Assembly (NCBI RefSeq): GCF_008831545.1
Contig: NZ_CP044523.1
Coordinates: 2,170,001-2,234,000, forward strand
Length of the DNA stretch: 64,000 nucleotides
Direction of reading: 5' to 3'
Origin: Halorussus halophilus
GTDB lineage: Archaea > Halobacteriota > Halobacteria > Halobacteriales > Haladaptataceae
Position numbers and translations under genes: made by a program
Notes under the pieces: generated by a model
Told to the model about the DNA's origin: nothing
Seen by the model: only the letters and a program-made list of their open reading frames with translations
The model's database searches: none
Part shown: positions 1 to 64,000 of the stretch, one piece after another
How positions within the stretch are numbered: position 1 is the first letter of the stretch
Layout of the letters: each line of letters begins with the position of its first letter

Positions 1-512
1 AGACTATCCAGCGTATCGTCGACGTGATGTACGGCCTGCCGTTCCTGCCGTTCCTCATCGTGCTGGTCGCCATCCGCGGCATCAGCACGACGAACATCAT
101 CATCGGCATCGCCGTGACCTCGTGGCTCAACAACTGCATCCTCATCCGCGGCGAGACGCTCTCGCTGAAAGAGCGCGCCTACGTTGACTCTGCGAAGGTC
201 GCGGGCGCGAGCGACACGCGAATCGTGTTCCGGCACATCATGCCGAACGTCGTGCCGCTGGCGTTCGTCTATCTCGCACAGGACGCGGCGGCGGCGATTC
301 TCGCCCAAGCATCGCTCGCATACCTCGGGTTGGCCGACTTCACGGCGAACTCGTGGGGACTGATGCTCCAGAACATCCAATCTGAAGGGTACGTCTTCGA
401 GGCCTCGTGGTGGCTCATCCCACCGGGCATCTGCATCATGCTCATCGCGGCCGCGTTCTACTTCATCGGCTTCTCGATGGAGGACGTGACGAACCCACAG
501 GAGGACGGCTAA
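1..512 (+). CDS. Dipeptide/oligopeptide ABC transporter permease (DppC/OppC type), 5' end cut off by the window
   Basis: Inner-membrane permease subunit of a peptide-type ABC importer. The reading frame is open from base 3 (Thr-Ile-Gln-Arg...), so the true start lies upstream of the window; a GTG at 24 and an ATG at 27 are internal codons. The visible part has hydrophobic segments and the cytoplasmic coupling (EAA) loop, AKVAGASDTRIVFRHIMPN, which docks on the ATPase. The last membrane span is followed by a short acidic tail. The stop is one base before the next ATG, so it is cotranscribed with the two ATPase genes. The family is clear; the substrate (di- or oligopeptide, or another solute carried by this family such as nickel or sugars) cannot be told. 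Confidence 0.9.
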   Translation, partial: TIQRIVDVMYGLPFLPFLIVLVAIRGISTTNIIIGIAVTSWLNNCILIRGETLSLKERAYVDSAKVAGASDTRIVFRHIMPNVVPLAFVYLAQDAAAAILAQASLAYLGLADFTANSWGLMLQNIQSEGYVFEASWWLIPPGICIMLIAAAFYFIGFSMEDVTNPQEDG

Positions 513-513
513 T

Positions 514-1659
514 ATGGCACTATTCGAAGTCAACGACCTCTCGGTTCGATACGACGCTGGCGACGCGCAAGTTCACGCCGTCGATGGCGTCAGTTTCAGC
601 GTCGATCCCGGCGAGACGTTCGGCCTCGTCGGCGAATCTGGCTGCGGGAAGACGACCCTCGGCAAGTCACTGCTCCACCTGCTCGACTCGAACGGCTACG
701 TCGAGAGTGGCGAAGTCTGGTTCGACGGAACGCTCCCGCGCTGGGAGGACGAGAACGGCAACGCCCGCCGGGAGATAATCGACGACGACCAGTACCCCGT
801 CCGTAGCGACGGGATGACCGACATCACCGAACTCGACGACCAAGACATTCGAGACATTCGCTGGCGCAACATCGCGCTCATCCCACAGAGTGCGATGAAC
901 GCGCTCAACCCGGTCTACAGAGTCGGCGACCAGATTACGGAAGCGATTCTCCGCCACGAGCCAATGACGACGGAAGAGGAAGCCGACGCACGGGCTCGGG
1001 ACCTGCTCGAACGAGTGGGCATCGAACCGGAGCGGGCGGACGACTACGCCCACGAGTACTCCGGCGGGATGAAACAGCGTGCAGTCATCGCCATGGCGAT
1101 GGCGTGCAATCCGGACCTGCTTATCGCCGACGAACCGACGACTGCGCTGGACGTCATCATCCAAGACCGCATCCTCGACGAAATCGAGGCACTACAGGAA
1201 GAGTTCGGCGTCTCCATCCTCGTCATCAGCCACGACATCAGCGTCATGGCCGAGATTTGCGACAAACTCGGCGTGATGTACGGCGGCAAGATGATGGAGA
1301 GCGGTCCGAAGGAAGAAGTGCTGGAGAACTCGGCGAACCCCTACACGCTCGGGCTGAAGAACTCGTTCCCGACGGTCAAACAGGAACAGAAGCGACTCGT
1401 CTCGATTCCGGGGTCACCGCCGACGCTACTCGACCCGGACTCGGGTTGTCGGTTCGCCGACCGATGTCCGTTCGTCACCGACGAATGTCACACCGCACAC
1501 CCGCCGATGTTCGACGTCGACTCGGCCGAGCGTGGGACGCGCAGTGAATCGTCCGACCGGATGGAGCATCGCTCGGCGTGTTACCAGATCGACGACCTCG
1601 AACAGATGCGAACTGACGCTGTCAAGGAGGAAATATGGACGGAAACGCAGACACACTGA
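514..1659 (+). CDS. Peptide-type ABC transporter ATP-binding protein (DppD/OppD type)
   Basis: First of two ATPase subunits that power the upstream permease. Walker [12 protein letters not shown] lies near residue 43, the ABC signature is EYSGGMKQR and Walker B is [12 protein letters not shown]. The C-terminal oligopeptide-transporter extension has the paired-cysteine motif [10 protein letters not shown] with further Cys residues, which in this family suggests an iron-sulfur or metal site. Between Walker A and the Q-loop there is an acidic stretch of roughly 45 residues ([16 protein letters not shown] onward) that bacterial DppD proteins lack. It starts at ATG 514, right after the permease stop, and its 3' end overlaps the next gene by 25 bases, which fits translational coupling. 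Confidence 0.93.
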
Positions 1660-2999
1660 TCGAAGTCGAGAACGTCAGCAAGTGGTTCGACATGTCTCAA
1701 GGTGTCGTCGATAGGCTGATGGGTCGGGAACCGACGCCCGTGCAGGCAGTCAACGACGTGAGCCTCGACATCAACAAGGGCGACATCATGGGTATCGCGG
1801 GCGAGTCCGGCTGTGGGAAGACCACGCTGGGGAAACTGCTCGTCCAACTCCACCAACCGACCGACGGGACGATTCGATTCGACGGCAACGACGTCACGAA
1901 CCTCACGAAGGAGGAAGAGCGCGAGTTCCGCCAGCGGGTCCAGATGATCTTTCAGGACCCCTTCGAGAGCTTGAACCCGCGCATGACGGTGTTCCAGTCG
2001 GTCATCGAACCGCTTCGCATCAACGAGATGTACAGCGGCTACAACGAGCGCCGCGAGCGCGTCATCGAGGTACTCAACGAAGTCGGTCTCTCACCGGCCG
2101 AGGCGTACCTCAACGAGTTCCCGAAGGAACTCTCCGGTGGCGAACGCCAGCGAGTCGCAATCGCGCGTGCACTCGTCGTAGACCCGGACTTCGTCGTCTG
2201 TGACGAACCGGTGTCGATGCTCGACGTGTCGATTCGTGCCGGTGTGTTGAACCTGATGAAGGAGTTGCAGAAGGAGTACGGACTCACGTACGTCTTCATC
2301 AGTCACGACCTCTCGCTCATTCGGTACATGTGCGACCGCACCGCTATCATGTACCTCGGCGACGTCATCGAACAGGGGCCGACTTCAGAAGTGGTCGAGA
2401 ATCCCCAGCACCCCTACACGGAGGCGCTATTCGACGCGGTGCCGGAGATCGACCCACACGCAGACCGTCACCGTGCGAACGTGACCGGCGAGGTGCCGAA
2501 CCCGCGGAACCCGCCGTCAGGGTGTCGGTTCCACCCGCGTTGTTCGAAGATCATCCCGCCTGCGGACTGGACTGGAAGTCAGTCCGCGTTCCGCAGAGCG
2601 TTCCAGTTCAAACGGGGCGTCCAAATTGGCGACATCACCGGCGAAGAAGTCGACGCAGACGTGGACTCCTCGCCGAACCGCGCGGTCGCAGAGTTGCTCG
2701 AACACACGCTCTCGTTGGAAGTTCCCGAGGAACACCGCGCAGAGAGCGAGACTGGCGTCACCGTCGATGTCGGGCGACTCGACATTCCGCAAAGCGCCCA
2801 GGACAAACTCGAAGAGGCTGCGAAAAAGCTCCTCAACGGCGACAGGGAAGCGGCGTTGGAGACGCTCGACGGCGAGTTCCAGACCGTCTGCGCAGAGCAA
2901 CATCCCGACCTCCGCGAGACGGCCGAACAGATCGCCGCGTGTCACCTCTACGAAGAGACCGTGGACGCGGAACCCGCTGCACCGAAGGCCGACGACTGA
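1635..2999 (+). CDS. Peptide-type ABC transporter ATP-binding protein (DppF/OppF type) with long C-terminal insertion
   Basis: Second ATPase of the importer, expected to pair with the DppD-like subunit. Walker A is [11 protein letters not shown], the signature ELSGGERQR and Walker B FVVCDEPVSMLD. The usual C-terminal motif (CRFHPRC followed within about 25 residues by another Cys and ACHLYE) is split here. CRFHPRC is followed by about 110 acidic, helix-prone residues before CAEQHPDL and ACHLYEE close the motif, giving 454 residues against about 330 for bacterial DppF. Start ATG 1635 overlaps the upstream gene. Similar extended forms occur in haloarchaea, so this is probably a lineage feature and not damage. 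Confidence 0.92.
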   Translation: MDGNADTLIEVENVSKWFDMSQGVVDRLMGREPTPVQAVNDVSLDINKGDIMGIAGESGCGKTTLGKLLVQLHQPTDGTIRFDGNDVTNLTKEEEREFRQRVQMIFQDPFESLNPRMTVFQSVIEPLRINEMYSGYNERRERVIEVLNEVGLSPAEAYLNEFPKELSGGERQRVAIARALVVDPDFVVCDEPVSMLDVSIRAGVLNLMKELQKEYGLTYVFISHDLSLIRYMCDRTAIMYLGDVIEQGPTSEVVENPQHPYTEALFDAVPEIDPHADRHRANVTGEVPNPRNPPSGCRFHPRCSKIIPPADWTGSQSAFRRAFQFKRGVQIGDITGEEVDADVDSSPNRAVAELLEHTLSLEVPEEHRAESETGVTVDVGRLDIPQSAQDKLEEAAKKLLNGDREAALETLDGEFQTVCAEQHPDLRETAEQIAACHLYEETVDAEPAAPKADD

Positions 3000-3047
3000 C
3001 ACACCGTCGGAACACTTTTCTGTGAAGATTTTGATATTTCGGGGGAG

Positions 3048-3533
3048 ATGGCTGCAGATGCTTTGCCCGTTTGGTCCCGAAAACCGGTGACGCTCGCCGT
3101 GTTGGTTGCCATCGGCGTGGGCACCGTAGCGGTGTTCGTTCCGACGCTGTCGTCGTACGTCGCCGTCCAACATACGTCTAGTATCGGTGCGACGCCCGTC
3201 GAGTACGAGACGATGGACAGTGGTGAGACGCTCGTCGTCACCGTCGAACTCGAAAACCCGACGCGAGCGACGTACACGGTCTCGTACGTGCAACTGACAG
3301 GCTACGCCGACGGGACCGAGTTGACGAAACTCGGTGCCGAACTGTCGGAGACGACGGTTTCGCCGGGCGAGACGGTACAGATAGAGATACGGACGCCCGT
3401 CCGAGAAGGACAGCGAGAGCGAACCCGAAACGCACTCGCGTCTGGGACCCTTTCGGCGACTGGCGAACTGACCGGGAAGATTCGTGACCGACAGATTCGC
3501 GTCCCGGTGACGGCAGGTGAGAACGATGCGTAG
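3048..3533 (+). CDS. Membrane-anchored extracytoplasmic protein, copy 1 of a duplicated module
   Basis: Unknown function. An N-terminal hydrophobic segment (about residues 14-36) would anchor it, followed by about 120 residues predicted as a beta-rich extracytoplasmic domain with phrases such as LENPTRATYTVSY and ELSETTVSPGETV. That pattern resembles immunoglobulin-like or LEA14-like folds, but this is a guess from texture only. It is clearly paralogous to the protein at 4029-4502: both have ATPVEYET, GGETL/SGETL, NPTR and TKLGAE. Its stop overlaps the following membrane-protein gene, so the two are probably one functional pair. The sequence before the start (ggaacacttttc) also resembles that before copy 2. 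Confidence 0.75.
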   Translation: MAADALPVWSRKPVTLAVLVAIGVGTVAVFVPTLSSYVAVQHTSSIGATPVEYETMDSGETLVVTVELENPTRATYTVSYVQLTGYADGTELTKLGAELSETTVSPGETVQIEIRTPVREGQRERTRNALASGTLSATGELTGKIRDRQIRVPVTAGENDA

Positions 3534-3972
3534 CGAGACCGTCGGCGCTGGCCACCTCTCCCGTCGCGTTCGCGGAGTCGGAGAGGTAGTCTCCCTCGGG
3601 GCGACGCTCGGTCTCGTCGGCGGATTGGCCTCGTTCATGAACGCCAAGAAGGACCTCGTGGCGTACGGAGTCGGGCCAGAGTGGTTAGTCGCTCTCATCG
3701 CCGTGATGGGGATTCTGGCGCACGTACTCGCTGCCGACCTCGTCGAGAGCATTCGACTCGCGCTCGTCGGCCTCGCAGTCGGCACTGTCGTCCACCTCGT
3801 CGTCTGGGTGTCGCCGTTGTGGATACTGCCGTACCCAGTCGGCGCACGTGACCTCCTGTTGCCTCGCATGCTGGGACAGGCCGTGACGAAGGGCCTGCCG
3901 GAGTTCCTGATAACGTTCTTCGCGGGGTACTGTGCCGCAGTGGTGGTCCTCAGCTACTTCGACCCGAAGTAA
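3526..3972 (+). CDS. Multi-spanning membrane protein, copy 1 of a duplicated module
   Basis: Unknown function; 148 residues with about four predicted membrane spans. The start is ATG 3526 (MRSETVGAG), overlapping the upstream stop by eight bases; a GTG at 3517 would add three residues. It is paralogous to 4499-4951, sharing the ordered motifs GGLASFMNAK/GMGSFMYIK, ADLVESI/EDLADSI, PLWIL-YP and ARDLLLP-MLG. The conserved ARDLLLP loop between spans 3 and 4 is the strongest family signature. The constant pairing with the single-anchor partner suggests a two-component membrane complex. No enzymatic motif is visible. Confidence 0.75.
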   Translation: MRSETVGAGHLSRRVRGVGEVVSLGATLGLVGGLASFMNAKKDLVAYGVGPEWLVALIAVMGILAHVLAADLVESIRLALVGLAVGTVVHLVVWVSPLWILPYPVGARDLLLPRMLGQAVTKGLPEFLITFFAGYCAAVVVLSYFDPK

Positions 3973-4028
3973 TCGACGCCGCGCTTCGGAACACTCTTTT
4001 GGACCCTCCCCGTCGTTCCGACAATCCG

Positions 4029-4502
4029 ATGACGAGTATTGGGAGTTCCCTCCGCCCGGAGAAGCCACTCACGGTGGCGTCGTTCCTGCTGGTCGCACTG
4101 ATTGCGACGGCGCTGTTCGTCCCGACGCTGTCGGCTCACATCTCGGTGATGAACAAGGTCAGCATCGAAGCGACGCCCGTCGAGTACGAGACGGCAGACG
4201 GTGGTGAGACGTTGGTCGCGACGATTCGAATCGACAACCCGACGCGGAGCGCGTACACCGTCTCGTTCGGCAGACTCTACGGGAACGTCGAGGGAGCGGC
4301 GGTGACGAAACTCGGGGCGGAAGTGGACGAAACGACCGTTCCTCCAGATGAGACCGAGACGGTAACCGCTCGACTCGCCATCAAAGACGGCGAGAGCGAG
4401 CGAGTGGCAGAGGCCATCGAGTCGGGGACGTTGACCGTGACCGGCCAACTGCAAGGGACTATCGAGGACCACGAAGTCGAGATCGAGGTGACGACGTCGT
4501 GA
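4029..4502 (+). CDS. Membrane-anchored extracytoplasmic protein, copy 2 of a duplicated module
   Basis: Paralogue of 3048-3533 with the same layout: a short cytoplasmic N-terminus, one hydrophobic anchor (about residues 15-38) and a beta-rich external domain. The ATG at 4029 (MTSIGSSLRP) is preferred over an in-frame TTG at 3999, because homology with copy 1 begins just downstream of it. Its stop TGA overlaps the GTG start of the following gene by four bases, as in a coupled pair. Function unknown. The two copies have diverged substantially while keeping the NPTR-(A/S)-x-YTVS core, so the duplication is old or the copies are under different selection. Confidence 0.75.
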   Translation: MTSIGSSLRPEKPLTVASFLLVALIATALFVPTLSAHISVMNKVSIEATPVEYETADGGETLVATIRIDNPTRSAYTVSFGRLYGNVEGAAVTKLGAEVDETTVPPDETETVTARLAIKDGESERVAEAIESGTLTVTGQLQGTIEDHEVEIEVTTS

Positions 4503-4951
4503 CCGAGAACGCGAGCGCGGCCGACGCACGAAATCGAAGTACGAAACTGCTCGGCAACCGCGGACGGCTACTCACGCTCGGTTCGCTCGTCGGCGTCGTC
4601 GCGGGGATGGGGTCGTTCATGTACATCAAAGCGTCGTTCATCCCCTGGGGAGTGGACCCCGCGTGGGCACTCGTCCTCGTCGCCATCGCTGGCGCGTACG
4701 CACACTTCTTCTCCGAGGACCTCGCAGACAGCATCACGCTGTCGCTCGTCGCCGTCGTCGTCGGACTGGGAATCCACGTCACGGCTTGGATTGCGCCGCT
4801 GTGGATTCTCAACTACCCGCCCGCCGCCCGCGACTTGCTGTTGCCGGGGATGTTGGGCAGAGCAGTCAGTTCGGGGATTCTCGCGTACCTGCTGACGTTC
4901 TACGCCGCGTACTTCACCGTGCTGTTAGTGGGCGGCGTACTCGACCCCTGA
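4499..4951 (+). CDS. Multi-spanning membrane protein, copy 2 of a duplicated module
   Basis: Paralogue of 3526-3972, 150 residues, about four membrane spans. It starts at GTG 4499 within a GTGA overlap of the preceding stop. It has the family motif AARDLLLPGMLGRA and PLWILNYP between the third and fourth spans. With its partner it repeats the gene order and coupling of copy 1, so the unit of duplication was the pair and not a single gene. Function unknown; the constant topology and absence of charged residues in the spans argue for a structural or assembly role over a transporter, but this is weak inference. Confidence 0.75.
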   Translation: MTENASAADARNRSTKLLGNRGRLLTLGSLVGVVAGMGSFMYIKASFIPWGVDPAWALVLVAIAGAYAHFFSEDLADSITLSLVAVVVGLGIHVTAWIAPLWILNYPPAARDLLLPGMLGRAVSSGILAYLLTFYAAYFTVLLVGGVLDP

Positions 4952-4990
4952 CCGAGGCCCTTTTACCGCAGTGGTCGCATACGTGAAATC

Positions 4991-5251
4991 GTGCCAAAAG
5001 ACACCCCGCAACCGGAGAAGACCATCCGCGAGCGCGGGACGTTCGCGAGCCACAACGAAGACCCGACGCTGGCCAGTTACCTCTCGTCGTTGTTCTTCCT
5101 GTTGTCGGTCCCGACGTTCGTCGTGGCCGCCTACGGTGGTCACTGGGTCGGTCTCTACCCCTACGAACTCATCGTGCCCGCGTTCGCCGGGATACTTATC
5201 GCGTCGTTAATCGTCGTATTTTCGATAATGCACTGGCTGACGGGTAGTTGA
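4991..5251 (+). CDS. Small two-span membrane protein, unknown function
   Basis: 86 residues starting at GTG 4991. About 30 charged N-terminal residues (MPKDTPQPEKTIRERG) are followed by two hydrophobic helices separated by GGHWVGLYPYE. It lies 39 bases after the duplicated module and may be cotranscribed with it. No motif identifies a function. Codon use matches its neighbours, with a G/C third position dominating, which supports it as a real gene despite its length. Confidence 0.6.
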   Translation: MPKDTPQPEKTIRERGTFASHNEDPTLASYLSSLFFLLSVPTFVVAAYGGHWVGLYPYELIVPAFAGILIASLIVVFSIMHWLTGS

Positions 5252-5283
5252 ATGCAGACAGAGGACCCGGTGTTCGTTCCCGC

Positions 5284-5496
5284 TCAGAACGTGCTACTGC
5301 GGAGCGAGACGTAGAATATCACGAGTACCGATGCGAACAGTAGGGCGAACTGCAACCGACTCGGCGAGGAGTCACCGCTGAGGAAGAAGTACGCGAGGCT
5401 ACCGACGCCGAGCGTCGCCGCCAGCAAGAACAACGTCAAAATTTGATTCGTGTCGTCTTCCAGCCACCGGTACACCGCGTCCATGGGGTCGTCCAT
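5284..5496 (-). CDS. Small membrane protein, unknown function
   Basis: 70 residues: an acidic N-terminus (MDDPMDAVYRWLEDD) followed by two hydrophobic segments around residues 18-36 and 46-64. It is the last gene of a short minus-strand group (6291 down to 5284) with tight spacing, so it is probably cotranscribed with the two genes upstream. No recognised family or catalytic motif. Confidence 0.55.
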   Translation of the reverse strand: MDDPMDAVYRWLEDDTNQILTLFLLAATLGVGSLAYFFLSGDSSPSRLQFALLFASVLVIFYVSLRSSTF

Positions 5497-5501
5497 GGCG
5501 A

Positions 5502-6035
5502 TTAGTACCAGATGTCTTCGTAGTCACATTCGACCGCGCTCGCGGTGACGTTCTGGGCGAGCGTCAGCGAAGTCAACGCCGTGGTCGAGTCGGCAGTGAA
5601 CGATTCGTCCGAATCGCGCCACTCGGCGACGCTCACGCCGAGTTCGACGCGCCAGTCTTGAATCGTCATGAGCCACTCGTCGGGGAGTTCGTCGCTGTCG
5701 TCTTCGACGCGCGCCCGGAAGAGGTACTTGTAGGTCGTCTCGTGACGGTCGCTGATGTCTTCGCCCGCCATGTACTCCGGGAACTGCGGCGTGCCGAACA
5801 GTTGAACCAGTCGATAGAGGACCGTGCCCACGTCGCCATCGATGGGTTCTCCGGGTTCGTTACTGACCGGTGCCCGAACGTCCAAGTCGTCGCGCTCGTT
5901 GACCACGTCCTCGACGAGGACCTCGCCGTCGTGGCGTCGCCGCTGTATCTCCTCCTGAGTGACGGGGTCGAGAACGACGTTCTGAAGCTGTTCGAAGTCT
6001 GGCGCGTCGGGGTGGTTGCGTACGTCCGTCGGCAT
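5502..6035 (-). CDS. Acidic soluble protein of unknown function
   Basis: 177 residues from ATG 6035 (MPTDVRNHPDAPDFEQL); a longer frame up to 6086 is open but would overlap the upstream gene by almost 50 bases. There is no signal peptide or membrane span. It is rich in Asp and Glu and ends CDYEDIWY. It sits four bases after the stop of the upstream small membrane protein and five bases before the next gene, so the three probably act together. I do not recognise the family. The mid-region VGTVLYRLVQLFGTPQFPEYM looks like an ordered helical domain. Confidence 0.65.
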   Translation of the reverse strand: MPTDVRNHPDAPDFEQLQNVVLDPVTQEEIQRRRHDGEVLVEDVVNERDDLDVRAPVSNEPGEPIDGDVGTVLYRLVQLFGTPQFPEYMAGEDISDRHETTYKYLFRARVEDDSDELPDEWLMTIQDWRVELGVSVAEWRDSDESFTADSTTALTSLTLAQNVTASAVECDYEDIWY

Positions 6036-6039
6036 AGTT

Positions 6040-6291
6040 CTAGTAAGCGAAGTAGTTGAAGCCGCGCCATCCAGCGTAGCCGACACCGATAACGGCGAAG
6101 CCGACGACCATGACGGTGAGCGCTTCCGTGCTAGAAACGGCTCCCTCTGGGAACGGTTGGAGTCCGAAGTAGAGCGTGATCCCAGTGACGGTGAGGACGT
6201 ATCCGATCACCACGCCAGCTAACATCACGAAGAGCGACATGAAGCCCACTGGACCGCGCAGGGGCTTCGGTATTTGTTCTCGTAGCGCCAT
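6040..6291 (-). CDS. Small two-span membrane protein, unknown function
   Basis: 83 residues from ATG 6291 (MALREQIPKPLRGP). The two spans are at about residues 15-42 and 53-72, with a Gly-rich second span (VVGFAVIGVGYAGW) and a short C-terminus ending FNYFAY. It is the first gene of a three-gene minus-strand group. The N-terminal amphipathic, basic segment before the first span suggests a cytoplasmic N-terminus. No function can be assigned. Confidence 0.6.
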   Translation of the reverse strand: MALREQIPKPLRGPVGFMSLFVMLAGVVIGYVLTVTGITLYFGLQPFPEGAVSSTEALTVMVVGFAVIGVGYAGWRGFNYFAY

Positions 6292-6369
6292 GGTTTGTGG
6301 TACAATCCGGCAAGGTTAAAAGTTCCGCACTTGTTCGGTTGCCGCCACTAATTGGCGGTCCAAGCGCCG

Positions 6370-6921
6370 TTAGGACTCGTCGGTGTCGTCCCGCTCGTCC
6401 GGCGACTGGGCGTCTGGAAACTGGTCGGCTTCCGATTGGTCGTCCGTAGGTCGTTCCCCCGCCGACCGGTCGTCGGAGTCGAGGTGCTCCAAGCCGTCGT
6501 CGCCAAGTGGCGACATCTCGGGGTCGAAGTCACCGGTCGCACCTTCGGCCGGTTCGCCGTCTTCGTCGGTCTGTTCGCGGGTCGGTTCGCCCGACGGCAT
6601 ATCGACGTACTCCGAGGTGGGCGTCCGGAATCGATAGCCCAACGCGATGAAGACGCTCCCGAGGAGGAAGCGACCGAAGACCCACCAGTGAGTGACGGCG
6701 AACTCGCCGGTCACCAGCGACACGTGAATCGCGTCCCCGACGAGTAACGCGCCGACGACCAGGAACATCGTACTCAACAGCGCGAAGACCCGTGCTGAAA
6801 CCACGAACGTGGGTTGCGAGTCGGTCGTGTTACGTGTTGCGGTTCGCCGACGGATTAGCTTGCTGTCACTGTCAAGCACCGGACGAAACTGCCCGAGACA
6901 GCCCCTGAGTCCCGAGTGCAT
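6370..6921 (-). CDS. Membrane protein with long acidic C-terminal tail, unknown function
   Basis: Up to 183 residues. Two hydrophobic segments (about residues 44-65 and 82-98) are followed by a disordered, Asp/Glu/Ser-rich tail of about 80 residues, presumably cytoplasmic. The start is uncertain: ATG 6921 opens the frame, but the first 40 residues are basic and unlike the rest, so an internal GTG just before the first span (about VSARVFALLS) may be the true start. It is separated by 78 bases from the small-gene group downstream and by about 100 bases from the divergent pilus operon. Confidence 0.5.
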   Translation of the reverse strand: MHSGLRGCLGQFRPVLDSDSKLIRRRTATRNTTDSQPTFVVSARVFALLSTMFLVVGALLVGDAIHVSLVTGEFAVTHWWVFGRFLLGSVFIALGYRFRTPTSEYVDMPSGEPTREQTDEDGEPAEGATGDFDPEMSPLGDDGLEHLDSDDRSAGERPTDDQSEADQFPDAQSPDERDDTDES

Positions 6922-7025
6922 CGGTGCTCGCTAGGGATGATTCGTTTCTGACGTTCCGAAACCAAAATGACATGTATGCCAAACAGTACAAGGTTTTTTC
7001 AATGATTAGTGGAAGGAAATAGCCA

Positions 7026-10000
7026 ATGAGCGACGAGTCGCGCGAGACGGGCACCGAGGAATCTGAGACGCCCGCCTCCGAAGCAAACGACGAAGGGGAC
7101 GGGGACACTCCGAGCGAAGAGACACGGCCAGTGGCTGACGACTCGGAGACGGAAGCTACGAGCGAATCCGAGAGGGATGACGCGCCACCCGAAGCGGACG
7201 CCAACGAACGAGACGATGCACAGCCCGACGTGTCGTTCGGTGGGGAAGACGACGAACGTGAGGATTCGGAAGGACAACGAGCCGATTCGAACGGACCCGA
7301 GCAGTCCGACTCAGACGCGAACGAGCGAGACAACTCGGACGAAGACGAACAGGACGAAGACGAGCGAATCGACGCAGACGCAGACGACGAACCAGAATCG
7401 CTCGACATCTCCGACGACGAGTTGACGAGCGCACGGGTGACCGTCGGCCAGTACACGTGGGACGACTGCGAGGAGGACGTGTTCTGGGAGGACGGTGGGC
7501 CGCCGACAAACTGGCGCGGAAAGCCCTACCCCTTCGAACGCGATGAGTACCTCGGATTCGACCCCGCGGAGACGGACGACCAGGTCGATGCTGGAGCCGA
7601 GGCGGCGACTGGCCTGAGTGCATACTTCGAGGAGTACCTCGACCCCGACCAGACCCCAGTCGCACTCGGCGACTACCTCTGGGAGCACTTCCGCTACGAG
7701 TACTACTACGAGGAGAGCGAGGACGGAACCAAGGTTCGGCCTCGCGACGAGGACAGCGAAGTCGTCCCCTTCGACCGAAGCGAGTGGGTCGGCCACGACG
7801 ACTTCCCGGCGAGCGTCTTCGAGGGTGGCTTCGCCGTCACCGACCTGAGCAGTGACTTCGAAGACTGGTTAGACCCCGCGACGACGCCCGTCACCAAGGG
7901 CGAGTACTACTGGGAACACTTCAAGTACGAGTACTACTACACCGACACAGACGTTACCGCGCCCGAACGTCCTCGCGACGAGGACGGCAATATCGAGCGG
8001 TTCGACGAGGAAGAGTGGCTCGGCTTCCCCGAAGAGGACTTGGAGGGGTTACTCGCGGAAGGCGCGGCGAAAGCCGAGGAATTGCTCGAAGTCGAAGACG
8101 AGCGAACCCTCGACGTGCCCGAGGAACTGGACGAGGACGCCTTCTTCTCGACCGTAGAGGGTCACACTACCGTCGTCAACCGCTACGACCTCGAAAAGGA
8201 AGTCGCGCTTCCCAAGAAACAGCACTTCCGCGAAGTGGACCGCTACTGGGTGAACAAACCCTACTCGTTCGTCGTCATCTTCCACTCGGCGAAGGAGAAC
8301 GAGACGAAGTACTACCTCGTCGAACCGTACTCGACACCCATCGAAGCAGACCTCACCGAGTTCCTGACCGGCAAACTGCGCTCCTCGATAAAGTACTCCA
8401 GCGACGAGGTCGTCGTGGAGGCAGAAGAGGACGAGCGCGGCGACGTCATCGAACGCGAAGCGCTCCGACTGCTTGCGCGCTACGACCTCTACGCCGAGAA
8501 CGACGGCGAGCGCGCCGAACAGTTGAAAGAACTGCTCGAACGCTACGACGAGACGCGCGACTCCGTCTCGGAGACGCGGGACTCTGTCGCCGATAGCCTG
8601 TCTCGCGCGCGCGAGGAGACCGACGCCGCGCTCGAACCGCTCCGCGAGAGCCTTCGAGAGCAGTTCGGCGGCGACCCGGACGAGAAGGACGCGAAGAGTG
8701 CAGAAGGTGACGAAGGGGAAGCAGACGAGTCCGAAATCGACGACGCGGAACCGACACCAGACGCGGACGCCGACGCCGAAGAAGTCGCCGCTGACGGTGG
8801 CACTGTGGACGCGGACGACGCCGACGCCCAGACCCCTTCGACGGAGACGCCAGAGTCGCCCGACGCCGCTGGCGACACTGATTCGGCGTCGGAAGCCGAC
8901 GACGAGGCGGCGGACCTCCCCGACACTACCGACGATTCTTCGCTTCCGGCGACGGAAGTCGACGACGACGAACCACTACTCGAACGGCTCGGCGTGGTCG
9001 AGTACGTCGGCGTGGACGTGTCGCTGGACCCCGGCGCGAGCCTGCGCGAACAGACTCGCACGCTCTTCGAGGCAAAAATCGAGGCACTCGAACCCGACGA
9101 GTCGGGTGGTCTCGACGGCATCATGGTCCGGCCCGAACCGGTCCTCATCGAGGAAGACGACGATAGTCTCTCGGAGTATCAGACCGAGAAACTGCTGTAC
9201 TTCCTGCGCCGGAACTTCGTCGGCTACGAGCGAATCGACGGCATCAAACACGACATCAACGTCGAGGACATCTCCGTAGACGGCTACAACTCGCCGGTGT
9301 TCGTCTACCACACCGACTACGAGCAGATCATCACGAACGTCTACCACGGCCAGGAAGAGTTGGACGACTTCGTGGTCAAGATGGCCCAACGCTCCGGGAA
9401 GGGCATCAGCAAGCGCCAACCGCAGGTGGACGCCACGTTGCCGGACGGCTCCCGTGCCCAGTTGACGCTCGGACGAGAAGTTTCGGACCACGGAACCAAC
9501 TACACGATTCGCCAGTTCAAGGACGTGCCGTTCACGCCCATCGACCTCGTGAACTGGAACACCTTCTCGCTCGAAGAGATGGCGTTCCTCTGGCTCGCCA
9601 TCGAGAACCACAAGTCGCTCATCTTCGCGGGCGGCACGGCTTCGGGGAAAACGACCAGTCTGAACGCCGTCTCGCTATTCATCCCCTCGAACACGAAGAT
9701 CGTCTCTATCGAGGACACCCGCGAAGTGGAGTTGCCCCAACGCAACTGGATTGCCAGCGTCACCCGGCCCTCGTTCAACGACGACGGCAAGGGCGACGTG
9801 GACGAGTTCGACCTGCTCGAAGCGGCACTCCGACAGCGCCCCGACTACATCGTCATGGGCGAGATTCGCGGCGAGGAAGGTCGGACGCTGTTTCAGGTCA
9901 TGTCCACAGGTCACACGACCTACACCACGTTCCACGCAGACACGGTTGGCGAGGTCCTGAAGCGGTTCACGACCGAACCGATCAACGTCAGCAAGACGCT

Positions 10001-11003
10001 CTTTACCGCACTCGATTTGGTCTCCATCCAGACCCAGACCCGTGTAAAGGGGAGCAAAGTGCGTCGGAACAAGTCGCTGACCGAAATCAACGAGTACAGC
10101 GCGGAGAACGACGAGATCAACGTTCAGGACATCTTCCAGTGGCGTGCCGAGGACGACGAATTCATGCGCCTCTCGGGGTCGAACACGATGCAGGAGATCA
10201 TGTTCGACCGCGGGTGGGACGCTGAACGACTGGAAGAGGAGATTCTCAAGCGTCGAGTCATCCTCGCGTATCTCATCAAGAACGGTCTAAACGAGTACAC
10301 GCAGGTCGCCGCGACTGCACAGGCGTTCATCAACGACCCCGACACCATCCTCACGCTCATCGCCAACGACAAACTCGAAGAGTCGCTGGCCGACCTCCGG
10401 GAGATGGAGAGCGTCCACATCGACATCGACCCGGAGAAAGAGGAGATGGTCCCCCGGCCCGACCCCAACCAAGAGACCTACGAACTCGCCCAAGGCATCC
10501 TCGCTGAAGCAGAAGACAGACTGTTCGACCAGTACCGCGGTGCGGATGCTTCTGTCGATGGATTGGCCGTCGCGCTCTCGAAGGGCAACGGTCCGGACGA
10601 CAGGCCGGGTACGGCGACTGACCAGTCGGAAGACGCCGCGAACGGTCCGCCCGAGACGGACCGCGACAGCGACCCCGAATCGCCACCGTTCGACGTTGAC
10701 CCCGACGATCTCGGAACCGGTGTCCCTGCCGACCTCTACGACGAAGACGAGAGCGTAGACACTGACTCGGAGTCGCCGACCGGAGAGGGAGACGACGACA
10801 CCGAAAACGATGCCGAGCAGTCGATGCAATCAGAGGATGCTTTCGGCGGGTTCGAGGCCGCGTTCGAAGACGAAGCGGACGACCCGGACGGCAACGATGA
10901 CGACGCCGCAGACGCCGACGACAACAGCGGCCGTGACGGCGTCGCTCGCAGTTCGTCGTCTGACGACGCGGACGACGAGGGCGACCCGGAGGACGCCCGA
11001 TGA
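7026..11003 (+). CDS. Giant type IV pilus/secretion assembly ATPase (PilB/GspE-VirB11 superfamily)
   Basis: Cytoplasmic hexameric ATPase expected to drive assembly of a type IV pilus-like filament with the downstream PilC. The ATPase core is at about residues 690-1080: Walker A GGTASGKTTS near 868, the Walker B/Asp-box region YIVMGEIRGEEG near 939 and the His-box TGHTTYTTFHAD near 960. At 1325 residues it is more than twice the usual length. The extra parts are an acidic N-terminus (1-135), three copies of a domain with the pattern G-(D/E/Q)-Y-x-W...P-x-x-R at about 135-185, 211-262 and 288-340, an acidic linker (about 570-650) and an acidic tail from about 1178. The stop overlaps the PilC start by four bases. 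Confidence 0.93.
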   Translation: MSDESRETGTEESETPASEANDEGDGDTPSEETRPVADDSETEATSESERDDAPPEADANERDDAQPDVSFGGEDDEREDSEGQRADSNGPEQSDSDANERDNSDEDEQDEDERIDADADDEPESLDISDDELTSARVTVGQYTWDDCEEDVFWEDGGPPTNWRGKPYPFERDEYLGFDPAETDDQVDAGAEAATGLSAYFEEYLDPDQTPVALGDYLWEHFRYEYYYEESEDGTKVRPRDEDSEVVPFDRSEWVGHDDFPASVFEGGFAVTDLSSDFEDWLDPATTPVTKGEYYWEHFKYEYYYTDTDVTAPERPRDEDGNIERFDEEEWLGFPEEDLEGLLAEGAAKAEELLEVEDERTLDVPEELDEDAFFSTVEGHTTVVNRYDLEKEVALPKKQHFREVDRYWVNKPYSFVVIFHSAKENETKYYLVEPYSTPIEADLTEFLTGKLRSSIKYSSDEVVVEAEEDERGDVIEREALRLLARYDLYAENDGERAEQLKELLERYDETRDSVSETRDSVADSLSRAREETDAALEPLRESLREQFGGDPDEKDAKSAEGDEGEADESEIDDAEPTPDADADAEEVAADGGTVDADDADAQTPSTETPESPDAAGDTDSASEADDEAADLPDTTDDSSLPATEVDDDEPLLERLGVVEYVGVDVSLDPGASLREQTRTLFEAKIEALEPDESGGLDGIMVRPEPVLIEEDDDSLSEYQTEKLLYFLRRNFVGYERIDGIKHDINVEDISVDGYNSPVFVYHTDYEQIITNVYHGQEELDDFVVKMAQRSGKGISKRQPQVDATLPDGSRAQLTLGREVSDHGTNYTIRQFKDVPFTPIDLVNWNTFSLEEMAFLWLAIENHKSLIFAGGTASGKTTSLNAVSLFIPSNTKIVSIEDTREVELPQRNWIASVTRPSFNDDGKGDVDEFDLLEAALRQRPDYIVMGEIRGEEGRTLFQVMSTGHTTYTTFHADTVGEVLKRFTTEPINVSKTLFTALDLVSIQTQTRVKGSKVRRNKSLTEINEYSAENDEINVQDIFQWRAEDDEFMRLSGSNTMQEIMFDRGWDAERLEEEILKRRVILAYLIKNGLNEYTQVAATAQAFINDPDTILTLIANDKLEESLADLREMESVHIDIDPEKEEMVPRPDPNQETYELAQGILAEAEDRLFDQYRGADASVDGLAVALSKGNGPDDRPGTATDQSEDAANGPPETDRDSDPESPPFDVDPDDLGTGVPADLYDEDESVDTDSESPTGEGDDDTENDAEQSMQSEDAFGGFEAAFEDEADDPDGNDDDAADADDNSGRDGVARSSSSDDADDEGDPEDAR

Positions 11004-13048
11004 GCAGCGGTCACGGCACGGCGACTGGCACCCGGCGAACCACCGACTCGCTCGCCGACGCCTTCTACCCCCTGTTCGAGTACATCTTCGACGACGACGG
11101 TGACTTCGTCGCCGACGTGGAGACGAAACTTGCGGAGGCACGAATGGCCGAGACGGCCGAACTCTACCTCTCACGCGGGTTGGCTATCGGGACCATCGCG
11201 GGCGGCCTGTTGTGGTTGCTGGGGACGCTCCTCGGGTACGCACTCTTCGCAACCGGCGTCGTGGACGTCGGCGTCCTCATCGGTGTACCACTCCCGAGTG
11301 AGTGGATGGTCGCCGTCATCAACGCACTGAAGATACCGGCGTTGGTCGTCACCAGCGGTCTGGTCTTCGGGTCCGTCGGCTTCGCCGCAGGGTTCGGCAT
11401 TATCGTGGCGATACCGTACATGCGAGCGGGCGAGCGCAAGCGGGAGATAAACATGCTCCTGCCGGACGCCATCTCGTTCATGTACGCCCTCTCCATCGGC
11501 GGACTGAACCAACTCGAAATTCTCGAAGCCATCGCCAAGGCCGACGACACCTACGGCGAGGTGTCCCGCGAGTTCCAGAGCATCGTCCAAGAGACCGAAT
11601 ACTTCGACACCGACTACCGGACAGCCATACGCAAGCGGTCGCTGGAGACGCCGAGCGACGAACTCGGTCAGTTCCTGACCGACATGCTCTCTATCGTCAA
11701 CAGCGGCGGGAACATGAGCGACTTCCTCGACGACAAGAAGGACAAGCACATGCGAACCGCCAAGCAGGAACAGGAGATGACCCTCGAAACGCTGGAGTTG
11801 TTCGGGGAGATGTACATGACCCTCTCGCTGTTCCCCCTCTTGCTCATCATCATCCTCGTCATCATGTCGATGCTCGGGCAGGCGAAGACCGACATGCTGT
11901 ACGCGGCGGTGTACGGCCTGATTCCGCTCACGGGCGTCGGATTCCTCGTGCTGGTCTCGACGGTCAAGCAGGACGACCCCGGCGACGGCTTCCTCGACCC
12001 GGAGGGTTCCGACGAGCGCCACACCGTCTCGAACACGACCGGTGCAGGTCTACTCCACCTCGGTCTCGTCGAGCGGTTCGTCGGCGAGTTCGCCATCTTC
12101 GACCGCATCAAGAGCCGCGAGGGGACACACGAGACGGTCGAACTGCTGAAGCAACCGCACGTCTTCTTCCGCGACAATCCGACGTTCGTGCTGGGACTCA
12201 CCGTTCCGGCGTCGCTCGTGCTGGTCGCCAACGCAGTCTGGACCGGTGCGGCACCGAGAACGCTGGACGGCATGATAGCCAACCCGGTCTGGGGGACGTT
12301 CATCTACGTCTACGTCCCGGTGTATCTGAACCTCCTGCCGCTGGCGGTCTTCCGCGAGTGGAACGTCCGGTCGCGGCGGGCCATCGTGGGCAAACTCTCG
12401 GACAACCTCCGAAAGCTCTCGTCGGCCAACAACACCGGCTTGACCCTCCTCGAATCCATCCAGACCGTCGCGGACACCTCCACTGGTAAACTCGCGGACG
12501 AGTTCGACGTGATTCACGCGAAAGTCGAGTACGGCACGGGACTGAAAGCCGCGCTCGTGGAGTTCAACAACAAGTATCACATCCCACGGCTCGCCCGGAC
12601 TGTCAAACTCATCGGAAAGGCACAGGAAGCCTCCAGCCAGATTTCGGCGGTTCTCACTACCGCCGCACAGGCCAGTGAGAATCAGGACGACATCGATCGC
12701 GAACGCCGTTCGCGCTCGCGGATGCAGGTGGTCATCATCATCATGACCTACCTCACTCTGCTCGCGGTGATGGCCATCCTCAAGGTCAAATTCCTCGACG
12801 TGATGACCGGACTGTCGAGTCAGGCGACCACGAGCGGTGGTTCGGGTGCTGGTGGTGCTGGCGGGATGAGCTTCGGTGGTAGCATCGATACGAACCTGCT
12901 GTCGATGCTGTTCTTCCACGCCGTCACCCTGCAAGCGCTGCTGTCGGGGTTCATCGCCGGCTACATCCGCGATGCCTCCCTGCTGGCTGGCGTGAAGTTC
13001 GCCGTCGTCCTGCCCACCGTCGCCCTGCTCACCTTCATGTTCATCTAA
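11000..13048 (+). CDS. Type IV pilus inner-membrane platform protein (PilC/TadC, GspF family)
   Basis: Polytopic membrane platform that couples the PilB motor to pilin extrusion. 682 residues with two GspF-like domains. The first carries GERKREINMLLPDAISFMYAL and is followed by membrane helices near 11820-11960 bp; the second carries LSDNLRKLSSANNTGLTLLESI before C-terminal helices, with a Gly/Ser-rich loop (GGSGAGGAGG) between the last spans. Haloarchaeal PilC proteins are typically this long and duplicated. It starts in an ATGA overlap with the ATPase gene and is followed two bases later by the first small pilin-like gene. Confidence 0.92.
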   Translation: MSSGHGTATGTRRTTDSLADAFYPLFEYIFDDDGDFVADVETKLAEARMAETAELYLSRGLAIGTIAGGLLWLLGTLLGYALFATGVVDVGVLIGVPLPSEWMVAVINALKIPALVVTSGLVFGSVGFAAGFGIIVAIPYMRAGERKREINMLLPDAISFMYALSIGGLNQLEILEAIAKADDTYGEVSREFQSIVQETEYFDTDYRTAIRKRSLETPSDELGQFLTDMLSIVNSGGNMSDFLDDKKDKHMRTAKQEQEMTLETLELFGEMYMTLSLFPLLLIIILVIMSMLGQAKTDMLYAAVYGLIPLTGVGFLVLVSTVKQDDPGDGFLDPEGSDERHTVSNTTGAGLLHLGLVERFVGEFAIFDRIKSREGTHETVELLKQPHVFFRDNPTFVLGLTVPASLVLVANAVWTGAAPRTLDGMIANPVWGTFIYVYVPVYLNLLPLAVFREWNVRSRRAIVGKLSDNLRKLSSANNTGLTLLESIQTVADTSTGKLADEFDVIHAKVEYGTGLKAALVEFNNKYHIPRLARTVKLIGKAQEASSQISAVLTTAAQASENQDDIDRERRSRSRMQVVIIIMTYLTLLAVMAILKVKFLDVMTGLSSQATTSGGSGAGGAGGMSFGGSIDTNLLSMLFFHAVTLQALLSGFIAGYIRDASLLAGVKFAVVLPTVALLTFMFI

Positions 13049-13050
13049 CC

Positions 13051-13569
13051 ATGTCCCGCACAACTAACTCCCGAACGCGAGGCGAGACGGCCCCCACGAG
13101 TCGCGCCCAGACGAACATCGACTTCGTGGTCGGAATGAGCGTCTTCCTGCTGACGGTGTTGTTCGTCGTGGCGTTCCTCCCCAGCGTCTTCGAACCGTTC
13201 ACCGATTCGAACGGCGGCGATGCGCTCGCCGCCGACCGGACGGCAAGCTTGCTCGCCGAACAGTTGCTAGCCGACCCCACGACCCCAGCCATCCTCGACG
13301 AACCCTGCACCCGGGAGTTCTTCGACGCTGACGGATCGACTGCCGGGTGTTCGTTCGACGCGGATGCGGCCGACCTGCCTGCGGCGGTCGGTGTCGGGTC
13401 TAACACACACGTCAACGTCACCGTCGAGGAAGGTGGCGTCGTACAATCGAGCGACGGTGTCGAACTGCGTGCAGGCAACGAACCGTCCGAAACGAACAGC
13501 GTCGTCGTCGCTCGCCGAGTCGTAGTCCTCGACGATGAAGAGCACGACCTCTTCGTCCGGGTGTGGTAA
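13051..13569 (+). CDS. Pilin-like membrane-anchored protein of the PilB/PilC operon (1 of 5)
   Basis: 172 residues. A short basic N-terminus with RAQTNIDFVVG leads into one hydrophobic helix (about residues 28-50), then an extracytoplasmic domain with two cysteines (EPCTREFF, AGCSFD) that could form a disulfide. The RAQ-hydrophobic-helix layout resembles class III signal peptides of archaeal pilins, although no cleavage site is certain. It begins two bases after pilC and ends one base before the next gene. I believe it belongs to the small haloarchaeal DUF families always found behind this pilB-pilC type; the exact family name was not checked. Confidence 0.75.
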   Translation: MSRTTNSRTRGETAPTSRAQTNIDFVVGMSVFLLTVLFVVAFLPSVFEPFTDSNGGDALAADRTASLLAEQLLADPTTPAILDEPCTREFFDADGSTAGCSFDADAADLPAAVGVGSNTHVNVTVEEGGVVQSSDGVELRAGNEPSETNSVVVARRVVVLDDEEHDLFVRVW

Positions 13570-13570
13570 G

Positions 13571-14194
13571 ATGGCAGGACGATCAATCGACGAACGGGGG
13601 CGAGGCGACGAACGCGGGCAGGCACACACCCTCGAAGCGTTCACTGCCGCGCTGATAGTCGTCTCTGGAGTCCTCTTCGCGTTGCAGTCAACAGCCGTGA
13701 CGCCGCTGACTGCCAGTACGTCGAACCAGCACATCGAGAACCAACACCAAGTCGCTGCGGCGGACTTACTGGCGGGTGCGGCGGAACGTGGAACGCTCCG
13801 CCAGTCGGTGCTGTTTTGGGACCAGACAAACGGGACGTTCGTCGGCGCGAGCGAGAGCGGTTTCTACGCCAACAGTGGGCCACCGAACGCCTTCGGTGAA
13901 TCGCTCAACGAGACGTTCGGGAGCTTCAGTTCACCCGGTCGTCGAATTGCCTACAACGTCTACGTCTACTATCGGAAGCCAGACAACACGAGTCGGCGAC
14001 AGACGATGGTGTACATGGGGTCGCCGAGTGACAACGCCGCCACGGCGTCCCGGACGGTGACAATCTACGACGACACGCCCCTGAACGGAACGGAGACAAA
14101 CGTGTCTTCGGGGCGGTTCTACGCGCCGGACGCCGCGCCGAACGCGACGCTGTACAACACGATGGAGGTGCGCATCGTCGTATGGCAGATGTGA
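13571..14194 (+). CDS. Pilin-like membrane-anchored protein of the PilB/PilC operon (2 of 5)
   Basis: 207 residues from ATG 13571, one base after the upstream stop. The N-terminus DERGQAHTLEAFTAALIV matches the motif R-G-Q-x(3)-E-hydrophobic seen in archaeal type IV pilin-like proteins: a Glu at about position +5 of the hydrophobic helix, typical for filament packing. The external part is Asn/Thr/Ser-rich with NGT/NDT-type sequons (possible N-glycosylation) and ends VRIVVWQM. It overlaps the next gene by 13 bases. It probably forms a minor or structural pilin-like subunit. Confidence 0.75.
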   Translation: MAGRSIDERGRGDERGQAHTLEAFTAALIVVSGVLFALQSTAVTPLTASTSNQHIENQHQVAAADLLAGAAERGTLRQSVLFWDQTNGTFVGASESGFYANSGPPNAFGESLNETFGSFSSPGRRIAYNVYVYYRKPDNTSRRQTMVYMGSPSDNAATASRTVTIYDDTPLNGTETNVSSGRFYAPDAAPNATLYNTMEVRIVVWQM

Positions 14195-15156
14195 GAACCC
14201 GCTGGCGTGCGGCGCGCCGCGACGGTGACAGAGGCCAACTCATCCTCGTGACCGGGTTAGCCGTCGCCGTGACGCTCGTCGCCGTCGTGCTGCTGCTGAA
14301 CACGGTTATCTACACACAGAATCTCGCGTCTCGCGGGACGGAAGTCGGCGACAGCGAAGCAGTCGGCTTTCGGTCCGAAGTCGCCGTGGGCGTCGGCGGC
14401 CTGATAGACGCAGAAAATCGAGTCGGCTACGAGACTCGAACGAAGGTCGAAGACAACGTCACCGCTGGCGTCGAGCGGTTCGACGCGCTACTCTCGCGCC
14501 GATACGGGGAAAAGGGGACGATTGCAGTCGTCGAGACCGACTCGCTAACGACGACGGACGGAGTCATCCTTCGTCAGACGAACGCCTCGCGTGGCCTGAA
14601 CTCCTCGGACGCGAGCGGTGAGCAATCCGATTGGACGCTGGCGACCGACGCGCAGCAAGTCAGGCGGTTCCGACTCACGGTCTCCCGCGAGAACCTCACC
14701 GACACGGTCGACGAGACGCAGGGGTTCACGGTGCGACTCGACGGAGACAGTGGAGACACGTGGCGCGCGTACGTCTACGACGACGGTGGTATCACCGTCG
14801 CTGTGAAGAACGGCACGGACGCGGCCGAAGTGGCCTGCACAGCGAGCGGGCCAAAAGCGACTATCGACCTCACCGCGGGAACGCTCAACGGGACGACCTG
14901 CCCGAAACTCCAGTACGCGACCGGTGTCGCCTCGCCGCACGACGTCGCGTTCCGAAACGGGGAGCGAGCGACAGGGACCTACGAACTGACGCTGACACCG
15001 GACGGGGCCCAGACCGGAAACTTCGCGTCCGCCGACGCGGGCGACTCGCCGTGGGCCGCACCCGCAGTGTACGCCGCTACGTTCGAGATTCACTTCGAGA
15101 CGCCGACGGTGACCTACCACGCGACGGTTCGAGTCGCGCAGGGGGAACCAGCATGA
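14182..15156 (+). CDS. Pilin-like membrane-anchored protein of the PilB/PilC operon (3 of 5)
   Basis: 324 residues. The N-terminus RRDGDRGQLILVTGLAVAV leads into one membrane helix (about residues 20-42), followed by a large extracytoplasmic domain with many Asn-x-Ser/Thr sites (NASR, NGT, NTVIY region). Two cysteines (VACTAS, TTCPKL) lie in the C-terminal half. The start overlaps the previous gene and the stop overlaps the next by four bases (ATGA). The size and single anchor fit a minor pilin or tip component; direct evidence of function is lacking. Confidence 0.75.
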   Translation: MADVRTRWRAARRDGDRGQLILVTGLAVAVTLVAVVLLLNTVIYTQNLASRGTEVGDSEAVGFRSEVAVGVGGLIDAENRVGYETRTKVEDNVTAGVERFDALLSRRYGEKGTIAVVETDSLTTTDGVILRQTNASRGLNSSDASGEQSDWTLATDAQQVRRFRLTVSRENLTDTVDETQGFTVRLDGDSGDTWRAYVYDDGGITVAVKNGTDAAEVACTASGPKATIDLTAGTLNGTTCPKLQYATGVASPHDVAFRNGERATGTYELTLTPDGAQTGNFASADAGDSPWAAPAVYAATFEIHFETPTVTYHATVRVAQGEPA

Positions 15157-15614
15157 AAGAACGATTCTACGCAGACGACCGCGGTGTCTCGATAACGGTC
15201 GGCTACGCGCTGAACCTCGTGGTTGCGACGCTGCTCATCGCAGGCGTGTTGAGCGCTACCGGCGGAATGGTCGAAGACCGCCGCGATTCAGCGATTCGAA
15301 CCGAGTTGTCGGTGCTTGGCGAACGCGTGGCGAGTGACCTGATGGCCGCAGACAGACTCGCGTCGGTCGGCGGCACGACGGCCGTCGCTGTCGAGACAAC
15401 ACTTCCTCGGAAGGTCGCCGCAACTTCCTACGAGATAGAAATCCGAACGTCACCCGCCGAAATCGTCCTTCGCTCGTCGAACCCCGAGGTGACGGTGACG
15501 GTCGAGTTCCACCACGAGACGGCGGTGCAAGCGACCACCGTTCGGGGTGGCGACCTTCGAGTCGTGCTGAACAGTGGCGCGAGTCCGAACCGGTTGGAGG
15601 TGACTAAGGCATGA
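15153..15614 (+). CDS. Pilin-like membrane-anchored protein of the PilB/PilC operon (4 of 5)
   Basis: 153 residues from ATG 15153, in an ATGA overlap. The N-terminus MKERFYADDRGVSITVGYAL runs into one hydrophobic helix (about residues 12-36); the rest is a compact beta-rich domain. DDRGVSITVGYAL is the signature of a haloarchaeal protein family that consistently travels with PilB/PilC loci. No cysteine is present. It also overlaps the next gene by four bases, so the five small genes form one translationally coupled string. Confidence 0.75.
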   Translation: MKERFYADDRGVSITVGYALNLVVATLLIAGVLSATGGMVEDRRDSAIRTELSVLGERVASDLMAADRLASVGGTTAVAVETTLPRKVAATSYEIEIRTSPAEIVLRSSNPEVTVTVEFHHETAVQATTVRGGDLRVVLNSGASPNRLEVTKA

Positions 15615-16408
15615 CCATCCCGACATGGCTCCGCTCCGAACGCGCGGCGACCGAGACTATCGGCTTCGTCTTCGCATTCGCACTCGTGACTGCCTCCGTC
15701 GGCGTCGTCTACACGACTGGCATCGGCGGTCTGGAGGACGCCCGAGACCACGAGCAACTGAAGAACGCTGGCAGGGCCTTCGACGTACTTGCGGACAACG
15801 TGGAGGACGTTCGCCGCGAGGGCGCACCGAGTCGGGCGACAGAACTGAAACTCTCTGATTCGTCGGTTCGTTTCGGCGACCCAGTTCGCATCGAAGTACA
15901 GGTAAACAACACGGATACGGACGCCAACGCGACGTACGGGATGTCCGCGCGGCCGCTCGTCTACGAGGGGTCGGCGGGCCGCGTCGTCTACTCGGCGGGT
16001 GCGACGTTCCGCATCGACGACGGCTACGCCACCATGCAGACCGACCCGGGCTACGTCGTCGGCGACCGGCGGTCGCACGTCCCGCTTCTCATCACGTACC
16101 CCCGCGAATCGGGGAGCGCCATCCGCGGGAGTTCGACCATCCTCATCGTGGCGTACCGCCAGTCGCTCGGCCTCGACGGTCGCTTCGAGACCGGAACAGA
16201 CGCATCGGACCCGAACGCTCGTGTGAACGTCACTGTGGAATCGCCACGAGCAGCGGCGTGGGGACGCTACTTCGAGTCACTCGGCATGTCACCGCCACCG
16301 TCGGACCCGTCCGTGGCCGACCCGGACGACGGAGTGGTGACCTATCAGTTTTTCACCGACCGACTGACCGTCTCCGAGACGGCCGTCGAGTTCGACCTAC
16401 AGCAGTAA
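15611..16408 (+). CDS. Pilin-like membrane-anchored protein of the PilB/PilC operon (5 of 5)
   Basis: 265 residues. The N-terminus SERAATETIGFVFAFALV places a Glu-containing motif (ATETIG) at the start of the hydrophobic helix, as in archaeal pilin N-domains. It is followed by helices likely to extend the stalk (GLEDARDHEQLKNAGRAFD) and a beta-rich C-terminal domain. It is the last gene of the operon; the stop lies one base from the stop of the convergent pilin-like gene on the other strand, leaving no room for a separate terminator. Confidence 0.75.
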   Translation: MTIPTWLRSERAATETIGFVFAFALVTASVGVVYTTGIGGLEDARDHEQLKNAGRAFDVLADNVEDVRREGAPSRATELKLSDSSVRFGDPVRIEVQVNNTDTDANATYGMSARPLVYEGSAGRVVYSAGATFRIDDGYATMQTDPGYVVGDRRSHVPLLITYPRESGSAIRGSSTILIVAYRQSLGLDGRFETGTDASDPNARVNVTVESPRAAAWGRYFESLGMSPPPSDPSVADPDDGVVTYQFFTDRLTVSETAVEFDLQQ

Positions 16409-16409
16409 C

Positions 16410-18122
16410 TTAGGAACTGGTGACGTTGACCCGGTTGACGCTGACGTGGAGGTACGTGACGTGCGGCGCAGAATCGTACCCCGGCGGGAGCGTGGACTCT
16501 TTTGCCAGTGCAGCGTCGTAGTGGACGACCCCGCCAGACTGAAGGGTAGTTCGGCCGCCGACGAGGGCACCGTACACCTCTGCGTGGCTCGTCACGGAGA
16601 TAGACCCGAACCGCCCGTCGCTGTCCGGTGCGTACAACATCCCGACGAACTGGGTTCCCGACCCCGTGAACTCGGCGTCCACGCCCGGCGGTCCGTACAC
16701 CCGGAACTTCCCGGAACGGTCGCCGGGAACCGTTACGGTGCCATCTTCGACGGTGAACTCCGACGCGTCCATGTAGACGTTTACTCGGCCGCCATCGGGG
16801 TTCTGAACCGTTATCGTCCCGCCGTGGAGGCCGATTTCCCCGGCGACGGCAAGGTCAACGCTCCCGCCGTCGAGGTCGATGACGAGTTCGTCGCCGCTGT
16901 CGAGGTCTATTTGTTCGAGGTAGTAGTCGCCCTCAGTCAGGGTGCAGATCGAGTCGCACCCCGTGAGTTCGTCACCGCTGATGGCGCTCGTGTCCTCGTT
17001 GTCGTTGTTGTCCTCGAACGTCTCGCGCTTGCTGAGGACCATCGACCCGACCGGGTCGATAGCGGCGACCGACCCGTTGGCGGCGGTCCAACCATCGACT
17101 GTCGCCTGCTTGTGGAGGTCGATACTACCGCCGTACGAGAGGTTGCCACCGAGATGTGCGTTCGAACTCCCGAGTTCGACTTCACCGCCGCCGGAGACGA
17201 GGTCGCCTCGAATCTCTGCTTTGCCCTGCATCTGGACGCCACCGACCGTCTTGATTGTCCCCGAAGTCCCTTTCGTCGCGTCGTAGTCGCCCTTCGAGGA
17301 GTTATAACTGTTAGTGAAGGTCTCGCCGCCACCACCACCCTGAATGACGAGCTTCTGTGAAGAGGTCGAGGCCACTCCCTGACTGATTTTCGGGACGTTA
17401 GGCGGCGTGACGAGTCGTAGCGTCGCCGTCTGATTCTCGTGGTCGAAGTCCACTTCGCCACCGGTCCGTTGCTCGAAGAATCGACCCCACGCTTGGTAGT
17501 ACTCGCTGTGGACGGTCAGGTTGACCTCCGACTGGACGAGTGGGTTTCGAAGGCTCTCGCTTGCAACTGGGAACTGTGGCTCCGGACTCCCGTTCTTCTG
17601 GATGGTTGCCGACCCAGAGAGCGGACCCCGTCCCGTGATGGTGACGAGCGGAAGCGTCAGCGTCGTCTGGCGGTAGTGGACTTCTGGAGGCGAAATCATC
17701 GTCGCGCCGCCGTTGGTTCGCTTCCAGACGCCACCACCTTCGTAGGCGATGGCCGTGTCGCCATTCTCGTAGACGACAGCCCCGAGCGACTCGTTCATCA
17801 CCACGTTCTCGGTTCCGCCCTCCGGTGTCATGTTTATCCGGAGCCAACCGCTTTCGTTTTCGACTCGGGTTCGACTCCCGTCGAATCCGAGAGTCAGCCG
17901 TTGGACCGTACTGTCGCCGATGCCGACGAGACTCGCCTTCGAGTCGAGTTGCGTCATCGCGTGTTCGGCCCCGTTGATTTCCGACACGCGCTTCGAGTCT
18001 TCGAGTGCAGACGAACCGTATCCGACGATGAGACCCGTGCCGATGATGGTCACGCCGAGAAGGAGGACGACGCCGACGACGTTCGACTGGCCGCGTTCCG
18101 ACTCGGTACGTCCTCCGAACAT
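16410..18122 (-). CDS. Large pilin-like secreted protein with beta-helix-like C-terminal region
   Basis: 570 residues from ATG 18122 (MFGGRTESERGQSNVVGVV); a longer frame to 18329 is open but homology-like composition starts here. The N-terminus RGQSNVVGVVLLLGVTIIG is a classic haloarchaeal pilin-like anchor. The middle domain is beta-rich. The C-terminal half has repeated Gly-containing turns (GKAEIRGDLVSGGGEVELG, SYGGSIDLHKQATVDG) like a right-handed beta-helix, as in the haloarchaeal DUF7305-type domain by my recollection. One Cys pair (GCDSIC) may be disulfide-bonded. It converges on the PilB/PilC operon, so it is probably a large filament or adhesin subunit of the same system but transcribed separately. 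Confidence 0.8.
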   Translation of the reverse strand: MFGGRTESERGQSNVVGVVLLLGVTIIGTGLIVGYGSSALEDSKRVSEINGAEHAMTQLDSKASLVGIGDSTVQRLTLGFDGSRTRVENESGWLRINMTPEGGTENVVMNESLGAVVYENGDTAIAYEGGGVWKRTNGGATMISPPEVHYRQTTLTLPLVTITGRGPLSGSATIQKNGSPEPQFPVASESLRNPLVQSEVNLTVHSEYYQAWGRFFEQRTGGEVDFDHENQTATLRLVTPPNVPKISQGVASTSSQKLVIQGGGGGETFTNSYNSSKGDYDATKGTSGTIKTVGGVQMQGKAEIRGDLVSGGGEVELGSSNAHLGGNLSYGGSIDLHKQATVDGWTAANGSVAAIDPVGSMVLSKRETFEDNNDNEDTSAISGDELTGCDSICTLTEGDYYLEQIDLDSGDELVIDLDGGSVDLAVAGEIGLHGGTITVQNPDGGRVNVYMDASEFTVEDGTVTVPGDRSGKFRVYGPPGVDAEFTGSGTQFVGMLYAPDSDGRFGSISVTSHAEVYGALVGGRTTLQSGGVVHYDAALAKESTLPPGYDSAPHVTYLHVSVNRVNVTSS

Positions 18123-18258
18123 AGACCGCTCAACGGACCGGGGGGTTATAAACCATCCAGAAACAACTCGAAAATATTTCAATTTCGGTCGATTCGACGT
18201 CCTCCGTCGCTCGCCGACCGGCCCCAAGACATTCCGGTGTCGGCGTGGTTGTACCGCT

Positions 18259-18384
18259 ATGCGACTCTCGACCATCGTACTACTGCTCGGCGCAGTCGTG
18301 TTCGCTATCCCAGTTCCGGGGACGTTCATCCTCGGCGGTCTGATACTCGCGCTCGGTGGTATCGCACGTTGGCTCGACTTCTGA
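18259..18384 (+). CDS. Very small hydrophobic membrane protein (41 aa)
   Basis: 41 residues starting at ATG 18259 (MRLSTIVLLLGAVVFAIPVP), composed of two hydrophobic segments joined by PVPGTF and ending RWLDF. Good haloarchaeal codon use and a complete start and stop support it. Short proteins with this IPVPGTFILGG pattern are, to my recollection, widespread in haloarchaea without known function. It is followed by a T-rich stretch (gtctttttcg, about 18402-18411) that could terminate transcription. Confidence 0.6.
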   Translation: MRLSTIVLLLGAVVFAIPVPGTFILGGLILALGGIARWLDF

Positions 18385-18510
18385 GTACTCGTCGCAGTCG
18401 CGTCTTTTTCGCCGCTCGTTAGTGTGTCTTCAGCAACACTTGTGAACCTCCGGAAAGCCTATGTACATCCCCCTCTGAAGGTGGGGTAACGTAGTAGCTT
18501 GTACCGGATT

Positions 18511-18840
18511 ATGCCGAGAGAGAACATCGACCCCGTAGAAATCGAAGTAGCGACTGGGGACGGGACGGGGGCTTCGACGTACGTCTTCGACATCAGCGAG
18601 CACATGATACGTGGAGAGGTCTGTACGGGCATCGCGCTCGCGCTCGGGGAAGCCCTCGGCCGCAGTCCCGAACGAATGACGCCGTTGAGTTCCGTCGTCG
18701 ATTGCGACGCGCTCCAACTCCTGTTCCACACGCGTCGCTACGGCGACTTGCGCGACGACGTATCGGTGTCGTTCCCGTACGACATCTACACAGTCACCGT
18801 GGAAGCAGGTGGACAGGTCGTCCTACAGGCCCAAGAGTAG
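18511..18840 (+). CDS. HalOD1 output-domain protein
   Basis: 109 residues from ATG 18511 (MPRENIDPVEIE); an upstream in-frame TTG at 18499 is less likely. The C-terminal half carries the HalOD1 pattern: LSSVVDCDALQLLFHTRR, then VSFPYDIYTVTVEAGGQV. HalOD1 is a haloarchaea-specific domain proposed as an output module of signalling proteins; as a free-standing protein its partner is unknown. No membrane span. It stands alone between two small plus-strand genes. Confidence 0.8.
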   Translation: MPRENIDPVEIEVATGDGTGASTYVFDISEHMIRGEVCTGIALALGEALGRSPERMTPLSSVVDCDALQLLFHTRRYGDLRDDVSVSFPYDIYTVTVEAGGQVVLQAQE

Positions 18841-18916
18841 GCCGTCACACGTCGGTCCCACTTTTTCCACGCGCCTGAACCCGACCACTTAACCGTGCCC
18901 ACTACTTCTACCGCCC

Positions 18917-19207
18917 ATGAGTGACGATGGCGGGCGACGGAATCTCCGGATGCCCGACGACGACGAACTGTTCGCCGTGGTGACCGAGATGCTCGGCAAG
19001 AACCGAGTGCGACTTCGCTGCAACGACGGCGTCGAGCGGATGGGCCGCATTCCGGGCCGTATGCGGAAGCGAATCTGGATTCGCCGCGACGACATCGTGC
19101 TGGCGGAACCGTGGGACTGGCAGGACGAGAAGGCAGACATCGAGTGGCGCTACGACGGCGCTGCGCAGGACCAACTCCGCCGAGAAGGCCACATCAACGT
19201 CGAGTAG
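18917..19207 (+). CDS. Translation initiation factor aIF1A
   Basis: 96 residues, a complete S1-like OB-fold protein that binds the small ribosomal subunit A site during initiation. Recognisable by [20 protein letters not shown], the RNA-contact stretch [29 protein letters not shown] and the conserved end [19 protein letters not shown]. The start ATG 18917 is close behind a short spacer. The length and motif order match archaeal aIF1A exactly, so this is a housekeeping gene; many haloarchaea encode more than one copy, which cannot be checked here. Confidence 0.96.
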
Positions 19208-19307
19208 CCCGCCCGCTCTAATCGGTCGTTTCTCCACCAGTAATCGTCGTTACTGAAGTTGCGAACCACGCTCGTTTTCGGCAATCTGCGATACCCGGTG
19301 CATAACA

Positions 19308-20528
19308 ATGCCGTTTGGAATGGTACCCGCGGCCGTGACTCGCAGTTCTCGCCGGACGTTTTTGAAAGTAGCAGGGGCGACGGGCGTCGGAACGAACCTC
19401 ACGGGCGGTTCCGGCAGCGTCGCGGGTCTCGCGAGCGGCCGCCGCACACTCCGAACGGTGGTCGTGCCGGACGACTACGAGACGATTCAGGCGGCGGTAG
19501 ACGACGCGCGAGCGGGCGACCTGCTACTCGTGGAACCGGGCGTCTACAGAGAGACGGTGATGATTCGAACGCCGCGGATTACGCTCCGCGGAACGGACCG
19601 CAATCGGACGATTCTCGACGGCGAGTTCGAACGAAACATCGGCGTCTGCGCCGAAGCCGACGGCGTCGCCATCGAGAATCTGACCGCTCGGCACTACCGA
19701 GCCAACGGGTTCTACTGGTCGCACGCGACAGGATTCCGGGGGAGCTACCTGACCGCGTACAACAACGGGAGTTACGGCATCTACGCTATCGACTCGGTAG
19801 ACGGCCGTTTCGAACACAGTTACGCCTCGGGCCATCCCGACTCGGGATTCTACATCGGTCACCGCCACCCGTTCCACGCAATCGTCACCGACGTAATCGC
19901 CGAGAACAACGCGTGGGGGTACTCCGGCACGAGCGCCGGCGGGGACCTGACGATTCGCGACTCGGTGTGGCGCAACAACATGGCTGGCATCGTCCCGAAC
20001 ACGCTCTCGGACGGCGAACCGCCACAGCACGACGCCCGCATCGTCGGCAACGAAGTCGCCGACAACAACAACGAAGACGCACCCGCGATTCGAACGACGT
20101 ACCCCGCGTTCGGCACGGGCATCCTGCTGTGGGGCGGCAAGCGAAATCTCGTAGCCAACAACGACGTTCGGAACCACGAGAACTTCGGCATCGCGCTCGA
20201 ACGAAACGTCGCGGTCTGCTCGGGCAATCGGATTCGGAACAATCGCGTCTCGGAGTCGGGTGTCGCAGACCTCGCGGTCGGCACGCCAGTCGGTCAGAAC
20301 AACCGCTTCCTGAACAACGAGTACGAGACGAGTCTGCCGCAAAACGTCGAGGCCGGAACGGCGAGCGGAGCGCTCCGAGTCACCGCTGTGTTCGCCGAGC
20401 AGCGCGCTCGTGCGCGCGGTGAGTTTCCAAGTGGCGACTGGCGCGAGCAACCTGTCCCGGACTCACAGCCGTCGATGCAGAACCCCCAGCGGGACCCGAT
20501 ACCGGCCGACAAGACGCACGGCTACTGA
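19308..20528 (+). CDS. Tat-exported right-handed beta-helix (NosD/pectate-lyase-fold) protein
   Basis: 406 residues. The Tat signal SRRTFLKVAGATGVG lies near residues 13-28. It is followed by VPDDYETIQAAVDDARAGD, the usual opening of parallel beta-helix proteins, then repeated coils with YRANGFYWSHATGF, YNNGSYGIYAID, AENNAWGYSG and ANNDVRNHENFGIAL. The Asn-rich ladder and short repeats fit a secreted right-handed beta-helix that binds or cleaves polysaccharide, or is structural. No catalytic residues can be assigned, so enzyme activity is unproven. The C-terminal 60 residues lack the repeat. Confidence 0.85.
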   Translation: MPFGMVPAAVTRSSRRTFLKVAGATGVGTNLTGGSGSVAGLASGRRTLRTVVVPDDYETIQAAVDDARAGDLLLVEPGVYRETVMIRTPRITLRGTDRNRTILDGEFERNIGVCAEADGVAIENLTARHYRANGFYWSHATGFRGSYLTAYNNGSYGIYAIDSVDGRFEHSYASGHPDSGFYIGHRHPFHAIVTDVIAENNAWGYSGTSAGGDLTIRDSVWRNNMAGIVPNTLSDGEPPQHDARIVGNEVADNNNEDAPAIRTTYPAFGTGILLWGGKRNLVANNDVRNHENFGIALERNVAVCSGNRIRNNRVSESGVADLAVGTPVGQNNRFLNNEYETSLPQNVEAGTASGALRVTAVFAEQRARARGEFPSGDWREQPVPDSQPSMQNPQRDPIPADKTHGY

Positions 20529-20579
20529 TTCTTCTCCGGGCCGAACAGTGAGGTAGCTGGGTACCGTAGCGACTCGTAG

Positions 20580-20786
20580 ATGCGGGACCGAACGACGCGA
20601 GAGCGACTCTTCGAGGACTACCGGACCCTCACCGCGCTGGTAGTCGTCGCGACGTTACTCCTCGCCGCCTACGTCTACCACCCCACGCCGTTAGTGCAGT
20701 ACGGCGCGTGGTTGGTCGTCTTCTCGGTGTGGATGGCGTGGTTCGTCGCGAAGGCCGCAGAGTGGGTGTCGAACGCGGACTTCTAA
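20580..20786 (+). CDS. Small two-span membrane protein, unknown function
   Basis: 68 residues from ATG 20580. The charged N-terminus (MRDRTTRERLFEDYRTL) is followed by two hydrophobic segments separated by YHPTPLVQYG, ending WVSNADF. It sits 51 bases after the beta-helix gene and 48 before the next membrane-protein gene. No domain recognised; coding character is supported by G/C third positions. Confidence 0.6.
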   Translation: MRDRTTRERLFEDYRTLTALVVVATLLLAAYVYHPTPLVQYGAWLVVFSVWMAWFVAKAAEWVSNADF

Positions 20787-20834
20787 TTCGGTGCCCGTCA
20801 CACCTATCTACGTCCCCGTCGTCCTCTGGTTTCC

Positions 20835-21905
20835 ATGGGGGACAGTGGTACGGCGGAGAACGGCGACGCCGAGGAGTACGTGAGCCCGCAACTGAGCAAC
20901 GGCCTCGGCGAGGTGTTGCGACGGCCCCGCGAGTGGTTCTTCCTCGTGGAGAATCGGTTGGTCATTGCCGGAGGACTGCTCGTGTTCGCGTTGCTGTTCT
21001 TCCTCGCCGTCGAAGCGGTCACCGGCATCAGCACCGAAGAGATGGGACCGCTGTTCTACCTCTACAGCGCGCTCATCGGCGGGAACCTGACCCTCATCAC
21101 AGTCGTGCTGGCCATCAACCAACTCGTCATCTCCCAGCAACTCGAAGCGCCGGGCGGCCTGCGCAACCAAATCGAGGGCGTCAACGAGTACCGCGAGGCA
21201 GTCGAGGAGACGATTAGCCGCGAGGTAGCGCCGGTGACGCCCTCTGATTTCCTCCACATTCTGCTCGAAAGCGTTCGGCAGGACCTGCACTCCTTCGAGG
21301 ACCGAATCGAGGAGATAGAGTCGGCGGAAGCGAGGGAGGAGTTGGAGACCCTCGTCTCGGAACTCGTCCAGCACATCACCCACGTCAACCACCTGCTCCA
21401 GCAGGCCGACATCGGCATCTTCAACGCGCTCTCTGTCACCCTCCAGACGAACTACTCGCACCAAATCTACGAGATTCGCGCGATAGAGGCCGAATTTGGG
21501 GAACACATCTCGGAGGAAATAACCGAGACCTTGGACGACCTCGTGGTGCGAATCCAGCAAATCGACGTAGCACGCCAGTACTTCAAGAACCTCTACTTGC
21601 AGGACGAGTTGCCACACCTCTCGCGGATTCTGCTCTACGTCGGTGTTCCGGCGGAGTTGACGGCGATAACGATGCTGGTGTTCTTCGCGGGCACGACGCA
21701 AGCGGTTCTCGGGCCTGTGGAACTGTCACTGCTGGTTCCGGTGACACTGACGATTGCGCTGGCACCGCTGGCGGTGCTGTTCTCGTTCGTGGTTCGAGTG
21801 TCGGTGGTGGCTCAGCACACCGCGGCGATTACGCCGTTCACGACTTCGCACCACGATTCGCTGGAGATGTCGGAGGAAAGCGTGTTGGCTAGTGGCGGGG
21901 AGTGA
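20835..21905 (+). CDS. Membrane protein with central coiled-coil region, unknown function
   Basis: 356 residues. Two spans lie near the N-terminus (about 45-67 and 77-100), then a long cytoplasmic, strongly helical acidic region of about 165 residues (ISREVAPVTPSDF through YFKNLYLQDEL), then two or more C-terminal spans near 285-330. A helical cytoplasmic insert flanked by paired spans is typical of haloarchaeal membrane proteins of unknown role. No catalytic motif. A short inverted repeat (ccccc-gaa-ggggg, 21961-21973) downstream could aid termination. Confidence 0.7.
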   Translation: MGDSGTAENGDAEEYVSPQLSNGLGEVLRRPREWFFLVENRLVIAGGLLVFALLFFLAVEAVTGISTEEMGPLFYLYSALIGGNLTLITVVLAINQLVISQQLEAPGGLRNQIEGVNEYREAVEETISREVAPVTPSDFLHILLESVRQDLHSFEDRIEEIESAEAREELETLVSELVQHITHVNHLLQQADIGIFNALSVTLQTNYSHQIYEIRAIEAEFGEHISEEITETLDDLVVRIQQIDVARQYFKNLYLQDELPHLSRILLYVGVPAELTAITMLVFFAGTTQAVLGPVELSLLVPVTLTIALAPLAVLFSFVVRVSVVAQHTAAITPFTTSHHDSLEMSEESVLASGGE

Positions 21906-21960
21906 GGTTGGAGAGAAGTTCCAGTGATATTACCGCGAGCGAAGCGAGCGGCCCAAGGAA

Positions 21961-21973
21961 CCCCCGAAGGGGG
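21961..21973 (+). terminator. Possible intrinsic hairpin after the 20835-21905 gene
   Basis: A 5-bp G/C stem with a 3-base gaa loop, about 55 bases after the stop codon. No T-run follows, and archaeal terminators are usually T-rich, so it may instead be one of the general spacer hairpins. Confidence 0.25.
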
Positions 21974-22058
21974 GTGACGCCGTGGTTTTCATCAACGTTT
22001 TGCCAGCGAGGGAGCCAGAAGCCTCTGGCTTCTGGCGACTGAGTGCAGCAAAAGGTTG

Positions 22059-22082
22059 AGTGGACTCGTCGGGATTTGAACC
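22059..22082 (-). repeat. Direct copy of the tRNA-Ala 3' end (candidate attachment-site remnant)
   Basis: Twenty-four bases identical to 22218-22241, the acceptor-stem 3' strand and T-arm of the tRNA-Ala gene plus two bases beyond. A second identical copy of a tRNA 3' end in the same orientation is the classic footprint of site-specific integration by a tyrosine recombinase. The two copies are only 159 bases apart, so any element once between them has been lost. Confidence 0.55.
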
Positions 22083-22219
22083 AAAGCCAGACGTTCCTGC
22101 TCGCTTCGCTGTGCGGGCATGCGACTGGCAGGGCTCAAATCCGACTCGTTGAAATGAATTTGCGCTCACAGAAGTGGCGAGTACACAAGGTACTCGCCGA
22201 TTAGCTCGCGCAAAATTAG

Positions 22220-22291
22220 TGGACTCGTCGGGATTTGAACCCGAGGCCTTCCCCGTGCCAGGGGGATGATCTACCGCTGATCTACGAGCCC
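22220..22291 (-). tRNA. tRNA-Ala (anticodon GGC)
   Basis: Read on the minus strand this is a complete 72-base cloverleaf. The acceptor stem is ggGCTCG/CGAGtcc with a G3-U70 wobble pair, the main identity element for alanyl-tRNA synthetase. The D-arm is gatc-gatc, the anticodon stem tcccc/gggga has loop ctGGCac, and the T-arm tcggg-ttcaaat-cccga is followed by discriminator A. There is no intron, and CCA is not encoded. It would read GCC and GCU codons. Confidence 0.96.
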
Positions 22292-22401
22292 TCGAACGCA
22301 TTTCAACGTTTTCCGGGGATACTGATAAACCTCTCGGATTCATATTGTACAGGATTTCCATCCCCACAAGATGTTTACAGCACCTGTCAATATTTCCATT
22401 T

Positions 22402-23028
22402 ATGAAAATGAGCCGCCGGAAAGTTCTCGCGTCAACCTCGACCGCTTTAGGAATCATCGTTGGCGGTTGCACAGAAAAGCAGAATCCCTCAAAACAGACA
22501 AGGAACACTCAATCCCAAGGTGCTGCCCAAACAACACAAACAAGAACTGACGCAACAACTTCTCAACGCTCGTCAAACGAATCTGAGAAGAAATCAATTC
22601 AGACGACCCAAAGCACGACTTCTAATTCGTCCCTTCCACCGATTTACATCTCTCAGATGGTTCCAAACCCGAAAGGCGATGACGAAACGAAGCTCAATAA
22701 TGAAGTAGTGACTATCGAGATGAATAGTAATACAAGTCGAGATTTGAGTGGGTATCGGCTTGAATACTCGACAGGAAAAACGTACACCTTCCCGGACATA
22801 GTTACTGACGTGCCGCCTAACTCCAATATTACTATACACTCGGGCTCAGGCGAAAACGAAACAAGTCAAACAACCAACTCCGAATTCACGCTTCACGTCG
22901 GGTCCGAAACGCAACTATTGAGCAATCAAGATGGGAAGGTATCTCTTCTGAACAGAAATGGAGAGATAGTGCATGAGGTGTCGTACTCTTCGGTCAAAGA
23001 AGGAGAAATCGTTGCAACCGCCGAATAG
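22402..23028 (+). CDS. AT-rich Tat-type lipoprotein with lamin-tail-like domain
   Basis: 208 residues from ATG 22402 (MKMSRRKVLASTSTALG). The signal carries a twin-Arg motif and a lipobox IIVGGC, so the mature protein should be lipid-anchored outside the cell. A Ser/Thr/Gln-rich linker follows, then a lamin-tail-type beta domain: NNEVVTIEMNSNTSRDLSGYRLEYSTGK, then a terminal EVSYSS strand. Such domains often sit beside extracellular nucleases or bind DNA or surfaces; no catalytic part is present. Base composition is much more AT-rich than all neighbours and codons end often in A/T, which suggests recent transfer beside the tRNA. Confidence 0.8.
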   Translation: MKMSRRKVLASTSTALGIIVGGCTEKQNPSKQTRNTQSQGAAQTTQTRTDATTSQRSSNESEKKSIQTTQSTTSNSSLPPIYISQMVPNPKGDDETKLNNEVVTIEMNSNTSRDLSGYRLEYSTGKTYTFPDIVTDVPPNSNITIHSGSGENETSQTTNSEFTLHVGSETQLLSNQDGKVSLLNRNGEIVHEVSYSSVKEGEIVATAE

Positions 23029-23159
23029 CATTGCACATCGGGCACAGTAGTCCTCCTCAGTAAATAGCACTCCCAGATTCGTAGACGACCTTAGCAACCC
23101 TTTTACCTGATCAACTAAAATACGGGGATACGGGAACAGCACAGCCGCAAATCCGACGC

Positions 23160-23177
23160 GCCGTGAGATTTCACGGC
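23160..23177 (+). promoter_or_regulatory. Inverted repeat in the leader of the uS15 operon
   Basis: A gccgtga / tcacggc stem of 7 bp with a 4-base loop, about 95 bases before the uS15 start. A T-rich block (cttttacc, about 23099) upstream could be the promoter, which would leave this hairpin in a 5' leader. A regulatory role is only a possibility. Confidence 0.3.
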
Positions 23178-23272
23178 TTGGGATTGCGGACGTGCATCGC
23201 GTCTACCCGACGCACCAGCACGCAGACTCTCTCAGCGTCACGAGCGGTCTGTGCAGTTCCAATTCATCAACT

Positions 23273-23737
23273 ATGGCACGAATGCACACCCGCCGCCGCG
23301 GCTCGTCCGACTCGGACAAGCCCGTGGCAGACGAACCGCCGGAGTGGAGCGACGTAGACGAAGACGCAATCGAAGAGCGAGTCGTCGAGCTTGCAGACCA
23401 GGGCCACAGCCCGAGCCAAATCGGTCTGAAGCTGCGCGACGAAGGCGTCAAGGGCACGCCGGTCCCGAACGTCAAACTCGCGACTGGGAAGAAGGTCACC
23501 GAAATCCTCGAAGAGAACGACGCCACTGGCGACCTCCCCGAGGACTTGGAGAACCTGATGGTTCGCGCCATCCGACTGCGCGAGCACATGGACGAGAACC
23601 CGCAGGACGCTCAGAACAAGCGCGCCCTGCAGAACACCCAGTCGAAGGTCCGTCGCCTCGTGGACTACTACCGCGGCGACGAACTCGACGAGGACTTCAC
23701 GTACTCCTACGAGAAAGCGAAAGAACTCCTCGAATAG
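23273..23737 (+). CDS. rps15: 30S ribosomal protein uS15 (archaeal S15)
   Basis: 154 residues from ATG 23273 (MARMHTRRRGSSDSDKP), the usual archaeal/eukaryotic long form. It has the N-terminal extension PPEWSDVDEDAIEERVVELADQGHSPSQIG and the S15 core MVRAIRLREHMDENPQDAQNKRALQNTQSKVRRLVDYYR that contacts 16S rRNA helices. The stop is directly followed by the next ATG. It heads an operon with a DHH-family protein, KEOPS Pcc1 and eS1, a gene order conserved in haloarchaea. The spacer before it holds a small inverted repeat. Confidence 0.96.
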   Translation: MARMHTRRRGSSDSDKPVADEPPEWSDVDEDAIEERVVELADQGHSPSQIGLKLRDEGVKGTPVPNVKLATGKKVTEILEENDATGDLPEDLENLMVRAIRLREHMDENPQDAQNKRALQNTQSKVRRLVDYYRGDELDEDFTYSYEKAKELLE

Positions 23738-24880
23738 ATGTCTACCTCGGGTCGAACAGGCGACGGGAACGCCAGCGCGGCCAGCGACGTGGCCGCCGTC
23801 CTCGGCGAGTCTGCGTTCGTTCGCGTGCTGACGCGCGCGGACGGCGACTGCCTCGCCGCGGCCGGACTGCTCGCACACGCACTCCGCGAGCAAGGCGTCC
23901 CGTACCAAGTGCGAGTCGCGCGCTTCGGTGCTACCAGCGAAGCGAGCGCCGAGTCTGACGATACCATCGTCACCGTCGGCCTCGACTGCGCGGCAGACGC
24001 AACCCTCGAAAGCGACGCGACCCCGGCGAGCGTGACCGCCTTCGACGCCGCGAACGAACTCGAAGCGTCACCCGACGTGACGCTCGCACTCGCAGGCGTC
24101 ATCGCTGGCGGCCATCCGCCGGGCGCTGGCGAGAGCGCGCATCTGCTCGAATCCGGTGGCTTCGAACAGCGACCTGGCGTCGGGATTCCGACCGACGACC
24201 TCGCGGACGGACTCGCACACACCACCCTCGCGCACGCCGACTACTCCGGAGACGCAGGAGCCGTACAGGCCACGCTGGCCGAACTCGGCCTCCCTGCCGA
24301 ACTGGACGAGTCGGCCCATCGCAAGATTGCCTCGGAGTTCGCACTCGCAACCATCGACGCGCCGCAGGCGAACGCACGCGCCGCCGACGCCGTGGAACGT
24401 GCGCTCCGGCCGCACGAGACGCCAGCGGGGCCGTTCGCCACGCTCGAAGGCTACGCCGACGTGCTCGATTCGGTCGCACGCGAGCGACCGGGGACGGGCG
24501 TCGCGCTGGCACTCGGACACGAGGCACGCGACCCCGCGCTCGCGGCGTGGCGCGACCACGCCCAAGCCGCACATGCAGCGCTCGCAGAGGGGACGACCGG
24601 CCGATACGACGGCCTGTTCGTCCTTCGGACTGAGGATGCGCCGGTCGAGACGGTGGCACGCCTCCTCCGAGACTTCCGCTCGCCGGAGCCAATCGCGCTC
24701 GTCGTCGGCGACGGCGTTGCGGCGGCCGCCGCGAGCGAAGACTGCGGCGTCGGCGCGACCATGAGCGACGCGGCAGGCGCGACAGAAGGCACGGGCGGCG
24801 GCACCGCTCGCCGCGGCTACGCCGAGTTCGACACCGATACCAAGGAGTTCTTAGGCGCGTTCCGGGAGGCACGACGATGA
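23738..24880 (+). CDS. DHH/RecJ-family protein with degenerate catalytic motifs
   Basis: 380 residues. The overall layout is that of archaeal RecJ-like DHH phosphoesterases, but the metal-binding motifs are eroded. The first motif is LTRADGDCLAA (normally a D/H-x-DGD set), the second lacks the expected Asp pair (TVGLDCAADATL), and no DHH triplet is found. The C-terminal GGGTARRGYAEFD resembles the DHHA1 glycine motif. It is therefore probably inactive as a nuclease, like other archaeal RecJ/Cdc45 paralogues that act as scaffolds. It is translated between uS15 and Pcc1, with one-base spacing upstream and an ATGA overlap downstream. Confidence 0.75.
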   Translation: MSTSGRTGDGNASAASDVAAVLGESAFVRVLTRADGDCLAAAGLLAHALREQGVPYQVRVARFGATSEASAESDDTIVTVGLDCAADATLESDATPASVTAFDAANELEASPDVTLALAGVIAGGHPPGAGESAHLLESGGFEQRPGVGIPTDDLADGLAHTTLAHADYSGDAGAVQATLAELGLPAELDESAHRKIASEFALATIDAPQANARAADAVERALRPHETPAGPFATLEGYADVLDSVARERPGTGVALALGHEARDPALAAWRDHAQAAHAALAEGTTGRYDGLFVLRTEDAPVETVARLLRDFRSPEPIALVVGDGVAAAAASEDCGVGATMSDAAGATEGTGGGTARRGYAEFDTDTKEFLGAFREARR

Positions 24881-25170
24881 CAGGCGAAGTGAATACTCGA
24901 ACGGCGACCGTTCGGTCCCGGTTCGAGGATAGCGAAACTGCCGAAATACTCGCGAGTTCGGTCCGAGTCGACAACACGCCCGAAATCGACACCCGTGTCG
25001 AAGTGGGTGGCGACGACGGTGCGACTGTCGTCACGACCGTCTCGCGTGAGACGACCGGCGGCCTGCAATCGACGCTCGACGACTACGTCGTCAACCTCAC
25101 CGTCGCGGAGAAAATCGTACAGCTAGCGAACCAACAGCAGACAGACACCAACACAGAATACAACTCATGA
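24877..25170 (+). CDS. pcc1: KEOPS complex subunit Pcc1
   Basis: 97 residues, the dimeric Pcc1 subunit of KEOPS, which with Kae1, Bud32 and Cgi121 makes N6-threonylcarbamoyladenosine at position 37 of ANN-decoding tRNAs. Recognised by size, the N-terminal strand RTATVRSRFEDSETAEILASSVRVDN and TVSRETTGGLQSTLDDYVVNLTVAEKI, the typical C-terminal helix. It is also recognised by its fixed haloarchaeal position before the eS1 gene. It overlaps both neighbours by four bases (ATGA), so it is tightly coupled to the ribosomal operon. Confidence 0.88.
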   Translation: MTGEVNTRTATVRSRFEDSETAEILASSVRVDNTPEIDTRVEVGGDDGATVVTTVSRETTGGLQSTLDDYVVNLTVAEKIVQLANQQQTDTNTEYNS

Positions 25171-25802
25171 GCGAACGAAGCGTATCCAAGCAGAAACAGG
25201 AGAAGCGATGGTACACCATCCACGCTCCCCAACAGTTCGACCGACAGGAACTGGGCGAGACGCCCGCGGACGAACCGGAGAAGGTGTACGGCCGCAACAT
25301 CGAAACGACGCTCGGCGAACTCCAAGGAGACGCCGGAGAGAACAACACGAAGCTGACGTTCAAAATCAACGACGTGGGCAGTGACGCCGCGTACACCGAG
25401 TTCATCAAGCACGAACTCACGCGCGACTACCTGCGTAGCCTCGTCCGTCGCGGTGCCTCGAAGGTCGAGGCCTACGTGACCGTGCTGACGACGGACGACT
25501 ACCGCGTCCAGATTCAGCCCGTCGCGTTCACGACCAAGAGCGCCGACGCGTCCCAGGAGAAGGCCATCCGCAACACGATGACCGAAATCGTGCGCGAGGC
25601 CGCAGAGGACCGCACCTTCGAAGACATCATCGACAGCGTCGTCGAAGGGCGACTCTCCTCGGCCATCTACGGCGAGGCCAAGACCATCTACCCGCTGCGC
25701 CGCGTCGAGATTCAGAAGGCGACGCTGGAAGCCCGTCCCGAAGAAGTCGCTGCCGAAGAAGAGGCAGCGGTGGACGTGGACGAAGAAGACGTGGAAGTCT
25801 AA
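25167..25802 (+). CDS. rps3ae: 30S ribosomal protein eS1 (S3Ae)
   Basis: 211 residues. Contains KRWYTIHAPQQFDRQELGET, then GRNIETTLGELQGD and FIKHELTRDYLRSLVRRGASK, the conserved blocks of the archaeal/eukaryotic eS1 family, which binds near the mRNA exit of the small subunit. It ends with an acidic tail (EEEAAVDVDEEDVEV) typical of halophilic proteins. It is the last gene of the uS15-DHH-Pcc1-eS1 operon. Confidence 0.96.
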   Translation: MSERSVSKQKQEKRWYTIHAPQQFDRQELGETPADEPEKVYGRNIETTLGELQGDAGENNTKLTFKINDVGSDAAYTEFIKHELTRDYLRSLVRRGASKVEAYVTVLTTDDYRVQIQPVAFTTKSADASQEKAIRNTMTEIVREAAEDRTFEDIIDSVVEGRLSSAIYGEAKTIYPLRRVEIQKATLEARPEEVAAEEEAAVDVDEEDVEV

Positions 25803-25899
25803 CCGCGGATTTCGACTTTCGAATCGACTTTTCGGATTCTTTCGATGCGCTGTTTCGAGAGGAGGAGTGGCTACACTCGAAGCGTCAGGTGAACTGGCG

Positions 25900-26328
25900 T
25901 TACTCTTCGACGACGATTTTCCCAGTCATCCCGCCCGGTTCGTGCGGGATGCAGAAGTAGTGGTGTTCGCCAACTACGTCGAAGGTGTGCTCGAACGTCG
26001 TACCAGCGTTAATTCGACCTTCCAAGCCGCCCATCCACCCGTCTCTGGCGGCCTGCTCGGAGTCGAAGCCGCCCGAGGCGAAGTACTCCGCGCCGTCGGG
26101 AAGCTGGCCCTCGTAGGCGGTGACGGTGTGACGGCGGTTGCCGGTGTTCCGCCAGACGACCGTGGTTCCCTTCTTGACGGTGAGTTCGGTGGGCCTGAAG
26201 AACGTCGAACCCATGCCGATGTCGTACTCGCCGCTGTTGCTCGAACTGGTGGTTTGGATGGCGCTACAGCCCGCAAGAGAGGTGGCGGCGAGTGTGCCGA
26301 CTCCGGCGAGATAGCTCCGGCGGTTCAT
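25900..26328 (-). CDS. Halocyanin-like cupredoxin lipoprotein
   Basis: 142 residues. The signal peptide MNRRSYLAGVGTLAATSLAGC carries a lipobox, so it is a membrane-anchored extracytoplasmic copper protein. The cupredoxin fold has the four expected ligands: His in NRRHTVTAY, then Cys, His and Met in YFCIPHEPGGM. It resembles halocyanins and plastocyanin-like electron carriers. A 20-residue loop (FDSEQAARDGWMGGLEGRI) lies between the ligand His and the Cys-loop. The partner is unknown; it stands alone, convergent with the eS1 operon. Confidence 0.88.
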   Translation of the reverse strand: MNRRSYLAGVGTLAATSLAGCSAIQTTSSSNSGEYDIGMGSTFFRPTELTVKKGTTVVWRNTGNRRHTVTAYEGQLPDGAEYFASGGFDSEQAARDGWMGGLEGRINAGTTFEHTFDVVGEHHYFCIPHEPGGMTGKIVVEE

Positions 26329-26533
26329 AGTCGGGGTTCAGAGTGGCAGGGATTTAGGTAGTGCGATAACTCCGAGAATCTGGGAATCGACTAGGAGAGG
26401 GGTCGTTTTGTGGATTGGATTCCGAATTTGGATCTGAGCCAGCAATGGAGTCCAACGACTCCGTGAACCGCACTCAAACCGCGTTTCGCTCTCGGAGAAC
26501 CAAGTCCAACGAGTCTGTGAACCGCACGAGCGC

Positions 26534-26654
26534 CGAAACCTATGAGACCGCACCGCCACCGCATCAGCCACACCCACCCCACCCGACTGCGCGATTCATT
26601 TTTCGAAGACGCGACGCGTCGCGTCTTCGAAGTTCGTTGCTCGTCCCTCGCGCG
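26534..26654 (+). repeat. Element A core, homologous to element B at 39655-39778
   Basis: Shares with element B an ordered series of blocks: cgaaacc, gagaccgcaccgc, agccacac, ccgactgcgcga-tcattttt, a perfect palindrome, and ctc(g/a)tccctcgcgcg. The palindromes of the two copies differ in sequence and length (30 bp here, 25 there) but both are fully self-complementary. Confidence 0.75.
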
Positions 26655-26821
26655 GAATTGGCGCGACACGCTCCGCGGTCGCACCAGGGCGCGCCGTGTG
26701 TTAGTAGGTATCGCGGAGTTCCCCAAAGACAACCGGCGCGCGCGGCCGAATCCTCGTGATTCGGCCGTCCGTGCGAGGGATGAGCGAAGCGAATCGGCTG
26801 GGGAGGAGGGGGTGCGGTCTC
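26544..26821. repeat. 278-bp unit with perfect 11-bp terminal inverted repeats
   Basis: The left end gagaccgcacc (26544-26554) is the exact reverse complement of the right end ggtgcggtctc (26811-26821), and further blocks inside (cctcccc, gctcatccctcg) also match in inverted order. The layout resembles a miniature inverted-repeat element, but no flanking target-site duplication was recognised. Confidence 0.5.
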
Positions 26822-27015
26822 TCATTTGCACCGGGAGTAGTAGCTGTCGTAGTCGTAGAGTTCACTGCAATTGCGGTCTCAATAGCCGACTGGAATCGCG
26901 GTCGAGCTAGTCACTACGACCTTCGAATCAACTCTTCCGGAACCACCAAGCGTCTCCACTCGCTCTCCTAGACCTTCTTCGAATAACAAAACGTATCAAG
27001 GCGGTTGCCCACCCG

Positions 27016-27786
27016 ATGAATATGCAACCCCGGTTCGTGGGGCGGCTCGGACTCGCCGACGCCGTCACGGTTTCGAACGCCGCGCTGGGCTTTCTCGCGG
27101 CGGTCACTGCCACTATCGAACCGGCGCTGGCCGCGCGGTTGGTGTTGCTCGCGGCCATCGCGGACGGACTCGACGGCGTCGTCGCGCGCAAGGCCGGAAG
27201 CACGCCCGCGGGCGAGTACCTCGACTCGTTGGCCGACGTGGCGTCGTTCGCTGTCGCACCTGCAGTCCTCGTCTTCGTCGTCGCGCGCGAAACGGTTGGC
27301 CTCTCAGGGGGTGGCCTCACCACCGCCACGCTGCAGACGGCCGCAGTCTTCTGCGTTCCCGCCCTGTTCGTGGCGATGGCTGTGGTCCGATTGGGGCTGT
27401 ACACCGCCTACGACCTTGGAAACCATCACACGACTGGCGCGCCAAGCACACTCGGCGCGACGGTGCTAGCGGCGCTGGTGCTGGTCGGCGTCCAAGCCCC
27501 TGCGATACTGCTCGGTGCGACCGCGCTGTTTGCCTATCTGATGGTCGCCCGGATTACCTACCCGGACCTCTACGCCCGCGACGCGCTGGCGATGGGCGGC
27601 GTGCAGGCGCTCGCTATTCTCGTTCCGACCGCGTTCGGCCGAGCGTTTCCGAAGGCCCTCCTCATTGCGGCGCTGGCGTACCTACTGCTTGGCCCGCGGT
27701 TCTACTGGCGGGACTGTCCGGAGACCACCGCTACTGCGCCTGGTCCAGGTAGGGAGTCAGACGCGAGCGGGCCGGACTCGTCGTGA
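27016..27786 (+). CDS. pssA: Archaetidylserine synthase (CDP-alcohol phosphatidyltransferase family)
   Basis: 256 residues, integral membrane enzyme expected to transfer serine onto CDP-archaeol, giving archaetidylserine. The CDP-alcohol phosphatidyltransferase signature is intact: DGLDGVVAR followed by GEYLDSLAD, which supplies the four metal-binding Asp residues. Six or so membrane spans follow. In haloarchaea the protein of this size and N-terminus (RLGLADAVTVSNAALGFL) is annotated as the archaetidylserine synthase linked to archaeosortase ArtA-dependent C-terminal lipid anchoring of surface proteins. The head-group choice is by family resemblance only. Start ATG 27016 or 27022. Confidence 0.85.
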   Translation: MNMQPRFVGRLGLADAVTVSNAALGFLAAVTATIEPALAARLVLLAAIADGLDGVVARKAGSTPAGEYLDSLADVASFAVAPAVLVFVVARETVGLSGGGLTTATLQTAAVFCVPALFVAMAVVRLGLYTAYDLGNHHTTGAPSTLGATVLAALVLVGVQAPAILLGATALFAYLMVARITYPDLYARDALAMGGVQALAILVPTAFGRAFPKALLIAALAYLLLGPRFYWRDCPETTATAPGPGRESDASGPDSS

Positions 27787-27887
27787 ACGAGGAGAGGACG
27801 AACGCCAGCCCGGAAGGGAAACGCTCTTGAAGCGTACGGACGGAGTTTCCAGCATATGAGCCGAGTCAGCCTAGCGGGGTGGACTGC

Positions 27888-29189
27888 GTGAGCGACGACG
27901 AAGACGCACCCGAAGAGACGGGCGACGAGGAAGCAGAGCAGGAAGAAACCGAACAGGAGGAGGCTCTCGAAGAGCAGGTCTCCGAAGAGAGCATCGAGGA
28001 GGAACTCGACGCGGCCGAGGAAGACCTCGAAGAAGCAGAGACCGAGACGGACCTCGACGCCGTCGAAGCGAAACTCGACAAAATCGAGGGCATGCTCGAA
28101 GCTGCCGAGCTTCCCGAACCGGACGACGAGGACGAGGAAGGTCCCCAAGAGCAGTTCGAGGGCCGACTCTCCGACCTACGCGACGAACTCGAAGAAGCCC
28201 GCGGCCCCTACGCCGAAGAAGTCATCGAGACGATAGAGGACGCCGCCGGGACTATCGAGGACACGCGCTGGACCGAGACGGGCATCGAAGAACTCGAAGC
28301 GACCGTCGAGGAGTTCGTGAAGGCCGTCGAAGACGCACTCGACACCAACGTCAACGCCATGCTCGACAGCGACAAAGTGACGCTCGCGGCGACACTGGAG
28401 AAGGCCGCGACGAAAATCGGCGACGCGAGTCTCGACCCCGACGACGACAGCGAGACCATCGAGTCGCTCGTCGCCGCCGCCGAGGAACTCGAAGCGGGCG
28501 TCGAAGACGCCGAAGCGTGGGACGACCTCGAAACCCGCGAGCAGTTGGAGGCAGAGGGCTACTTCGCGGAACTCGAACACCGCAAGGACTACCCGCCGGA
28601 GTGGCACGCCCTGAAGATTTGGGAGAAACGCGACCGAGCAGACATGGTCCTACTGGCGCTCGACAAACTCCAGTCGAACTTCATGGAACGCCACTGTCTC
28701 GAATCGCTCGAACGGATGGGCAACCCCGAGTCGCTCGACGAGATGAAACAGCGCGCCCAACGCCGCGACAAACCCGCCATCCGCATCATCGGGAAAATCG
28801 GCGACGAGGACGGTCTGGAGGCCATTCGCGATTACGTGGACGCCGACCCCGGCATGGCGAAACCCGTGCTGAAGGCTATCGGGGAAATCGGTAGCGAGGA
28901 GGCGACCCAAGACGTTGCCAATCAACTGGCCGCCGAGGACGCCTCGGTCCGCAGTCAGGCCGCCCGTTCGCTCGGTCTCATCGGCGACACGCGCGCCATC
29001 GAACCGCTCGCGGACGTGTTGGAAGACGACGAAGCCGACGAAGTTCGCGCGAGTGCCGCGTGGGCGCTCAACCAAATCGGCACGGAACGTGCGCTCGAAG
29101 AAGTGCGAGCGTACAGCGAGGACCGCGCGTACATCGTCCAGTCTGAAGCCGAGAAGGCCCTCGATACCGAAGGCGAGCGCGCCGCATAA
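27888..29189 (+). CDS. HEAT-repeat protein with acidic coiled-coil N-terminus
   Basis: 433 residues from GTG 27888 (MSDDEDAPEE); a GTG nine bases upstream is also possible. The first 120 residues are extremely Glu/Asp-rich and form a predicted coiled coil (EEELDAAEEDLEEAETETD). The central region is helical. The C-terminus has PBS-lyase/HEAT-type repeats: AIRIIGKIGDEDGLEAIRDY, KAIGEIGSEEATQDVANQLA, AARSLGLIGDTRAIEPLADV, AAWALNQIGTERALEEVRAY. Such repeats act as protein-interaction scaffolds or assist cofactor attachment. It has no catalytic motif and no nearby partner is evident. Confidence 0.85.
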   Translation: MSDDEDAPEETGDEEAEQEETEQEEALEEQVSEESIEEELDAAEEDLEEAETETDLDAVEAKLDKIEGMLEAAELPEPDDEDEEGPQEQFEGRLSDLRDELEEARGPYAEEVIETIEDAAGTIEDTRWTETGIEELEATVEEFVKAVEDALDTNVNAMLDSDKVTLAATLEKAATKIGDASLDPDDDSETIESLVAAAEELEAGVEDAEAWDDLETREQLEAEGYFAELEHRKDYPPEWHALKIWEKRDRADMVLLALDKLQSNFMERHCLESLERMGNPESLDEMKQRAQRRDKPAIRIIGKIGDEDGLEAIRDYVDADPGMAKPVLKAIGEIGSEEATQDVANQLAAEDASVRSQAARSLGLIGDTRAIEPLADVLEDDEADEVRASAAWALNQIGTERALEEVRAYSEDRAYIVQSEAEKALDTEGERAA

Positions 29190-29322
29190 TCGCAGATTAC
29201 CAGTTTTAGTACGACGTTTCTGTTCTTGCCGACTCGTTCTGTACGACACTAGCCGCTGTCACTTGTTTTAGCGCGACAATAACAAAGACCCCGCGACTAC
29301 GTTGTAATACACGAGAGGGGTC

Positions 29323-29478
29323 ATGTCTACCAACCGGACGACGCTCGGCGACTGTCCGAACTGCGGGGGGACGATTACGAGGGCCTACCTCCTCATCGAG
29401 TACGAATCGGCCGGACAACCCGCGAAGTTCGCCGAGTGTCCCAACTGTCGGGACGTCGTTCACCCCTCAGGTGAGTAG
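29323..29478 (+). CDS. Small zinc-ribbon protein (51 aa)
   Basis: 51 residues from ATG 29323. Two CPNC motifs, LGDCPNCGGTI near residue 11 and AECPNCRDVV near residue 39, form a treble-clef or ribbon-like zinc site. The middle ITRAYLLIEYESAGQPAKF is a beta hairpin. It resembles short haloarchaeal zinc-binding proteins of unknown role. Its 3' end overlaps the convergent small membrane-protein gene by 12 bases. Confidence 0.7.
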   Translation: MSTNRTTLGDCPNCGGTITRAYLLIEYESAGQPAKFAECPNCRDVVHPSGE

Positions 29479-29709
29479 CGCCGCGAGAAACTGGAGTGCG
29501 AACGACACCGCTATCAGAAACGCACCGATGCGGCCCGCCCACGTGTGTTCTGTTATCTCCATCGGCGAGATGTCGATGCTGTAATCGTTGAATTCGGGTT
29601 CGTACTCGACGTAGCTCGGTTCTTGGAAGAACTCGAAGAAGACGAGGACGGCACCGAGGGCACCGACCGCGTAGCCTGCGAGTTCGAGTGCCAGCACGTA
29701 ATCCACCAT
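29467..29709 (-). CDS. Small two-span membrane protein, unknown function
   Basis: 80 residues from ATG 29709 (MVDYVLALELAGYAVGALG); a GTG two codons earlier is possible. Two spans flank a 35-residue acidic loop (YVEYEPEFNDYSIDISPME). It converges on the zinc-ribbon gene with a 12-base overlap and is divergent from the exported PLD protein. No recognised family. Confidence 0.6.
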   Translation of the reverse strand: MVDYVLALELAGYAVGALGAVLVFFEFFQEPSYVEYEPEFNDYSIDISPMEITEHTWAGRIGAFLIAVSFALQFLAALLT

Positions 29710-29788
29710 ATCCACCTACGCGAACGTCTCCAGCAAAAATCCACCGGTCAGCGAGGGTTTATAGTCGAAGACGGGACCACCTCCTCGC

Positions 29789-31489
29789 GTGCGTTCGCTG
29801 GCCCTTCCACTCGTCGTCGTGCTGTTGTTGGTCTCGATTGCCGTTCCACCGGCGGTGGCCGGAACAGGAGTGACGAAGTCGAAATCGACAACGAACTCGA
29901 CATCGACAACGAAGCCGACATCGACACCCCAGTTCGTCGCCGCGTACCCGAATCCTGCCATCGACGACGACGCCGGAGAGTTCGTCGTCGTCAGCTTTCC
30001 CACCAAGACGACTCTCAGTGAGTACAGACTCTCCGACGGAGAGACGACCGCGAAACTGCCCAATCGAACCGTCTCGGGACGAGTCGCGTTCTCGGCAGAC
30101 CCAGTAATCGCCGCAAACAGGACGAACGCCACTGTCGTCGCCGTCGAGTCTGGGTTCTCGCTGGCGAACGGCGGTGACACGGTTCGGTTCGTGACTCGGC
30201 CGAACGCGACCAGCGTAAACCCTGCAAACGCAAGTCTCACTTTCCCCGACGCGCCCGAGGGCGAACGCTGGCACCGGACCGAAACGGGGTGGACGTGGAC
30301 GCCACTCGGGGCGAGTGACTTCCAAGTCGCGTCTGTCGAAGACACCAAAGTACGAACCTTCGTCCTCCCCGACTCGCCCGAAGTTCCGCTCGAAACGATT
30401 CAGAATGCGAACGACAGAATCCTGCTCGGTGGCTACACCTTCGCCACGCCGCGAATCGCCGACGCACTGCTCGCCGCCGAAAAGCGCGGCGTGGACGTTC
30501 GCCTGCTCCTCGAAGGCGGGCCAGTTGGCGGGATTCCGCGCCGCGAAGCCAACTTGCTGGACAGACTTACCAAGGCAGGAGTGGAGGTCCGGATGGTCGG
30601 CGGCCCGCTCGCGCGCTACTCTTACCACCATCCGAAGTACGCCGTCGCGGACGACCGCGCGCTCGTGATGACGGAGAACTGGAAACCCGCGGGAACCGGT
30701 GGTCACGGCAGTCGCGGATGGGGCGTCGTGGTCGAAGACGGGCAGATGGCCGACCGATTGGCGACCGTGTTCGAGGACGACGCCGAGCAGAGAAATACGG
30801 TCGCGTGGCCCGAATTTCGAAAGCAACGAAGCTTCGAGCCAGCATCGCCAGCGAACGCCTCGTTTCCGAAGACGTTCGACGCGAAATCGGCCACCGTCGA
30901 GTCTGCCGACCTACTTCTCGCTCCCGACAACGCCGAAACTGGTGTGGTTTCGCTCATCGACTCCGCAGACGAATCCGTTCGAATCCAACAAGCCGGAATC
31001 GGAAACGTTCGCCAGCCGTTCCTGCGCGCGGCGGTCAGCGCCGCGCGCCGCGGCGTGGACGTGAAGATTCTACTCAGTAGCGCGTGGTACTCAGAGAAGG
31101 ACAACCGCCGAATCGTGGAGTGGGTGAACCAGCGTGCAGAGAAGAAGGATCTACCACTGGAAGCGCGACTGTCGAACCCGAAGGGGCGCTACGAGAAGAT
31201 TCACGCGAAGGGCGTCGTCGTGGACAACGAGTCTGCCGTCGTCGGGAGCCTCAACTGGAACAACCACTCGGCGCGCGAGAATCGGGAGGTCGCGGTCGTG
31301 TTGCACGGAGAGCAAGCGGCGGGGTTCTACGCGAACTCCTTCGATTCTGACTGGCGGGCGAGCGCGAGCGACGGGAACGGAGCGAGCGCGAAGCGACTAC
31401 CAGTTGGCCTCCTCGGCGCAGTCGCTCTCGGTGCGATTGGCGCGTTACTGCTCGCAAAGAGAGAAGTCGTCTTCGAAAATCGTCGCTAA
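29789..31489 (+). CDS. Secreted or membrane-anchored phospholipase D-like protein with N-terminal lamin-tail-like domain
   Basis: 566 residues. Signal peptide MRSLALPLVVVLLLVSIAVP; a beta-rich region at about residues 45-130 resembles a lamin-tail domain (DDDAGEFVVVSFPTKTTLSEYRL). Two PLD half-sites follow: HHPKYAVADDRALVMTENW near residue 285 and HAKGVVVDNESAVVGSLNWN near 471, each with the HxK(x4)D core, so the enzyme could be active as a phosphodiesterase (nuclease or phospholipase). A C-terminal hydrophobic helix ending in basic residues (LLLAKREVVFENRR) would anchor it outside the cell. It starts at GTG 29789. An extracellular nuclease role is the likeliest reading, but the substrate is unproven. 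Confidence 0.87.
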   Translation: MRSLALPLVVVLLLVSIAVPPAVAGTGVTKSKSTTNSTSTTKPTSTPQFVAAYPNPAIDDDAGEFVVVSFPTKTTLSEYRLSDGETTAKLPNRTVSGRVAFSADPVIAANRTNATVVAVESGFSLANGGDTVRFVTRPNATSVNPANASLTFPDAPEGERWHRTETGWTWTPLGASDFQVASVEDTKVRTFVLPDSPEVPLETIQNANDRILLGGYTFATPRIADALLAAEKRGVDVRLLLEGGPVGGIPRREANLLDRLTKAGVEVRMVGGPLARYSYHHPKYAVADDRALVMTENWKPAGTGGHGSRGWGVVVEDGQMADRLATVFEDDAEQRNTVAWPEFRKQRSFEPASPANASFPKTFDAKSATVESADLLLAPDNAETGVVSLIDSADESVRIQQAGIGNVRQPFLRAAVSAARRGVDVKILLSSAWYSEKDNRRIVEWVNQRAEKKDLPLEARLSNPKGRYEKIHAKGVVVDNESAVVGSLNWNNHSARENREVAVVLHGEQAAGFYANSFDSDWRASASDGNGASAKRLPVGLLGAVALGAIGALLLAKREVVFENRR

Positions 31490-31495
31490 ATCCGA

Positions 31496-33400
31496 TCAGT
31501 CGTCCGACTCGTGGCCGACCGTCGTACTCTGCAACGCCTCGTCGATTTCCGCGTCGGCCATCTTCTCGACCAGCGCGTCCAGCACTTCCTCGCGCATGCC
31601 GGGGACGAACTTGATGGACCCCACCACTAAATGGCCGCCGCCGGAGACGCCGCCGCCGACGATTTCCTCGTTCAGTTCCGTGACCATCTCGGGGATGTCG
31701 AGGCGCACGCCGTCGCTCCGGAGGACCGCGAAGTCAGGTCCGTAGCCGATAGTGATGACGGGTTCGCCAGTCTCCTCGACCTTGCGGTCGTGGATTTCGC
31801 CCGTCGTCTTGCCCGGCGCGGGGTAAGTGAAGCGGTGGGCGTGGTTCTCCACGTCGATTCGGTAGAGGTTGGCGTCACTTTCGAGTCGCTCGTGTTCGAC
31901 GTGTGGCATCGCGGCGTCGAGTTGGTTCTCCACGTCTTCCTCCGAACGGTCCGCGAGGAACTCGACGAGTTCGCGGTGGCGCTCCTCGTCGCCGCCGACG
32001 TTCAGCACGTCGTTGATGAGGTTGCGGCCGTCGTCGTACTTGAGCCAGTGGGCCTCGTAGTCGAGCGCCTCGCCGATGTCGCGCAGGAACGGCTCTTCGT
32101 AGCCTTCGCTCTCGGCGAGTTCGATGTAGTCGCTCATCGTGTCTGCTTTCGAGCGGTCACAGATGCCTGCGACGGCGGGGACGTGGCGCAGTTCCTCGGT
32201 AATCGGCGGCCAAATCATTCGCGCGAGTTCGACGCAAAGCATCCCGGTGGTGATGCGGTAGTCCTCGTCGTGGAGGTACGGGTTGACGTGCGCGTCCACG
32301 AACGGTTCGACCGCTTCGGGGTCCGGATGGTGGTGGTCCACGACGACGATTGGGATGTCGTAGTGCGCGAGGTTCTTGTACGCGGGCACGTCCTCGGCGG
32401 TACTCCCGTTGTCCAACATCAGCAACAGCGGAAGCTTCTGGCCGTGGCGCGCCTGGTCTTCGAGCGCGAAGTTCAGGTCGCGGGTCACGTCCTCCATCTC
32501 GTAGAACGGCGCTTTGCTCGGGAGGCGCTTGAACAGGTGGCGGGCCGCCTCGGGGTCTTGGTGGGTATCCTCGATGAACCGCTCCAGTGCGAGTTGCACC
32601 GGAATCGAGGCACACATGCCGTCGCCGTCTGCGTGGTGACGTACGCGAATCGGGCGACTTTCGAGGACGGTCTTTCGAAGCTGTTTGGCGACCTCTTCGA
32701 GGCCGGGAATCATTCCCGCGAGTGCGGGCCAGTCCACGAGGGGTTCAATTTCGTTCGGTTCGGCGCGAGCTTCGAGCGCCTCGGAGAGTCGGGTCTCGAC
32801 AACTTCTGCTTCCTCGCCCTCCAGCACGTCGAGGTCCTCGACTTCCACTTGCAGGGCGTTGTCGCGCTCTTCGACCAGTCCGGTCACTCGGACTACGTCG
32901 TCGATTTCGACCTCGGGATAGGCTCGCACCCCTGCCTCTTCGAAGGCCGCACAGGGGATGACGCCCTCTTCGTCGCTGACGTGGAAGATGGTCGGGCCAC
33001 CGGTCTGCTTGATCTGGACGATTTCGCCTTCGAGGTGGACGGTGTCGTCTACCATCTCGGAGAGTTCGTCGGTGCCGGTGATCTCGTACTCGTGAGAGAC
33101 GGCGACCGTCTCGTACTCTTCACCCTCGACGTCAGCGGGCGAGAAGCTAAGGTCGCCGTTCTCACGGATTTCGGTCAGTTCGACCATGAGGTCGTCGCCG
33201 ACGGAGTAACTGCCGTCGTACGTCGATTCGTGCAGCAGTCCGGAGACCGAGTCGGAGAGGTCCACGAAGACGCCGTAATCGACCACGCCGTTGACCGTGG
33301 CGTGGTAGTAGTTGCCAACTTCGACGTCCGAGAGCGTACAGTCCGAATCGAGGTCGTAGACCACGACACTCTCGGCGTCGGGGTCGGTAGACGAAGTCAT
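31496..33400 (-). CDS. RecJ-like DHH-family phosphoesterase with S1 and OB domains
   Basis: 634 residues from ATG 33400 (MTSSTDPDAESVVVYDLD). Order of domains: S1-type RNA-binding domain (about 20-88), OB-fold (about 115-190), then a DHH catalytic domain. The DHH motifs are intact: HHADGDGMCASIP near residue 253, LLMLDNGSTAED near 320 and IVVVDHHHPDP near 352. The DHHA1 C-terminal glycine motif SGGGHLVVGS lies near the end. The protein should be a manganese-dependent single-strand exonuclease or nanoRNase-like enzyme acting on DNA or RNA. It contrasts with the degenerate DHH protein at 23738. Convergent with the PLD gene, six bases apart. Confidence 0.9.
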   Translation of the reverse strand: MTSSTDPDAESVVVYDLDSDCTLSDVEVGNYYHATVNGVVDYGVFVDLSDSVSGLLHESTYDGSYSVGDDLMVELTEIRENGDLSFSPADVEGEEYETVAVSHEYEITGTDELSEMVDDTVHLEGEIVQIKQTGGPTIFHVSDEEGVIPCAAFEEAGVRAYPEVEIDDVVRVTGLVEERDNALQVEVEDLDVLEGEEAEVVETRLSEALEARAEPNEIEPLVDWPALAGMIPGLEEVAKQLRKTVLESRPIRVRHHADGDGMCASIPVQLALERFIEDTHQDPEAARHLFKRLPSKAPFYEMEDVTRDLNFALEDQARHGQKLPLLLMLDNGSTAEDVPAYKNLAHYDIPIVVVDHHHPDPEAVEPFVDAHVNPYLHDEDYRITTGMLCVELARMIWPPITEELRHVPAVAGICDRSKADTMSDYIELAESEGYEEPFLRDIGEALDYEAHWLKYDDGRNLINDVLNVGGDEERHRELVEFLADRSEEDVENQLDAAMPHVEHERLESDANLYRIDVENHAHRFTYPAPGKTTGEIHDRKVEETGEPVITIGYGPDFAVLRSDGVRLDIPEMVTELNEEIVGGGVSGGGHLVVGSIKFVPGMREEVLDALVEKMADAEIDEALQSTTVGHESDD

Positions 33401-33630
33401 TCTTGTGCGTGTTTTGTCGTGCCCGCCTTTAACGGTTTGCAAGTGGCTTCGAGGGCCGGTGAGCGAATCCGAAGACCACGGTCCACGCGAGGTCGGCTCC
33501 CGACAGTACGTGGTGTTCGATACATCGTCTCGGAAAAAATGTGTCCGCGCCGAGTCGTTCGGCGCAGTTCTGTTCCGACCCCGGCTGGTGGAGGACGACG
33601 TCCGTCCACCGAAGTGTTCGACTACTCGGT

Positions 33631-34512
33631 CTACTGACGACCTTCGCAGTAGGTGGTCCACTTGCAGTCGTAGAATCCACTCCGGTCTCGCTCGTGTCGG
33701 GTGACCGTCGTCGCGTTCAGCGACTGTCGGCCCTGCGTTCCGTTCGCGTCGAGGGTGACGGAGAACTCGCCTGCCGGACCCTTGTCCACGCCGCCGGTTT
33801 CGGGACCGAACGTGGCGTCTTTGACGTAGACTTCGCCCGAGATACCGAACGTCGCACCGCCGTATCCGACCGTCGCACCGACGCTCTTCTGGCGACCGTT
33901 GAGGTCGCTCACGGACGACGGCGAAACCTTCGTCACTTCTTCTTCGGTACTGCGGATGTTCAGCTTGTTCCGCATGAACTTGAGGTGCGTCTCGTCGTGC
34001 CAGTAGTCGCTGTTGGTCTCGGTCTGCGACCAGTGCCAGTAGAAGTAGTGGTACCGGCCCTGGGAGTCGGTCTCGTTCGACTTGTAGACCGAGAGGAAGT
34101 GGTCGGTCGTCAACAGGAGCCGCTCCGGAGTTCCGCCGTGGACCTCGTAGTCTTGGTTCCAGCTCGTCAGGTAGTCCAAGTTCTGCGTGTTGCTCGGACC
34201 GCTACCGAAGGTAGTCACCACGTCGTCGCCGAACTTCCCGCTCTGCGTATCGACGGGTTCTGCGAGCATGTTCTGAACGCTCTCGTCGTCGTACTTCTCC
34301 GCCAGCCGCTGAATCTCCTGCTCGACCTCACTGCGGCTGAGTGCGTTCTCCTCGGTCAGTCGCGTCGTCTGCGCGTTCGACCCGACTTTCTTCTCGACTG
34401 CCTTGTCGGACGGTGCCGCCTGGGCCGACCCAGCAACCCCGAGAACGGTCGCCGAACCGAGGATCGATTTGAGTACTTTTCTCCGACTTGATGGGATGTC
34501 ATCTGAACCCAT
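33631..34512 (-). CDS. Tat-secreted protein of unknown function
   Basis: 293 residues. The Tat signal is SSRRKVLKSILGSATVLGVA with cleavage near AQA. The mature region has an acidic helical segment (EVEQEIQRLAEKYDDESVQ) and then an aromatic-rich domain (YHYFYWHWSQTETNSDYWHDE), ending with two Cys (FYDCKWTTYC) that could form a disulfide. No catalytic motif recognised. The 5' flank is AT-rich with a TATA-like block (about 34538-34546) roughly 30 bases before the start, suitable for a leaderless haloarchaeal transcript. Confidence 0.75.
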   Translation of the reverse strand: MGSDDIPSSRRKVLKSILGSATVLGVAGSAQAAPSDKAVEKKVGSNAQTTRLTEENALSRSEVEQEIQRLAEKYDDESVQNMLAEPVDTQSGKFGDDVVTTFGSGPSNTQNLDYLTSWNQDYEVHGGTPERLLLTTDHFLSVYKSNETDSQGRYHYFYWHWSQTETNSDYWHDETHLKFMRNKLNIRSTEEEVTKVSPSSVSDLNGRQKSVGATVGYGGATFGISGEVYVKDATFGPETGGVDKGPAGEFSVTLDANGTQGRQSLNATTVTRHERDRSGFYDCKWTTYCEGRQ

Positions 34513-34537
34513 ATATCATGGAATAAACTAATCAGTA

Positions 34538-34546
34538 TTAAATTTT
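34538..34546 (-). promoter_or_regulatory. Candidate TATA box for the Tat-secreted protein gene
   Basis: aaaatttaa read on the minus strand, about 27-34 bases before the ATG at 34512. Haloarchaeal mRNAs are often leaderless, which puts the TATA element at this distance. Confidence 0.4.
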
Positions 34547-34710
34547 TTGCTAGATTGAAGTATAATAAATCTGCATTGGTCCGGAAAGAATATTATGGAT
34601 TAGGGCTCTCTAAGGGGCTTCAGTGGTTTATTGGGTGGCAGTAAAGGTCACCGCACGGATAGAGTTATAGACCGAGAAATCGGTAGTGGTCGTTTCAGCG
34701 AGGAGAACTG

Positions 34711-35154
34711 CTATTGGGAAGACGCAGTCCCGTTGTCGCCGGTCGTCCCCCCAGAACATCGCGAGTAGAACTGTGCGCTGTCGATGACCGACCCCTCGCT
34801 GTTCAGCACCTCGACGTCGAACGTCGTCGCGTCTCCAGCAGCGAACGTTATCGTCTGGTCGCCTCCCTTCACGTTCGACTCGGTGTGGATCGTTTCGCCG
34901 TTCGAACTGATCTCTATGCTTTCGACGCTGTCTTTCTGAACTTCTATGTGAAGTTCGACTTTGTCGAACTGGACGATATTGACGAACTCGAACGTTCCGT
35001 TTTCCGGGCGTTTCTCGACGCCGTTACGACAACCTTGGCCCTGTCCGTCGGTGTCCATCTCCCCTCCGCCGGAACCCGACTGGTGCCACGCGTAGTAACC
35101 GCCACCGATTGCACAACCCGATACGCCTAGGAGGAACGCTCTTCTTTTCACCAT
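34711..35154 (-). CDS. Secreted lipoprotein-like protein of unknown function
   Basis: 147 residues. The N-terminus MVKRRAFLLGVSGCAIGGG has a twin-Arg and a Cys that could be lipidated, though the -3 to +1 context (VSGC) is only a fair lipobox. A Gly/Asp-rich linker follows, then a small beta-sandwich-like domain (DKVELHIEVQKDSVESIEIS) with one internal Cys pair candidate (QGCRNG, YSRCSGG). It lies next to the other secreted protein (33631) and shares its AT-rich flanks; the two may be cotransferred or co-regulated. No family recognised. Confidence 0.65.
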   Translation of the reverse strand: MVKRRAFLLGVSGCAIGGGYYAWHQSGSGGGEMDTDGQGQGCRNGVEKRPENGTFEFVNIVQFDKVELHIEVQKDSVESIEISSNGETIHTESNVKGGDQTITFAAGDATTFDVEVLNSEGSVIDSAQFYSRCSGGTTGDNGTASSQ

Positions 35155-35303
35155 ATTGCTATAGCATAATTAACCAAAGTGCAAAAGTCTTGTGGGGGCG
35201 GTTCCAATCGAGCAAACCACCACCCGACGGGGCAGACGGCCGTCTTCGGAGCGTTGGATTCGCCGCTCGAAAAGGGAGTTTGCCTTACTGAAACACGTCC
35301 CGA

Positions 35304-36224
35304 CTACTGGTAGTACGAACAGACCTCCGCCAGCCCTTCCTCGAAACTGATTTTCGGCTCCCAACCTGTCGCCTCCTTCATCTTCGTGTTGTCGGCCATC
35401 GTGTCGTGGACGTACACCTTCTCCGGAATCGGGTTTTCGACGTACTCCGGTTCCACGTCGGTGCCGAGTTCCGCGTTCAGTCGCTCGACCATCTCGTTGG
35501 TGCTGTAGCTCTCGCCCGTGCCGAGGTTGTAGATGTCGTTTAGTTCGTGGTCGGCCGCGAGTTCGAGGCCGCGGACGATGTCGCTGACGTGGGTGAAGTC
35601 CCGCGTCTGGGTGCCGTCGCCGTAGATGACCGGCGACTCGCCGTGGGCGATTTTGTCTGCGAACTGCGCGATGAGATTCGCGTACTCGTCTTTGTGTTCC
35701 TCCGCGCCGCCGAAGCCCTCGTAGACGCTGAAGAATCGCATACCAGCCATCGACATGTCGTAGTGATAGGAGAAGTACTCGCCGTAGCGTTCGCGCGCGA
35801 GTTTCGAGGCTTCGTACCCGGTGCGGGCCATCACCTCCATGTCCTCGGGCGAAGGTTCGGTTCGGTCGCCGTAAATCGAAGAAGTCGAGGCGTAGACGAC
35901 CGTCCCACAGCCTTCTTCGCGGACCTGTTCGACCGTGTTGACGAAGCCTTCGACGTTGACCCGCGCGCCTTGGGTGGGATCCTCCTCGTGCATCGGATAG
36001 GAGGAGAGTGCCGCGAGGTGGAACAACACGTCTACGTCGTCGGTCGGTAGGTCGTCTTCGACGACGCTTACGTCGTGGAACTCGACGCTGTCGTCCAAAT
36101 TTTCCGGCGTTCCGAGGTAGAGGTCGTCGATAGCGACGACATCGTTCTCTTCGGCGAGATGGTTTGCGAGATTCGATCCGATAAATCCGGCACCGCCGGT
36201 CACGAGGACCCGTTTGCCTTGCAT
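35304..36224 (-). CDS. NAD-dependent sugar-nucleotide epimerase/dehydratase (extended SDR)
   Basis: 306 residues from ATG 36224 (MQGKRVLVTGGAGFIGSN). The Rossmann motif GGAGFIG, the catalytic Ser in ASTSSIYG and the YxxxK pair in GYEASKLARERYG are all present. The C-terminal part (GDGTQTRDFTHVSDIVRG, YNLGTGESYS) is typical of UDP-glucose 4-epimerase-like enzymes. It should interconvert nucleotide sugars for cell-surface glycosylation. The exact substrate is not predictable. Upstream on the other strand is an HTH protein. Confidence 0.9.
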   Translation of the reverse strand: MQGKRVLVTGGAGFIGSNLANHLAEENDVVAIDDLYLGTPENLDDSVEFHDVSVVEDDLPTDDVDVLFHLAALSSYPMHEEDPTQGARVNVEGFVNTVEQVREEGCGTVVYASTSSIYGDRTEPSPEDMEVMARTGYEASKLARERYGEYFSYHYDMSMAGMRFFSVYEGFGGAEEHKDEYANLIAQFADKIAHGESPVIYGDGTQTRDFTHVSDIVRGLELAADHELNDIYNLGTGESYSTNEMVERLNAELGTDVEPEYVENPIPEKVYVHDTMADNTKMKEATGWEPKISFEEGLAEVCSYYQ

Positions 36225-36409
36225 GGTTCGACTGATTCGGGCCACGGTTATAACTCCTATCGCCCCGGTCGTAGATTCGAGTCGATTCCGGGATGTAACT
36301 TAGAACCGATTCGAGTCTATTATCAGTCGCGGCCCGGAACTGTCAAAGCACCCGCGGCTTTTCGGGCGGTTCGTCGGATTTAAGGAAATCTATTACCAAG
36401 GATTCGGCC

Positions 36410-36943
36410 ATGTCTACAATCGAGCTGACGTCGAGTCAGAAGACGATTCTGACTGCACTGGTCAACCTCCACCGGGAGACCGAAGACGCGGTCAAAGGCG
36501 AGGACATCGCCGCCGAAGTTGACCGTAACCCCGGTACCATCCGCAACCAAATGCAGAGCCTGAAAGCGCTTCAACTGGTCGAGGGCGTCCCCGGTCCGAA
36601 GGGTGGCTACAAGCCGACGGCGAACGCCTTCGAAGCGCTCGACGTTCAAACGTTGGAGAGCGCGGCCGAAGTACCGCTGTTCCACAACGACGACCCTGTC
36701 GAGGGGGCGAACGTCGAAGAAGTAGACCTGACGAGCGTCCACCACCCGGAACTCTGTCGCGCGGAGATTCACCTGCGTGGGTCGGTTCGGGAGTTCCACG
36801 ACGGCGACTCGGTCCGCGTCGGCCCGACGCCGCTCTCGAAACTCGTCATCGAAGGGACCGTAGACGGCAAAGACGACACGAGCAACATCCTCATCCTCAA
36901 ACTCGACTCGATGGAAGCACCTGCAGAAGAACCGGAACACTAA
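36410..36943 (+). CDS. Winged-helix transcriptional regulator (Rrf2/TrmB-like N-terminus)
   Basis: 177 residues. The N-terminal helix-turn-helix (residues 5-75) reads LTSSQKTILTALVNLHRETE, then GEDIAAEVDRNPGTIRNQMQSLKALQLVEG and a wing VPGPKGGYKPTANAF, which resembles Rrf2/TrmB-type domains. The second half is a beta-rich module of unknown type. It is divergent from the epimerase gene and 300 bases ahead of the NDH-2-like gene, so either could be its target. Confidence is high for DNA binding and low for the regulated function. Confidence 0.78.
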   Translation: MSTIELTSSQKTILTALVNLHRETEDAVKGEDIAAEVDRNPGTIRNQMQSLKALQLVEGVPGPKGGYKPTANAFEALDVQTLESAAEVPLFHNDDPVEGANVEEVDLTSVHHPELCRAEIHLRGSVREFHDGDSVRVGPTPLSKLVIEGTVDGKDDTSNILILKLDSMEAPAEEPEH

Positions 36944-37244
36944 GTCTCCCGACGGAGTCTTCGAACGCCCCCGTTTTGAGTCCCCACTTCGCGTCCAGAC
37001 CGTTTTCGTTTCGAGTTCCGGCCGTTCTCACTTCGCGTCCCGACCGTTCTCACCCCGAATTCCAAACGTCTCTACTCCGTTCTCGAAGTTCTTGCTTCGT
37101 TCCCGGAAGTTCCGTCTCGATTTCTCCCCGGTCGATACGTATAGCGAAGAAAATAATTTCCCCTGAAATTCGTGGTAGTGAGTCTCTTGCAACCGTTTTC
37201 GGCTTTCGTAGCCTTTGTATCGGATGGCTGTGCAAGGTTCGGGT
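36944..37244. other. Spacer with degenerate short tandem repeats
   Basis: 301 bases without a supported gene. From about 36973 to 37130 a roughly 22-base unit (around ccgttctcacttcgcgtccc) recurs imperfectly four to six times, then decays. AT-rich sequence with aaaataattt (about 37150-37159) follows and may contain the promoter of the NDH-2-like gene at 37245. Confidence 0.5.
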
Positions 37245-38402
37245 ATGACGGAGAATGTCGTCGTACTCGGCGCGGGGTACGCCGGTGCTGGCGCGATACA
37301 GTCACTCGAAGCGGAGCTAGACACCACCGACGCCGAGTTGACGTGGATTTCGGAGGAGAACTACCACCTCGTCCTGCACGAGTCCCACCGCGTGATTCGT
37401 GACCCGAGCGTCAAGGACAAGATTACGATTCCGGTCGGCGACATCGCGAGTCGAGACACGGAGTTCGTGCAGGGGCACGTCGAGAGCGTCGATAGCGAGG
37501 ACCAACTGGTCGAACTCGAAGACGGCGACTCCGTCGAGTACGACTACCTGCTGGTCGCCATGGGGAGCAAGACCGCGTACTACGGCATCCCCGGAATGGA
37601 GGAGAACGCCCTGACGCTGAAAGGTCTCGACGACGCGCTCGAAATCCACGAGAAGGTCAAGGATGCGGCCTCCGAAGCGTCTCGAAACGACCCCGCGAAG
37701 GTCGTCATCGGCGGCGCGGGCCTCTCGGGCATCCAGAGCGCGGGCGAAGTCGCGGAGTTCCGCGACAAGCACCGCGCGCCGATCGACATCTACCTCGTGG
37801 AGGCGCTGGAGGAAATCATGCCCGGGCAGGACTCGGAACTGCAGGGCACCGTCCGTCGCCACCTCGAAGAGGCGGACGTCGAGATTCTGACCGACGACCC
37901 AATCACGGAGGCCACCGAGGACGCCATCCAGTTCGACGAGGGCGACGACCTCGAATACGACGTGTTCGTCTGGACTGGCGGCATCACCGGTCAGGACGCC
38001 ATCTCGGAGTCCGGCCTCGACAACGAACACAACCGCGTCACCGTCGAGTCGAACTTCCAGACCAACGAGGACAACGTCTTCGCCATCGGCGACTCCGCAA
38101 TCGTGGACCAAGGTGAGAACCCCGCGCCGCCGACCGCGCAGGCCGCGTGGCAAGCCGCGGAAGTCGTCGGTGAGAACATCGCCCGCGAGATGAACGACCA
38201 GCCGCTGAAGACGTGGACCTACGACGACAAAGGGACCCTCATCTCCATCGGTGAGACGGCCGTCGCCCACGACGTGGACGTGGTGCCGATGCGCACGTTC
38301 AACTCCTACCCCGCACAGTTCCTGAAGAAGTTCGTCGCCGCCCGCTGGATTGCGGACCTCACCTCGTGGCCGAACGCGCTCCAGTCGTGGGACGCGCTGT
38401 AG
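37245..38402 (+). CDS. FAD-dependent NAD(P)H dehydrogenase (NDH-2 family)
   Basis: 385 residues from ATG 37245 (MTENVVVLGAGYAGAGA). Two Rossmann motifs: GAGYAGAG near residue 9 for FAD and VIGGAGLSGIQSAGEVAEF near 152 for NAD(P)H, with the FAD-binding DNVFAIGDSAIVDQG near 280. It lacks the second membrane-anchoring helix typical of mitochondrial NDH-2, but the C-terminus has an amphipathic stretch (QFLKKFVAARWIADL). It probably feeds electrons from NADH to menaquinone without proton pumping. Sulfide:quinone reductase is an alternative in this superfamily, but the expected redox Cys residues are absent. Confidence 0.87.
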   Translation: MTENVVVLGAGYAGAGAIQSLEAELDTTDAELTWISEENYHLVLHESHRVIRDPSVKDKITIPVGDIASRDTEFVQGHVESVDSEDQLVELEDGDSVEYDYLLVAMGSKTAYYGIPGMEENALTLKGLDDALEIHEKVKDAASEASRNDPAKVVIGGAGLSGIQSAGEVAEFRDKHRAPIDIYLVEALEEIMPGQDSELQGTVRRHLEEADVEILTDDPITEATEDAIQFDEGDDLEYDVFVWTGGITGQDAISESGLDNEHNRVTVESNFQTNEDNVFAIGDSAIVDQGENPAPPTAQAAWQAAEVVGENIAREMNDQPLKTWTYDDKGTLISIGETAVAHDVDVVPMRTFNSYPAQFLKKFVAARWIADLTSWPNALQSWDAL

Positions 38403-38513
38403 AACGAGTGAGGTAACTGCTGTTTTCAGTTTTCGAGTGCCCGAACCGTTTCGGATTCGCCCCGCGTAGACGGTCTCTGGTCGGCGAGAAGTATCCGCGT
38501 TGGATCTATCGTC

Positions 38514-38954
38514 CTACTGACTCCACTTGCCGCGTTCTTCGAGAATCCGGTCGATGATTCGGCCTGTCGAGAGCAGTTCGCCCTCGTACTCTGGTTCGCG
38601 GCCGCTCGCGCGCCGAACGACGCAATCGATGCCTCGGCGCGAGAGTTCGGCCTCGATAGCTGCGTCGTCGTGGTGCTGGTCGTGGCCCAACGCGATAACG
38701 TCGGGGTCGAGTTCTTCGATAGGCGCGAAGATGTCCTCGGGGTGGCCGATTCGAGCGTCGTCCACGGCGTCGAGTGCCGCGACCATGTCCCGGCGCTGGC
38801 GGTTCGGCAAAATTGGCGGTTCCTTGTGCGTGACGTTCTCGCGGCGGGCGACGATTACCGTCAACCGGTCGCCCATGTCGGCCGCGTCCCGGAGGTAGTG
38901 GACGTGCCCCGGGTGGAGGATGTCGAAGGTTCCCTGTGCGATGACGTGCGTCAT
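38514..38954 (-). CDS. ribL: FAD synthase, archaeal RibL type (nucleotidyltransferase)
   Basis: 146 residues. The nucleotidyltransferase superfamily motif is [14 protein letters not shown] (HxGH family) with the C-terminal [11 protein letters not shown]. Archaeal RibL adenylylates FMN to FAD. Size, HPGH form and the short C-terminus match that family better than glycerol-3-phosphate cytidylyltransferase, its close relative. It lies 19 bases after the JAMM-protease gene and is likely cotranscribed with it. Confidence 0.87.
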
Positions 38955-38973
38955 TGTGTGTCCTCGTCGAGCC

Positions 38974-39480
38974 TCATTTTGTGTCCTCGTCGAAGTTGTA
39001 GTCTAACTCGGCGTCGATGTCCTCTTGCGTGAAGTCGAAGAACGATTCGCCCTCCGGGAGCGACACGTCCAGCACGTCCAACTCCCGCGGGTCGCCGTGC
39101 CTGTCGAACGCCTGCCAGTCGTCGTCCTCGTAGGGGTAGCCGATGATGATATGGACCTTCCCGCTCCCGAAGGTAGCGAGGTCGGCGTCGCTCGGGCGCA
39201 GTACGCCGTTCGGGTGCGAGTGAACGGAGCCCACAGAACGAAAGTCGTTCGGCACTTGGCTGGTCTTGACCGTCGCGCTCACCGGGTTGGACTCCGTTCC
39301 GGGGATGACCAACACGTCGGTGATGACGGTCCCGTCCTGCTCTAACCCGAGGCTCCGGGCGTCCTCGCCCCGCAGGAAGCCCATGTACTCGTGGGGATGG
39401 GAGTCTTCGGACGCCTCTAAGGCGAACTGGAGAGCGTCCTCGGCGATGCCGAGGATTTCGCTGGAGCGGAACAACCGCAT
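38974..39480 (-). CDS. JAMM/MPN+ metalloprotease (desampylase-like)
   Basis: 168 residues. The JAMM zinc site is complete: a Glu in HEYMGFLRG and [14 protein letters not shown] (H-x-H-x(7+)-S-x(2)-D). Such enzymes cut isopeptide bonds; in haloarchaea the JAMM1 enzyme removes ubiquitin-like SAMP proteins. This protein has the size of haloarchaeal JAMM2-type proteins, whose substrate is uncertain. The pairing with FAD synthase occurs in other haloarchaea, to my recollection. Upstream of it is a long noncoding spacer. Confidence 0.87.
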
Positions 39481-39654
39481 ACCTGAACGTCCGGCCGGGC
39501 GCGTTCTAAACGTTGCGTTGCGGGGACGAGGTGGGTCGTGGGTTGTGGTAGCATGGTGTGTTTGTTGCTATTCGGTAGGGATTGCTGGTGGTTCTGTGAA
39601 TTCAATTGAGCTAGCTACAGTCACTGACACTGTACATGAGAAGCTAGCTACTCT

Positions 39655-39778
39655 CGAAACCGAGGAGAGACCGCACCGCACAGCACCGCCAGAGCCACAC
39701 ACCTCCCCAACCGACTGCGCGACTCATTTTTGGACGACGCGACGCGTCGTCCAAGTTGCGATGCTCATCCCTCGCGCG
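39655..39778 (+). repeat. Element B core, homologous to element A
   Basis: Same block order as element A (26534-26654), including gagaccgcaccgc, ccaaccgactgcgcga, tcattttt, a palindrome and ctcatccctcgcgcg. Its palindrome arms (ttggacgacgcg / cgcgtcgtccaa around a single A) differ from those of A but pair perfectly. Confidence 0.75.
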
Positions 39779-39829
39779 ACTTCGGCGAAACACGCTACGC
39801 CGACGGACAAACCGCGTCCGTCGAGGTCT

Positions 39830-39927
39830 CCGAAAATCGGAGATTTTCGGGATCAGGCGGGAGCGTTGCTCCCGCCGACCTCGCGGAACTTCGTTCCGCT
39901 CAGTCACGAAAGAGCTTCGCTCTTTCG
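39830..39927. repeat. Array of four triloop hairpins
   Basis: Stems of 9, 9, 7 and 9 bp at 39830-39850 (loop gga), 39856-39876 (loop gtt), 39883-39899 (loop ttc) and 39907-39927 (loop ttc), separated by 5-7 bases. All stems are perfect and each has a different sequence. Confidence 0.75.
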
Positions 39928-40065
39928 AACGATCACACTCACTTCGTTCGCGTGACCTCGGTTTCGCCAGCGCGCGCCGGATAGTTTTCTCAGCACCGAA
40001 GCCACCTGTTACCACTGCCCAGCCCTGCAAAACACACTTCACTTCGCTCTCTGAACAGTTGAGCG

Positions 40066-40842
40066 ATGCCGTTTCCGAACCTCGCCGAAAAACACCAGTC
40101 GGAACCGCTCGTCACGCCGGAGCAACACAGCGAGTACCGAAAGGATGAGAACGACGGCGAGTCGGTGGAACCACCGGAAGCAGTCGTCCTCTGCTACAGT
40201 CGCAGTCTGATGGAGTACCTCACCGAGAGCTACGACGGGGAGACTATCGGCCACTACTACGGCGAACTGTACTTGTTCGACGACACGGACCGCAAGGTCG
40301 GCGTCCTCGGAAACTTCGGCATCGGGGCACCCACCACCGCGATGTTGATGGACGAACTGATTGTGGACGGCGTCGAGTCGTTCCTCTCCATCGGATTCGC
40401 TGGCTGTCTGGACGACGACATCGAGATGGGCGAGTTCATCGTCCCCTCGAAGGCCATCCGCGACGAGGGAACCTCCCATCACTACGTCGAGTCCGAGAAG
40501 TACGCCCGCGCCAGCGAGGACCTTACGGAAGAGACGAAAGCTCTCCTCGAAGACCGAGACGAATCCTACCACGTCGGCCCGTCGTGGACCACCGACGCAA
40601 TCTATCAGGAGACGAAGAAAGAAGTCGAGGAGTACGCCGAGGAAGGCGTCCTCACCGTCGAGATGGAAGCCTCCGCCGTGTTCGCTGTCGCGGCCCACCG
40701 TGGCGTCGAAGCCGCGTCGATGTTCGTCGTCAGCGACTACCTCGGCACCAGCGACTGGGAACCGAAATTTCACCTGACGGCCGAAGACATGCAACGACTC
40801 GGCGACACCGCGAAAGACGTACTCGAAGCGCGCACGAACTGA
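40066..40842 (+). CDS. Nucleoside phosphorylase (PNP/UDP family)
   Basis: 258 residues. It contains GVLGNFGIGAPTTAMLMDEL, SFLSIGFAGCLDDDIEMGEFI and VLTVEMEASAVFAVAAHRG, the phosphate- and nucleoside-binding blocks of the PNP_UDP_1 family; the MEASA motif carries the ribose-binding Glu. It should catalyse reversible phosphorolysis of a nucleoside (uridine or purine) in salvage. Position SDYLGTSDW would be at the base-binding Asp. It is followed 48 bases later by arginase. The base specificity cannot be read with confidence. Confidence 0.88.
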   Translation: MPFPNLAEKHQSEPLVTPEQHSEYRKDENDGESVEPPEAVVLCYSRSLMEYLTESYDGETIGHYYGELYLFDDTDRKVGVLGNFGIGAPTTAMLMDELIVDGVESFLSIGFAGCLDDDIEMGEFIVPSKAIRDEGTSHHYVESEKYARASEDLTEETKALLEDRDESYHVGPSWTTDAIYQETKKEVEEYAEEGVLTVEMEASAVFAVAAHRGVEAASMFVVSDYLGTSDWEPKFHLTAEDMQRLGDTAKDVLEARTN

Positions 40843-40890
40843 GAACCCGAAAGCACGTCTTCTTTACACCGCCCGTCCCAACTGCCGAGT

Positions 40891-41811
40891 ATGAGCAGAC
40901 AGGTGCAGATTATCGGCGCGCCGATGGACCTCGGCGCGAACCGGCGCGGCGTAGACATGGGACCCTCCGCGATTCGCTACGCGGGTCTGGCGGCCGAACT
41001 GAAGGACGCGAGCGTCGAGTCGGTCGATTCGGGCGACTTGGTCGTCCCCCACGCCGAAGAGCGCGACCCGGATGCCGAACAACCGAGCGAAGGACGCGCG
41101 AAGTTCCTGCGCGAGACCGCAGAGGTGTGTACGGGACTCGCCGACGAGGTCGCCGACGCAATCGAAGCGGATTCGTTCCCGCTCGTCCTCGGCGGCGACC
41201 ACTCCATCGCCATCGGGACGATAAACGGCGCGGCCCGCGACGCCGACATCGGCGCTATCTGGTTCGACGCTCACGGCGACTTCAACACCCCCAAAACGTC
41301 GCCGAGCGGTAACGTCCACGGCATGCCGCTGGCCGCCGTCCTCGGAATCGGCGACTTCGCTGGCACCGAGTGGGCCAACGCCGACCGACTCCGAGAAGAG
41401 AACGTCGCACTGGTCGGCCTCCGGAGCATCGACGAAGCGGAACGAGACGCCATCAAGAACAGCGACGTGACCGCGTTCACCATGTCCGAAATCGACGAGC
41501 GCGGCATCACACCGGTCGTCGAAGAAGCACTCGACGTGGCGACCGACGGCACCGACGGCATCCACGTCAGTTTCGACATGGACTGGCTCGAACCGAAGGA
41601 AGCACCGGGCGTCGGCACGCCGGTCCGCGGCGGCGCGACGTATCGGGAGGCCCACTCCGCGCTGGAGACCGTCGCCGAGCGCGACGAGAACGAGGACATC
41701 CTGCGCTCGATGGAAGTCGTGGAAGTGAACCCGATTCTGGACGAACATAACGAGACGGCCGAGTTGGCGACCGAACTCGCGGCGAGTGCGCTGGGGAAAC
41801 GCATCCTGTGA
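40891..41811 (+). CDS. Arginase / agmatinase family ureohydrolase (arginase-like)
   Basis: 306 residues. The binuclear Mn site is complete: GGDHS near 105, DAHGDFNTP near 126 and SFDMDWLEP near 225. SPSGNVHGMPLA, EVNPILDEHNETAELA and the N-terminal GAPMDLGANRRGVDMGPSAIRYAGL are typical of arginase rather than agmatinase. Arginase hydrolyses arginine to ornithine and urea. Agmatinase is the alternative. A run of six T (41817-41822) after the stop may terminate transcription. Confidence 0.88.
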   Translation: MSRQVQIIGAPMDLGANRRGVDMGPSAIRYAGLAAELKDASVESVDSGDLVVPHAEERDPDAEQPSEGRAKFLRETAEVCTGLADEVADAIEADSFPLVLGGDHSIAIGTINGAARDADIGAIWFDAHGDFNTPKTSPSGNVHGMPLAAVLGIGDFAGTEWANADRLREENVALVGLRSIDEAERDAIKNSDVTAFTMSEIDERGITPVVEEALDVATDGTDGIHVSFDMDWLEPKEAPGVGTPVRGGATYREAHSALETVAERDENEDILRSMEVVEVNPILDEHNETAELATELAASALGKRIL

Positions 41812-42145
41812 CCACCTTTTTTGCGGTCGGGTGCGCTGAGGGCCGGAGGCCCTCGCGCACCACTCTCTGCTCACGGCTTCGCCGTTCGCACGGCTCGGGG
41901 GACTCCGTCCCCCGGTGGCGCAAAAAATGTGGATCAAAAAAGGGACGCGGAGAAATCTGGACGCATCGCGTCCAGATTTCTCGCGTCTGCTTCGTACTCG
42001 TGCGACCACCGCCGACCGCAGGCGCGCGGGCAAGCCGCGCGCGCCGGTGGTTGGTCAGGCGGCGCGAAACTGACCCACAGTCGGCCGACCGACACCGACT
42101 CAAAACCGATGGTCTCAAGCAGTACTAGTGCCCGATTCCGACCGA
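41812..42145. other. Hairpin-rich spacer between arginase and HAD hydrolase (element C)
   Basis: 334 bases without a gene. Hairpins in order: a 13-bp stem with one bulge and gga loop (41831-41860), acggc-ttc-gccgt (41873-41885), an 8-bp stem around tcc (41896-41914), a 20-bp stem with one bulge and atc loop (41944-41987), and an 8-bp GC stem (42022-42042) inside a larger accaccg/cggtggt pair (42005-42051). The loops are mostly three bases. Confidence 0.7.
41817..41822 (+). terminator. T-run after the arginase gene
   Basis: Six consecutive T bases six bases past the stop codon. Archaeal transcription often ends at T-rich stretches, so this is a plausible terminator. Confidence 0.4.
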
Positions 42146-42811
42146 ATGGCAGGCTACGACGCAGTTATCTTCGACAACGACGGGGTGCTGGTCGAACCCC
42201 CGGCCATCGACACGTTGCTGGGGGCGACTCGCTCGGCGTTTCGGGAGTTGGGCGTCGAATCGGCCGACGACGACCACGTCGCGGCGATGACGCTGGGCGT
42301 GACGATGGACGAGTTGCGGAAGGTATGTGAAGCATACGAACTCGACACCGAGGAGTTCTGGCGAGCGCGCGACACCCACGCCTCGCGCGCCCAACGGGCC
42401 GAGTTCCGCGAGGGCGACCGAAGCCAGTACGACGACGTGACCGTGCTTCGAGACCTGGACCACGACCTCGGCATCGTGAGTAGCAACCAACACCAGACAA
42501 TCGAGTTCATCCTCGAACACTGCGAGTTCGGACCCCTCTTCGACACCTACTACGGCCGGGAGTTGTCTGTCGAGAGCATCCGACGCAAGAAGCCCGAACC
42601 GTACTACATCGAAGCAGCACTCGCAGACCTCGACACCGACGACGCGCTCTACGTCGGCGACAGCGAGAGCGACGTCGTCGCGGCCCAACGCGCTGGACTC
42701 GACTCCGCGTTCGTCCGGCGACCACACAGCACCGGCGTCGAACTCGCGGCGGAACCGACCTACGACGTAGACGACCTGCACGCAGTAGCCGATTTAGTCG
42801 CTCGGCCATGA
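42146..42811 (+). CDS. HAD-superfamily hydrolase
   Basis: 221 residues from ATG 42146 (MAGYDAVIFDNDGVLVEP); an upstream GTG at 42128 would add six residues. HAD motifs: DNDGVLV (nucleophile Asp and +2 Asp), Ser in GIVSSNQHQT, Lys in IRRKKPEPYYI, and the acidic GDSESDVVAA. It has a helical cap between motif I and II. Phosphoglycolate phosphatase-like members share these motifs; the substrate is unknown. Separated from arginase by the hairpin spacer. Confidence 0.88.
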   Translation: MAGYDAVIFDNDGVLVEPPAIDTLLGATRSAFRELGVESADDDHVAAMTLGVTMDELRKVCEAYELDTEEFWRARDTHASRAQRAEFREGDRSQYDDVTVLRDLDHDLGIVSSNQHQTIEFILEHCEFGPLFDTYYGRELSVESIRRKKPEPYYIEAALADLDTDDALYVGDSESDVVAAQRAGLDSAFVRRPHSTGVELAAEPTYDVDDLHAVADLVARP

Positions 42812-42839
42812 GCTATATTTACAGGTTTGAGTAGCTACT

Positions 42840-42846
42840 TTTATAA
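42840..42846 (+). promoter_or_regulatory. TATA box for the 42869 gene
   Basis: tttataa centred 26 bases before ATG 42869. At this distance it predicts a leaderless transcript beginning at the start codon, as is common in haloarchaea. Confidence 0.65.
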
Positions 42847-42868
42847 GCTGTCTTTGGAATTGTGGCGT

Positions 42869-43249
42869 ATGAGAAATCAAGCCGACGCAATCGTAGACGA
42901 ACTCGACGACGACCTCGGTGACGACCTCCACGGTGTGTTCTACGGCGACTTCCGGAACCGCAACTACACCGTCGCGCACCTCCACGACGAAGTGCAAGAC
43001 GAGTTCGAACCCAGCGAGATAATGGACCTCGTGAGCGCCGTCGTGAACGAACAACTGGAGATTCACGACCACGACGACCTGACTCACATGCTCGGCGACG
43101 TTCGCGTGACGGTGCGAGCGTTCGAGAACAGTGCCCACATCCTCGTCTGGGACTCGCGAGAAGAGACCGGCCTGATGGTCGGAACCTCGCACGATGCCGC
43201 GACCATCGGCACGACGCTCGCTGCAGTCGAATCGACGGTCGAAGCGTAA
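42869..43249 (+). CDS. Acidic haloarchaeal protein of unknown function
   Basis: 126 residues from ATG 42869 (MRNQADAIVDELDDDLGDDL), supported by the TATA box at 42840-42846. No signal peptide or membrane span. The first part is helical and acidic; the second half is predicted alpha/beta (DVRVTVRAFENSAHILVWDSREETGLMVGTSH). It stands alone before an SDR gene, 60 bases away. I do not recognise the family. Confidence 0.7.
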   Translation: MRNQADAIVDELDDDLGDDLHGVFYGDFRNRNYTVAHLHDEVQDEFEPSEIMDLVSAVVNEQLEIHDHDDLTHMLGDVRVTVRAFENSAHILVWDSREETGLMVGTSHDAATIGTTLAAVESTVEA

Positions 43250-43309
43250 CGAGGGAAGTTCGAGCGACGACACGGAACAGTCTTGGCGCGACCGTACGAC
43301 GACTCTCCT

Positions 43310-44089
43310 ATGTCGAATACGGCACTCGTCACCGGTTCGTCGAGCGGTATCGGCCGCGAGTTGGCGACCCTACTCGCCCGAGACGGCTACGACCTCGTGT
43401 TGGCCGCCCGGAGCGAAGACAAGTTGGTCGCCCTCGCCGAGGCACTGGCAGACGAACACGGCGTCGCGGCGACAGTCGTGGTGAAGGACCTCGCTACTCC
43501 CGAGGCCCCAGCAGAGATACGCGAGACGCTCGAAGAGCGCGACATCCCCATCGACGTACTGGTCAACAACGCCGGATTCGGCCAGTACGGGCAGTTCACC
43601 GAGACGGACGCGCAGTCCGAACTCGACATGATTCAGGTGAACGTGACCGCGCTCACGCACCTGACGAAACTGTTCCTCCCCGAGATGACCGACCGCGGTG
43701 CGGGTCGAGTCCTCAACGTCGCCTCGACCGCGGCGTTCCAACCCGGTCCCCTGATGGCGGTCTACTACGCGACGAAGTCCTACGTCCTCTCCTTCTCGGA
43801 AGCCATCGCCGAGGAAGTCGATGGCACCGGCGTCACCGTCACCGCGCTCTGTCCCGGCGCGACCGAAACCAACTTCGACGAGCGAGCAGACATGGGCGAC
43901 TCGAAACTGTTCCAACGAGGCACGATGGACCCCGAGACGGTCGCAAAGGCGGGGTATCGAGGCCTGCAGAACGGCAAGCGCGTGGTCGTACCGGGGTGGC
44001 AGAACAAGCTACTCTCGCAGGTACATCGCGTCGTCCCGCGAAAGACGGCGGCACGGGCCGCCAAGCGAGCGCAGGAAAGAGAACAGTAG
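43310..44089 (+). CDS. Short-chain dehydrogenase/reductase (classical SDR)
   Basis: 259 residues. The cofactor motif TGSSSGIGRELA is near residue 8, NNAGFGQYG near 90, Ser in NVASTAAFQP, and the catalytic YxxxK pair in YYATKSYVLSFSE. AARSEDKL after the second strand suggests NADP preference (Arg at the 2'-phosphate site). The C-terminal tail is basic and includes TVAKAGYRGLQNGKRVVVPG, as in DltE-like SDRs. Substrate unknown. Convergent with gyrA, one base between the stops. Confidence 0.88.
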   Translation: MSNTALVTGSSSGIGRELATLLARDGYDLVLAARSEDKLVALAEALADEHGVAATVVVKDLATPEAPAEIRETLEERDIPIDVLVNNAGFGQYGQFTETDAQSELDMIQVNVTALTHLTKLFLPEMTDRGAGRVLNVASTAAFQPGPLMAVYYATKSYVLSFSEAIAEEVDGTGVTVTALCPGATETNFDERADMGDSKLFQRGTMDPETVAKAGYRGLQNGKRVVVPGWQNKLLSQVHRVVPRKTAARAAKRAQEREQ

Positions 44090-44090
44090 G

Positions 44091-46589
44091 TTAGTTTTCG
44101 GCTTCCGGTTCGTCCGCGTCGGACTCGCTCTCTGCGACCTTCGCCGGAAGCACGTCCACGCTAGCGACGCTGTCGGTCGCTTCGAGTTCCATCACTTTCA
44201 CGCCCATCGTGTTCCGGCCGACTTCGGAGATGTCGGCGGAGCGGATGCGCATGATTTGGCCGTCCTGGCTCATGATGATGAGTTCGTCGTCCGGGCCGAC
44301 GGCCTTCGCCGACGTGACCGAGCCGTTCCGGTCGCCGGTCTTGATGTCAACCAGTCCTTTGCCGTTGCGCGACTGCTTGCGGTACTCCGAGATGGGCGTC
44401 CGCTTACCGTAGCCGCGCTCGGTGACCGTCAGCAGGTCTTCGTCACCGTTCTCCGAATCGGCGGCGACCATGCCGACCACTTCGTCGTCGCCTTCCAACT
44501 TGACGCCCCGCACACCGCGTGCGTTGCGGCCCATCTCGCGGGCTTCGGACTCGTCGAAGCGAATCGCCATCCCGTGGGCAGTCGCCAACAGGAGGTCTTT
44601 CGTCCCGTCGGTGACCTGCACGTCCACGAGTTCGTCGCCGTCGTTCAGACTGGCGGCGATGATGCCCGTCGAGAGGATGTTGTCGAACTCCTCGGCGGCG
44701 GTTCGCTTGACGTAGCCGTGACGCGTGACCATGCTGAGCGATTCGTCGTCCTCGAAGTCGTCGGTGTTGACGACTGCCGTCAACTCCTCACCGTCGTCCA
44801 AGTCGAGCAAGTTGATGGCGGATTTGCCACGCGCGGTGCGAGACATCTCCGGAATCTCGTAGGCTTTCAGGCGATAGACCTGCCCGTGGTTGGTGAAACA
44901 GAGCAGGTGGTCGTGCGTGTTCGCACGGAACACCTTCGAGACCCTGTCGCCTTCCTTGATGTCGCCGCCGATGATGCCCTTGCCGCCGCGGTTCTGGGCG
45001 TCGAACTGCGCGACGGGCATCCGCTTGACGTAGTCTTGCTCCGTGAGGACGACGACCACGTCTTCCTCGGCGATGAGGTCCTCACGGGTGACTTCGTCGG
45101 TGTTCTCGATGAACGAGGTTCGCCGGTCGTCGTCGTACTCGTCTTTGACTTCGAGCAGTTCGTCTTCGATGACCTCCAACAGCTCCGACTCGTCGCCCAG
45201 AATCTCTTCGAGGCGCTCGATTCGGTCGGTCACGTCGTCGTACTCGTCCTTGATTTCGGCGGCCTCCAGGGAAGTGAGCGACCCCAGTTGCATCCGGACG
45301 ATGTGTTCGACCTGCTCTTCGGAGAAGTCGTAGGCGTCCATCAACTCGGCTTTCGCCTCGTCGCGGTCCTCGGAGTTTTGGATGATGTCCACTACGTCGT
45401 CCACGTGTTCGAGCGCGCGCAGACGGCCTTCGAGGATGTGGGCGCGGTCTTGGGCTTCGCCGAGTTCGTACTCGCTACGCCGCGTGACGACTTCTTTGCG
45501 GTGGTCGAGATAGTGCTGAAGCGTCTCCTTGAGCGTGAGGACCTGCGGTTCGCCATCGACCAGCGCGAGGTTGATGACGCCGAAGGTCTTCTCCAGATAG
45601 CTCTCCAACAGCTGGTTCTTGACGACCTCCGCCATCGCGTTGCGCTTCAACTCGACGACGATGCGGATGCCGTCTCGGTCGGACTCGTCGCGCAGGTCGC
45701 GGATGCCGTCGATGGTGCCCTCGTTGACCGAGTTGGCTATCTTCTCGACCATCCGGGCCTTGTTCGTCTGGAACGGCAGTTCCGTGATGATGATGCGGTC
45801 TGCTTTGCCTTCGCGCTCTTCGACTTCGTACTCGGCGCGCACGCGGATGCGACCGCGGCCGGTCTTGTACGCGGCGTGGACCGCGTTGCGACCGACGATG
45901 TTCGCGCCCGTCGGGAAGTCCGGTCCCTTGACGTGTTCCATCAGGTCCTCGACGGTCGCGTCGGGGTTCTCGATGAGTTCGACGGTGGCGTCGATGACCT
46001 CGCCGAGGTTGTGCGGCGGAATGTTCGTAGACATCCCGACCGCGATACCGGACGACCCGTTGACGAGCAAGTTCGGGAACGCCGAAGGGAGGACCTCCGG
46101 TTCCTGAAGCCGGTCGTCGTAGTTCGACTGCCAATCGACGGTGTCCATGTCGATGTCGGCCAGTAGCTCCTCGGCAATCGGAGCCATTCGGGCCTCGGTG
46201 TAACGCATCGCGGCGGGCGGGTCGCCGTCTACCGACCCGAAGTTCCCCTGCCCGTCGATGAGCGGGTAGCGCATCGAGAAGTCCTGGGCCATCCGCGCGA
46301 GTGCGTCGTAGATGGACTGGTCGCCGTGGGGGTGGAAGTCGCCCATCGTGTCACCCACGATGTTCGAGGACTTCCGGTGGCTCGCGCCGCTGGTGATGCC
46401 CGACCGGTGCATCGCGTAGAGGATGCGTCGGTGAACGGGCTTCAGGCCGTCGCGCACGTCCGGCAGTGCGCGACCCGCGATGACGGACATCGCGTAGTCG
46501 ATGTAGCTCTGTTCCATCTCGTCCTCGACGCGGACGTTCCGTACTCGTTCTGCGACATCGTCGGGGATGTCAGATGAATCCGTACTCAT
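44091..46589 (-). CDS. gyrA: DNA gyrase subunit A
   Basis: 832 residues from ATG 46589 ([16 protein letters not shown]); an upstream ATG four codons earlier would overlap gyrB. The catalytic Tyr lies in [10 protein letters not shown] near residue 128. The quinolone-pocket helix is [19 protein letters not shown], with Gln where E. coli has the resistance-linked Ser83. The C-terminal beta-pinwheel has repeats including the GyrA-box-like [12 protein letters not shown], which is needed to wrap DNA for negative supercoiling. Starts one base after the gyrB stop. Haloarchaeal gyrase is thought to have come from bacteria. Confidence 0.96.
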
Positions 46590-46590
46590 A

Positions 46591-48543
<1,953 letters not shown>

Positions 48544-48550
48544 TTATAAA
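48544..48550 (-). promoter_or_regulatory. Candidate TATA box for gyrBA
   Basis: tttataa on the minus strand, about 31-37 bases ahead of the gyrB ATG at 48513. Confidence 0.55.
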
Positions 48551-48665
48551 ACTCACGTGTACGCGCGCGCGAAGCGCGTCAGAAAGCCGAAAGAAGCGAT
48601 TGTGTAAATACCCGAAAGAATCGACCGCAGAACGTCGAAAGCGTCGAGCCCGTTGCGTCGGTCGT

Positions 48666-49565
48666 TCAGTCGCTCGACACGTCTATCTGGTCCACTTCCG
48701 AGACCTCTTCGAGGCTGATGCCGCCCGTCAGTTCGCGATGGGGGTACGGCATCTCGATGCTGTCGGTGTCGAAGCGCTCTTTGACGCCCTTGATGTGCTG
48801 GCCGAGGACCTCCTTGAACTTCCCGCGACCGGGGTCGTCTATCCAAATCCGGGACTCCAAGCCGACGTAGGAGTCCGCGAGTTCGGTCGTCCGAACCGAC
48901 GGTTCGGGTTCGTTCAAGATGTCGGGATTGCTCTCTGCGTCTTCGATGATGATGTCTGCGGCCTCGTCGATGTCTTCGTCGTAGCCGATGCCGAAGGTGA
49001 ACTGCATTCGGAGCTTGTTGTTCGCCATCGGGTTCTTGACGGGGTTGTTCGCTAACTCGCCGTTCGGCACGGTGATTATCTCGTTGTTGAACGTCTCGAC
49101 GCGAGTCACCCGGAGGTCGATGTCGCGGACGACGCCGGACGTGTCCGACCACTCTATCCAGTCGCCGGTCCGGAACGGCTTGTCCTTGAGGATGAACACG
49201 CCCGCGACGAAGTTGCCGATGAGGTCCTGCGCCGCGAATCCGGCCGCCAGCGCGAGCGCGCCACCCAGCGTGGCGAACGCAGCGAGGAAACTACCGAATC
49301 CGGCGAAGGTGAGCGCCACGGCGAGCGCGACGAAGAGCATGGTTGCCGCGATAGTTTTCGTCGCCAACTGCTCGACTGTCTCGTCGAATCCCCGTGCACG
49401 CATCGAACGCCGTGCGACGCTGATGGCCACGTATCGACCGACGAAGTAGACGACGAGAAACGCGATTACGAACTTCGCCGCCCCTTCGATGAACGGAGCC
49501 AGAAAGTCGAGCCACTCGCTGGTGGACTGGGGTATCTCGAATCCCTCTTGCTGTAGTAGGAACAT
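48666..49565 (-). CDS. Small-conductance mechanosensitive channel (MscS family)
   Basis: 299 residues from ATG 49565 (MFLLQQEGFEIPQS). Three predicted spans. The pore-lining helix is Gly/Ala-rich (LGGALALAAGFAAQDLIGNFVAGVFIL), matching MscS TM3. The cytoplasmic part is a beta domain (KDKPFRTGDWIEW...VRDIDLRVTRVETFNNE, IITVPNGELANNPV) and a C-terminal alpha/beta domain. It would relieve turgor during osmotic downshock, relevant for a halophile. Alone between gyrB and the following block. Confidence 0.93.
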   Translation of the reverse strand: MFLLQQEGFEIPQSTSEWLDFLAPFIEGAAKFVIAFLVVYFVGRYVAISVARRSMRARGFDETVEQLATKTIAATMLFVALAVALTFAGFGSFLAAFATLGGALALAAGFAAQDLIGNFVAGVFILKDKPFRTGDWIEWSDTSGVVRDIDLRVTRVETFNNEIITVPNGELANNPVKNPMANNKLRMQFTFGIGYDEDIDEAADIIIEDAESNPDILNEPEPSVRTTELADSYVGLESRIWIDDPGRGKFKEVLGQHIKGVKERFDTDSIEMPYPHRELTGGISLEEVSEVDQIDVSSD

Positions 49566-49833
49566 GTGCGAAATCACGTACGGACGCCGGAATAAAATTG
49601 ATTTGGGCGAGTACCGGTAAGTACGACCGGTAGACCCCCGTGGCTCGATTTCAGAGCGCAGTCCTGTTCATAGCGACGGACTCGACCGTCGTCACCTCGT
49701 AGTAAGGTCTCGTTCGAACGTGAGAGCCGAGAATCAAACTCCGATAATCCGAGATACGAGAGCTTGAAAGCCCACAACGTTCGCAACGATGGCGGCTGCT
49801 TTTCCCCTCGCTTCTTGCACTTCAGGGGCTAGC

Positions 49834-50748
49834 ATGGTACACGATTATCGAACGAGACGCGTAACCGACGAACAGCGCCGGGAGCTGTTGGCCGCTCTGG
49901 GGGTCGGGGGAGCGGTCGCCGCGGGTGGAGCGACACTGGACGACCTCCGTGAGGCCGTCTCGACCGACGAGTCCGCGGAGTTGGCGGCCTTCGGCGAGGC
50001 GGTTCGGTCAGACCTCGCAGGCGAGATAGACGCCGACTTGCTCGCCGAGCGGTCGGCCGCGTTCGCCGACGCGGCGGCGGGGCTGACCGCGGTTCCGGAG
50101 TCCGGACTTCCCGAGGGAAACCAACCGCGAGAGGAGTTCGCGCAGGTCGCCGCCGAAGCCAGACCGGCGTACGAACACCTCGCCGAACTCGGGTTCTTCG
50201 AGAGTACGACCGAACGGCTGCCCGAGTTCACGCCGAACTACATCGAGAACAGCGTCCAACGATTCGTCGCCGCCGAACCGCTGGCCGCGTCGCTCGCGGA
50301 GATGGACGTCTCGCCCGAAGAGGCAGTTGACTTGCTCAGTACGGTCGTCGCGCACCGACGCCGCATCGGTGACCGCCATTGGGTGGCGACCGACCAACTG
50401 AACCGCGAGCAGTTGGAGTTCGGCGAGTTCGTCCCGCCGATGACGCAAGCCGCCGCGGGCGGCGTCCTACTGTGGCTCGAAGACCTGGACGAGCACCTGT
50501 GGACGAACAAGGTACTAATCACTGACGAGATTCTGGCCGACGCGACGTGGGACGCCCGCGCCATGGCGGCGGGGTTCGCGCTGATGCTCGACGGCGCGCA
50601 GAGAGTCTCGGAGAGAGGGGAATCCGACGCTGGCGACGCAGAACTCGCGGGCCTGCTGTCGAGCGGGTTCGCGCTACAAGCCATCGCACAGAACCTGCTG
50701 CCGGAGGACGCCTACTGGATAACCGAGGACATGCGAGCGGAGAGATAA
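49834..50748 (+). CDS. Tat-motif helical protein, partner of the downstream cupredoxin-quinoprotein
   Basis: 304 residues from ATG 49834 (MVHDYRTRRVTDEQRREL). A possible Tat signal, RRELLAALGVGGAVAAGGA, is near residues 14-33. The rest is helical with no cysteine or recognised motif. The stop is two bases before the next gene, so the two are probably one unit. Because the quinoprotein lacks an obvious signal while this protein appears to have one, it could be a small subunit that carries the other through the Tat system, as the gluconate 2-dehydrogenase subunit does. This is inference. Confidence 0.65.
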   Translation: MVHDYRTRRVTDEQRRELLAALGVGGAVAAGGATLDDLREAVSTDESAELAAFGEAVRSDLAGEIDADLLAERSAAFADAAAGLTAVPESGLPEGNQPREEFAQVAAEARPAYEHLAELGFFESTTERLPEFTPNYIENSVQRFVAAEPLAASLAEMDVSPEEAVDLLSTVVAHRRRIGDRHWVATDQLNREQLEFGEFVPPMTQAAAGGVLLWLEDLDEHLWTNKVLITDEILADATWDARAMAAGFALMLDGAQRVSERGESDAGDAELAGLLSSGFALQAIAQNLLPEDAYWITEDMRAER

Positions 50749-50750
50749 CA

Positions 50751-52844
50751 ATGCCTGCCGACATCGACCCCGAGAACGAGGTAGTCGAACCGGAAGAGAG
50801 ACAACACCACATCGACACTGGCCCCGAGGCTCGCGACGAGGACGAGGTGATCAATCTGCAAGGCGTAGACACCGAGTTCAGATTCGGCGGCCAGATTTCG
50901 GGCTGGCAAGGCCGTGCCCCCGAGTCGATTTCGGGCGCGACCAACCCGACCCTGAACTTGGAAGCCGGGAACAGGTATCGAGTCGTCTGGGAGAACGTGG
51001 ACGGCGCGCCGCACGACTTCGTCATTCAGAACAGTAACGGTGACCGAATCGTCGGGACCGAGGTGTTCTCCCAACAGGGCCAGACCGTCACGCTGACGTT
51101 CGACGCGACGGCAGAGATGGCCCAGTACATCTGCACGGTGCATCCGAACTCGATGGTCGGGGAGGTGCAGGTCTCCGGCGGCGACCAGATGGCCGGCGGC
51201 GGCGCAACTGGGGATGGCCAGCAGGGACCGGGCGCGACCCAGCAGGAGATTCCGGACCTCTCGGTGACGACCAATATGCTCCGCGAGGACGCAGAGCGCG
51301 AAGACTCGTGGCTCCACTACGACAAGGGGTACGGCCAGCGCGGATTCACGCCCGAAGACCGCCTCGACGCGGACAACGTCGCCAGTCTGGAGCGAAAGTA
51401 CTCTATTCCGACGGACAGCGCGGGCATGCAGACGAACCCGCTCGTCGTCCCGACGGACCCGCCGGTGATGTACTACACGACCAGCAACATCAACGTCCAC
51501 GCGGCCAACGCCCGAACCGGCGAGAAGTACTGGATTTTCAAGTACGCCCTGCCGGAGGACGCCGCAGGACAGACCGGGCGCAACCGCGGTGTCGCGGTGT
51601 GGCACGACAAGGTGTATCTCGCCACGACGGACTCGCACCTCGTTGCGCTGAACCGCTACACCGGCGAGAAAGAGTGGGACACGCTGATGCTGAACGAGCA
51701 GCAACAGGAGATGGGCCAACCCAAGCGGATGTCCATCACGCAGGCACCGCTCGCGTACGACGGGCGAATTCTCGTCGGAATGAGTGGTGACTTCGGCGGG
51801 TGGTGCGTCGTCTCCTCGGTGGACGCCGAGACAGGGGAAGTTCAGTGGCAGACGAACATGTCACCCAGAAGTGAGTGGGTCGGCGAGAGTTGGCGCTTCT
51901 CCAGCGACGCGCCGTGGATGAACCCGTCAATCGACCCGGAGACGAACCAAGTCTTCTACGCCGTCGGCAACCCCTGTCCGATGATGAACGGCATCGTGCG
52001 GCCCGGACCGAACAAACACTCGAACTCCATCGTCGCCCTCGACATCGAGAGCGGCGACCTCAACTGGGCGAGTCAGCAACTCGCCCACGAACTGTGGGAC
52101 TACGACACCCACATGACCCCGAACGTCTTCGACATGGAGATGGAGAACGGCGAGACCCGACGAGTGGTCTCGACCGACTACAAAGCGGCGTGGACGTACG
52201 TCTACGACGCCGAGACCGGGCAACTGGTCGAGCGGACGAAGCCGTGGGCGACGCAGGACCACGAGTGGTCCGACCACTTCCTCGCGCTCCCGCCCGCGGG
52301 CGAGGACAACCCGGGAACGTGCTGGCCGGGAACCAGCGGTGCGACCGAGTGGCCACCCGGCGCGTACAGCCCCGAAACCGGCCTTCGCTACATCCCCGCG
52401 AACGACGCCGCCCAGCGCATCTTCTACGACCCCGACTGGGAGTACAACCCGACGGGCGACATCACGCTCGCGGAGGGTGGGTCCAGACTCGCCTCCGAAG
52501 AGACCAGTCACTCGGCGTACGTCCAAGCGCTGGACCCACAGACCGGGGACCTCGCGTGGCGAACCGAACTCCCCGACGCGAGTTCGAAGTGGTCCCAGTG
52601 GCGAATCTGGCCCGGCGGCGCGACGGCGACTTCCGGAAATCTCGTCTTCGTCGCGTCGTCGGGCGGCCACCTGTACGCCCTCGACGCCGAGAACGGTGAG
52701 CGAATTTGGGCCGGTGAGACCGACGCCGACCGTATCACGGCCGCCCCCGTCGTCTGGGACGACCCCGCCGAAGAGACGACATACGTCGCCCTCGCCGCGG
52801 ACGACGAGATAACCGTCTGGAGCAGTAGCGGCTTCGAAGAATAG
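50751..52844 (+). CDS. Cupredoxin-quinoprotein fusion (type 1 copper domain plus PQQ-type beta-propeller)
   Basis: 697 residues from ATG 50751 (MPADIDPENEVVEPEERQ). An N-terminal cupredoxin domain (about 40-145) has the copper ligands His in DGAPHDF near 87 and Cys, His, Met in YICTVHPNSM near 127-134. After a Gly-rich linker (about 150-175), residues 195-697 form a PQQ-dehydrogenase-type propeller with repeated W-docking motifs such as ARTGEKYWIFKY, RYTGEKEWDTLM, AETGEVQWQTNM, AENGERIWAGET. The copper domain would accept electrons from the quinoprotein active site. No secretion signal is visible. Substrate unknown. Confidence 0.85.
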   Translation: MPADIDPENEVVEPEERQHHIDTGPEARDEDEVINLQGVDTEFRFGGQISGWQGRAPESISGATNPTLNLEAGNRYRVVWENVDGAPHDFVIQNSNGDRIVGTEVFSQQGQTVTLTFDATAEMAQYICTVHPNSMVGEVQVSGGDQMAGGGATGDGQQGPGATQQEIPDLSVTTNMLREDAEREDSWLHYDKGYGQRGFTPEDRLDADNVASLERKYSIPTDSAGMQTNPLVVPTDPPVMYYTTSNINVHAANARTGEKYWIFKYALPEDAAGQTGRNRGVAVWHDKVYLATTDSHLVALNRYTGEKEWDTLMLNEQQQEMGQPKRMSITQAPLAYDGRILVGMSGDFGGWCVVSSVDAETGEVQWQTNMSPRSEWVGESWRFSSDAPWMNPSIDPETNQVFYAVGNPCPMMNGIVRPGPNKHSNSIVALDIESGDLNWASQQLAHELWDYDTHMTPNVFDMEMENGETRRVVSTDYKAAWTYVYDAETGQLVERTKPWATQDHEWSDHFLALPPAGEDNPGTCWPGTSGATEWPPGAYSPETGLRYIPANDAAQRIFYDPDWEYNPTGDITLAEGGSRLASEETSHSAYVQALDPQTGDLAWRTELPDASSKWSQWRIWPGGATATSGNLVFVASSGGHLYALDAENGERIWAGETDADRITAAPVVWDDPAEETTYVALAADDEITVWSSSGFEE

Positions 52845-52867
52845 CTTCCGCCCCGGCTTTGTGCGAG

Positions 52868-53447
52868 TCAGGGCGACTCGGAGCGATTGCCGACGCGCAG
52901 GCGCGCAGACTGGACGGTCCCGACAGACGCGTTTCCGACGACGAGGTCCGCGTCGGCGGTGGCGACAGAGGCGGCCGACTGATTTCCGGAGACGTTCAGT
53001 CCGCGGACCGTTTGGACGCTCAGACGCTCGACGACGATGCCGTCGAGCGTGCGGTTCCTGACCAGCACGTTCGCGCGCGACTCGTTAGTGACGTTCCCAC
53101 CTGCCGCGTAGTTGAAGCCGAACCGCTGAGCGAGTCGTCGGTCTCGGACGACCATGTCCCCGAACCGAACCTCCGAGAGCGTGGCGCGGCGCACGGTCAA
53201 CTGCTGTGCAGAGACGTTCCGAAGCGTCACGTTCTCGCGCGACCCCACCCGTCGAACCGTGAGTTCGCGGACGACGGCGTCCGTGACCGTGACGTTCCGC
53301 AATGTGAGACGTTCGACGGAAAACTGCTCGACTTCGACGCTCTGTCCTCGGTCCTGCGCGGGAGGTGTCGGGGTCGCCATCGTCAGCACCCGGTGCGGAG
53401 ACGACGGCGACGACCAAGACGGCGAGCGCGGTGTACTTTCTCGACAT
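52868..53447 (-). pseudogene. Secreted Asn/Thr-rich repeat protein, apparently frameshifted after the signal peptide
   Basis: The body (52868-53389) encodes a 173-residue run rich in short repeats such as RLTLRNVTVTDAVVRELTVR, like a pentapeptide- or beta-helix-type protein. A signal peptide (ATG 53447, MSRKYTALAVLVVAVVS) lies upstream in another frame, one base out of register with the body. The divergent paralogue at 53712 has signal and body joined, which supports a one-base deletion or sequencing error near 53385-53410. If real, the copy is inactive; alternatively translation begins at an internal GTG. Confidence 0.6.
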
Positions 53448-53711
53448 CGTCCCCAGACCGTACGGGTCGCGGTAAAAACCGAGTCTATCGTTCACCGGCG
53501 AAACCTTGCCGTAGTGTGCGTACTTCGTCGTTTCGACACCGGCGACCGAAACGTGCCAGCGAGCGTTGCGGCCCCGACCCGAGTAACTTCGACGTACTAC
53601 ACGCGTCGGCGTCGAAACGACGCTTGAACCGGTCGTCTCACACCCGCCGAACAGGCCGACGTGTGAACGGTTCCTGCCGTTTATCCGACGCGTCGCCGTA
53701 GCGGGCTGAGC

Positions 53712-54560
53712 ATGACCGAAACACCGATATCGACGATTATGCTCGCCGCACTGGTCGTTCTCGCCAGTGGGACAGCTGTCGCAGTCGGAACGCACACCCC
53801 GTCCCCGGCCGCTAGCGACGCGCCCGCGATAGCGGGTGATTCGACCGCACTGCAGGCACAGGGAACGAACGTCACCGCACGAAATCTCACGGTCGAGACC
53901 CTCGTCCTCCGAAACGTTACCGTCACGAACGCCCAGTTCCAGCAGTTGACCGTTCGCAACGGGAGTGCGGACGGCGACGAGACCAACCGAACGTACGACG
54001 ATGTCTCGGTGGACCGAATCGCCGTGACCGGGAGACTCACCGACGTGACGCTCTCGAACGTCAGCATCCGGAGCGAGCAGGTAGCGACCGCGCTACTCAA
54101 CGAGTCCGGAACCCGAACCGTCGAGACGCGACTCGTGCTGGACAGGGCTTCGTTACGTAACCTGACGATAGACGGTCTCGCCGTCGATACCGCGGACGTC
54201 CGGTCGGCATCGCTAGACAACGTGACCATAGACGCGGGTGCGGTCGAGACGACGGCGTCCGCAGAGACCACCGAACCTGCCGAGACGACGACGGGTGACG
54301 GCGCGACCGAGACGACCGCCCCGAGCGTCGGGGCAGCAGAACCCGTCGTCGTCGAGAACGCCACGGTTGGCGGCGTGAACGTCACGGCGCTCGACGTGGA
54401 AGGTGTCTCGATTGGTCAGACCCAGGCCGAACCGGCAGTTAACGCCACGACTGTTGCGGGCACTACGACTGTTGCGGGCACTACGACTGTCGCCGCGACT
54501 ACTCGCGCGCAGACGACTCGCCCTGCGGAGGCCGGAAATCAGACTACGGCCGCGAGTTAG
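53712..54560 (+). CDS. Secreted Asn/Thr-rich repeat protein, intact paralogue
   Basis: 282 residues. Signal peptide MTETPISTIMLAALVVLASG, then degenerate repeats of the form N-(V/L)-T/R: LTVETLVLRNVTVTNAQFQQ, LTDVTLSNVSIRSEQVA, ASLRNLTIDGLAVDTADV, ASLDNVTIDAGAVETTA. These read like rungs of a right-handed beta-helix. A Thr/Ala-rich C-terminal tail (TTVAGTTTVAGTTTVAA, about 255-282) may be O-glycosylated. N-glycosylation sequons are abundant. It diverges from the frameshifted paralogue at 52868 and its stop TAG overlaps the convergent exchanger stop by three bases. Function unknown, cell-surface. Confidence 0.7.
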   Translation: MTETPISTIMLAALVVLASGTAVAVGTHTPSPAASDAPAIAGDSTALQAQGTNVTARNLTVETLVLRNVTVTNAQFQQLTVRNGSADGDETNRTYDDVSVDRIAVTGRLTDVTLSNVSIRSEQVATALLNESGTRTVETRLVLDRASLRNLTIDGLAVDTADVRSASLDNVTIDAGAVETTASAETTEPAETTTGDGATETTAPSVGAAEPVVVENATVGGVNVTALDVEGVSIGQTQAEPAVNATTVAGTTTVAGTTTVAATTRAQTTRPAEAGNQTTAAS

Positions 54561-55699
54561 AGGTCCATGGCCAACCCACCGAACAGGAGATAGCTCCCGA
54601 CCCAGTAGACGGCGTACAACGCGAGCAGTACGTAGCCGTGCCACCTGCGGAGTTCGTTCTTCCAGATGAAGTACGCCGCGAGACCAGTCGAGAGGACCAA
54701 CATCGGCAGGTGCCAGACCAACACGCTCGGCGAGACACTGATGCTTCCGACGAGCAACACGACGCCGACGTTGCCGGTCACCGAGAAGATGACGCTCCCG
54801 ACGACGTTGCCGACGCCGATTTCGGGCGCGCCGCGCCGAACCGGTTCGACCGTGAGGAACACGTCTTCGAAGGTGAGGACGGCCGTGGCGATTGTCGCGC
54901 CGAAGACCGTCCCTTCGAGTTCCCAGCTAGCGACTATCCCTTCGGTCGCTATCGCCATGCTCTCGGCCCCGACTACCAGACCGGCGAGCGCCAGCAGCGA
55001 CATGCCCAACCACGCCCACCCCGGGAAGTTCCAGTCGGGGACGAACGGCAACTCCGCAGACATCGCTCTGACGTTACCACCGTCTTGGACCTCCCGAACC
55101 TCTGTCTCGCGGAATATCGGGACCTCGCCACTCGTCTCGCGGTAGACGATGTAGCCCAGGGCCACGACGAAGACGCCGAGTAAGACGGCCCCGTGAGCGG
55201 CGGTCAGCGTGCCAGTGAGGGCGAACGGGACGAGCGCGAGCGGCGAGAGCGCGAACAGCAGGACGTAGTCGTCCGGGAGCGACACGCGGAACGGTTTGAC
55301 GATTGCCGCGAGCGCGAGCGTCACTCCGGTCAGCGAAAGCGCAGTACCGAGCGCGCTTCCCAGCGCGACGCCGCTCAACTCCTCCAAATTCGTGGCGACA
55401 CCGAGTACTGCGTCGTCGAACTCGATGCCAGTCAGGACGATAGCCAAGAGGAACAGCGACACCCCCAGCCCTTCCGCGGCTCTGACGAGGTAGCCGATGA
55501 ACTTCTCGGCGCTGAATATCAGTAGTGCTCCCCCGGCGACGAACAGCAAGACGGCCGGGACGCCGGTGACGAGTGGCTCCTCCGATCCACCTGCTTCTTG
55601 GTCTGCCTGTGCGACTCCGACTCCCATCAGCGCGACGAAAATCGTCAACAGTACTAACACGACGACGGCCGTACCTGTGTCGATGTTCGAACTCACCAT
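54557..55699 (-). CDS. Sodium/calcium exchanger family membrane protein
   Basis: 380 residues from ATG 55699 (MVSSNIDTGTAVVVLVL). About eleven membrane spans. Two repeats resemble the CaCA alpha-1 and alpha-2 regions: GIEFDDAVLGVATNLEELSGVALGSALGTALSL, and TVFGATIATAVLTFEDVFLTVEPVRRGAPEIGVGNVVGSVIFSV. Acidic residues in both repeats (ED and E near the middle) would bind cations. The first span is followed by a Gly-rich extracellular loop (QEAGGSEEPL). It should export Ca2+ or other divalent cations using sodium. The stop overlaps that of the convergent gene. Confidence 0.82.
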   Translation of the reverse strand: MVSSNIDTGTAVVVLVLLTIFVALMGVGVAQADQEAGGSEEPLVTGVPAVLLFVAGGALLIFSAEKFIGYLVRAAEGLGVSLFLLAIVLTGIEFDDAVLGVATNLEELSGVALGSALGTALSLTGVTLALAAIVKPFRVSLPDDYVLLFALSPLALVPFALTGTLTAAHGAVLLGVFVVALGYIVYRETSGEVPIFRETEVREVQDGGNVRAMSAELPFVPDWNFPGWAWLGMSLLALAGLVVGAESMAIATEGIVASWELEGTVFGATIATAVLTFEDVFLTVEPVRRGAPEIGVGNVVGSVIFSVTGNVGVVLLVGSISVSPSVLVWHLPMLVLSTGLAAYFIWKNELRRWHGYVLLALYAVYWVGSYLLFGGLAMDL

Positions 55700-55821
55700 A
55701 GCCACCCACGAGATGCTTCTACACGCACGACATCGACTCCCTTCACGATTGGGGCGCGAGTAAGGTGTAAAACCGACCACCCGAACCGTTTAGTGGAGTA
55801 CTACCGTGGCATACTGGGGAC

Positions 55822-56871
55822 ATGGGGGAGACACGACGACGCGTCTTGGAAGCGATTGGGGGCACAGCGCTCGGCACAAACGCGCTCGCCAGTTCCGTCG
55901 CTGGTCGCCAGACAGAGGGGGTATCGCTACTGCTCAACTGGAAGCCGAGCGGACTACACGTGCCGTACTACGTCGCGGAGTCGAAGGGGTTCTACGACGA
56001 GGAGGGCGTCTCACTCGGCGGAATCGAGAGCGGCCAAGGCTCTGACTTCTCGGCGAAGCAGGTCGGTCTCGGAAACACGGCCTTCGCAGTGACGAGCGCC
56101 GACCAGCTACTGAACGTGAACAGTCGCGGCCTCTCGGCGCAGTCCGTCGGCGTCGTCATGCAGCGGAGTCCGGTCGTGGTGTTCACCACCCGCGAGACGT
56201 TCGGCGGGGAACTCACCAGTGCCGACCAACTCGCGGGCAAGACGGTCGGCACTGGGCCCGGGATGGTCCGACTGCTCACGAAACTCCTGCTCGAACGCAA
56301 GGGCGTCAGGTCGGACGTAACGCTGACCGACACGGGGTTCGACACGGTACAGCAACTGCTGGCCGGTAAGATAGACGCCGCGGGCGGCGTCTTCGGCGAC
56401 GCCGTCGTCGCGCGCCAGAAGGCAAACGCCGTCTCCTCGATTCCGGTCGCCGAGGCGATTCCGTCGTACGGCCACGTCCTCGCGACGAAGAGTGCGTTCG
56501 CCCAGAACAATCCCGAAACGGTCCGGGGGTTCCTGCGTGCGACCGCCCGCGGTGCGGCGTGGGCGACCGACAATCCGAAGCGTGCGACCGACGTTCTCGT
56601 CTCGGCGAACCCCTCGCTGAAGCCCACGAGGTCTGTTCAGCGCGAGAAGTGGGAACAGATGGCCCGCGAGTACGTCCTCTCGAACGCGGTTCGCGACCAC
56701 GGCTGGGGGTGGAGTAGACCGCAACCGTGGGCCACGATGCACCGGGCACTCGACGACGCAAATCTGCTCGGCGGCGCGGTCGAACCGAACTCCGTCTGGA
56801 CCAACGAGTATCTCGACCCGGACGCGAAGTTCGTCGGGCGGTACGCCTCGCAAGTCGAAGTCGAGCGATGA
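55822..56871 (+). CDS. NMT1/ThiY-type ABC transporter substrate-binding protein
   Basis: 349 residues, Tat-type N-terminus TRRRVLEAIGGTALGTNALA. The core matches the NMT1/THI5-like periplasmic binding fold: LLLNWKPSGLHVPYYVAESKGFYDEEG near residue 35, GNTAFAVTSADQLLNVNSRG and TVGTGPGMVRLLTKLLLERKG. Ligand could be a thiamin pyrimidine precursor, a sulfonate or nitrate-like compound; WKPSGLHVPYY resembles the thiamin-precursor group but this is not decisive. Followed by a permease in an ATGA overlap. Confidence 0.85.
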   Translation: MGETRRRVLEAIGGTALGTNALASSVAGRQTEGVSLLLNWKPSGLHVPYYVAESKGFYDEEGVSLGGIESGQGSDFSAKQVGLGNTAFAVTSADQLLNVNSRGLSAQSVGVVMQRSPVVVFTTRETFGGELTSADQLAGKTVGTGPGMVRLLTKLLLERKGVRSDVTLTDTGFDTVQQLLAGKIDAAGGVFGDAVVARQKANAVSSIPVAEAIPSYGHVLATKSAFAQNNPETVRGFLRATARGAAWATDNPKRATDVLVSANPSLKPTRSVQREKWEQMAREYVLSNAVRDHGWGWSRPQPWATMHRALDDANLLGGAVEPNSVWTNEYLDPDAKFVGRYASQVEVER

Positions 56872-57620
56872 ACGCCGTCCGTGCGGCGACCTCGCGCTTC
56901 GTCCCCCCGTTCGTGGTCGGGATACTCGCGGTCGTCGGATGGGCGACCGTAATTCGACTCGCCGACGTTCCCGAAGTCGTCTTTCCCGGCCCGACGGCCG
57001 TCGCCACCACGCTCGTCCGGACGTGGCCCGAACTCGCCCGCGCGGCCGGAGTCACCGTCGCAACTGCAGGGGCTGGACTACTCGTCGGCGCGACTCTCGG
57101 TCTCACAATCGCGCTCGCCATGACCGTCTCGGAAACCACCGCCGCCGTCGCGAGACCCTACGTCGTCGCGCTCCGAATCGTGCCGCTCGTGGCCATCGCC
57201 CCGATACTCTTCCGCTGGTTCGGCGACGGATTCGCGGCACGGGCGATACTTGCGGCGACGCTCGCTGTCTTCCCAGTGACTGTCTCTGCACGCGAAGGGC
57301 TCCGGGCGACCCCGCGGGAACTGCTCGACCTCGCCCGGTCGGTAGACGCCTCCACGACGGCGCGACTCCTTCGAATTCGGCTTCCCGCGGCCGCTCCCGA
57401 GACGCTGGCGGGGACGAAAATCGCGGCGGCCGCCAGCGTCGTCGGTGCAGTCGTCGCGGAGTTCCTCACGCTCGACGCCGGACTCGGCTATCGCATCTTT
57501 CGGGCCTCGACGCGGTTGCAGTCCGCGCGCATGGTCGCCGCGCTCGTCGTACTCGCGCTGGTCGGCGTCGCATTCTATCTTCTTCCGGTGGCTGTCGAGA
57601 GCGGAATTCGAAATCAGTGA
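56868..57620 (+). CDS. ABC transporter permease (NMT1/ThiX-type), first of two
   Basis: 250 residues from ATG 56868, in a 4-base overlap with the binding-protein gene. Six or so spans with the loop AREGLRATPRELLDLARSVDASTTARLLRIRLPAAAPETL, the EAA-like coupling loop (EAA..G......I..P). It is paralogous to the convergent permease at 57625, suggesting a heterodimer. Its stop lies only four bases from that gene's stop. Confidence 0.87.
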   Translation: MNAVRAATSRFVPPFVVGILAVVGWATVIRLADVPEVVFPGPTAVATTLVRTWPELARAAGVTVATAGAGLLVGATLGLTIALAMTVSETTAAVARPYVVALRIVPLVAIAPILFRWFGDGFAARAILAATLAVFPVTVSAREGLRATPRELLDLARSVDASTTARLLRIRLPAAAPETLAGTKIAAAASVVGAVVAEFLTLDAGLGYRIFRASTRLQSARMVAALVVLALVGVAFYLLPVAVESGIRNQ

Positions 57621-57624
57621 ACGC

Positions 57625-58380
57625 TCACTGCCACGCCACCTGTCGGTGGAGGAGTGCCACGAGTCCGTACAACGCGAGTCCTTCGGCGAACAGCACCACG
57701 ACGGCCGCCAACACCGCCGCCGGTCGGACGTTCTCCGAGGCAACCAACACGAGAAACCCCAGTCCCTCGTCGGTGAGAATCCACTCCGCGACGACCGCAC
57801 CGACCACCGAGAGCGCGGTCGCCTGCTTGAGGCCCGCGAACACGGCCGGGAGCGCGGCCGGAACCCGGACGAACAGGAGCGTCCGAATCGGTCCAGCGTC
57901 CACGGAGTCCAACAAGTCGAGGTACGAGTCGGGCGTCTCCTCGAATCCCGCCGCAGACGCGACGAACACCGGGAAGAACGCGACGAGCGAGACGAAGACG
58001 AGCGCGGTCGCCCCACCAGTACCGAGATAGATGAGCAGGACGGGCGCGACGGCGATTTTCGGCAGGACGCGCGCGGCGACGAGATAGGGGTAGACCGCTC
58101 GTCGAAGCACTGAGGAGTGGACGACCACGACGGCGGCGAGAAATCCGAAGAGGGAACCGACTGCGCCGCCACCGACGGCAGTCCGAAGCGTGACCCACGC
58201 GTTACGGGTATAAATCGTATGTCGCTCTATCAAATTGTCCGCGACGATGACTGGCGACGGCAGGAGATACGCCGGAACGCTCGTCAAAGCGACCAGCGAC
58301 CACCAGCAAATCACCCCGACCGCCAACGCGCTCGCTGGAAGGGTGAATCGGGCCGCCGGAACGTGGTCGGCGAAACTCAT
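57625..58380 (-). CDS. ABC transporter permease (NMT1/ThiX-type), second of two
   Basis: 251 residues, paralogous in layout to 56868. The coupling loop is FEETPDSYLDLLDSVDAGPIRTLLFVRVPAALPAVF, and the end is RQVAWQ. It is the second gene of the minus-strand pair led by the ATPase (4-base overlap, 58377-58380). Together with the plus-strand genes it completes one importer, with subunits split across both strands. Alternative: two separate importers sharing the locus. Confidence 0.87.
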   Translation of the reverse strand: MSFADHVPAARFTLPASALAVGVICWWSLVALTSVPAYLLPSPVIVADNLIERHTIYTRNAWVTLRTAVGGGAVGSLFGFLAAVVVVHSSVLRRAVYPYLVAARVLPKIAVAPVLLIYLGTGGATALVFVSLVAFFPVFVASAAGFEETPDSYLDLLDSVDAGPIRTLLFVRVPAALPAVFAGLKQATALSVVGAVVAEWILTDEGLGFLVLVASENVRPAAVLAAVVVLFAEGLALYGLVALLHRQVAWQ

Positions 58381-59261
58381 CGGTTACTTCCTCGGGGTTC
58401 GCTCGTTCGGGACTCACTCGCTCGGGAATCGCGCGTCCGGGAGTCACCTTCGCCTTCACCTTCGTGAAGCGCACGACGAACGCGAGCGACCTGTTCTTGG
58501 AACGCCGTAGTCCCGTACACCGACTCCTCGCGCGGGCGCGGCAACGACACGTCGAAGACCGCTTCGATGCGGCCAGGGTCGGTCCCCATCACGACGCAGC
58601 GGTCGGCGAGAAACACTGCTTCGGGGACGCTGTGGGTGACGAACAGCACCGTCTTTTCCTCTGTGCGCCAGACCCGCCGGACTTCGACGCCCATCTGTTC
58701 ACGGGTCAACTCGTCGAGTTCGCCGAACGGTTCGTCCATCAGGAGGACCGACGCACCGAGGTGGAGCGCCCGCGCGATGGCGACGCGCTGTTTCATCCCG
58801 CCTGAGAGTTCGGCGGGCCGAGAATCCTCGAATCCGGAGAGGCCGACAGTCGAAAGGAGTTCGCGGGCGCGGTCATGGTTCGGTGACTTTTCGGCCATCT
58901 TCCGGAGAAAGGTGACGTTCTCCAGTGCCGTTTTCCACGGGAGGAGGGCGTGATGCTGGAAGACGAATCCGAGTTCTGCGTCCTGTTTGGCGCGGGACGG
59001 CGGGTCGCCATCGATACGGACGGTACCAGATGTCGGGTCCTGTAGTCCGCCGACGACCCGGAGGAGCGTCGTCTTGCCACACCCCGACGGGCCGATGACA
59101 GTGACGAACTCCCCGGATTCGACTTCGAAACTTACGTCCACGAGCGCGCGCACGTCGTCGTACTCGACGGTGACGCTATCGAGTGCTATCGCTGGGTCTC
59201 CCGTATTTTCTCGACTCTGGGCCCTCTCGGGACTCGGTTTCGAACTGCGTTCGTTCCCCAC
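58377..59261 (-). CDS. ABC transporter ATP-binding protein (NMT1/ThiZ-type)
   Basis: 294 residues from GTG 59261. Walker [12 protein letters not shown] near residue 60, Q-loop FVFQHHALLPWK, signature AELSGGMKQRVAIARAL, Walker B VLLMDEPFGELDE. The C-terminus has a Ser/Arg/Glu-rich tail with degenerate repeats (GDSRTRDSRASESRTSE), unusual for this family. It probably powers both permease proteins. It overlaps the second permease by four bases. Confidence 0.92.
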   Translation of the reverse strand: MGNERSSKPSPERAQSRENTGDPAIALDSVTVEYDDVRALVDVSFEVESGEFVTVIGPSGCGKTTLLRVVGGLQDPTSGTVRIDGDPPSRAKQDAELGFVFQHHALLPWKTALENVTFLRKMAEKSPNHDRARELLSTVGLSGFEDSRPAELSGGMKQRVAIARALHLGASVLLMDEPFGELDELTREQMGVEVRRVWRTEEKTVLFVTHSVPEAVFLADRCVVMGTDPGRIEAVFDVSLPRPREESVYGTTAFQEQVARVRRALHEGEGEGDSRTRDSRASESRTSEPRGSNR

Positions 59262-59372
59262 CCTAACGACCTCGACAGACGTACGTGGCCGACCGGGACG
59301 TGATTTGTGCCTGCACCAGACGAGCGCGGAACGACGGATAAATGTTTTGTTACTTTGTCACGTTATTATAGT

Positions 59373-59516
59373 ATGGCTCCCAAAGGCGGCCCCAACGACC
59401 GGGACACGAAAGGTCCGGACCTCAACGAGACCCACTCGACGACCGGTCTCTGGTACATCGCTGGTCTGCTCGCACTCCTGCTCGGAATCGTGGCGATGAT
59501 ATTCCTGATGAGTTAA
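59373..59516 (+). CDS. Small single-span membrane protein (47 aa)
   Basis: 47 residues from ATG 59373 (MAPKGGPNDRDTKGPDLNET) ending with one hydrophobic helix (LWYIAGLLALLLGIVAMIFL) and MS. An upstream in-frame start would give a longer and less plausible protein. The preceding stretch is AT-rich (gttattatag). Function unknown; short tail-anchored proteins are common in haloarchaea. Confidence 0.55.
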   Translation: MAPKGGPNDRDTKGPDLNETHSTTGLWYIAGLLALLLGIVAMIFLMS

Positions 59517-59588
59517 TCTCGACCCGACCGAATCACGGCCAGCACACTTACTGCAATCCTCGGCGACGCCCTGCGAGGGGGACTGATA

Positions 59589-60584
59589 GTGCCAGATTCA
59601 CCGAACCAGATAACTGCGAGTCGCGCCGATGACCCCGATTCGCAGGTCCAGACGCTACTGGAAACGCTCGAAGCACAGGGTGCGCCCGGAATCGAGACGC
59701 TGAGTGTCGAACAGGCTCGCGAACTCCACACCGACTTCTTCACGCCCGACGTGGAACCGGAGTCGGTCGGGAACGTCGAAGACCACCTGATTCGGGAGTG
59801 GGGGTCGGAGATTCCGGTTCGACTCTACGAACCAGCGGATTCAGGACCGCATCCGGCGCTCGTCTTCTTCCACGGCGGCGGGTGGGTCCTCGGCAACCTC
59901 GCCACGGCCGACACGGTCGCGCGGTCGCTGTCGAACCGCGGGAACTGCACCGTCGTCTCCGTCGAGTACCGGAAAGCACCAGAACACGAGTTCCCGGCGG
60001 CGGTCGAAGACGCCTACACCGCGACGAAGTGGGTGGCGAGTCACGCAGCGAAACTCGGTGTGGACCCCGACCGACTCGCCGTCGGCGGGGAGAGCGCTGG
60101 CGGCAACCTCGCCGCAATCGTCGCCCAGATGGCCGAAGAGAAGGACCTCGGTGCGCCGGAAATCGACTTTCAGTTGCTCGCGTATCCGGTGACGAACCAC
60201 GACTACGGCACGGAGTCGTACACCCAAAACTCGACTGGATTCTTCCTCACCCGGCAACTGATGGTCTGGTTCTGGAACCACTACCTGCGGGAGGACGTGG
60301 ACGGTCGGAACGTTCGTGCCTCACCGATACTGGCTGGGGACCTGTCGGGACTGCCGCCTGCACACGTGATTACCGCGGGGTACGACCCGCTCCGCGACGA
60401 AGGAGCTGAATACGCGAACCGATTGGCTGAGGCCGGTGTCGAGGTTTCGCACGTCAACTACGACGACGTGATACACGACTTCCTCAACATGCGGCACTTG
60501 GACGACCCGTTTCCGAACGTCGAGCGTGCGGACGACGCACTCGACAGTGCGGGCGAAGCGTTACGAAACGCGTTCGGAACGTAG
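59589..60584 (+). CDS. Alpha/beta hydrolase, hormone-sensitive-lipase-like esterase
   Basis: 331 residues from GTG 59589. The oxyanion motif FFHGGGWVLG is near residue 95, the nucleophile elbow GGESAGGNLA near 166, with Asp near the AGYDPLRDEG block and His in VIHDFLNM as the remaining catalytic triad. These are the hallmarks of HSL/family IV carboxylesterases, which act on short acyl esters. No signal peptide. It stands alone before a glycolipid-binding-like protein. Confidence 0.92.
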   Translation: MPDSPNQITASRADDPDSQVQTLLETLEAQGAPGIETLSVEQARELHTDFFTPDVEPESVGNVEDHLIREWGSEIPVRLYEPADSGPHPALVFFHGGGWVLGNLATADTVARSLSNRGNCTVVSVEYRKAPEHEFPAAVEDAYTATKWVASHAAKLGVDPDRLAVGGESAGGNLAAIVAQMAEEKDLGAPEIDFQLLAYPVTNHDYGTESYTQNSTGFFLTRQLMVWFWNHYLREDVDGRNVRASPILAGDLSGLPPAHVITAGYDPLRDEGAEYANRLAEAGVEVSHVNYDDVIHDFLNMRHLDDPFPNVERADDALDSAGEALRNAFGT

Positions 60585-60650
60585 CGGAGTCAGTCTCTCT
60601 TCCGTCACAGCGGTGCGATGCAAGTGCGCCAACGGTCGTGTTAATACGAG

Positions 60651-61256
60651 ATGTCCCGAAGTTCGTTCGTGTACACGCACTACTGTTGGGAACCTGTCGA
60701 TGGGGTCGGCTTCGAACACTGCACCGTTGCATTCTCTCCGACGCTCCACGCGGACGGAATCGCACTCGGTGTTGACGACGATGGCGCCTCAACTCGCGTC
60801 CGCTATCTGTTCGACACGGACGAAAAATTCCGAACCCGAACAGTACACGTCCAGCGATTTGGCGTCGATAGCACGGATAGCGACGCGACTCTTCGTCCCA
60901 GTTCGCTCTCCATATCGGCCAGCGGCGACGGTTCGTGGGCCGTAGATGGTGAGTCAGCCCCGGAACTCGATGGGTGTCTCGACGTAGACCTCGCGGTGAC
61001 ACCACTCACCAACACGCTTCCAATCCGCCGCCTCGCACTCGAAATTGGTGAGTCTGCCACGTCTGAGGTGGTCTATCTCGACCCCCGTACGTTCGAGGTG
61101 TCGAAAGCACGCCAACAGTACACCCGTCTCGCCCGCGACGACGACGGTGGACGCTACCGCTACGAGAGTCTCACAACCGGATTCACCGCAGAGGTGGACG
61201 TAGACACCGACGGCGTCGTCTGTGACTATCCTGGTGTCTTCCGGAGAGTTCGTTAG
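60651..61256 (+). CDS. Putative glycolipid-binding domain protein
   Basis: 201 residues, cytoplasmic, beta-rich. The opening [17 protein letters not shown], then [65 protein letters not shown] and [20 protein letters not shown] match the DUF1089 (putative glycolipid-binding) family as I recall it. Function not established. Separated by 66 bases from the esterase gene and upstream of top6B. Confidence 0.8.
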
Positions 61257-61325
61257 TGAATCAGATTCCATATATCGACATGCGATTCATTATTTAAATT
61301 CACTTTCACTCTGCCACCGAGAAGG

Positions 61326-61332
61326 CTTTAAG
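61326..61332 (+). promoter_or_regulatory. Candidate TATA box for top6B
   Basis: ctttaag about 30 bases ahead of the top6B ATG at 61360. A second AT-rich block (attatttaaa) lies further upstream, about 61290-61300. Confidence 0.4.
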
Positions 61333-61359
61333 ACCTACGCCGCTACCACGGGGTACAGA

Positions 61360-63753
61360 ATGCCATCCATCCAGTCGACACTCGGCGAGGAGGAGGGCAT
61401 CGCCGAGGAGTTGGCAGAGAGCCAACGCCAAATCTCCATCGCCGAGTTCTTCGAGAAGAACAAGCACATGCTCGGGTTCGACAGCGGAGCCCGGGGGCTT
61501 GTGACTGCCGTCAAAGAGGCCGTGGACAACGCCCTCGACGCGACGGAAGAGGCCGGTATCGCGCCGGACATCTACGTCGAAATCGCCGACGACGGCGACT
61601 ACTACACCCTCATCGTCGAGGACAACGGTCCGGGTATCACCAAAGAGCAGGTGCCGAAGGTCTTCGGGAAACTTCTCTACGGGTCGCGATTCCACGCCCG
61701 CGAGCAGTCTCGTGGGCAGCAGGGTATCGGTATCTCTGCGGCCGTCCTCTACTCGCAGTTGACCAGTGGGAAACCTGCGAAGATTACGAGTCGCACGAAG
61801 GGAAGCGCGGACGCCGAATACTTCGAACTCGTCATCGACACCGACGAGAACGAACCCGAGATTCGGACCGCCGAGACGACCACGTGGGAGCGCACCCACG
61901 GCACCCGAATCGAGTTAGAGATGGAAGCGAACATGCGCGCGCGCTCTCAACTCGTCCGGTACATCAAGCACACGGCGGTCGTCAATCCCCACGCTCGCAT
62001 CACGTTTAAGGAGCCGAGCATGGAGGAGGCCCAGCAGTTCGAGCGAGCGACCGACGAACTCCCCGCAGAGACCGAGGAGATTCGCCCACACCCCCACGGC
62101 GTGGAGTTGGGCACAGTACTCAAGATGCTCGCCGACACCGACTCTCACAGCGTCTCTGGCTTCGTCCAAGAGGAGTTCACGCGCGTGGGTCGCAAGACCG
62201 CGAACTCGATTTTGGACAACTTCCGCGACCGTCACTTCGGCCGAGAAGCCGCGTGGAAACCGCCCCAGAAGCACGACGAAGCGGATATCGCCAGAGCCGT
62301 GCAAGGTGCTGTCGCAAACAAGGGCGCGACGGCGACCAACGCCTTCGCGGATACCGTAGCGAAACAGGTGGAAGCCCGCAACCGCGTGGCGCACCACGAG
62401 TTGGTCGAGATTATCGCTGAAGCGGCCGACTCCGTCGGCGAAAACCACGACACGACGTTCGGTTCGACGGTCCAAGACAACGCAGTCGAGGCCGCGTGGG
62501 AGCAACTCACTGCGGACCGAACCAGCGACTTCTACGGACTGGTCGATAAGGCGACCAGCACGCGAAAGGACGACGAGACTGTCCACGGACTCGCCGAGCG
62601 CGTCGCCCGGAAGTTCGAGAAGGGCGGCGAGCGCGACCGGGCGACCCACGAGCAGTTAGAAACGTACGTCGCCGACGCCGCCGACGCGACCGAAGAGTAC
62701 GACGACGCGACGGTCGGCGACACGGCCCGCGAGAACGTCGTCATGGAAATCTGGAACACGATGGTCACGGTTCCGGACGACGTACCGAAGATCAGCAGTC
62801 TCGCCGAGAATCGGGACGCCGCCAGCGACTTGCTGGAGGCGATGACGGAGACCGACATCATCTCGCCGCCGACGAACTGCCTGTCGCCCATCACGGCCGA
62901 CCTCGTGAAGGCCGGTCTGAAAAAGGAGTACGACGCGGACTTCTACGCTTCGGCGACACGTGACGCCGACGTTCACGGCGGCGACCCGTTCATCGTGGAA
63001 GCCGGTATCGCCTACGGCGGCGACCTGCCCGCGGAGGGGAAAGCTGAGGTGCTTCGCTTCGCGAACAGAGTACCCCTCGTGTACCAGCGTGGTGCTTGTG
63101 CGACGACCGACGTGGTGAAGAGTATCGGTTGGCGGAACTACAACTTGGACCAACCTGGCGGGTCGGGGATTCCAAATGGGCCTGCCGTCATCATGGTCCA
63201 CGTCGCGTCCACGAACGTCCCGTTCACGAGCGAGAGCAAGGACGCAGTCGCCAACGTCCCGAACATCGAGGACGAAATCGAGTTGGCGATTCGAGAGGCG
63301 GCCCGCGAGTTGAAGTCGTATCTCAACAAGCGCAAGTCGCTCCAGAAACGCAAGAAGAAGCAGAACGTCATCGCGTCGATTCTGCCCCAGATGGCCGAGA
63401 AGCTGGCCGACGTGACCGGACAGGGCCAACCCGAGTACGAGGACGCGTTGGCACGCATCATGAACAACGTGCTGGTCGAGCGCGAAGTCGAGGACGGCAA
63501 AGTGAAATTGGTCGTCGAGAACCACACCAGCACGAACGAGTCGCCCGAGATAACGGACATCGTCAGCGCAGAGCCGACGAACCTCTCGAACGGCGCGAAC
63601 GCCATCGACATGGACGGCGAGTGGTTCATCAAGTGGACCCCGACCGTCGAGAGCGGCGACGAAGCCGTCTTGGAGTACGAGACAGCAGACGACGCATCGT
63701 TCGACGTTAGCGTCGAAGGAATCGAGGACGCGAAACTCACGGTGAACCAATGA
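61360..63753 (+). CDS. top6B: DNA topoisomerase VI subunit B
   Basis: 797 residues from ATG 61360 ([18 protein letters not shown]). The GHKL ATPase has [16 protein letters not shown] near 50, [12 protein letters not shown] near 86 and [17 protein letters not shown] near 120. The H2TH and transducer parts follow, with [15 protein letters not shown] near the C-terminal transducer. It is about 250 residues longer than Sulfolobus subunit B because of an insertion in the H2TH region, where two copies of a helical unit (about 345-383 and 430-468) align. The stop overlaps top6A by four bases, so the two subunits are coupled. Confidence 0.95.
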
Positions 63754-64000
63754 GCGCAGACAACGAAGAGCGAGCGCGAGAACAGCTCATCGACCTCGCG
63801 GCAGAGTTCTACGACCAGTTCGAGCGTGGGGAGATTCCGACGATGTCCCTGCCCACTCGGACCAAGAGCAACATCGAGTACGACGAAGACGAGCGCGTCT
63901 GGGTGTACGGCGACCGGACGAGCAATCGGAGCGCCAACAGCGTTCGGGGTGCCCGTAAACTCCTCAAGGCAATATACACCATCGACTTCCTCTCCGACCA
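63750..64000 (+). CDS. top6A: DNA topoisomerase VI subunit A (Spo11 family), 3' end cut off
   Basis: The start of the gene, ATG 63750 ([20 protein letters not shown]), in an ATGA overlap with top6B. It continues without stop to the end of the window. Visible part: acidic N-terminus and [19 protein letters not shown], the start of the winged-helix domain that will carry the catalytic Tyr further on (outside the window). The product with top6B forms the heterotetrameric type IIB topoisomerase. Confidence 0.93.

Follow-up and report, generated by a model that had tools for sequence, protein, structure and literature searches.

REPs are short imperfect hairpins of 20-40 bp that lie outside genes in tens of copies per genome, some of them in inverted pairs of fixed spacing, and that are kept vertically. 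The repeat family described here shares with the REP/REPIN and RAYT systems (PMC3116915, PMC2817692) the imperfect palindromes, the many extragenic copies, the inverted doublets of fixed spacing and the vertical maintenance; it differs from them in its larger unit, about 190 bp carrying two hairpins (P1 and P2) where a REP has 20-40 bp, in arms whose sequence is free and yet paired, and in copy-rich congeners that have no Y1/RAYT gene; a GTAG/CGTC tag was not noticed on the copies. Comparable as well are the PATEs known in Haloquadratum walsbyi, whose palindromes resemble those of IS605-type transposons (PMC3119063). PATEs and the present family are both haloarchaeal and noncoding, with palindromes near both ends and solo copies that show no evident terminal inverted repeat; unlike PATEs, however, the P1 and P2 arms vary freely here and Y1 genes are missing from copy-rich congeners. 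The SMRs of Haloquadratum (PMC3119063) are likewise around 100 bp, with up to 54 copies, a mode of mobilisation that is not known and no target duplication seen, but they have terminal inverted repeats, and copies of the same type are commonly more than 95% identical, whereas our copies are about 75-85% identical to the copy named B below. Another conserved haloarchaeal structure, the S15-Halobacteria leader RF03143, acts in cis as the leader of a single ribosomal protein gene, and cmscan gave no similarity between it and the element; this leader also occurs in the window at 23130-23195 (82.5 bits).

The window is a stretch of 64,000 nucleotides, bases 2170001-2234000 of the 3.64-Mb main contig in a Halorussus genome of 4.45 Mb. 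A sequence-only reading had described in it two noncoding elements, A and B, each with a palindrome whose arms differ between the two and stay fully paired. When the sequence was re-read, both were located where they had been placed (Table 1), with a perfect 30-bp palindrome in A (TTCGAAGACGCGACG followed by CGTCGCGTCTTCGAA) and 12-bp arms round a single A in B, and both do lie in unrelated spacers, being divergent promoter regions flanked by unrelated genes. With as many as 3 mismatches permitted, the GACTGCGCGAYTCATTTTT block has exactly 2 occurrences in the window, where shuffles lead one to expect 0.01. The observation stands, but the element is longer than proposed, since a P2 palindrome and then GCGCGCGCCG follow on the 3' side. 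The TCATTTTT motif, taken as a shared block, turned out to be a variable part adjoining the P1 tip and is absent as a block family-wide. In copy A, another sequence stands in place of the usual CTAGCTACTCCCG start. The P2 arms of copy B still pair, and a chain of perfect hairpins, such as GCGGAACTTCGTTCCGC and GAAAGAGCTTCGCTCTTTC, lies between them (39792-39960).

Table 1. Features of copies A and B in the window.
Feature	Position	Strand	Basis
Copy A 5' block (CGAAACCTATGAGACCGCACCGCCACCGCATC)	26527..26564	+	Comparison of copies
Copy A core: C-rich strand, triplet CGA, P1 hairpin, triplet TTG, CTCGTCCCTCGCGCG	26565..26654	+	Covariance model R1, 89.3 bits, E 1.3e-16
Copy A P1 tip, perfect 30-bp palindrome	26602..26631	.	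Sequence
Copy A P2 hairpin (TTGGCGCGAC...GGTCGCACCA) and terminal GGGCGCGCCG	26658..26696	+	Sequence; family layout
37-bp spacer between A and its tail-to-tail partner	26697..26733	.	GTGAAAATNCGCGAAAC-like centre typical of such spacers
Partner copy of A, P2 at 26744-26766, P1 much reduced	26734..26844	-	Sequence; weak R1 match 26770-26816, minus strand (L114 1255-1301)
Copy B 5' block, AGCTAGCTACTCTCG to GCACCGCCAG	39641..39691	+	Comparison of copies
Copy B core: C-rich strand, triplet CGA, P1 hairpin, triplet ATG, CTCATCCCTCGCGCG	39692..39778	+	Covariance model R1, 94.2 bits, E 1.1e-17
Copy B P1 tip, 12-bp arms round one A	39730..39754	.	Sequence
Copy B P2, arms GGCGAAAC (39784-39791) and GTTTCGCC (39961-39968) ~170 bp apart, with terminal GCGCGCGCCG	39784..39979	+	Sequence
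Copy B terminal GCGCGCGCCG	39970-39979	+	Sequence

Far from being the only two copies, A and B are members of a Halobacteria-wide family of dispersed intergenic repeats. B used as BLAST query gave about 43 significant matches in its own genome, and a covariance model built from 23 copies (R1) gave about 83 copies there at E<1e-6 and from 0 to 91 copies in each congener. Of those counted in the own genome, 81 are on the main contig (C1) and 2 on the 532-kb contig C2, where 11.8 were expected by length. The unit of about 190 bp consists of a C-rich 5' block, the P1 hairpin, a conserved link and the second variable hairpin, P2. In the orientation of the sequence-only reading it runs CTAGCTACTCCCG...GAGAGACCGCACCGCACAGCACCGC...GCCACACNCCTCCCCAACCGACT, the strand GCG-XTY-CTC, the variable P1 tip, the strand GCG-Y'TX'-CTC, RTCCCTCGCGCG, the variable P2 hairpin and GCGCGCGCCG. 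Several alternative modules form the 5' start among copies, and copies from other Halorussus species mostly have a short P1 tip, such as GGCCTTCGGCC, with the remainder of the element the same. Tail-to-tail partners were found at 14 own copies, across spacers mostly of 37-40 bp; in nine pairs read by eye the spacers measure 34-39 bp and have a GTGAAAATNCGCGAAAC-like centre. Most copies are solo, and inspection of these by eye for the marks of a MITE revealed neither terminal inverted repeats nor a consistent target duplication.

Other small modules accompany the element. One, about 50 bp long and containing two hairpins (CTGCGGG..CCGCAG and CAGCAAGACGC..GCGTCTTGCAAG), sits at one fixed position near the P1 3' strand in Halorussus and Haladaptatus (L025, L189, L194, L200, L212), and further hairpin modules lie between CTCATCC and CTCGCGCG; by analogy with the SMRs in Haloquadratum, these modules may perhaps be small palindromic repeats with palindromes as their targets. 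In several genera another dispersed module of spacers, GGGACTGAAAGGGGCCGCCCGGTCGCG ... GCGACCGCGAGCGGGCGGGGGCTTTCGAAG, is often found directly 5' of the element (flanks L008, L024, L061, L068, L072, L144, L154). Two contigs of metagenome-assembled genomes (L221, L235) have flanks 93% identical and identical P1 cores, and their sequences are wholly different past CTCRTCCCTC, directly after which a gene starts in L221, such that the breakpoint is the P1/P2 boundary.

The family is patchily distributed across Halobacteria. Among the matches listed, the core pattern occurs in Halorussus, Haladaptatus, Halosimplex, Haloarcula, Natrinema, Haloterrigena, Halococcus, Natronomonas, Halapricum, Halovenus, Halogranum, Salinarchaeum and several metagenome-assembled genomes; under stricter filters, 17 of the 106 genomes sampled from the class give a match, in most cases with a small number of copies. 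One congener, G009 (3.8 Mb, 99% complete), has zero matches and another, G014, has four. Viral carriage was considered and dropped, the exact pattern not being found in viral contigs. Rfam gave no match at A or B at the gathering threshold, copy A having merely a chance miRNA match (E 1.6), and no description of the element was found in the open-access literature searched; the family is apparently undescribed.

The sequence-only reading had predicted covariation from arms that differ and yet pair, and had staked this on further copies and on an excess of compensatory changes among them. Both were found, the compensatory changes being far above chance (0/500 shuffles). In 23 own copies there were 62 both-side-changed cells compared with 19.6 in shuffles, a signal lost when the 3' partners were slid, and in 107 alignment rows there were 234 compared with 73. 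The strongest covariation lies outside the palindrome first described, in the two triplets that flank P1, X-T-Y and Y'-T-X'. We tallied these alignment-free in 256 copies, with only the flanking strands fixed by the pattern; as the copies are related, the counts that follow are not independent events. X and X' are Watson-Crick paired in 249/256 (CG 96, TA 81, GC 69, AT 3; other 7) and Y and Y' in 247/256 (TA 95, CG 71, GC 49, AT 32; other 9), whereas the middle is T.T in 218 and G.T or T.G in 34, together 252/256, and Watson-Crick in 2. Three positions further out on each side there are constant C.T and T.C mismatches. What is kept is thus a helix of two-base-pair steps split by conserved mismatches every third base. 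A covarying direct repeat serving as a protein site was rejected: identical triplets are mainly self-pairing ones (GTC/GTC, TTA/TTA, CTG/CTG), and non-identical triplets still pair, so the constraint is pairing and not a direct repeat. A two-fold symmetric site read by a sequence-specific protein, the other possibility raised at the outset, finds no support, the arm letters varying freely among copies.

G-U pairs were found in 3/512 triplet cells and in 0-1 of the arm pairs, compared with 5/96 in a tRNA control; this near-absence argues against ordinary mRNA structure in a suggestive way only, the control being small and the arm scoring having penalised all mismatches alike. In energy folding the basal helix was weak on either strand, with neither favoured, and an RNA strand could not be read from A.C versus G.T mismatches in P2, where an apparent A.C excess was a loop artefact once the hairpins were inspected. 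The density of perfect 9-bp hairpins per kb is 2.71 in element spacers, compared with 0.39 for the remaining spacers and 0.11 for coding DNA.

Although spacers make up about 11% of the window, 185/189 copies in five species sit in them, which bears out the earlier claim that selection does not act on a coding frame. All spacer types and both orientations are occupied, commonly including divergent promoter spacers, and a gene that reads toward the element often has its stop codon 50-180 bp from the P2 end. A first impression of strong preference for one gene orientation faded with more copies to 59 vs 39 in co-directional spacers, a weak lean (p = 0.054). Orientation by replication strand was also discarded: strands are unclustered along the chromosome (runs z = 0.68), and thus there is no sign of lagging-strand targeting.

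At locus A, about 500 bp stand between two conserved promoters and are missing in relatives with the same divergent gene pair; most congeners keep this pair with recognisable promoters, the spacer is 688 bp here compared with 103-285 bp in nine of the relatives measured, and no copy reached a significant score at this position in any of the 17 relatives. The congeners G004 and G015 (~94% identical) have at least 7 positions in common, and among five species 12 independent sites, with flank identity down to ~69-75%, are shared with the orientation kept, compared with at most 1 where it is reversed; this asymmetry indicates that positions are inherited and rejects insertion hot spots. One shared site has the triplets GTC/GTC, CGT/ATG and CTT/ATG in different species, paired throughout, and another has GTC/GTC or CTT/ATG round nearly the same tip. 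A long ...ACGCG arm is carried by 55/76 own copies but by 1/113 copies in four congeners; among the 55 are all four own copies whose sites are clearly shared on the two flanks, whereas at a fifth shared site, L161/L315, the match has decayed. Even where species share a site, each genome has its own P1 arms, so the family undergoes concerted evolution. Over eight G004/G015 ortholog pairs, substitutions and gap columns come to 4.1% and 0.2% in the core, compared with 18.3% and 30% in other spacer DNA, 5.7% and 3.7% in coding DNA and 10.9% and 12.7% in P2; constraint on the core, frequent conversion to the family consensus, or both would give such low divergence.

The mechanism we hold most likely, with slightly less than even confidence, is that of a REP-like repeat read by its structure and spread and homogenised from copy to copy via a trans-acting factor. 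Such a putative factor would recognise the P1 hairpin in single-stranded (hairpin) form, reading the constant frame GCG-N-T-N-CTC, needing N and N' to be paired and ignoring the arm letters. Copies would spread and overwrite one another through transposition or gene conversion, the overwriting would renew the arms as perfect pairs, and the system would behave like a REP/REPIN population minus the known REP enzyme. The ~83 copies and the 0-91 across the genus, the C1/C2 bias, the gain at locus A and the spacer placement argue for it, as do the shared same-orientation sites, the genome-specific arms, the pairing of triplets with a mismatched middle and the conservation of the core. Against it, no mobilising enzyme was found, Y1 transposases being absent from four copy-rich congeners, the strands are unclustered, no exact empty site or target duplication was defined, and the core stays conserved at its sites, something that a selfish insertion in decay would show only with frequent conversion. 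Conservation among orthologs supports a constraint on the core, but the selection on a hairpin that the sequence-only reading had proposed is not the sole reading: with arms homogenised per genome and G-U almost absent, arm-to-arm or copy-to-copy DNA transfer may add to the perfect pairing.

Second to this mechanism comes a putative structured RNA (a 3'-UTR, terminator, processing element or small RNA) that selection on RNA folding would keep, which we judge rather unlikely and yet a serious rival. Covariation this strong would be expected of it, and the frequent distance from the P2 end to a stop codon, the weak lean in co-directional spacers and several G004/G015 ortholog pairs, in which the stretch from stop to element is conserved and the sequence past the CTAGCTAC end has diverged, point the same way; however, both orientations and divergent promoter spacers are common, A and B included, G-U pairs are scarce, the basal helix is weak on both strands, Rfam is without a match, and one congener has zero copies and another nearly none. 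An empty congener also tells against the element being double-stranded or cruciform DNA to which a protein of chromosome organisation or topology would bind (nucleoid protein, topoisomerase, SMC loader), an explanation we consider improbable despite the strong chromosome bias (81 vs 2 copies), the dispersal without strand pattern and the fixed spacing of inverted pairs: arm letters are free to vary, and conserved mismatches at every third base arise only in folded strands.

Neutral mending of palindromes, in which hairpin template switching would copy arm to arm and keep pairing without structural selection, is less probable still. It would account for strict Watson-Crick pairing without G-U, for a compensatory P2 indel between close species (L148/L143) and for the excess of perfect hairpins over shuffles in other spacers too (9 vs 0-1), but it would also erase the conserved T.T, C.T and T.C mismatches, and it must face a density of perfect hairpins per kb 7 times higher in element spacers than in other spacers and a core conserved among orthologs. 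The least probable origin, and a very improbable one, is that the copies are ends of an IS200/IS605-type element (PATE) or RAYT-driven REPs, however well imperfect, intergenic, multicopy hairpins and the PATEs known in Haloquadratum (PMC3119063) would fit it. The own genome has two Y1 transposase genes (PF01797), both on contig C3, and an R1 scan of the 3.3-kb loci round them gave no copy; PF01797 was not found in G001, G002, G003 and G011, which have 48-91 copies each. As Y1 is absent from copy-rich congeners, RAYT or IS200 enzymes cannot be the general carrier today, and current mobilisation by them is contradicted.

It is conceivable, if rather doubtful, that the family is a new archaeal repeat system, recognised not by sequence but through a hairpin with mismatches, in which two GCG-N-T-N-CTC strands are fixed and pairing is required at their free positions, with spread and homogenisation independent of Y1 and with inherited copies conserved in place. 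A widespread part of haloarchaeal spacers is hereby made concrete, since a single model detects dozens of copies per genome, and the congeners G009 and G014, with no copies and four, offer a natural comparison for a carrier gene. The same inherited sites, with different yet paired arms in each species, are a clean natural test of palindrome upkeep, by which RNA selection, recognition of single-stranded DNA and copy-to-copy DNA transfer can be separated.
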